Part shown: positions 1 through 28,374 of the stretch, one piece after another
How positions within the stretch are numbered: the first letter of the stretch is position 1
How the letters are laid out: every line of letters begins with the position of its first letter
NCBI GenBank assembly: GCA_001789205.1
Contig: MFYT01000090.1
Span: forward strand, 1 to 28,374
Length of the DNA stretch: 28,374 nucleotides
Source: Candidatus Raymondbacteria bacterium RIFOXYA2_FULL_49_16
Lineage (GTDB): Bacteria; Fibrobacterota; OXYB2-FULL-49-7; XYB2-FULL-49-35
Direction of reading: 5' to 3'
Notes under the pieces: generated by a model
Database searches by the model: none
Seen by the model: only the letters and a program-made list of their open reading frames with translations
What the model was told of the DNA's origin: nothing
Translations under genes and position numbers: made by a program

Positions 1-26
1 TTTCTTGACGAGGAGGCCGAATTTGG

Positions 27-215
27 ATGCGGAGAGAGGAAAACGGGGGGGCCTTTATCGAATACCGGAAAGAAATGCGCCCTGCATTCGCCGGTGAAAA
101 TTATGTGTACTGGAAAAAGCAAATGCCTATCAATTTGCCGGATAGGCCACGGTCACCGGGCCGTCTCGTACGTAAGGACGCCTTTCATGCAATAGAGGCC
201 TGTATGCAAGAATGA
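27..215 (+). CDS. Possible 62-aa hypothetical protein
   Basis: This is a small open frame with a strong AGGAGG ribosome-binding site at 11-16. I do not recognise the product. It is rich in Arg, Lys and Pro and has no signal peptide or membrane helix. The only support is the ribosome-binding site and the absence of a competing gene. It could equally be chance in the 3' part of an upstream gene that lies mostly outside the window. Confidence 0.2.
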   Translation: MRREENGGAFIEYRKEMRPAFAGENYVYWKKQMPINLPDRPRSPGRLVRKDAFHAIEACMQE

Positions 216-248
216 CGCCCTTACATCCCCGCACTTGAACGCCCTTCC

Positions 249-278
249 TTGACCTCGCCTCTTCCGCGCGTATATCTT
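249..278 (+). promoter_or_regulatory. Candidate promoter of the ABC operon
   Basis: A -35-like TTGACC (249-254) is followed by TATATC (271-276, spacing 16) or TATCTT (273-278, spacing 18). Transcription would start within a few bases of the ATG at 287. No Shine-Dalgarno sequence precedes that ATG, so the mRNA would be leaderless or nearly so. The call rests on hexamer similarity alone. Confidence 0.3.
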
Positions 279-286
279 ATTGATCC

Positions 287-1633
287 ATGATCATCTTTCC
301 CTTTGGCAAAGCGCCTGCGGTCATTCTGGTAGCCGCCCTTCTGGCAGGCGGGTGGCTTCTCCTGCATCCGCGCGGCAAAGAGGACGCAAACCTCGTGCTC
401 TGGTCCTTTGCAAAGACACATATCACGGCCTACAACCAGGCCCTTCCCGCTTTGAACCATGCTTATCCTGATGTGAAACTGTCGGTCAAGCAGATCCATT
501 TTGAAGCGCTCAACCGCCGCCTGCTCTCCTCATTCTGGAGCGACCTGCCGAGCCAGCCCGATCTTGTGGAGATCGAGATAAGCTGCGTGGGCACTTATTT
601 CAAGGGGCCAAAGGAGCAGATCGGATTCGAAGACCTCAAGCCGCGCCTTGTTGAATCGGGCATGTACAACCGCATTGTGCGCAATCGGCTTGCCACGTGG
701 AGCAACCGGGGCGGCATATACGGCATTCCGAACGATGTGCATCCTGTCATGCTCGCATACAGGCGCGACATCGCCGACTCCCTCGGCATATGCGTTGACT
801 CTTTGTACACCTGGGACAGGTTCATCGAGGCAGGCAGGCGGTTCACCGTTGAGGGCGAGAGGTATATGATTGAACTGAACGAACAGAACGTCGGCAGCCT
901 TGAATGCTTTCTTTTTCAGCGCGGAGGCGGATATTTTGATTCGCTTGGAAATGTCATTTTTGACAATCCGGTTGCTGTTGCGACCATGGAATGGTTCGTT
1001 CCTCTGGTGACAGGAAAGGGCAGGATAGGGGCGGACCTGGGTTCGGGGCAGAACGCGGCCGTGCTGTTCTACAAGGCACTGGAAGAGGGATACTATCTTT
1101 TTTTCATCTGTCCCGACTGGCGCAGCAGTTTTATCCAGGAGTATTCTCCCCGCCTTGCCGGAAAAATGGCTTTAATGCCCATGCCCGCTTTTTATCCAGG
1201 AGGCAGGCGGACCAGCACCCAGGGGGGTACCATGATGGCCATCACCAAGGCGTGCAAAGACAAGGACAAGGCGTGGAAGACCGCGCTTTTCCTGTATACA
1301 AATCCGGAAGGACGGAGCCGGAGCTTTAAAAAAACCAATATCATCCCGCCCTTCAGGGACGCATGGACCGAACCGGTGTTCCATGAACCCAATGCCTTCT
1401 GGTCAGGCCAGAAACTGGGAGAAATGTATATCGGCCTTGCGGATTCCATTCCTCCCCAGTATAGCAATCCCTTTGTCGTTCTTGCCAAGGGCAAGCTGAG
1501 CCAGGCCCTGGTGAGTTGCACCCAGTATTATAGCGTAAACGGCAGCAGCGGCTTCCGTGACCATATCCGGAAAGCCCTGACTGCTTCGGCAGACGAGGTG
1601 CGGAAATACCAGAAAAGGGGCCTGATTGAGTAA
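287..1633 (+). CDS. ABC sugar transporter, extracellular solute-binding protein (family 1)
   Basis: This is the probable ligand-capturing subunit of a carbohydrate ABC importer of the MalE/UgpB type. The 448-aa length is normal for family 1 solute-binding proteins. Residues about 12-26 form one hydrophobic helix, with no lipobox cysteine after it. The protein is therefore probably anchored by an uncleaved N-terminal helix rather than by a lipid. Typical family features are the beta strand 'LVLWSFAKTH' near residue 37, a segment around 'YGIPNDVHPVMLAYRRDI' (start of the hinge region) and the late 'KAWKTALFLYTNPEG' helix. The stop overlaps the start of the first permease by 8 bases. The ligand is unknown; a sugar or oligosaccharide is inferred from the family. 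The start at 287 has no clear ribosome-binding site. Confidence 0.88.
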   Translation: MIIFPFGKAPAVILVAALLAGGWLLLHPRGKEDANLVLWSFAKTHITAYNQALPALNHAYPDVKLSVKQIHFEALNRRLLSSFWSDLPSQPDLVEIEISCVGTYFKGPKEQIGFEDLKPRLVESGMYNRIVRNRLATWSNRGGIYGIPNDVHPVMLAYRRDIADSLGICVDSLYTWDRFIEAGRRFTVEGERYMIELNEQNVGSLECFLFQRGGGYFDSLGNVIFDNPVAVATMEWFVPLVTGKGRIGADLGSGQNAAVLFYKALEEGYYLFFICPDWRSSFIQEYSPRLAGKMALMPMPAFYPGGRRTSTQGGTMMAITKACKDKDKAWKTALFLYTNPEGRSRSFKKTNIIPPFRDAWTEPVFHEPNAFWSGQKLGEMYIGLADSIPPQYSNPFVVLAKGKLSQALVSCTQYYSVNGSSGFRDHIRKALTASADEVRKYQKRGLIE

Positions 1634-2522
1634 GCGTATTTCAAGGTGGCATATTTTCAGGCACACAAGCGCGCCCTACCTGTTCATTGCGCCCTTTATC
1701 ATCATGTTCGCCATTTTTTATCTGTATCCCCTGATCAAAAGCCTCATACTCGCTTTTTATATCACCGTAGGACCCAAGTCAAAAATATTCGTGGGTTTTG
1801 ACAACTTCCGTTTCATGTTCCACGATCCGGACTTTTACCGGGCGGTGCGCAACACCGTGCTGTATGCCCTGGGGTCGGTCTTTGTGCAGCTTCCCGTGAG
1901 CCTGGGCCTGGCCATTCTTCTCAACCGGAGCAAATATCCGGGAAGGAATTTTTTCAGGTTCAGTTTTTTCTCGCCGTACATGTTCGGATCGGTATTTGTG
2001 GCGGTTCTTTTCGGCGTGCTCTTTGTGCCCCACTTCGGCCTGGTGAACAAACTTGTCGCCTTTTTCTATTCAGTTGATATAAAATGGCTTTCCAATCCCA
2101 AGCTGGTGCTGCCCGCGCTTATACTCACTGCGCTGTGGCTCTACGCGGGCCTTAATATGATTTATTTTCTTGCTGCCCTGCAGTCAGTGCCCAAGGAACT
2201 GTACGAGGCGGCCCGCGTTGACGGTGCAAATGCCCTGCATCAGTTTCTCCATGTCACCTGGCCCGGCATCAAACCTGTCGCGGTGTTCGTGATCATGATG
2301 AGCACCATCGGCAGTTTTCAGCTTTTTGAACTCGCATGGGTCATGCTCGACAGTTCGCCGGGACCGGACAATGCCGGCCTCACCATTATAATGTATTTAT
2401 ATCAATCGGGGTTTGTTTCCGGAGACCTGGGATATGCCTCGGCCATCGGCTGGGTGCTTACCTGCGGCCTTGGCATCATCTCTTTTTTCCAGATGAAAGT
2501 TACAGGAGCGCTGTCAAAATGA
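1626..2522 (+). CDS. ABC sugar transporter permease, MalF/UgpA type
   Basis: This 298-aa inner-membrane permease belongs to the binding-protein-dependent (CUT1-like) sugar transporters. It starts at TTG 1626, inside the end of the binding-protein gene, which implies translational coupling. An N-terminal membrane helix runs at about residues 18-37, with roughly five more helices after it. The EAA loop that docks the ATPase is clear: EAA at 194-196, Gly200 and Pro213 in 'YEAARVDGANALHQFLHVTW'. It ends in an ATGA overlap with the second permease, so the two should form a heterodimer. The partner ATPase is not encoded in this window; in this family it is often a shared MsmK/UgpC-like protein elsewhere in the genome. 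Confidence 0.92.
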   Translation: MSKRISRWHIFRHTSAPYLFIAPFIIMFAIFYLYPLIKSLILAFYITVGPKSKIFVGFDNFRFMFHDPDFYRAVRNTVLYALGSVFVQLPVSLGLAILLNRSKYPGRNFFRFSFFSPYMFGSVFVAVLFGVLFVPHFGLVNKLVAFFYSVDIKWLSNPKLVLPALILTALWLYAGLNMIYFLAALQSVPKELYEAARVDGANALHQFLHVTWPGIKPVAVFVIMMSTIGSFQLFELAWVMLDSSPGPDNAGLTIIMYLYQSGFVSGDLGYASAIGWVLTCGLGIISFFQMKVTGALSK

Positions 2523-3325
2523 TCAACAGGATCCTGCTCTATGCCGTTCTTTCCGTGTGCGCAGCGATCATGCTTACGCCCATGATATGGCTCCTTGCCG
2601 CAGCCTTCAAGGGCAACGAGGACCTCTTTTCCTATCTCTTTTTCTCTCCGCGGCCCACGCTGCACAATTTCCACAAGCTGTTCGAGTCAATTCCCTTTAT
2701 GCGCTACATGGTCAACTCATTCTTTGTTTCGGGCATTGTTGTCATGCTGCAGCTTTTTTTCTCGTCCCTGGGCGGGTTTGCGCTGGCAAAATACGAGTTC
2801 AGGGGTAAGAAATACGTCATGCTCCTGATGCTTATCACCATGCTTATTCCAGGCCAGGTGCTTATGGCGCCTCTGTACGAACTGCTGTTCAAGCTCAGGC
2901 TGCTCGACACCTACACAGGCCTGGTCTCGCCCTGGGCTGTGAGTGTGTTCGGCATGTTTCTTTTCTCCCAGTCCATGAAACAGATCCCCCAGAGCCTGCT
3001 CGAAGCAGGCCGACTCGATGGCCTTTCCGAGTTCGGCATATTTTGGAACCTTGTACTGCCTGTGTGCAGGCCCATGATCGGCGCTTTCTGCCTCATCTCG
3101 TTCATGGGTTCGTGGAACAATTTCCTCTGGCCCCAGATTGTGCTCAATTCACAGGAAATGTACACTCTGCCAGTGGGCCTTTCACAGCTTACGGGCCTGC
3201 TTTCAAATGAATACGGCGCGCTCATGGCCGGCACCCTGCTCGCGGTCCTTCCGGTGGGTGTGCTCTTCTTCCTGCTTCAGAGAGAGTTTATATCAGGTCT
3301 TACCGCAGGCGCGGTAAAGGGATAA
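2519..3325 (+). CDS. ABC sugar transporter permease, MalG/UgpE type
   Basis: This is the second permease subunit of the importer, 268 aa. I chose ATG 2519 because it overlaps the stop of the previous gene (ATGA) and gives the usual short cytoplasmic N-terminus followed by a first helix at about residues 7-29. The EAA loop is present with EAG at 162-164, Gly168 and Pro181. 'GSWNNFLWPQIVL' is the family's typical late periplasmic/TM segment. The C-terminus, 'REFISGLTAGAVKG', is a hallmark of MalG-type permeases. It forms the membrane channel with the preceding permease. No ATPase gene follows; the next genes are an unrelated toxin-antitoxin pair. Confidence 0.92.
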   Translation: MINRILLYAVLSVCAAIMLTPMIWLLAAAFKGNEDLFSYLFFSPRPTLHNFHKLFESIPFMRYMVNSFFVSGIVVMLQLFFSSLGGFALAKYEFRGKKYVMLLMLITMLIPGQVLMAPLYELLFKLRLLDTYTGLVSPWAVSVFGMFLFSQSMKQIPQSLLEAGRLDGLSEFGIFWNLVLPVCRPMIGAFCLISFMGSWNNFLWPQIVLNSQEMYTLPVGLSQLTGLLSNEYGALMAGTLLAVLPVGVLFFLLQREFISGLTAGAVKG

Positions 3326-3336
3326 ACGGCGGCCTG

Positions 3337-3365
3337 TTGCTTTTCTTCTCAATAATACATATATT
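3337..3365 (+). promoter_or_regulatory. Candidate promoter of the brnT-brnA operon
   Basis: TTGCTT (3337-3342) and TATATT (3360-3365) are 17 bp apart, with the brnT start codon 21 bases after the -10 hexamer. The surrounding 60 bp are A+T-rich and contain several short palindromes (ATATATTTATGCATA region). Those palindromes would suit autorepression by the BrnT-BrnA complex, which is known for this family. The exact operator cannot be assigned. Confidence 0.35.
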
Positions 3366-3386
3366 TATGCATACCAATATACACAT

Positions 3387-3677
3387 ATGAATTATGCGTT
3401 TTTTGAATGGGATGATGTTAAGGATGCCTACAATCAGCAAAAGCATGACGTTTCTTTTACAGAAGCCCAAGAAGCGTTTTTTGATGAGGATCGTATCACT
3501 GCAGTAGACAAATCTCATAGCAATTTAGTAGAAACTCGTTATTACTGCATCGGTAAAATCGAGAGAGGTGTCGTAACAGTCAGATTCACATTCAGAAACC
3601 AGAACATCCGGATTATTGGAGCCGGTTTCTGGCGAAAGGGGAAAAAAGATTATGAAGAAAAAAACTGTATACACTGA
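3387..3677 (+). CDS. brnT: BrnT family type II toxin
   Basis: This is the toxin (ribonuclease, DUF497 fold) of a BrnT/BrnA type II toxin-antitoxin system. The 96-aa protein carries the family signature near its N-terminus, 'FEWDDVKDAYNQQKHDVSF' followed by EAQEAFFD, and ends with the strands 'RYYCIGKIERGVVTVRFT' and a final I-R-I-I-GA-FWRKGKKDYEE stretch (R.IS.R.A...E..YE in relatives). The antitoxin gene begins inside its 3' end (26-base overlap), as in the usual toxin-first order. BrnT inhibits translation by cleaving RNA; here this is known from the family and not shown. No Shine-Dalgarno sequence precedes the ATG. Confidence 0.9.
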   Translation: MNYAFFEWDDVKDAYNQQKHDVSFTEAQEAFFDEDRITAVDKSHSNLVETRYYCIGKIERGVVTVRFTFRNQNIRIIGAGFWRKGKKDYEEKNCIH

Positions 3678-3894
3678 TGGCCCTATCGGCGATTATGAAA
3701 TCATAGACGATTTTCTACCACCCCCGGAACTCTTGATCCGCAGACAGGAAAATGTACGGGTAACAATTAATTTAAATAAATCAAGTGTCGGGTATTTCAA
3801 AGAGATTGCAAAGACCAGTCATACTCAGTACCAGAAAATAATCAGGAGTTTATTGGATTATTATGCAACACGGCAGGCTTTGGCACACAAATGA
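3652..3894 (+). CDS. brnA: BrnA-type ribbon-helix-helix antitoxin
   Basis: This 80-aa antitoxin is the partner of the overlapping toxin. I chose ATG 3652 because GAAAGGGG (3635-3642) lies upstream as a ribosome-binding site, and because it gives a protein starting MKKKT; an in-frame ATG at 3616 would lengthen it by 12 residues. The N-terminus, an acidic and proline-rich segment (DDFLPPPELL), is the expected toxin-binding part. The C-terminal half (VRVTINLNKSSVGYFKEIA..., then YQKIIRSLLDYYA) reads as a ribbon-helix-helix DNA-binding domain. In BrnTA systems the antitoxin neutralises the toxin and represses the operon. The gene ends at 3894 and nothing recognisable follows. Confidence 0.85.
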   Translation: MKKKTVYTDGPIGDYEIIDDFLPPPELLIRRQENVRVTINLNKSSVGYFKEIAKTSHTQYQKIIRSLLDYYATRQALAHK

Positions 3895-4468
3895 AATTAG
3901 TGGCACAATAAAGCACCCGACAATCCTTGTGGCTTCTCCGTTCGATCTGCCTGAGGCGGACATTATATCCCGAACAAAGGCGCATCTCGACAAGCTCGAT
4001 GGCCGCATCAGATCAGGTATTATGGATGGTACTCCAATAAAATCCGGGGCATGAGGGGAACGATTGGCGATAGACTGAGACGAAAAATTGAGAAACCACC
4101 CAGTTTGCGGCAACGCATGACGCCCGCCCTGAGCTTGCCGAAGGGTGGGCAGTGCTAATAAAACTGATTTAAAATGCTTATCAATTGCCGAAGAAATCCC
4201 GAAGGCAGTAGATCGGGCTTTCAGGGAACGGTATCTTTGGTAGGTAGCGCTGCGGGGCGGGTCAGGAAATCGAGCATTTTCAGGCGGTTTTTGCAGAAGT
4301 CTCAACACGTACCAGAAACTACCAATTATGGTACGAATCCACTTTAACGGAAATTTCTCAGACTTAACGTACGTTGTATTCAGTTTTCTGTGGTGACCCC
4401 TATTAAAGCCATGTTTTGGCCCGCCTGCTACATAAACAACCATTACAGGCTGCGGAAAATCACGAAAA
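3895..4468. other. 574 bp without a supported gene
   Basis: A 63-codon + frame at 3863-4054 and a 197-codon - frame at 3850-4443 exist. Neither has a ribosome-binding site or any recognisable motif, and the - frame runs antisense into brnA. The region holds a GC-rich hairpin (4122-4150), a small inverted repeat CGTACC/GGTACG (4308-4313 / 4330-4335), the perfect palindrome AACGTACGTT near 4367, and one copy of a 16-bp direct repeat (4171-4186). A short + frame near 4150-4228 could be the remains of a decayed gene. I cannot identify it. Confidence 0.5.
4122..4150. repeat. REP-like GC-rich hairpin
   Basis: GCCCGCCCT (4122-4130) pairs with AGGGTGGGC (4142-4150), a nine-base-pair stem with one G-T pair. 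The 11-base loop reads GAGCTTGCCGA. The core CCTGAGCTTGCCGAAGG resembles a short palindromic motif that, from memory, is scattered in many bacterial draft genomes. No poly-T follows on either strand, so it is more likely a dispersed palindromic repeat than a terminator. Confidence 0.55.
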
Positions 4469-5227
4469 TTATTTCATCAGTATCATTTTTTTTACCGCAA
4501 TAAAATCTCCAGCAACGAGACGATAAAAATACACGCCGCCTGCGAGATGAACAGTGTTAAAAACTGCCTGATATTTTCCGGCAGGTCTCATTCCGTCCAT
4601 CAATGTAACGGTACCTTGTCCGGCGATATCATAGACTTTCAACACGACATGCGACCACTTTGGCACATCGTAGAATATTGTCGTGCTCGGGTTGAAGGGA
4701 TTAGGAGAGTTCTGATATAGGGTGAATGAGTTCGGCGCTGCCGATAGGTTCTCCGATGTTGCGGTAGTAGAAGTATCCAGAACTAACACAGATGTTGCTA
4801 AATTGCCCCACAGCGTATCGCCAGACGTGCTACGCACTTCGCCGACTCGATAGGTAACCGTATCGAGGAAACCGTTAACTATACTTGTTGCAAACATTAA
4901 CGTATTAACACTATCGGTAGTCCCTGTTTTGGCACTTTTAATCTTAGGTATCAAATTCGTTTGCACTGTTTCTATATCGTAATCGTTTGCAAGTAGTTCT
5001 GAAAGGGCAACTGTTCTTCCAACTATGAGGTAATCTGAAAATGCAAATGGAGCATTATCGAGCTTTTTCAATCCGGGATATGTGCTATCGGTCCTGATTG
5101 TCCATGTCGTATCAAAATCCCACCCGCTGAAATTCGGCGCTGCCTTCATCTGTGCTGTGGTCAGTCCGGTGATACTGAGGATTCCGTCATTATAACTATA
5201 CCCGTTCGCTTGCCCCGATGTCTGCAT
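4469..5227 (-). pseudogene. C-terminal part of GLUG-repeat secreted protein (after in-frame amber)
   Basis: This is the downstream half of the gene whose N-terminal part lies at 5231-6043. It is in the same frame; only a TAG codon (5231-5233) and one AAT separate them. The half starts with the closing segment of a GLUG protein (TSGQANG, then GLTTAQMKAAPNFSGWDF and a WTI...YPGLKKL tail). It continues through a beta-rich linker and ends in a sorting-type CTD: SPNPFNPSTTI, VYDIAGQ, AGKYQAVFN, GGVYFYRL and a final KKMILMK. The Met at 5227 has no ribosome-binding site, and a free product would lack a signal peptide. Separate expression is therefore unlikely. The full protein (about 525 aa) would be exported and surface attached or secreted if the amber codon were read through or is a sequence error. 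Confidence 0.75.
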
Positions 5228-5230
5228 ATT

Positions 5231-6043
5231 CTAATAGCAAATGTTGATCGTTGAAGAAGACATATTGAAGCCCACCAGACCACCAGTAAAATCAGGAGCA
5301 TCGTACACCCTTCCTGCAGCATAACAATTGCTGATGGTAGAAAACTGGTCGTTTATTCCCACGAGACCGCCTGTAACACCGTAACCGCTAACGCATCCTG
5401 TCGTATAACAATTTATAATGGTAGATAAGCTATTATATCCCACCAGACCGCCGATCCAATCAGAAGAACCGCTCACGCTCCCTGTTGCATAACAGTTGCT
5501 GATCGTAGAAGATTGTTCGTTTATTCCCACAAGCCCCCCGGTATAGAATGTGCCGTTTACGCTCCCTGTCGCATAACAGTTGCTGATCGTAGAAGAATCA
5601 CAATTGCTGCCCACCAGACTACCGGTAAAGTGGTAACCACTCACTGAACAACTTGGCAAACCCAGACTATCGATCGTACTGCCGCAGGTATAACAGAACA
5701 TTCCTACAAAGTCCATAGCTGGACGATTAATAACAAGACCCGTGATCACATGTCCGCCGCCATGATATGTGCCGGTAAAGTTCGTCGACGGATGGCCGAT
5801 AGGCGTAAAACCGCTACCGCTGTCCCAGTATACCGTTGAATCCGCATCGATATCTACGGTTTGAACAAAATAGCTTCCCCAGCATCCACTGTTCTGCGAA
5901 AGCCAGTATAAATTATTAAGCGAAGATATTCTATACGGATCATTGCTCGTTCCGCTACCAGCAGGTGCTGTTTCTATTTGTGAAACTATTACCGTACTGA
6001 ACCCTAGTGACAATACTGCAACCGCTGTCAATTGTTTTAACAT
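5231..6043 (-). CDS. GLUG-repeat secreted protein, N-terminal part
   Basis: This 270-aa frame begins with a signal peptide (MLKQLTAVAVLSLGFSTVIVS). A conserved start domain follows (GSGTSNDPYRISSLNNLYWLS, then a GTYHGGGHVITGL strand). At least five GLUG-type repeats come next, each with a G-G-LVG core and most with STISNCYATGSV. These repeats are known from surface and secreted proteins of the FCB group and some Gram-positives; their function is unclear. AAGG lies ten bases before the ATG and may serve as ribosome-binding site. The frame stops at TAG right after the last 'CY', where GLUG proteins normally continue with a tryptophan (CYWD..TSGQ). A single G-to-A change (TGG to TAG) explains the break. 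See the C-terminal part at 4469-5227. Confidence 0.82.
   Translation of the reverse strand: MLKQLTAVAVLSLGFSTVIVSQIETAPAGSGTSNDPYRISSLNNLYWLSQNSGCWGSYFVQTVDIDADSTVYWDSGSGFTPIGHPSTNFTGTYHGGGHVITGLVINRPAMDFVGMFCYTCGSTIDSLGLPSCSVSGYHFTGSLVGSNCDSSTISNCYATGSVNGTFYTGGLVGINEQSSTISNCYATGSVSGSSDWIGGLVGYNSLSTIINCYTTGCVSGYGVTGGLVGINDQFSTISNCYAAGRVYDAPDFTGGLVGFNMSSSTINICY
5475..5596 (-). repeat. Near-identical 38-bp direct repeat within the GLUG gene
   Basis: Positions 5475-5512 and 5559-5596 match at 37 of 38 bases, 84 bp apart (28 codons). They encode consecutive GLUG units with the same peptide (SSTISNCYATGSV). The high DNA identity suggests recent unit duplication or gene conversion. It is a place where assembly collapse or copy-number change is likely. 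Confidence 0.85.
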
Positions 6044-6431
6044 AAATTTACCTTAGGCACGGCTTTTATCCAACTGATAGACTTTCATTTTCAGAAAAAC
6101 AAGGTATTTAGACGATATGATAGTAAAATAGCCCTTACAACCCGCGAAAACAAGCGAAATAAATAAGCATATCTCCCGGCAGCGCTGATAGAATATTTCA
6201 GTCTGCAAGAAAAGATAAGGAGCTTTACACTTGATTTCGGGACTATGAAGGGATATTTTATCTAAAAGCAGCGTGAAATCGAAATTTTTTTTAGCCCGGA
6301 AGACCAAGACTGGGGGCCCGCCTCGCGTCGCCGCAAGGCGAGGCGGGGGCAATATCAAATGCCGGAACCAAATTCGCCTTGCAGGCATCAACGAATCATA
6401 TCACGAACCGGAAAATCAAAATGCTTATCAA
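6044..6431. other. 388 bp intergenic, hairpin only
   Basis: No supported gene lies here. A 112-codon - frame at 6053-6391 is mostly the translation of a GC-rich palindrome plus A+T-rich DNA and has no ribosome-binding site. The region contains the hairpin at 6317-6347 and, next to the ATPase stop codon, the second copy of the 16-bp direct repeat (6418-6433). The A+T-rich stretch next to 6044-6130 probably holds the promoter of the GLUG gene, but I cannot place it. Confidence 0.55.
6317..6347. repeat. REP-like GC-rich palindrome
   Basis: CCCGCCTCGC (6317-6326) and GCGAGGCGGG (6338-6347) are perfect ten-base arms around an 11-base loop. No T-run follows on either strand, so it is not a typical terminator. 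The CGCCTCGCG core resembles the inner part of the coding palindrome at 9516-9566 (AGCCTCGCGCTAGGCGAG). The two may belong to one repeat family. Confidence 0.6.
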
Positions 6432-6433
6432 TT
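6418..6433. repeat. 16-bp direct repeat, second copy (first at 4171-4186)
   Basis: AAAATGCTTATCAATT occurs exactly at 4171-4186 and 6418-6433, in the same orientation. This copy abuts and partly overlaps the stop codon of the ATPase gene. The two copies flank the GLUG gene and both non-coding hairpins. Confidence 0.6.
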
Positions 6434-7601
6434 ATTTTAAACAAATAACCTTGTCCAAAGCCTCCTGCCATGGAAGGGCCAAGAACTTTCCAAACGCCGC
6501 TGCCCTTTCCGTCCTGCATGCCAGGATGCATTCCGCCGCAGGATACACTTCCTGGAACGAGCGCAGTCCTGAACAATGCCGGGGAGCGGGATTTCTGGTT
6601 GACTTTATTTCAATAGCCAGCATGGCGCCGGACGGGGATTTCAGGACACAGTCGACCTCCGCACCCCTATCGGTCCGAAAAAAAGAAATATCCAGGTCCA
6701 GGCGCAGATACTCGTTGAGTCTCCTGACTTCACAGATAATAAAATGCTCAAATGCCCGGCCATATTCTTCCGTCTCCTGAACCAGGGGTGCATTGAGCTT
6801 CTTTTGAAGGGCTCGCACCACTCCGCAATCAAAGAAATAAAAACGAGGGTGGCCGGCGGCCATCTTCCTTGCTGATTTAGCCAGGGGAAAATGAAAGAAC
6901 CCGAGCAGTGTATCTTCAAGTATCTGATAATACGTCCTGACCGTGGTGACATTGAGGGCTGTCTCGCGGGCCACATTTAAAAAATTAACAAGCATACCGT
7001 TCTCTGACGCGGCCATAGGCAAAAATCGAAGAAATCCTCCCACATTCCTGAGCTGGGCCTCGATTTCAATTTCCTCACGGATATACGTATCAACATAGGA
7101 ACGGAGAGTTTCTGATCTCGCTTCGTCATTCTCAGCCAGATAGACCTTGGGTAATGTTCCATAGTGCAGTGTGCGCTCGAGACTGAAAGCAGGTCCAATC
7201 TCACGCACCGTGAGCGGAAAAAGCCGGTAAGTCCACGCCCGTCCGCCAAGCATGTTAGCGTGCGATCGTTTGAGCTTCCGAACGCTTGAACCGCTTAGAG
7301 CAAAAATACAGGGTTCTGATGATTCAAGAATGGCATGAACTTCATCAAGCAGTTGGGGAATTTTCTGTATTTCATCAATGACAACGTGGCTGATTTGTTT
7401 TTCACGGATAGCAGCCCTGATTTCTTCACGCAGAGATTCTGGGCGTGCGGCAAGATGGCGATATGTGTCTGCGGTAAGAAGATTATAATAAAGGGCTTTT
7501 TCCACGAACTGTTTCTCTAATAAAGTGCTCTTTCCCGTTTGTCGCGGGCCAAAAAGAAAAAAAGAATTCTTTGTTGAGACCTTGAGTAATCGATCTATCA
7601 T
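6432..7601 (-). CDS. AAA_14 / DUF4143 family ATPase
   Basis: This 389-aa protein belongs to the widespread AAA_14 + DUF4143 family of uncertain function. The Walker A motif is GPRQTGKST at residues 18-26 (Lys24). Walker B is HVVIDEIQ with Asp76 and Glu77. A sensor-like 'FALSGSSVRKLKRS' segment follows. The C-terminal DUF4143 part includes a winged-helix-like piece (ETALNVTTVRTYYQILEDTLLGFF) and a PD-(D/E)XK-like end: GRAFEHFIICEVRRL, then FFRTDRGAEVDCVL and AIEIKSTR. Some relatives are linked to stress or mobile regions. The gene stands alone. No ribosome-binding site precedes the ATG, and a promoter -10 lies only about seven bases upstream, so the mRNA could be leaderless. Confidence 0.9.
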   Translation of the reverse strand: MIDRLLKVSTKNSFFLFGPRQTGKSTLLEKQFVEKALYYNLLTADTYRHLAARPESLREEIRAAIREKQISHVVIDEIQKIPQLLDEVHAILESSEPCIFALSGSSVRKLKRSHANMLGGRAWTYRLFPLTVREIGPAFSLERTLHYGTLPKVYLAENDEARSETLRSYVDTYIREEIEIEAQLRNVGGFLRFLPMAASENGMLVNFLNVARETALNVTTVRTYYQILEDTLLGFFHFPLAKSARKMAAGHPRFYFFDCGVVRALQKKLNAPLVQETEEYGRAFEHFIICEVRRLNEYLRLDLDISFFRTDRGAEVDCVLKSPSGAMLAIEIKSTRNPAPRHCSGLRSFQEVYPAAECILACRTERAAAFGKFLALPWQEALDKVICLK

Positions 7602-7727
7602 ACCATAAATATAGCATATCTTATACTACTGCACAACTTTTTACGTCGTTTTTTGATTAATTATAAATATTTATCTACATAATGACATATATTATGTTAA
7701 TTTTATAAATTTTATTAAATATGAGTA
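7602..7727. other. A+T-rich intergenic region between operon end and ATPase
   Basis: This 126-bp stretch is strikingly A+T-rich compared with the roughly 50% G+C genes around it. It separates the last gene of the long - strand cluster from the ATPase. It holds the candidate ATPase promoter. I see no GC-rich hairpin with a T-run that would end the operon. Confidence 0.5.
7608..7636 (-). promoter_or_regulatory. Candidate promoter of the ATPase gene
   Basis: On the - strand TTGTGC (7631-7636) and TATATT (7608-7613) are separated by 17 bp. The predicted start of transcription would fall on or next to the ATG at 7601. Confidence 0.35.
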
Positions 7728-7901
7728 CTATTTCCCAGCCTGTTTCAGCCACAAAGGCGTGGCAACAAACCAGGCAATCGTAGCGACAAAAAGGATGGTC
7801 TTTACCGGATCTAGTTCTATTCTCCCGGCAAGATAAAACACCGGTGCAACCACTATGGCGGCAAGGGCAAAAATGGAAATAAGTCTGGTCACTCTTTTCA
7901 T
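7728..7901 (-). CDS. 57-aa two-helix membrane protein coupled to the permease
   Basis: The start codon at 7901 overlaps the stop of the NCS1 permease (ATGA), so translation is probably coupled. The 57-aa product begins MKRVTRLIS and has two membrane helices, about residues 8-25 and 34-52, joined by a short turn (GRIELDPVK). Its end, 'FVATPLWLKQAGK', recalls small accessory proteins found beside sodium/solute symporters. That resemblance is from memory. A role in assembling or stabilising the permease is inferred from the overlap and size. An in-frame upstream Met would extend it by 24 residues, but only by running deep into the permease gene. Confidence 0.72.
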   Translation of the reverse strand: MKRVTRLISIFALAAIVVAPVFYLAGRIELDPVKTILFVATIAWFVATPLWLKQAGK

Positions 7902-9319
7902 AGTGTTGCCTGTGGTTTTCTTCGTTGGGTTACTTTGCTCAAAACTATATACAGAATAGCCGCGGCAAACCATCCGGGCAAACTGACAAAGAAAATCTGC
8001 ACCCCGCCCTTCAACACCAGAAAGGCGCAGAAACCAAGCGTTAAAAACCAGGTGAGGCCAGCTGCCCAGTTGAATGAAATACCGTTTTCCTCAGCATAAA
8101 ACGGGGTAAGTCTGAACTTTTTAAACAACCAGAAATCCACAAAAATAATAGCGCCCATGGGCATGAGCAACATACCATACAGCGCCACAAACCCCAACAG
8201 TTTCATGGCAACAGCCGGGAACATGCCAGCCAATGTTGCCAGAAGCCCGGTGGCAAGTGTGACTTTAACGCGTGAGACTCTGGGAATAATTGCCTGAAAA
8301 GCCAGTCCTGCGCGGTAGATTGTGGGATTTGCCGTTGTCCAGCCAGCGACAATGACGCAGACAAGCCCCGCAAATCCCGCGGCGCCAAATGCCATGGGAC
8401 CGGGCAGCACGTCGGTGTTCGCGGAACAGCGGTGGAGCTGGAGGGCATACAGAATTGACGCGGAGAGCCATGCCATGAAGTGACCCACGTACATGCCCGT
8501 CGCGGAAGCAATACCGTGCCACGATTTTTTCGCAAACCGGAATATGGACAGATCCGACATGCCGATATGCATTGCCATGTTGCAGAACCAGGCAAAAAAC
8601 ATAACGTGCCAGAAGGTAAATTTGATTTGCCCTGGCAGCGGTTCTCCCCCTTTCCAGATAACTGTTGAGCACAGGGTGAGGAAGTCGCCGGCCGAAGTAA
8701 TGTGCGTTCCGGTCTCGCGTAAAAACTGGCCAAGACCAATGAGGCCAAAGGCGAGAAAGACCAGCACCATCCACGGCGCAGCGATATTTGCGATATGGGA
8801 GACCATACGATATCCATATGCGGCAACAACTGAAATCATGACGCCCACAGCAAAGACCGCGACTACCCATCCAAAGCTATTGGGCAAAAGGTCGTTGAGT
8901 CCAGGCATTGGAAAATGGAACCACACACCTACAGCAGTGGCCGAAACCGTGATCATGGCGCCTGCGAGAAAGCAAAACATGACGCCATTGGCTAGGTTAT
9001 ATAGAGTGACAAGTTTGCGGCCGCAGATTTTCTCGAGCTGATAATAGAGCGTAAGCCGCACGCGCGTGGCAATGGGCGCGGTCAAAAAGACCCAGCTGAG
9101 CACAGCCAGCGCATTGCCCAGCAGCAGGCCGAAAAAAACGTCAAAGGCGCTCACACCCGCTGCTACAAACAGAGGCCCGATCATGAGCTCAGTTCCGGCC
9201 GCGTGTTCTCCAGCATACATGCCCACAAAGCTCTTGAAGCCAAGCCGCGCGCGTTCGGGAACCGGTTCGCGTTCGAATTCGGAGGATTGTTCTGGACTGT
9301 TTTCTATTTCTGTAGTCAT
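7898..9319 (-). CDS. NCS1-type (purine/cytosine permease-like) transporter
   Basis: This 473-aa integral membrane protein has about twelve hydrophobic segments. It fits the nucleobase:cation symporter-1 / cytosine permease family by its start (R.RLGFKSFVGMYAGEHAAG), the GPLFVAAGVSAFDVFFGLLLGN helix and length. Its substrate is unknown. NCS1 members carry nucleobases, hydantoins or related small molecules with H+ or Na+. The ATG at 9319 is preferred over an in-frame GTG at 9325; neither has a strong ribosome-binding site. It sits 31 bases after the beta-helix gene. The cluster also has a LarA-type enzyme, so the imported compound may be a small hydroxy acid or similar. That is a guess from context only. 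Confidence 0.85.
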   Translation of the reverse strand: MTTEIENSPEQSSEFEREPVPERARLGFKSFVGMYAGEHAAGTELMIGPLFVAAGVSAFDVFFGLLLGNALAVLSWVFLTAPIATRVRLTLYYQLEKICGRKLVTLYNLANGVMFCFLAGAMITVSATAVGVWFHFPMPGLNDLLPNSFGWVVAVFAVGVMISVVAAYGYRMVSHIANIAAPWMVLVFLAFGLIGLGQFLRETGTHITSAGDFLTLCSTVIWKGGEPLPGQIKFTFWHVMFFAWFCNMAMHIGMSDLSIFRFAKKSWHGIASATGMYVGHFMAWLSASILYALQLHRCSANTDVLPGPMAFGAAGFAGLVCVIVAGWTTANPTIYRAGLAFQAIIPRVSRVKVTLATGLLATLAGMFPAVAMKLLGFVALYGMLLMPMGAIIFVDFWLFKKFRLTPFYAEENGISFNWAAGLTWFLTLGFCAFLVLKGGVQIFFVSLPGWFAAAILYIVLSKVTQRRKPQATL

Positions 9320-9350
9320 TTGCACTAGGTTTTTGTATTCAATCGGTCTA

Positions 9351-10925
9351 TCATTTAACCAGCGTGATCACCTTGGTCAGGTTCTTCGCGCCAATTTGCG
9401 CTCTGACAACATAGGCCCCGGATGGCTGCGCAGAAGCGTCCCAGGTCGCCTGTCCATTGTGCAACACCAAACCTGCAATGATTCGGCCGTTGGTATTATA
9501 AATAATTGCCTGCAGGGGCGTATTGCCAGTCTCGCCTAGCGCGAGGCTTGGCGGGCAATACGCGCCAACAGCATTAATTCCCACAGAAATCACAACGGTC
9601 GGATTAAACGGATTCGGCATAACGGAAATACCAGCATCAGAACCGACAGACAAAGCCCCCCAATCCTGAACGCCGACGGAATTAAATTCATCGGCCCCAA
9701 TATCGCATTGGCCGTCAATGCGGCCATGGCCGTCCCAATCGCCAGAGACCAAGCCCGGAGCGCCGCTGTTGATGGCCGCTGTTGCGTTGGATGTTAGATG
9801 CAGGTCAGCGTTTGTCCGGTTCACAAACCAATTGGTTGTCGCGTCCGACGAACTGGTCCTGCTCAGATTATTGGATATGGTGGTTACACTGCCAGAAATA
9901 TTCCCAAAAATGATATTGTTCCTGAATTCATTGCCGGTAAAATTATTTGAAAAATAGACAGCACGGGAATAGGTGGGGTCAGTGCTGTAAAGGGTGTTGT
10001 TATAGATTTTAATGTTCGTGCTGTTTTCCATTTCAATGCCAATACCTGCTCCGCGGACAATGAAGTTGTTCCTGATAAAACCACCGTTGACACAATTGGT
10101 CCCCGAAGGATTGCCATAGCTTATGGCGCGGTCGCAGCCAATAAATGTATTCCGTTCAACAATCATGTCCGTATTGGCATTTCCCGGAGACCCGCCCCAG
10201 AAAAAAATCCCTCCCCTGCCACCGCCGCTTGATCCGCGAATATTTCTGAATACGCAGTCGTGAACAACCCACGCGGTCGCATGCATGATATCCATACCCG
10301 CGATATAGTTGCCGTCTGAATCCGTTGCGTCGCTGCCGCAACGGGTGGCTGAGGGGACCTTGGTGTCTTCAAAATGGCAATATCTGATGCTGCATTGGGC
10401 CGCATTGGTTGTACCCGGCCCCTTGATCATGCGTTCGCCCACGTTTAAAAAGCGGACATTGTGCAGGACGGTCTGATCGTTGACCCCTCCCTGGAATTTA
10501 AGCGCATTGCACCTGCATTCTGTAATTGTCAAGTTCGCAATGGTTGTATTGCGTGTGTACAGGTTAATCAACTCTTCTTCAAGGTTCGCACAGTTCTCAA
10601 ATCCTCCGCCAACAAGGGCCGCAGCCGAAGGGTCGTCGGACAAGCCGCGAATAGTTACATTCGGTGAATCAAGACGGAGCGGCGCAACTGCGGCGATGTC
10701 GTACGTTCCCGGCTTCAGAACAATGACTCTGCCCGGAACCTGAGTGCGCACAGCCATATACAATTGAACAAACGTGCTGCAGATGACCGGATTAACAGGA
10801 TCGGCCATTGGCGGCACTGCCTTGCCGTCCCAAGTCGTATACCCTGAAGCCGCGTGCACCAACCAAAGCATAAGCAAAACTATGACTGCGCGCAGATTCA
10901 TATATTCATAAGGATAAGGTCGCAT
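9351..10925 (-). CDS. Secreted right-handed beta-helix protein with CTD (pectate-lyase-like fold)
   Basis: This is probably an exported carbohydrate-active or surface protein. A signal peptide (MNLRAVIVLLMLWLVHAASG) follows a short leader. A pectin-lyase-like beta-helix runs from about residue 60 to 400. It starts with 'PGRVIVLKPGTYDIA' and has many N-containing turns (ENSTNIKIYNNTLYS, FRNNIIFGN). It closes with the CDIGADEF motif typical of choice-of-anchor Q proteins. The CTD is MPNPFNP, IYNTNGR, ATWDAS and SGAYVV. No catalytic residues are assigned. I chose ATG 10925 with GGAGA upstream; TTG 10934, which overlaps the response regulator stop, and ATG 10901 are alternatives. The CTD contains a palindromic DNA insertion (9516-9566). 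Confidence 0.85.
   Translation of the reverse strand: MRPYPYEYMNLRAVIVLLMLWLVHAASGYTTWDGKAVPPMADPVNPVICSTFVQLYMAVRTQVPGRVIVLKPGTYDIAAVAPLRLDSPNVTIRGLSDDPSAAALVGGGFENCANLEEELINLYTRNTTIANLTITECRCNALKFQGGVNDQTVLHNVRFLNVGERMIKGPGTTNAAQCSIRYCHFEDTKVPSATRCGSDATDSDGNYIAGMDIMHATAWVVHDCVFRNIRGSSGGGRGGIFFWGGSPGNANTDMIVERNTFIGCDRAISYGNPSGTNCVNGGFIRNNFIVRGAGIGIEMENSTNIKIYNNTLYSTDPTYSRAVYFSNNFTGNEFRNNIIFGNISGSVTTISNNLSRTSSSDATTNWFVNRTNADLHLTSNATAAINSGAPGLVSGDWDGHGRIDGQCDIGADEFNSVGVQDWGALSVGSDAGISVMPNPFNPTVVISVGINAVGAYCPPSLALGETGNTPLQAIIYNTNGRIIAGLVLHNGQATWDASAQPSGAYVVRAQIGAKNLTKVITLVK
9516..9566 (-). repeat. In-frame palindromic element inside the CTD of the beta-helix protein
   Basis: GCGTATTGCC (9518-9527) and GGCAATACGC (9554-9563) form perfect ten-base arms. 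A second inner stem CTCGC/GCGAG (9531-9535 / 9541-9545) lies in the loop. In the coding direction the left arm encodes V-G-A and the right arm T-P-L. The extra peptide (AYCPPSLALGETGN) sits between the first two strands of the CTD, where CTDs of neighbouring proteins are shorter. Confidence 0.75.
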
Positions 10926-10930
10926 GGTAT

Positions 10931-11632
10931 TCAATTCTCTCCAGTAGGGCTGGTATCCAGCATATACCCGTATCCTTTGACTGTCTTGAGAATACTCTTT
11001 GCCCTGCCCATTTTTTCGCGCATACGGGTAATATTCACATCCACAACACGTTCGTCAACTATTGTGTCCATGCCCCATATTTTTTCCAGGATCTGGATCC
11101 GGTCAACAACAGAATTGCGGCTGCTGTACAGGCATTCGAAGATGGCAAACTCTTTGGGGGAAAATTCGACTGGTTTTTCCTCGACCGTGATTTTGTGGCT
11201 GTTAAAATTGACCGTCAGACCATGCGCGCTAAACACCGCCTCACGTGTAAAACCCATTGATCGTTTGAGCAGCGAATGGACACGGGCGATTAATTCCTTC
11301 ACTGAAAAAGGCTTGGTCACATAATCATCGGCCCCCAGATTAAAACCGATAATTTTGTCCACTTCCGTGGCCTTTGCCGTAAGGAGAATGACCGGGAGTT
11401 TTGCCGTGCGCTTGTTCTCTCTGACTGACTGGAGAACTTCAAGTCCGTTCATGCCCGGCATCATGAGGTCTAAAATAACAAGGTCGATCCGTTCGTCCCA
11501 AATGATTGATAGCGCAGCCTCACCATTGCCGGCAGTCAGAGCCTTTAATCCGTCTTTTTCAACATGAAAACAGATCAGATCGCGGATATCAGCCTCGTCA
11601 TCGACAACGAGTATGCAGGGTACTTGGCTCAT
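10931..11632 (-). CDS. Orphan OmpR/PhoB-family response regulator
   Basis: This 233-aa two-domain regulator has a receiver domain at residues 1-120: acidic pair D11/D12, phospho-acceptor D55 in LVILDLMMPG, T85 and K107 in VTKPFS. A winged-helix DNA-binding domain at about residues 130-228 ends in VVDVNITRMREKM and VKGYGYML. It should bind DNA after phosphorylation by a sensor kinase. No histidine kinase is present in the window. Its position inside the cluster, 20 bases after the LarA homologue and overlapping the candidate TTG start of the beta-helix gene, implies co-transcription with metabolic and secreted genes. Such a layout is unusual. The partner kinase must be elsewhere. Confidence 0.93.
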   Translation of the reverse strand: MSQVPCILVVDDEADIRDLICFHVEKDGLKALTAGNGEAALSIIWDERIDLVILDLMMPGMNGLEVLQSVRENKRTAKLPVILLTAKATEVDKIIGFNLGADDYVTKPFSVKELIARVHSLLKRSMGFTREAVFSAHGLTVNFNSHKITVEEKPVEFSPKEFAIFECLYSSRNSVVDRIQILEKIWGMDTIVDERVVDVNITRMREKMGRAKSILKTVKGYGYMLDTSPTGEN

Positions 11633-11652
11633 ATTGCAGCCTATAATATACG

Positions 11653-12924
11653 TTAATAATTGTCTGAAGAAAAAAGCGGGAGCAGGTCGCCAGCCTTCCG
11701 CAACACCATGATGGTCGCCTCAGGCCCTTTTATTTTCATGGCGCTGTTGAGCGCCTCCTGCGCAGTAGTGGCATGCAAAAAACCAAGCCGCACAGCATCT
11801 GAGGGTTGCACACCAGATGAAATCAGGAAGCCTTTACCCCGATCGGCAATGACCTCGCTTGCCTGGATCATATGCGCTGCAACGCTCTTATTGAACAACC
11901 CCTGTTTCATCATGCGTTCAACTTCAGCGACTGGATGATACCCGTATTCAAGCACTTCCGGATGGCTCATGGAAACACCTTCAGGACACGAGGCAACCTG
12001 AATGACAATGCCGCCATCTTTCATGCATATTCCTGCAGGCGTGATCGCTTTGATAGCTTGCCAATATTCAATGTCCGTACCCCATGAATCAAAGATTACT
12101 ATATCTGCCTGGGCCGGGATCTGTACGCCATAGTGCCGCCGTACCAGTTTGCACCCTGCCCTGTGCGCGGCAACAGGATGGCCGGCAACCATGTCCAGAA
12201 CATTGCCCTCAAGGTCTGTTATTGCGTTCACAATGTAATCGAGTCCTGCTTTGAGCGCCACCTCGTCGATTATCGCACGCACTGGATTCTCCTCGTGGCC
12301 GTATAAATCGCACGGACGTATGCCGTACATGGTCCAGTGCATGTCTCCGCAGGTTGCCTCGCCCGTAATACCAGGCACCACAATCTTGCCGCCGCCGGAA
12401 AAACCCGCGACCGCATGGGGAAAAATACAGCCAAGGCCGATAATATGATCCGCCCACCGGGCCTCTTTGTTCACGTATATAGGCAGGCCCGATGAAGTTG
12501 TCGCGGCCAGGTATAGATTTTCAAGCTCTTCCCAATTATGATTGACAACCTTAAAACGCCGCATGGCCTCGGGTCCAAGCTTGGCCGCCAATTCACCCTG
12601 GGTCATCTTTCTATGCGTACCCAAGCTCATGAGGATTCGGATATCAGTATCAGGAATACCTGCTGCTTCAAGTTCCGTGAGAATAGAGGGAAGAATGCGA
12701 TGCACAGGTGTTGGCCGGGTATTGTCATCAGCCAGCAGGAGCACATGTTCCCCACGCCTGGCAAAATCGCGCAGGCAAGGCGCACCAACCGGATGGCTGA
12801 TTGCCCAGGCAATACTGTCCTGCTCAGATTGGCTGCTATGCGGCCTGGCTTCAAAAATACCCAGCAGGTTCTTGTCCGGTATCTCTATTGATCCGGCGAA
12901 TGCATAGGGAAATGTATAATGCAT
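11653..12924 (-). CDS. LarA-family (DUF2088) nickel-pincer racemase/epimerase homologue
   Basis: The protein is 423 aa, the same size as lactate racemase LarA. LarA uses a nickel-pincer nucleotide (NPN) to racemise 2-hydroxy acids by hydride transfer. The expected residues are all seen: DDNTRPTP with D67 and R70, H104 in LGTHR, H170 and the NPN-linking K180 in IFPHAVAGFSGGGK, H196 as Ni ligand, and Q289/K292. The residue matching LarA Tyr294 reads as Trp288, so the substrate may differ from lactate. The start at 12924 forms a TAATG overlap with the upstream gene, hence coupling. An in-frame upstream ATG (13017) would only translate that gene's CTD in another frame. LarB, LarC and LarE, which make NPN, are not in the window. 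Function is by family; substrate unknown. Confidence 0.88.
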   Translation of the reverse strand: MHYTFPYAFAGSIEIPDKNLLGIFEARPHSSQSEQDSIAWAISHPVGAPCLRDFARRGEHVLLLADDNTRPTPVHRILPSILTELEAAGIPDTDIRILMSLGTHRKMTQGELAAKLGPEAMRRFKVVNHNWEELENLYLAATTSSGLPIYVNKEARWADHIIGLGCIFPHAVAGFSGGGKIVVPGITGEATCGDMHWTMYGIRPCDLYGHEENPVRAIIDEVALKAGLDYIVNAITDLEGNVLDMVAGHPVAAHRAGCKLVRRHYGVQIPAQADIVIFDSWGTDIEYWQAIKAITPAGICMKDGGIVIQVASCPEGVSMSHPEVLEYGYHPVAEVERMMKQGLFNKSVAAHMIQASEVIADRGKGFLISSGVQPSDAVRLGFLHATTAQEALNSAMKIKGPEATIMVLRKAGDLLPLFSSDNY

Positions 12925-14834
12925 TATTTCATTAAAATTATCGATTTGGTCAGGACCTTGCCCCTGATATGCGCCTGGACAATATAGAGGCCCGATGGCA
13001 TGTGGGATGCGTCCCATGAAACCCGGCCATTGACCATCTGTTTTGATAAATCCGTGATCATCCGGCCGGAAATGGTATATATGGCTACATGTAAGGGCGT
13101 CACGCTTACATTGTTGCCCTCAATATTGCGTGACGCCCCTACGGAAATCACAACGGCCGGGTTAAACGGATTCGGGCTCGCTGCAATTTCCGGTCCGGAA
13201 CCGCCCGTACGGACAGCCTCGCTGCCCAACGAACTGTCTTCTTTTACATGATACGCATGGACCGCCGGTTCCCTGTCAAGAGCAAAGCTGCAATACACGT
13301 ACATAATCCTGGTCTGCGGATCAAAGCAGGCGCCAGATACGGAATGATACGTTGCGGTATTGCTGACCGGGTATGGCCAATCGATTTTTACAAACGATGA
13401 CGGTTGAACGCTTCCCAAAGCCTGGTTGCCCAAAGCGGCATCTCCCAGTTCCTTGAGATCATAGAAATACCAGTCGTCCTCATAATGGTAATCAACACCA
13501 ACGCCGCCCCAGTCGTATCCGATCCGGCCGGTCGTATGCCTCACAAAGGCGACATACCCTTTCTTGTCAGGAAGATCGATAAACACACCTGTTGCGCATG
13601 TGCTCCCGGAAGTGAATCTGCCGTCCCAGGGGCTGGGGGGTTGATAAATCCAGATAGTTGTATTGGCGAGAAAATAATTGCCGTTCCTGACAGCGGCCTC
13701 GGGATAGATATACCTGAGTACCTCGACCAAATCAAGGGTATCCTGTAATATATCAGGCTTTTGTATGGCCGCAATTGCAGGCCCGCTGCTTGCAGTCTGA
13801 CAAATACTGTAAATACCCCCAAACCCCAATGCCAAGTCCCTGCCACCAGTATAGGTATCAGCAAATGTTTTCGGAATATGCGTAATCCCCCTCCAGTACG
13901 CCTTCCAGAGGGGTACCTGCGGCATATACCAGTACTTAAGGTTTGTAATTGTGCCGTCATCTGCAAGCCTGGTGGCAGCAAGCACTGGAAATGGGCTGCC
14001 CGCATAATACGAATTACAATGTGTCCAGTAAAGGATATTAGTACTGTCGTCCCACCAAAAGCCGCTGTTCGCGGTTATATTCTCTCCTCCAATGGCGCTG
14101 TCCCAGGCAATGGTCGCCCATTGTTTAATAAGAGCGGCTGTATTGAGCGTAGAATGGTTAGTTCCCTCAATTTTTTCAAGCTGCGGCATTTCCACTTCAT
14201 ACAAACACTGAGTATAGGTACCTGTATTCAAAAAAAACCTTTTGGATCCATCGGGCATAGTACGCAACGCAAGCCCGCTCGCTACATATGCATGGTCATA
14301 GCTGGCCACGGTTGGTAATTTGAAGGAACCAATGTATTCAAAATCAGAGGAATCGAGAAGCGAATCCACGTGTTGGGGAGGAGGCGGAGGCGTTTCCAGC
14401 CGTTGTTGTACGTATATGCTCTCCGCGGGCACGATTTCTCCAAAAAGCTGACCAACTGTTTTATGATAACACTGCCACGCAAAGGCCCATTTCCCCGGTG
14501 TGGATGGCGCCCTCAGATTGGAGGTAAAATTAAAGGTGTCGCCAGGAGCAAGAGAATCCCCATGGTGTTGAAGAATGAAATATGTTCCCCACGTATAATT
14601 GTTTGCAGGATACTGGGAATGCATCAGGATATCCGCTATTGGCCAAGCAGTGTCGCCCGTATTTCTCATGCAGATAACCGCGGGAAAAATCTCGTCCGTG
14701 GTCAGGGTCTCGGGAATGACGCACCGTACGAATTGGGCGTCATAGGCCGCATTCACGGAAACGGTCGCCATCATGATAAACATCAAACAAAACATGCGCA
14801 TGGTTCTGTTTCCCTGCTCTGATATTTTCTTCAT
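12924..14834 (-). CDS. Secreted protein: Ig-like (NBR1-type) domain, probable propeller and CTD
   Basis: This is about 636 aa from ATG 14834, which has GGGGG just upstream; ATG 14870 (no ribosome-binding site) and 14801 (AGGGA upstream) are alternatives. A signal peptide ends near VSVNAAYDA. An Ig-like domain follows (about residues 20-125), resembling the NBR1 central domain: MRNTGDTAWP, SLAPGDTFNFTSNLRAPSTPGKW. After a PPPPPQ linker comes a long region with propeller-like strands (FEYIGSFKLPT, then GYVAFVRHTTGRIGYDW). The CTD has SPNPFNPAVVISVG, IYTISGRM, VSWDAS and SGLYIVQA. No catalytic motif was recognised. It starts 22 bases after the upstream propeller gene and its stop overlaps the LarA start. 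Its CTD contains a palindromic insertion (13091-13142). Confidence 0.8.
   Translation of the reverse strand: MKKISEQGNRTMRMFCLMFIMMATVSVNAAYDAQFVRCVIPETLTTDEIFPAVICMRNTGDTAWPIADILMHSQYPANNYTWGTYFILQHHGDSLAPGDTFNFTSNLRAPSTPGKWAFAWQCYHKTVGQLFGEIVPAESIYVQQRLETPPPPPQHVDSLLDSSDFEYIGSFKLPTVASYDHAYVASGLALRTMPDGSKRFFLNTGTYTQCLYEVEMPQLEKIEGTNHSTLNTAALIKQWATIAWDSAIGGENITANSGFWWDDSTNILYWTHCNSYYAGSPFPVLAATRLADDGTITNLKYWYMPQVPLWKAYWRGITHIPKTFADTYTGGRDLALGFGGIYSICQTASSGPAIAAIQKPDILQDTLDLVEVLRYIYPEAAVRNGNYFLANTTIWIYQPPSPWDGRFTSGSTCATGVFIDLPDKKGYVAFVRHTTGRIGYDWGGVGVDYHYEDDWYFYDLKELGDAALGNQALGSVQPSSFVKIDWPYPVSNTATYHSVSGACFDPQTRIMYVYCSFALDREPAVHAYHVKEDSSLGSEAVRTGGSGPEIAASPNPFNPAVVISVGASRNIEGNNVSVTPLHVAIYTISGRMITDLSKQMVNGRVSWDASHMPSGLYIVQAHIRGKVLTKSIILMK
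13091..13142 (-). repeat. In-frame palindromic element inside the CTD of the Ig/propeller protein
   Basis: GTAAGGGCGTCACGC (13091-13105) and GCGTGACGCCCCTAC (13128-13142) are 15-base arms with one mismatch around a 22-base loop. In coding direction the ends again encode V-G-A and T-P-L, the same frame and the same CTD position as the element at 9516-9566. The inserted peptide is SRNIEGNNVSV. Confidence 0.8.
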
Positions 14835-14856
14835 ATTGCCCCCAAAACAAATTGCA

Positions 14857-16377
14857 TCACATGATAACAATTTTAAACTTTTGTACCTTCATTCCTGACC
14901 TGTTCTTCATGACGGCAAAATAAGTGCCCGAAGGCACGGTATGGCCTGCTGCGTCAGAACGGTTCCAGACAATCCGCTGCATTTTTGGCCCATTATTGCG
15001 CCATTCTTTAATTATTCTCCCCTGCACATCATAGAGAACAATTGCATAACCTGTTTCTATCCCCTGTGCGGCAATGACAATGTTGCCGGTTGCTGAAGGA
15101 TTGGGAGAAACGAAAAGCGTCCAGGTACCAGGCGCAGGAATACGGGAAACATCTCCCCGCGTTGAAGTTGAATCAGAAATATCCGTTGGTTCCGTCACCT
15201 CTGTACCATTCCAGAACCCATAGAGGCATCCATCAGTGGCCCCGATAACAACCCTGCCATTGCTTACCGCAGGAGAAGCGCTTATTGCTTTGCCTGAAGA
15301 AGGCATATATGACCAGAGCGAAGTTCCGCCAAAGGTAGTTGAAGATGTCTTGCTGAAAAAATTGATCTTCCCGCATTCGGACCCGAAAATAACGCAATTG
15401 CCGATAACCGCCGGGGATGAATTCACCCCATAAATACCATCGAAGGGGTAATCAGAATAATAATCGGTCGTATTCCAATTACGGGGGGCGCCCAGCACGA
15501 AAAGTCCGTTCCGGGTAGAACCGATAAACAGTACGCCGTCCGCTGTATCTACCGACAGACAAGCGCGTGATATCGAAGAGGTAATTCTGCCGATCATGCT
15601 GCCCGTATTAAAACCAAATTTGAATACTCCTGTGAAATCGGTCAGTAGCTCCACCTCCCCTTTAGCAAAAAAGATGGTATCGTTCCAGATCATAGGTGGC
15701 ATAAATGAACAGATGCTGGGACCGAGAGTTTTAATTGACACGTTCCTGATCTCATGATACGACGCGCCGCTGTCGGCCAGCCATATCGCATGCTGATCTC
15801 CATCGGTAAAAACGATCTGCCCCTCTTTTTCGCATGCCGCATGAACAATGGCCTGGTCTGCCTGATAGCTCCATTTGAGGTTTCCTCCCCTGTCAAAAGC
15901 ATAAAAAATGCCGTTTATCGCGCCTACATAGATACCTGTGGGCAGTAGAAGTAAATCCGCGAGAATAGAAGAGCCTGTATTAAAAGAATTGATAATGGTT
16001 CCGTCTGAACCGCGTATCACATAGAGCATTCCGGATTGCGTAGCGACCCATACCGTGTCATTTTCCGTTGCCGGCGCACTTACATTGCCAATGCCGCTTA
16101 ATGGTTTATGCCAAAGAATCGCGGCATTTGCCAGATCAACACACGCAAGAATACCTTGTGAGGATATAGCATACGCTTTGTTGTTCGCAATAATCGGGGA
16201 AGCCTCAACGGGTGAACCGAAATTGACCCAAAGGCAAAGCGTTGAAGGCAGTTGCACAGTCTCGTTCAGATTGCATCCTTGCCTGTTCGAAGTCCTTTTA
16301 AACTGTGGCCAGTCACTGCCAAAAGCGCAGAGAGAGAAAAAAAAGGCATATAATAGCAATAGTAATAATCTGATCAT
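14857..16377 (-). CDS. Secreted PQQ-type beta-propeller protein with CTD
   Basis: This 506-aa protein has an N-terminal signal peptide (MIRLLLLLLYAFFFSLCAFG). A beta-propeller of PQQ-like blades follows: SPIIANNKAYAISSQGILACVDLANAAILW, then three or more blades of the type APATENDTVWVATQSGMLYVI and SPAVSNGRVVIGATDGCLYGF. It ends in a variant CTD (SPNPSATGN, VLYDVQGR, SGTYFAV) with a short K-V-Q-K-F-K-I-V-I-M tail instead of the usual KxxLxK ending. AGAGGGTG lies five bases before the ATG. Such propellers often serve in protein or ligand binding rather than catalysis, and no PQQ-binding catalytic residues are claimed. It sits 14 bases after the next propeller gene, so the two are almost certainly co-transcribed. 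Confidence 0.85.
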   Translation of the reverse strand: MIRLLLLLLYAFFFSLCAFGSDWPQFKRTSNRQGCNLNETVQLPSTLCLWVNFGSPVEASPIIANNKAYAISSQGILACVDLANAAILWHKPLSGIGNVSAPATENDTVWVATQSGMLYVIRGSDGTIINSFNTGSSILADLLLLPTGIYVGAINGIFYAFDRGGNLKWSYQADQAIVHAACEKEGQIVFTDGDQHAIWLADSGASYHEIRNVSIKTLGPSICSFMPPMIWNDTIFFAKGEVELLTDFTGVFKFGFNTGSMIGRITSSISRACLSVDTADGVLFIGSTRNGLFVLGAPRNWNTTDYYSDYPFDGIYGVNSSPAVIGNCVIFGSECGKINFFSKTSSTTFGGTSLWSYMPSSGKAISASPAVSNGRVVIGATDGCLYGFWNGTEVTEPTDISDSTSTRGDVSRIPAPGTWTLFVSPNPSATGNIVIAAQGIETGYAIVLYDVQGRIIKEWRNNGPKMQRIVWNRSDAAGHTVPSGTYFAVMKNRSGMKVQKFKIVIM

Positions 16378-16391
16378 AGCAGCACCCTCTA

Positions 16392-17642
16392 TTATTCATT
16401 TTCAAAACAATATATCAAACCTTCGATTCCGGAAAGCAGATAGAGACGGTCATAAGCAATGGCGGCCTGCGGGCAATTGTGCGAGCCGCCCCGGAAATGC
16501 CACACTGCCGCACCTGTGGATTCGTCAAAAGCAGACCACAAGTATCCTGATGTGTCTTCTGCTCCAACCGCTGGCATGCCGAACCCGAGATAGACATACC
16601 CATTTGCCACGATTGGAGCCGCGCACCCGGAAGAACAACGATAGGGACTTGTACATGTAAGGACTTTTTCACTGCTGTTTATATCATATCCGACAGGAGG
16701 CGCGCCATAGCCCCGGGTATAGTATCTGTCTGCCATGTTAAAGGCCAGGTGAGCACGTCCGCCATATGGTTTTTTTCTTAGAAGCGCGCCATTGGCAGGG
16801 TCAAGAAATATGACCGAATCCGCCGCAAAAATTAGCATATTATCAATATAACTCAAATTTCCATGGGCAACCCCGGCGCAGACATGATAGTCATTTTGCG
16901 TCCATAGCACTGTACCGTTAAGATCAAAAGCCATTGTTTTGCCTGCCGTATTGAGCGATTCAGCATATGCGACAGATGCGAATAGGGTATCGCCGACAAC
17001 AAGACAGGTCGTGCCAAAACAAGAACCGGAATCCCGCAGGGTATAGGTCCAAAGCGTATCGCCGGTAAGCGCGTCCCATGCCTGGACCTGTGTTTTATAT
17101 TCATAGGGCCCAGGGTATTTTCTGCCGGTTATTTCGCGATTAGAACAGAAAAAAAGCTTTCCTTTGGATAATTGCGGGGAATACCAGGTACGATGGAGGG
17201 TATAACCCACGTCCTTTTTCCATAATACGTCTCCTGTCTGTTTGTCAAAACAATACATGCCTGTAAAATCCGGGTTGCCTCCGCTGTGCAGCGCTGCGTA
17301 AACGCGCCCGTTCCAGATAGCCGGGCTTATCTCACTGTCCCCTTTATAACGGTCTGGGACCCGGTGGGCCAAATGCCTCCAGAGCAACTGGCCCGTATTC
17401 GCGTCAAAACACTGAACATACCCTCCCCTGCTCTGCGTTGCCACCACGCCTTCCGCAACCACTGGCCCGGCCTTATGGGTATCCATGAGCTTTGCCATCC
17501 ACCGCAGTTTGAGAGGTGGTTTAAGGACTGTGGTTGGAGAAAAACTTGTATGACATGTATTGAAGGCCACAGGCCATTCATTGGAATTCTGGCCAAAGGC
17601 AACAATACCCGCGGCAGCAATGGACACTAAAAATAATTTCAT
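16392..17642 (-). CDS. Secreted PQQ-type beta-propeller protein without CTD
   Basis: This 416-aa protein has an N-terminal signal peptide (MKLFLVSIAAAGIVAFG). It has at least six PQQ-like blades, e.g. GYVQCFDANTGQLLWRHLA, MYCFDKQTGDVLWKKDV, VQAWDALTGDTLWTYTL and LWSAFDESTGAAVWHFRG. AGGGG precedes the ATG by four bases. Unlike its neighbours it ends at FENE with no PNPFNP domain. It would therefore be periplasmic or exported by another route. The cysteine content is high (around CSSGCAAP and CFGTTC), suggesting disulfides. It is 15 bases downstream of the esterase gene. No enzymatic function is assigned; a binding or scaffold role is inferred from the fold. Confidence 0.85.
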   Translation of the reverse strand: MKLFLVSIAAAGIVAFGQNSNEWPVAFNTCHTSFSPTTVLKPPLKLRWMAKLMDTHKAGPVVAEGVVATQSRGGYVQCFDANTGQLLWRHLAHRVPDRYKGDSEISPAIWNGRVYAALHSGGNPDFTGMYCFDKQTGDVLWKKDVGYTLHRTWYSPQLSKGKLFFCSNREITGRKYPGPYEYKTQVQAWDALTGDTLWTYTLRDSGSCFGTTCLVVGDTLFASVAYAESLNTAGKTMAFDLNGTVLWTQNDYHVCAGVAHGNLSYIDNMLIFAADSVIFLDPANGALLRKKPYGGRAHLAFNMADRYYTRGYGAPPVGYDINSSEKVLTCTSPYRCSSGCAAPIVANGYVYLGFGMPAVGAEDTSGYLWSAFDESTGAAVWHFRGGSHNCPQAAIAYDRLYLLSGIEGLIYCFENE

Positions 17643-17657
17643 AACACCCCTGCGCCA

Positions 17658-20171
17658 TTACCTCATGAGTACCAGCTTCTTCGTGATGATTCTGTTGCCT
17701 GCAACAGCCTTGACTATGTACATTCCCGAAGACAGGCGGGAAGCGTCCCACTGCACAGAACTCTGTGCCGCTGATTTTCCATTCCTGACATTGCTGGTCA
17801 AATCTGCGACTATTCTGCCATTTGCATTGTATATGCGCAGGCTTTTTACACCGTGTCCATTTAACATGATTTGGACAGAGGGATTGAACGGGTTGGGGAA
17901 TGCGTCAATGGATGTTACGGTGGACAGGCGCGGTTCCACGCCGGTTGTAATGCAGGTATTGCAGGAAAGTTTCAGTGTTCTGTGCGTCTTTGATAAGGCA
18001 ACCTGCGGGACCGTGACAATCCCGTTCTGGTCTGCTGATGTGGTTCCGCTTGCAATCACGGTAACGCCTTCGTCCAGCTCCCATGCATATGTGGAGCCAG
18101 CACCGTGCTCAAGATTTTGAATCCTGCGGGGAGTAACATCCACGCTGGCTGTGGCCGCAGGGCTGGCAGCATCGAGCCACATGGTCATTTCCCAGCGGTC
18201 AGACTGGTCAACAATAGTGGTATAGTCCCACAGAAAATATCTGTTATAATCACCAACAGAATCGAGCTGTCCGGCTGCCATGGGAAGTACGCCATTATCT
18301 GACGCATTGGTAAATGCGGGAATGGATGTGTGCAATCCCTGTTTGAGATGGTGGTATACGGATGTGGTCTGATGGCCCTGGTGCGCCCAATGGAAATTTT
18401 GTGGCCTCTTCGTGGCGACCATGGTGTTAAGATTGAGGATTGCCTGGGGCCAGCCAATGCCACCGTCATTCACGCCATTGCTGAAACTGATATACGGCGT
18501 TTCCACGGCCGGATTTGCCGCAAGCCATTTGGTGTTGTCCCAGTAGTCCCAGACATTGTAGCTGTCGGCTGCCGTAATGACCGGATACCCGTATTCCTGA
18601 AGTATTTCGCTTGAATAGTTGACATTCCAGGACGTATCCCCATATACCCCGATGAACGAACTTGTGTAGGTGGGCGACATTCTCGTTATATGGACGCCAA
18701 CATACGAATTTAAGCTCCTGAAAATATGACCGCTCCGCATTCCCCACATGGACGCGCCCGACCCGCCCATGGACTGCCCGCCTGCCATGATGCGTTCGGT
18801 GTTGATATTGTATTTGTCTTTCATGAACTTGAAGACAAAATCAAGATAACGTTTCGCCGTAAAAGGCTTGACTGTCCCGTCTTCGAATCCCTTAATGGTC
18901 CCGTAATTCTCATTGCATGCTGTCCACCAATCCCAGGGATCCTGGTTTGTTGACACGAAAATGCCGGAATCCGGATAGTTTGCCCATCGCGCCCAGCAGC
19001 CATTAATACTGCCGCCCCAGCAATGCAGCGCCATATACAGCGACGGCGAATCTGAAACCACCGCAGGTATGGCCACAAGATAATCAACCGCATGACTGGG
19101 AGTCATATAAGCAGGATAACAGTCCCATTTGACGTAGTATTCAAGATTAATATTGCTCTTGTAGTCAAAGCTTGTGTTCAAAATGGTCTCGCGCAGCACC
19201 ACGCGGCCTGGTCCAGGAGACTCCTCCACTCCATTGGTAACATTATTTCCGGCGACAAGCGAGGAAAAATCCTCGGCGCCGTCAACAGACCGGCTGATAA
19301 AATAATAGGCGCTTTCGGGTGCGGTTTCCTGAAAACGGTTCACGTAGATGCCGGTCGCCACACCTGCAAGCACGCCATCGTCCACTGGAAGGCGTTTAAC
19401 TCCCTTGGCATTGTCACAGTATTGGTTGAGGCCATAGTAGTTGGGGTCCCATCCGGAAAGCGGGGTTTTTTCATCGACGAATTCAGCATTGAGAAGCGAG
19501 GATTCGGTGATGGGTGATGTTGAACGGTATATACGGTATCTTATTTTTTCAACATTACCGGTCCAATCGCCGGATGATGAGCTGTTGAATCTGCTTGCTA
19601 TGGTCCCGTAATCGCACCAGAGAATATTGGGATCTTTGATAAAAGAATCAATTTCCGTGAATGTGATCATGGCATCGCCGTCCTGGAATACGGCAGCTGC
19701 GTCTGTAACTTGCGTAATGGCGGCTTGCGCGGGCTGGTCGCACATGACATCGAGCTGCAGCATCTCGCCCTGGCCAGCAAGACCCGCTGCGTTAACGACA
19801 AGAAGCGTGCATGGCGTACCGCTGACAAGCGCTGCCTGGACCGGCGCTGTTGCATCAAATGACACAAAACGCGGTCCGATAATTTCGAGCGTATCGCCGG
19901 CAGTGCTGGTTAAAAGCATAGATTTGCGCGAATATGCGCCTGCCGGATATCCACCCGAACTGCCTCTCTGACGATTGGGACAAAAGATCGCCCTATACGC
20001 TTGTGCACCGTAAATGGACGAAAGATTGATGATTATTTTACCGCTGCCATAGGTAAGCGTGCTGGGATGGCTGCCGCGCAAAGCCTTGTTGGTAAAACTA
20101 TGCGTTGATAAAGCAGCTGTTGAAAACGATACCAAAGCCGATACCAAGATGGCGGTAATGATTGTTCTCAT
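17658..20171 (-). CDS. Secreted alpha/beta-hydrolase (putative esterase) with CTD, paralogue 2
   Basis: This 837-aa secreted protein probably acts as an esterase on an external substrate. GGGAGG lies six bases before the ATG. After a signal peptide (residues 1-19) an N-terminal beta-rich region of about 330 residues contains a conserved 'SFTNKA.RGSHPSTLTY' start. The hydrolase domain has the nucleophile elbow GQSMG (Ser467), a likely acid Asp569 (NGVNDGGIGWPQ) and catalytic His near 597-600 (HQGH). The C-terminal CTD reads FPNPFNPSVQ, IYNANGR, WDASRLSSGMYIV. A short palindrome (17753-17768) encodes an extra SAAQSS in that CTD. It is a tandem paralogue of the 844-aa protein upstream, with the same architecture. 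Substrate unknown; feruloyl, acetyl-sugar or polyester esters are all possible. Confidence 0.82.
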   Translation of the reverse strand: MRTIITAILVSALVSFSTAALSTHSFTNKALRGSHPSTLTYGSGKIIINLSSIYGAQAYRAIFCPNRQRGSSGGYPAGAYSRKSMLLTSTAGDTLEIIGPRFVSFDATAPVQAALVSGTPCTLLVVNAAGLAGQGEMLQLDVMCDQPAQAAITQVTDAAAVFQDGDAMITFTEIDSFIKDPNILWCDYGTIASRFNSSSSGDWTGNVEKIRYRIYRSTSPITESSLLNAEFVDEKTPLSGWDPNYYGLNQYCDNAKGVKRLPVDDGVLAGVATGIYVNRFQETAPESAYYFISRSVDGAEDFSSLVAGNNVTNGVEESPGPGRVVLRETILNTSFDYKSNINLEYYVKWDCYPAYMTPSHAVDYLVAIPAVVSDSPSLYMALHCWGGSINGCWARWANYPDSGIFVSTNQDPWDWWTACNENYGTIKGFEDGTVKPFTAKRYLDFVFKFMKDKYNINTERIMAGGQSMGGSGASMWGMRSGHIFRSLNSYVGVHITRMSPTYTSSFIGVYGDTSWNVNYSSEILQEYGYPVITAADSYNVWDYWDNTKWLAANPAVETPYISFSNGVNDGGIGWPQAILNLNTMVATKRPQNFHWAHQGHQTTSVYHHLKQGLHTSIPAFTNASDNGVLPMAAGQLDSVGDYNRYFLWDYTTIVDQSDRWEMTMWLDAASPAATASVDVTPRRIQNLEHGAGSTYAWELDEGVTVIASGTTSADQNGIVTVPQVALSKTHRTLKLSCNTCITTGVEPRLSTVTSIDAFPNPFNPSVQIMLNGHGVKSLRIYNANGRIVADLTSNVRNGKSAAQSSVQWDASRLSSGMYIVKAVAGNRIITKKLVLMR
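17753..17768 (-). repeat. Short palindrome inserted in the CTD of esterase 2
   Basis: GCACAGA (17753-17759) and TCTGTGC (17762-17768) are perfect arms with a two-base spacer. The DNA around it encodes SAAQSS, absent from the corresponding CTD stretch of the paralogue (NGHAVWDAS versus NGKSAAQSSVQWDAS). Confidence 0.6.
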
Positions 20172-20199
20172 GTGTATCCTCCCTTTTGTCCACTGGTTT

Positions 20200-20216
20200 A
20201 ATGATGTATACGGTTA
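20200..20216 (-). promoter_or_regulatory. Conserved 17-bp leader motif before esterase 2
   Basis: AATGATGTATACGGTTA on the + strand matches ACTGATTTATACGGTTA at 22802-22818 at 15 of 17 positions. Both lie 29 bases before their start codons. It may be a regulator site, a conserved leader or the remnant of the tandem duplication that made the two esterases. Confidence 0.45.
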
Positions 20217-20238
20217 TTATGTATGCATCCTTGGTAAA

Positions 20239-22773
20239 CTATTTCACGAGGACGGCCCTTTTCACCAGCACCCTGTTGCCCGCCACAGCTTTTATCATGT
20301 ATATGCCGCTAGGCAGCTTCGAGGCATCCCAAACAGCGTGTCCATTAACCAAGTGCGGTGTCATATTCTCGACCATCCGGCCGTTGATATTGTAAATCTG
20401 TAATGACACGCGACCGTGCATCCCTGACACGAAAAGCATTGTGCTCGGATTGAATGGATTTGGCGTCACCCGCAGTTCAGGAATGCCAACATCCGCTGCT
20501 GCGGCAGCGCTGCCTGCAACACAATCGTCACAGGTGATCTTAAGGGTGCGATGCGTTTTTGACAGGGTTAATCCGGGAATGGTGATAAGGCCATCCACGT
20601 CAGCAGTGGTATTGCCGCTCGCAATTACCGTCGCGCCTTCGTCCCATGACCATGTGTAGGTTGACCCAGCGCCATGCGTCAGCTGCTGCAGGCGGCGCGG
20701 CGTGATGTCCACGGTTTCAGTGGCCTGCAACGCGGCGCTGATGAGCCACAGGGACATTTCCCATTGCAGGGGTTCGTCGACCACGGTGGACACGTCCCAC
20801 ATGACATAGGCGTTACTGCTGCCCACGGAGTCGTGGCCCCACGGCACCGTACCCAACGAATCATCAAGCGATCCGTTGGTAAGCGCGGGATACGACTGGT
20901 TCTTGCGGAAATCCAGGTCGCTGTCCCGTTCGTTCAGGTGCCCGAGTACAATCGCGCGCGTGCTATGGGCGTGTATGTCCCAATTGAAATTGTTTCCACG
21001 CTTTGTGGCAATCATGGCCTTGGCGTTTTTCCAGGCCTGGGGCCAGCCTATGCCGTTGTCGTTCGTGCCGTTGCAATTGGACATCCACGGCGTCTCGACT
21101 GCGGGATTTGCCGCAAGCCACTTGGTATTGTCCCAGTAGTCCCAGACCTCAACGCTGTCTGCCCTGGTAATAAGCGGGTATCCGAACTGCTCCATCTGCG
21201 GGTTGGAAAAGAGGCAGTGCCACGACGTATCACCGAAGCTGCCGATAAATGAACCGGTATACGTCGGTGATTCCTTGGGGATATGCACGCCGACCCAGGA
21301 GATGAGGTGCGAGAAAATATGGCCGCTTCGTATGCCCCACAGGGACGTGCCTGACCCGCCCATGGAGCTGCCCACAACATGGACGCGCTCAACGTCGATA
21401 TTGAATGCGGGAACAGCGAAGTAATAGAGAAACGACAAATACCTGGCCTCGGTGAAAGGCTGGACCGTACCGTCAGCAATAGACTTTATGGTTCCGTTAT
21501 TTTCGTGATACGCGGTCCACCAGTCATAGGGAAACTGGTTCGTGGAGATGATCAGTCCTCCCTCATTTGCCCTATACCACCACCCGTAACAGGCATTGAT
21601 GCTGCCACCCCAGCAGTGAAGCGATATCTGGGCCATGGGTTTGGGCCGTTTTACATTCGACGGCACACCCACCAGATAGTCGTAGGGAGAACTGGGCATA
21701 TTGTTGTAGGGCGGCGCTTCCCAACGAACGTAATAGTAAAGCGTGCAATTATTCACATACATAAAGCTGACATTGCTCTGGACCTCGCGGAGCAGGACCA
21801 TGCCTGGCCCGCTTGTTTCAACAACGCTATTGGTTGCGTTTGCACCTTGGGTAAGCGTGGAAAAGTCCTCAGCCCCGTCAATGGTATGACTCACGAAATA
21901 AAAAAAAGTCTCGCTGCTGGCGCCTTTGTACCGGTCCAAATATATGCCCGTGCCCGGCGTGGCAAGAACAAGGCTGTCAACCGGATACAATGGCACGACC
22001 TTGGTCCCTGTACAGTTGCCTGAACCATAGTAGGGCGCGTCCCAACAAGTGAGTGGCTTGATCTCGTCCACGAGTTGGGCCGCGGCAAGAGCGCCTTCTG
22101 AAATCAGCGGCTGCGTTGACCGGTAAATGCGGTACCGGACCTTCTCCATGGCGCCAGACCAGTCTGCGCCAGTACTGGAGGTAAAACGCGCGTTATATTC
22201 AGTATTATATTGATCGCAGGTTATAGAGGAAGAGGTGAAGATTGGGTCGACCTCCCTGAAGGTGATCATGGCATCACCATTATTGAAACGGGCCGCTGCA
22301 CTGTCTACCTGTGTGATCGGAGACGCTGCGGCCTGGTCGCACATGACATCAAGGGAAATCATTGCGCCATCGCCGCCAAGGCCTGCTGCATTGGCAACAG
22401 TCAATGTGCAACGCGTGCCCGCGGCGCCAAGAGTAGCCTGGATTGCTGCAGTGGCATCGAGCGTACGGTATCGTGGGCCTATTACCTCAAGCGTATCGCC
22501 CGCCTTGGAGATAATGATCATGTTCTGCATTGCATATGTTTTATCAGAGGACGCTCCACTGTTGCCGTAACGTCTGTTTGGGTCGAGGATGGCGCGGTAC
22601 ACGGTTGCATTGCTTATCGCGGAAAGGTCGATGATTACCCGTCCGCTTGAATAGGTCAGAGTGCTAGGATGGCTGCCTCGTGAGGCTTTGTTGGTAAAGC
22701 TGTGCGTTGACAGCGCTGCCTGCAAAAGTGAGGCAAATACCAAAACCACGATAACCGTAATACTTGTTCTCAT
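20239..22773 (-). CDS. Secreted alpha/beta-hydrolase (putative esterase) with CTD, paralogue 1
   Basis: This 844-aa protein is the first gene after the AraC regulator. AAGGGTGG precedes the ATG. The signal peptide covers residues 1-19. The N-terminal beta region starts with SFTNKASRGSHPSTLTY. The hydrolase domain has the nucleophile elbow GSSMG (Ser470) and the acid Asp572 (NGTNDNGIGWPQ); the histidine is near 601-603 (HAHS). The CTD is TPNPFNPSTM, IYNINGRM, HAVWDASKLPSGIYMI, and the last residues are KRAVLVK. It is clearly a paralogue of the 837-aa protein: GGSGxSxWGxRSGHIF, AANPAVETP and VDxTPRRxQxLxHGAGSTYxW are shared. The active-site triad is conserved in both copies. Function is by fold; substrate unknown. 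Confidence 0.82.
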   Translation of the reverse strand: MRTSITVIVVLVFASLLQAALSTHSFTNKASRGSHPSTLTYSSGRVIIDLSAISNATVYRAILDPNRRYGNSGASSDKTYAMQNMIIISKAGDTLEVIGPRYRTLDATAAIQATLGAAGTRCTLTVANAAGLGGDGAMISLDVMCDQAAASPITQVDSAAARFNNGDAMITFREVDPIFTSSSITCDQYNTEYNARFTSSTGADWSGAMEKVRYRIYRSTQPLISEGALAAAQLVDEIKPLTCWDAPYYGSGNCTGTKVVPLYPVDSLVLATPGTGIYLDRYKGASSETFFYFVSHTIDGAEDFSTLTQGANATNSVVETSGPGMVLLREVQSNVSFMYVNNCTLYYYVRWEAPPYNNMPSSPYDYLVGVPSNVKRPKPMAQISLHCWGGSINACYGWWYRANEGGLIISTNQFPYDWWTAYHENNGTIKSIADGTVQPFTEARYLSFLYYFAVPAFNIDVERVHVVGSSMGGSGTSLWGIRSGHIFSHLISWVGVHIPKESPTYTGSFIGSFGDTSWHCLFSNPQMEQFGYPLITRADSVEVWDYWDNTKWLAANPAVETPWMSNCNGTNDNGIGWPQAWKNAKAMIATKRGNNFNWDIHAHSTRAIVLGHLNERDSDLDFRKNQSYPALTNGSLDDSLGTVPWGHDSVGSSNAYVMWDVSTVVDEPLQWEMSLWLISAALQATETVDITPRRLQQLTHGAGSTYTWSWDEGATVIASGNTTADVDGLITIPGLTLSKTHRTLKITCDDCVAGSAAAAADVGIPELRVTPNPFNPSTMLFVSGMHGRVSLQIYNINGRMVENMTPHLVNGHAVWDASKLPSGIYMIKAVAGNRVLVKRAVLVK

Positions 22774-22801
22774 GGATCCACCCTTCGTGGTTAATTAGCT
22801 T

Positions 22802-22818
22802 ACTGATTTATACGGTTA
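22802..22818 (-). promoter_or_regulatory. Conserved 17-bp leader motif before esterase 1
   Basis: ACTGATTTATACGGTTA on the + strand matches the motif at 20200-20216 with two mismatches and the same 29-base distance to the start codon. It overlaps the presumed transcription start. Confidence 0.45.
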
Positions 22819-22846
22819 ATATATATTATCAATGCTTCGTATCCAA
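22818..22846 (-). promoter_or_regulatory. Candidate promoter of the esterase-led operon
   Basis: On the - strand TTGGAT (22841-22846) and TATATT (22818-22823) are 17 bp apart. The -10 hexamer is close to consensus, the -35 is weak, as expected for an activator-dependent promoter. The tandem repeats lie about 40 bp upstream of the -35. Confidence 0.4.
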
Positions 22847-22887
22847 AGCCTTGGTTGCTGATTGAACTCGCCTGTTTTGATTAAAGT

Positions 22888-22925
22888 TTCGGCTTTTCTG
22901 CTGAAATTCGGCTTTTTTGCTGAAA
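22888..22925. repeat. Tandem 19-bp direct repeat, candidate AraC operator
   Basis: TTCGGCTTTTCTGCTGAAA (22888-22906) is followed without gap by a second copy (22907-22925) differing only by C to T. Each copy is also a near inverted repeat (TTCGGC/GCTGAA). Two direct half-sites about two helical turns apart, upstream of a weak -35, match how AraC-family activators bind. A run of T and a partial third copy follow at 22926-22938. Confidence 0.6.
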
Positions 22926-22938
22926 GCTTTTTTTGAAA

Positions 22939-24594
22939 TTAAACCGTCTTCTTTTGTTTTTGATATTCAGTTGGAGATAATTTATTGTATTTCTTAAAGT
23001 TACGCAAAAATATATTCTGATCGTTAAATCCTACAGCAAATCCTATATCAGATATGGTTTTATCAGTTTTATCAAGCATTTCGCATGCCTTTTCCATGCG
23101 GATATCGCGCAGCCGTTGCATGGGCGATATGCCGCGCGCCCGCCTGTATAGTGCGGTCGCATGTGATCTGCTCAAATATACTGCTTTAGCAATATCTTCA
23201 TTAGAAAGGATACTACTCGTATATGCTGTTGCCAGAAAAACATCGATTTTGTCCGCAATCTCATTAATATTTCCCTGCAGCGGTCCTTTTTCTTTTGATC
23301 GGCCAGTCATTCTCATGAAAATTATACCAAATACAATCAGAAGCGCCGCTCCACAACCCACCAGAACTATTAACGGAAACTTCCGTGCAATAGTAAAATG
23401 CAGGGGCGCCAGGTTCTGGACCGCGACACTGTCACTTGTCCGAACAATGCAACCGTGAATCTCCCAAGCCCCTGGCTCAAGGTCACCAGTGATACGAAGT
23501 GCAACTGTTCCCACTCCCCGGTCAGGATAGAAACGATACTTTTTAAAAAGGAATGTAGTGTATGGATATGTGTTTTGGGCTGAAGTGTCCCCTGCAGATG
23601 CGCCTCTCCAGGCATTCAATCCTTCATCTCCCTTGAATGGGACCCGTATTGAATTATAAAGGCTGAACACCATGTTCCTTTTTCTGTTAAAGACGCCGAA
23701 CCGGTCCTCTTTTGAAGTGTCAAAAGATGAGGAACGGACATTCAAATCCAGGTAATCCTTGCGGCCAAACGGCGCAAAGGCCATGTCGAGAAATAACGTA
23801 TCGCCAATATGGAACAGGGTTTTGTTTAGCCTTTGGCTTATGGTTATCTGGTTCATGAGTTTTACAGAAGCCGGCCGTCTTTCAGACACGCTTATATTGT
23901 CAAAACAAATAAATGAAACAGGCGTTCTTTTTGCCTGTTCCGCTCCCAGTTCTACCTTCTCAATCATGGCCGGCATGCCGATCAATTTCCGCGTTCCTGC
24001 GCCAATAAAACGGTTGTCGTACAAAAGTGAATCAATTAAAACCGAGTCTCTGATGCTTATAAAAACGGAAATTGAATGCCACATACCGGGGACAACGCAT
24101 ACCATGGGATTGGGCGGAATGGTCAGCGGATTATCGCCATGTTTTTGCCGCATGAGCATCTTGACAAATACATCGGGGCCCTTCTTTTCCAGCAGCAGCG
24201 CAGGGTTGCCATACAAGACGCTCTGATTACCTGACATGACAAATGAAAGGAGCGTGCACCAGATGTTCGCGCTCGTATCGGCCGTTATGTCGCTCTTATT
24301 GATCTTAAAATCAAACGAGTAATACAATCCAGCCTTCAGTTCAGGCGAATTGAGGGATAAAAGGACCCGTTTTGTGAGTATATAACGGTCGCCGGACGCG
24401 ATCCTGATGCCTTTGGCCCCTGAAGCCGCATATTCATCGCTGACTATCGCCCAATCCTGGACCGGACTTGGGGAAACAATCTCCCATTTCGCGAAGGGAT
24501 TCGGCTCTTCGAAATCCGTGGAAAAAAGCGCGTCCGCATGCGGACATAAAAAAAGACCAAGTATGAAGACCAATGCCAATTGTTTACAAAGCAT
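22939..24594 (-). CDS. Membrane-spanning AraC-family regulator with extracytoplasmic sensor region
   Basis: This 551-aa one-component regulator combines outside sensing and DNA binding. A signal peptide (ALVFILGLFLCPHADA) leads into about 380 residues outside the cytoplasm. Their first part (FSTDFEEPNPFAKWEI..., GLYYSFDFKIN, GMWHSISVFISI, FICFDNISV) reads like a concanavalin/laminin-G-type jelly roll. One TM helix lies at about 405-427 (LIVLVGCGAALLIVFGIIF). The last 124 residues form an AraC DNA-binding domain with two helix-turn-helix units: SNEDIAKAVYLSRSHATALYRRARG, and TISDIGFAVGFNDQNIFLRNFKKYNKLSPTEYQ. It is placed upstream of the esterase operon. It likely senses an external ligand, perhaps a carbohydrate, and activates that operon. 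The start has no clear ribosome-binding site. Confidence 0.88.
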   Translation of the reverse strand: MLCKQLALVFILGLFLCPHADALFSTDFEEPNPFAKWEIVSPSPVQDWAIVSDEYAASGAKGIRIASGDRYILTKRVLLSLNSPELKAGLYYSFDFKINKSDITADTSANIWCTLLSFVMSGNQSVLYGNPALLLEKKGPDVFVKMLMRQKHGDNPLTIPPNPMVCVVPGMWHSISVFISIRDSVLIDSLLYDNRFIGAGTRKLIGMPAMIEKVELGAEQAKRTPVSFICFDNISVSERRPASVKLMNQITISQRLNKTLFHIGDTLFLDMAFAPFGRKDYLDLNVRSSSFDTSKEDRFGVFNRKRNMVFSLYNSIRVPFKGDEGLNAWRGASAGDTSAQNTYPYTTFLFKKYRFYPDRGVGTVALRITGDLEPGAWEIHGCIVRTSDSVAVQNLAPLHFTIARKFPLIVLVGCGAALLIVFGIIFMRMTGRSKEKGPLQGNINEIADKIDVFLATAYTSSILSNEDIAKAVYLSRSHATALYRRARGISPMQRLRDIRMEKACEMLDKTDKTISDIGFAVGFNDQNIFLRNFKKYNKLSPTEYQKQKKTV

Positions 24595-24659
24595 ATGGAA
24601 AAAAATAATCGATTTGGCCAGGCAGAAGAAAATTATTTAAAAAGCGTTAGCCCGGACAC
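24595..24659. other. Short gap before the AraC gene
   Basis: This 65-bp gap separates the stop of the giant beta-helix gene from the AraC start. I see no hairpin with T-run and no convincing promoter, though the tract TTTTTAAATAATTTTC near 24630-24650 (- strand) could be part of one. Confidence 0.35.
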
Positions 24660-27600
24660 TCATTTCACGACAATCATTTTCCGCATCTTCAAGTATTCGT
24701 CACCGATAGAAATGCGATAAACATACACACCCGAGGCAACATACCTGCCATTGTTTGCCTTACAGTTCCATACAACACTGTACCTGTTTGGCGCCTTGTT
24801 GTCAGTCACCAGATTTCTTACCAATTGGCCACGGATATTATATATTTCCAGACGAACAAACAGCTTTTTACCTTCACTAAACCTGCCCGGAACTGAATAA
24901 CAGATCCGTGTCAGGGGATTGAAGGGGTTGGGTACATTCTGCTCAAGGTCGAATGGGAAGACCTTGTCCACGGCTAATACAACGGTATTCTTGTACGCTT
25001 CCGCCAGATAGTACAAGTCAACGCTCTCCAGTTTGTACTCATAGGTCTTGCCCAGCGATACAAATTCGTCCGTGAACTCATAATCCGTACGCAATGCCCT
25101 GGTCAACTGCCCCTTGAGAACAGTGTAATCTGCGATGAGACGGTAGGGGGTGGAGGCTAAGGCTGAGGTCAAGGTTGAGGCTGTCTTTGTCTTGTCCTTA
25201 ACCTCAACCTCGTCCTTGACCTCTCTTCTGTACAAATTAAACCCCAGATTATCGCTCTCGCTCTGCGTTGTCCAGGTCAATTTTGCCGCGCCATTGTCCC
25301 CATAACCCCAAAACCCGCTCATCTCAACCGCAAGGCCGGACGCGGGATCGCCGCAGAAAATGAGAACGCTATCCCGGATTATCCGGTTAATCTGGAAAAC
25401 CACATAATCAGACGCATCGTTCAACGATATATTCACCTCGCCATTGCCTGGCATCAACGTATCTATGATCGTTGCATCTGACACATGCTGTAAAAATACA
25501 CACGTGGGTACGCTTACGTTAGTGTAGTTGTTCATCCGGAACACAGGACAATACCGTTTCCGTCTGTTCGCATGATGGTTGAACCAGAAATAAACCTGGT
25601 TTGCAATGCAATGCAATTCGTACGTTCCGTCTGATTCGTTGAAACCGTCACCGTTGAGATCCCCTTTTTTGTCCGTATCATACCAGCCCTTCCTGTAATC
25701 ATATTTGTCAAACACATGCGGGTCTTGCTTGTCGAGCATGAAATTGTCCAGTTCCGAAGACGCAACATTGTCCGTGGAAAAATCAGCCATGAACGCCTGC
25801 TGATAGGGAGAAACCCCGCTGTTCCAGGCCGTGCGTGTGCCGGTGATCGTTACCCCCCGGTTGCCTGCGCCGGTCGCAGCATAACAGGACGCAAAGGGCG
25901 TTTCGGAAGTCCCGTTCTTATCGCGGTAACCAAGGAAACCGGCGACAAAATCGTGCAGGTTGTCAGCGGCTGTTCCGGTACCGTACAGGCCCCCATATGC
26001 CTTTCCGCTGTTGTTCTGCGCCAGGATTGCCCCTTCGCCTGAATTCTGCGCCACGTAGAATTGAGCGGAAATGGTATCGTCGTCCGCAGCCACATAAGCC
26101 GAATCGTACACAAAGATATGGCCGGAAGGATATACCGTAAATTCGGTGGTTACGGTCGCGTTGTTTCCGCTCATAGGCACAGTGCGTTGGTTGATCCGGT
26201 ATTTCGTGCGCGTAAAGGTCGATTCCACAACCGTGAAGCTGAGTGCGGTTACGCTGGACGAATACCACGATTCGTTCGCGCCATTTTTTCGGTAGATGTT
26301 GAACAGGTTGGACTGGCTTTTGTCAGAGGGGAGAAGTTCAAAGGCCGCTGATACCTGCGAACCCGGGTCAGAGGAGGCGGATTTGAACGAATTGAGCAGA
26401 CCGTCAGTGGTGCTGTTTGAAGCGTTGAAATCAATGAAAAACTGCCGCAGGGAATCAGGCCTGCTTGAAAAATAGCTGCTGGTCGTTGCGCCTGCGCCAA
26501 TGGTCTGGACATAAATGTCATTGCCACTTACCGTGGTGTACTGTTTCGGGAGCGGTTTTCCAGGATTGAACCACGGCACTTCCCAGTGGGTAATGGAATC
26601 AACAGAGCCGCTTTTTGTTGAAGTTGTCGTTATACCGCCGGTATCCAACATGATCGTCACCCTGTCGCTGGGATCCAGATTGGAAAAATCAGCCCGCATA
26701 ATGTAATTGGTTGCGCCTGATACGGAAAAACCCGTTGAAAAACTTATTGTTTTGGCCGTTGTATTTATCGCGCCCGCGCCGCCCACCGTTGAGGTCTCAC
26801 CGGCTTCTATAGAGCCGTCGCCGTCAGTATCGACACATAACTCAACACCCGCCCATTCGCCGTCAGTGAGATTGTTAATATTGGTCAGAGAAAAAACCAT
26901 CTGGCTTATCTGGCTGGAAATTAAACCCCCGGGCGTAAGTCTGAAAGCAAAAACCCCGGCATTGGTTTCCGCGCCTTGGTAGGTGAAAGCGCTGATCACC
27001 TGCCCGGCCGGATGGTTCGACAGCGATAGCGTGCTGTAGAATTCATCCGCCCCTATGTCCGCGGTGGTCCCGGAACGCGCATCCCCGTCAATGTCTGTTT
27101 CGGGAACATTAGCGTCCGAACCTGGCCCAACGCCAGCGTTGTTCGCGTCGTTTTCAGAAACATTTTGCAGATGAAAATCTTCATATCCAGCTGTAATGTT
27201 TGTAAAAACCACCCAATTGCCAGCACCGGGGCTGGGATTGGCCGTTGCCGTCCGGCTTGCAAGCGAACCTGTGCCTGACGCAGTTGCATCTGAAGAAATA
27301 TTGTAAGACTGTGCAGCATCAAAAGCAACAACAAAATCCCTCTTGTACGATGTCCCTGAATGATTGTTCATTGAGATATTGTTTGTCGATAAGCTGCCTA
27401 GACCACATACTTTAATGCCATCATAGTAATTAGCTTCTGCAATATTACAATGGTAGACAGTATTATTGTATGCCTTATGATAACCATCGGACGCATCGCC
27501 ATTAAGCCAGATGCCATCGCCATAACAGTCGTAAACTATATTATTACAAACTGTTACGTAATTGCTCCACCCCCCTATATAATAACCAGCCAAGCCTCCT

Positions 27601-28169
27601 TTAATAATGCAGTTTTTAATAGTATAATAACTCCCATATGCATATCCGGTTACATTATATGAGGTTGTGGTGCTATTGCTTAATTGAAGACCATCTATTA
27701 CTGTATAATTTGGGTAAGTATATAAAGTGCCCCCTGATGAGCTTGACAATACGTATTTGCCTGTGGTCCATTTTCCAGGGTGTCGCTGGCTTGTGTTGCA
27801 TTCAGTGGAAATGTTTGCTGGTGTACAAATTGTTATATAGCGTGTCGCGTCCACGGTCCAGGTTCCGCTTGGTATGCTAACGCCGGTGGCATCTTCACCA
27901 TCGCCATAGCAGGCAATATATAGCTTGGTATCTTTTGACGTTAAGTTCTTTCCATTAAGGTGCGTTGCATCGCCAGCGAGTGGCGAAGTGCCGTTCATGG
28001 CCGCGTTTAAAGAATTGAAAGCGCGTTTGATCGAAATTACCGGTTCGTTTGACACGCCGTCAGGCCATTTGCCTGCAGCGCTGGTCACCCGCCACTGGGT
28101 TGCGGAACTTTTGCGCATCAAATAGACCTTGGCGCCAGTACCAAAAGTGACTTCATCGCCAACACCCAT
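24660..28169 (-). CDS. Giant secreted beta-helix / FN3-like protein with CTD, 5' end damaged or incomplete
   Basis: The 1169-aa frame starts at the first available Met (28169), but the frame is open for 43 more codons to 28298. Those codons read as protein (STHDFKTGSPSISISSGTATFS) and appear to be the true N-terminal domain. No ATG, GTG or TTG exists in them and two stops (TAG TAA) precede. No signal peptide is found. The likely domains in order are an N-terminal beta region, a right-handed beta-helix (VIDGLQLSN, YTIKNCIIKGG, NNIVYDCYGDGIWL) closing with TADIGADEF, then DTDGDGSIEAGE and GDLNGDGFNESDG calcium-type loops, an FN3-like domain (LTWTTQSESDNLGFNLYRRE) and a CTD (VPNPFNPLTRI, IYNIRGQ, SGVYVYRI). 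It would be surface or secreted. It lies 65 bases upstream of the AraC gene and in the same direction. Confidence 0.8.
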   Translation of the reverse strand: MGVGDEVTFGTGAKVYLMRKSSATQWRVTSAAGKWPDGVSNEPVISIKRAFNSLNAAMNGTSPLAGDATHLNGKNLTSKDTKLYIACYGDGEDATGVSIPSGTWTVDATRYITICTPANISTECNTSQRHPGKWTTGKYVLSSSSGGTLYTYPNYTVIDGLQLSNSTTTSYNVTGYAYGSYYTIKNCIIKGGLAGYYIGGWSNYVTVCNNIVYDCYGDGIWLNGDASDGYHKAYNNTVYHCNIAEANYYDGIKVCGLGSLSTNNISMNNHSGTSYKRDFVVAFDAAQSYNISSDATASGTGSLASRTATANPSPGAGNWVVFTNITAGYEDFHLQNVSENDANNAGVGPGSDANVPETDIDGDARSGTTADIGADEFYSTLSLSNHPAGQVISAFTYQGAETNAGVFAFRLTPGGLISSQISQMVFSLTNINNLTDGEWAGVELCVDTDGDGSIEAGETSTVGGAGAINTTAKTISFSTGFSVSGATNYIMRADFSNLDPSDRVTIMLDTGGITTTSTKSGSVDSITHWEVPWFNPGKPLPKQYTTVSGNDIYVQTIGAGATTSSYFSSRPDSLRQFFIDFNASNSTTDGLLNSFKSASSDPGSQVSAAFELLPSDKSQSNLFNIYRKNGANESWYSSSVTALSFTVVESTFTRTKYRINQRTVPMSGNNATVTTEFTVYPSGHIFVYDSAYVAADDDTISAQFYVAQNSGEGAILAQNNSGKAYGGLYGTGTAADNLHDFVAGFLGYRDKNGTSETPFASCYAATGAGNRGVTITGTRTAWNSGVSPYQQAFMADFSTDNVASSELDNFMLDKQDPHVFDKYDYRKGWYDTDKKGDLNGDGFNESDGTYELHCIANQVYFWFNHHANRRKRYCPVFRMNNYTNVSVPTCVFLQHVSDATIIDTLMPGNGEVNISLNDASDYVVFQINRIIRDSVLIFCGDPASGLAVEMSGFWGYGDNGAAKLTWTTQSESDNLGFNLYRREVKDEVEVKDKTKTASTLTSALASTPYRLIADYTVLKGQLTRALRTDYEFTDEFVSLGKTYEYKLESVDLYYLAEAYKNTVVLAVDKVFPFDLEQNVPNPFNPLTRICYSVPGRFSEGKKLFVRLEIYNIRGQLVRNLVTDNKAPNRYSVVWNCKANNGRYVASGVYVYRISIGDEYLKMRKMIVVK
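25165..25223 (-). repeat. Imperfect palindromic insertion in the FN3-like domain
   Basis: GAGGTCAAGG (25165-25174) pairs with CCTTGACCTC (25214-25223). The stem extends with TTGAGG/CCTCAA after a six-base bulge. The DNA encodes a Lys/Glu/Thr-rich peptide (VKDEVEVKDKTKTASTLT) between NLGFNLYRRE and PYRLIADY, where FN3-like domains normally have a short hairpin loop. Confidence 0.65.
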
Positions 28170-28374
28170 GCTGTCGTTTGTTGGCGCTGTGGAGAATGTC
28201 GCGGTCCCGGAAGAAATCGATATGCTGGGAGAACCTGTCTTAAAATCGTGGGTGCTTGTGCCTACGGAGAAAAAGAGGCTGCAGGGACTAGCGTGAGTTT
28301 ACTATAAATAAGTGATTTCTGGTTTGGTAAGCGGACCGTAGCTGATTGCAGGACAATCAGTTATGGTCCGTTTT
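28170..28374. other. Right edge: upstream region of the giant gene
   Basis: 28170-28298 continues the reading frame of the giant gene without a start codon. Beyond it, 28299-28374 holds two in-frame stops (- strand) and the terminal hairpin. I see no other supported gene. Confidence 0.5.
28332..28374 (+). terminator. 17-bp-stem hairpin followed by TTTT
   Basis: CGGACCGTAGCTGATTG (28332-28348) pairs along its full length with CAATCAGTTATGGTCCG (28354-28370), using two G-U pairs, with a five-base loop. TTTT follows up to the window edge. As RNA it folds perfectly only on the + strand; on the - strand the same sites give A-C mismatches. No + gene is seen just upstream, so it may terminate an antisense or unseen RNA, or be a palindromic repeat. 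Confidence 0.45.

Follow-up and report, generated by a model that had tools for sequence, protein, structure and literature searches.

Two genes in the window (the whole stretch of DNA analysed, 28,374 nucleotides) carry a palindrome inside the part that encodes a C-terminal sorting domain (CTD), and the question is what these palindromes are and how they came to lie there. CTD loops are probably tolerated and recurrent sites for the in-frame insertion of repeats, copies of which spread further via CTD exchange. The host domain of the inserts is the T9SS type A C-terminal sorting domain (PF18962/TIGR04183), of which the genome holds several hundred copies. The features of the window are collected in Table 1; other loci are given as contig (C) and position.

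Table 1. Features of the window that bear on the two palindromic elements
Feature	Position	Strand	Description	Evidence
Family A intergenic copy (GTAAGGGCGTCATTC...)	171..227	minus		nhmmer E=1.8e-9, 37.1 bits
Element 1	9510..9571	minus	nested palindrome, CTD beta1-beta2 loop of beta-helix gene	
Beta-helix protein CTD	9351..9614	minus	weak match	PF18962 E=0.001, TIGR04183 E=0.0028
Element 1 host gene (beta-helix)	9351..10934	minus	ten paralogous bodies compared	
Element 2	13091..13142	minus	52-bp palindrome, CTD beta1-beta2 loop	inverted-repeat calls, folding, AlphaFold2 loop position
Ig/propeller protein CTD (T9SS type A sorting domain)	12924..13172	minus		PF18962 E=1.4e-7, TIGR04183 E=1.5e-7
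Element 2 host gene (Ig/propeller protein)	12924..14870	minus	paralogue family member	
Esterase CTD, insert-free	17658..17894	minus	short loop	
Esterase CTD, insert-free	20239..20460	minus	short loop	

Element 2 consists of two 15-nt arms, GTAAGGGCGTCACGC and GCGTGACGCCCCTAC, which are 93% complementary (14/15 bp, GTARGGGCGTCACGC) and enclose a 22-nt spacer, and its folding z-score is -5.5 against dinucleotide shuffles. The coding (minus) strand reads GTA GGG GCG TCA CGC AAT ATT GAG GGC AAC AAT GTA AGC GTG ACG CCC TTA C and gives the peptide V-G-A-S-R-N-I-E-G-N-N-V-S-V-T-P-L, the codons running from the end of CTD strand 1 and ending ahead of strand 2. The host CTD, the C-terminal ~75 residues of the protein, exceeds the cut-offs of both profiles. 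An AlphaFold2 model, built with only the CTDs of this window, predicts a beta-sandwich fold (mean pLDDT 79.5), in which low-confidence residues 30-37 lie between strands at 22-29 and 44-48, and the palindrome-coded residues lie in this low-confidence loop. The best PDB match of the model is the mirolase CTD (TM 0.66), the NucA CTD is also in the top four, and the closest solved folds include the CTDs of mirolase (8qb1), NucA endonuclease (8glk) and RgpB (5ag8).

Element 1 is not the same palindrome as element 2; its core is GC-rich and B-like. It has 31-nt arms that are 74% complementary, a strictly paired core at 9518-9563 with outer sequences GCGTATTGCC/GGCAATACGC, and an inner palindrome CCAAGCCTCGCG..GGCGAGACTGG; it tops the ranking of inverted repeats in the window and has a folding z-score of -2.9 (vs dinucleotide shuffles). 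Its core, CCGCCAAGCCTCGCGCTAGGCGAGACTGG, is similar to a B-like insert at C39:71525 (peptides PPSLALGETGN and PPRLTLGEAGE). The profile match of the beta-helix CTD is below the cut-off because the insert interrupts the domain, and an element-1-like insert is absent from all ten paralogous bodies examined (bodies 42-60% identical). The preliminary description had placed the two palindromes at the same position and in the same frame of the CTD, and this holds: both are confirmed inverted repeats in the beta1-beta2 loop, read in the same frame. It had also noted V-G-A from the left arm and T-P-L from the right arm in both elements. These peptides are indeed present, but the two V-G-A stand at different alignment positions and are not equivalent, because in element 1 the native strand-end I-S-V-G comes first and is followed by I-N-A before the V-G-A of the arm. 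The esterase CTDs were correctly described as lacking the element, since their loops are short and hold no such palindrome. Beyond the long open reading frames, at 6317-6347 of the window, there is a hairpin CCCGCCTCGCGTCGC/GCAAGGCGAGGCGGG that is similar to the B core.

The exact arm of element 2, GTAGGGGCGTCACGC, has three occurrences across the 5.43-Mb genome, each in a CTD loop (the window, C26:63673 and C79:9831), and the three CTDs with A-type CACGC inserts include one attached to an unrelated body. In a tree made without the loop, carriers are interspersed among non-carriers, and one 14-tip CTD clade (support 0.795) takes in all four carriers, whether the palindrome is of the A type or of the element 1 type, so they could go back to one old insertion followed by losses. 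Other, shorter palindromes occupy the same register in this clade, namely GTAGGGGTTCAAAATTTTGAACCTCTAC in C43 (13/14), GCAGGGGTGCGATGCATTGCGCCCCTGC at C15:84381 (12/14) and those at C26:52408 and C46:1288, which favours a loop that has been rewritten repeatedly rather than one fixed insert. C39:21370 appears to hold a shortened copy (ATAGGGGCGTCA..CCCTTGC). The arms of the carriers retain 13-15 complementary bases, while identity in the CTD DNA downstream has dropped to 67-74%; ACG/ACA/ACT changes in the right arm are synonymous and break the pairing. Full-length paralogues of the element 2 host gene lie on C102, C26 (two), C15, C39, C1 and C23, and the search outside this genome gave no full-length relative of its product, only weak CTD-sized matches. 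No empty site with clean insertion boundaries was found.

The arms had been likened to a form seen in dispersed palindromic repeats. This is true insofar as palindromes that share the outer 12 nt are found elsewhere, but that GTAGGGGCGTCATTC family is intergenic and the exact arm is confined to CTDs. The family, designated A (GTARGGGCGTCATTC...GAATGACGCCC), matches as a pattern at 31 places in the genome, including the CACGC copy of the window, and as a profile it hit 48 sites within the 1.25 Mb sampled, of which 44 are intergenic; it has at least 45 dispersed, essentially intergenic copies, whose first bases match the outer 12 nt of element 2. No copy lies in a CTD loop at E<0.01 (profile search of the 1.25 Mb sampled), and the profile score is borderline for element 2 (E=0.039) and E=6.8 for a further carrier, so that a REP origin of element 2 is not proven. 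GTAGGGGCGTCA is common to family A and the arms of element 2, and these shared ends suggest common descent, with a profile score of only E=0.039; direct derivation of element 2 from family A was rejected on that score and because no copy in a CTD reached E<0.01. Of 99 further genomes from the phylum, 98 lack the family A pattern, and the lone match (G099) has different arms and looks like chance. Tandem clusters of family A with periods of ~40-97 bp were seen at C54:36735-36909, C20:42-956, C95:26451-26789, C11:8800-8936 and C85:17928-18106.

A related palindrome, A2 (GTAGGGGCGGGTTTGAAACCCGCCCCTAC), stands on both sides of a RAYT-like open reading frame (C107:15580-16666), and one A2 copy lies in frame within it, read VGAGLKPAPT. 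The loop of C39:139457, with an A2-like GGGGCGGGTTTATC..GGATTACCCGCC, contains GGGGCGGGTTT, which it has in common with the palindrome flanking the C107 gene. Four Y1_Tnp genes were found, none flanked by A or by the subtype of element 2. An unpaired GTAG end at the hairpin was not seen, the GTAG pairing with the opposite end of the palindrome, and the first 15 of 134 literature matches for GTAGGGGCG are unrelated.

Two further repeats are concentrated in CTD loops. Palindrome B (TTCGCTCGCRAAGCGAGGCGAGCG) has 11 genomic copies at up to 3 mismatches, ten in CTD loops, and is absent in 293 other genomes. Repeat C (AATTACGAATTACGAAT) occurs at up to 2 mismatches in 18 places as grouped by us, 15 in CTDs; the other three comprise one glutamate-synthase-like open reading frame and two places without a convincing one. 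B is frequently nested within C. Phase and position are the same for most of the B and C copies, and therefore many were inherited rather than acquired independently. A 50-bp B+C insert, AATTACGAATTTCAAATTACCCGCTTCGCTCGCAAAGCGAGGCGAGCGAA, is common to C39:152239 and C39:155192, whose bodies are unrelated (alignment score 37); its reading frame differs between the two (ITRFARKARRAK and KLPASLAKRGER), giving the peptide NYEFQITRFARKARRAK in one gene and ITNFKLPASLAKRGER in the other. Conserving a peptide could not produce such a shift of frame. Therefore DNA, and not the peptide alone, was inserted or copied. The proposed resemblance to the tolerated peptides of Rickettsia palindromic elements (RPEs) is borne out to this extent: the inserts look tolerated, and the same DNA is present in frame, in two frames, in the CTDs of unrelated bodies. 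At C64:123706 repeat C is in frame (NYKLRITNFK) in a linker of the glutamate-synthase-like open reading frame, which is a non-CTD gene. At C31:12624-12887 loop 3-4 of a CTD contains a B insert; an in-frame TAG follows soon (WNALG*PAGVY), and this CTD has probably decayed.

Repeat C also has an orientation. The 8-mer ATTACGAA is found forward in loop 1-2 of 14 CTDs, and in loop 3-4 only as the reverse complement, in 11 CTDs; among 196 parsed CTDs, nine have both the forward and the reversed copy and none shows the opposite arrangement (Fisher p=1e-10; examples are C16:12689, C57:20374, C21:99174, C25:3250 and C23:166364). Repeat C, with nested B, is thus forward in loop 1-2 and inverted in loop 3-4, so inverted repeats bracket beta2-beta3. 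That the CTD core could be a repeat-bounded cassette exchanged between surface proteins is very unlikely. Intragenic fold-back copying between loops 1-2 and 3-4 was considered and rejected, as the repeats of one gene match each other no clearly better than they match those of other genes.

The claim that CTD genes are a landing site is supported by the placement of B and C in CTD loops, which make up ~0.8% of the genome, and by an excess of inverted repeats. The statistics come from 1.25 Mb of the 5.43-Mb genome, taken as stretches and biased to CTD regions, with a crude caller of open reading frames (at least 80 codons) that overcalls genes. In this sample the density of inverted repeats is 1.45/kb in CTD loop 1-2 and 1.72/kb in intergenic DNA, compared with 0.30/kb in other open reading frames, 0.29/kb in the CTD framework and 0.28-0.29/kb for a mirror-repeat control. 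Loop 1-2 has 10 inverted repeats against 2.05 expected (p=6e-5), and 8 remain when both window elements are removed (p=0.001). A folding z-score at p<=0.01 was obtained for 11 of 150 loops and 2 of 150 C-terminal windows (Fisher p=0.02), the signal being due to a minority of the loops. In addition, GGGGCGTCA occurs 4 times in 6.9 kb of loop 1-2 and 18 times in 1131 kb of other open reading frames. By loose patterns, repeat-derived loops (beta1-beta2 or beta3-beta4) are present in 25 of the 196 parsed CTDs (~13%).

It had further been suggested that the elements help to shuffle CTD cassettes between genes, and this was not borne out. The Ig/propeller protein and six sampled paralogues have bodies that are 58-80% identical pairwise and CTDs down to 25-35% between two CTD types. 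From these comparisons CTDs are evidently swapped between paralogues, usually as whole domains and not at palindromes: the swaps replace whole CTDs, starting upstream of NPFNP, and shuffling at the element was rejected for that reason. Only one pair, formed by the CTDs of the window and of C43, whose bodies are unrelated, has an identity tract that begins at strand 2, right after the loop; 21/21 bp are identical ahead of the loop region and 57/58 bp behind it. The palindromes in the two loops differ (52 and 28 bp) but have GTAGGGG in common on the outside; as the flanks are shared, the loop was recently changed or replaced within the shared tract. Some contigs start within ~300 bp of the 3' end of a CTD gene (C5:80, C9:93, C14:128, C79:115 and C83:296), as if repeats behind those genes break the assembly.

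The mechanism that we favour would begin with the least constrained parts of the CTD, the loops at one edge of the beta-sandwich (beta1-beta2 and beta3-beta4). Short palindromic repeat DNA would enter these loops and be kept if the frame remains in phase and free of stops, at a gain of ~10-20 residues. Repeats of several unrelated kinds would have entered, namely GTAGGGGCG palindromes of the A type, element 2 among them, the GC-rich B palindromes and repeat C, and the copies would then spread as stretches of CTD are duplicated and exchanged between genes. We infer the entry by insertion of REP-like DNA, the neutrality of the peptide and the carriage of copies between genes by exchange.

Other routes have been weighed, and for element 2 REP transposition, template switching and a single old insertion are all conceivable and not mutually exclusive. 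That one ancestral insertion into a single CTD clade was multiplied as CTDs were duplicated, and lost or shortened in most members, is somewhat doubtful: this agrees with the limitation of the carriers to one 14-tip clade, with the shortened-looking copy at C39:21370 and with the evident swapping of CTDs, but it covers the A-type carriers only, B, C, the A2-like insert and element 1 require further events, and the frame changed in one B+C copy. Movement of GTAG-type A and A2 palindromes by a RAYT (Y1 transposase), with CTD loops as survivable targets and element 2 as a diverged REP, is rather unlikely. The GTAGGGGCG termini are common to A, A2 and element 2, the RAYT-like gene has A2 at both flanks and in frame inside, GGGGCGGGTTT recurs in the C39:139457 loop and in-gene REPs are known (PMC3733652); however, at E<0.01 the CTD loops are free of family A copies, the CACGC arm in its exact form is restricted to CTDs, the GTAG is paired here and unpaired in the published families, and B and C are without a GTAG end.

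It is unlikely that the palindromes evolved in place, a weak native quasipalindrome (GTRGGG..TCCCTRC, V-G..S/P-L) being perfected by replication template switching with differing inner sequences. Template switching is a known route (PMC8794818, PMC8604942) that makes or perfects palindromes in place, and CTDs of the same clade do have different palindromes in the same register (C43, C15:84381, C26:52408 and C46:1288). Alone, however, it shares no sequence between genes, and it leaves unexplained the 24-bp step between the 28-bp and 52-bp loops, the 12 nt in common with family A and the B and C sequences in unrelated genes; the loop 1-2 and 3-4 repeats of one gene match no clearly better than those of different genes. 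Selection on the hairpin or the peptide (as mRNA structure, regulation, recombination site or binding loop) is extremely improbable: the complementary arm bases retained beside diverged downstream DNA speak for it, but the synonymous changes that break pairing, the lack of the insert in most paralogues and the low confidence of the AlphaFold2 loop speak against it.

That REPs occur within genes is established, as are RPEs (PMC3733652, PMC10969869). The GTAG and CGTC REPs inside genes are in frame and add 20-30 residues, and loops or linkers were suggested as their neutral sites (Di Nocera 2013, PMC3733652). The present elements resemble them as short in-frame palindromes in genes, with alternative complementary stem bases and a RAYT-like gene flanked by repeats (here A2); they differ in that the GTAG end is paired rather than unpaired, and in that the CACGC subtype, like B and C, is concentrated in the loops of one domain family rather than in diverse genes. 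RPEs, ~150 bp long and found in unrelated metabolic genes (PMC10969869), are alike in behaviour only, as in-frame palindromic DNA of several families that gives a tolerated peptide in unrelated genes, whereas the inserts described here are ~28-65 bp and lie in two loops of one domain family. In the literature searched there was no report of repeat-filled CTD loops, nor of several repeat families that meet in a pair of loops of a secretion-tag domain. Intragenic repeats are as a rule seen scattered over many proteins, but here several converge on two loops of one sorting domain. CTD loops are therefore a natural insertional scan of where the T9SS signal tolerates extra residues and a possible site for peptide display, and the CTD system offers a way to follow short repeats as they spread between paralogues by exchange.
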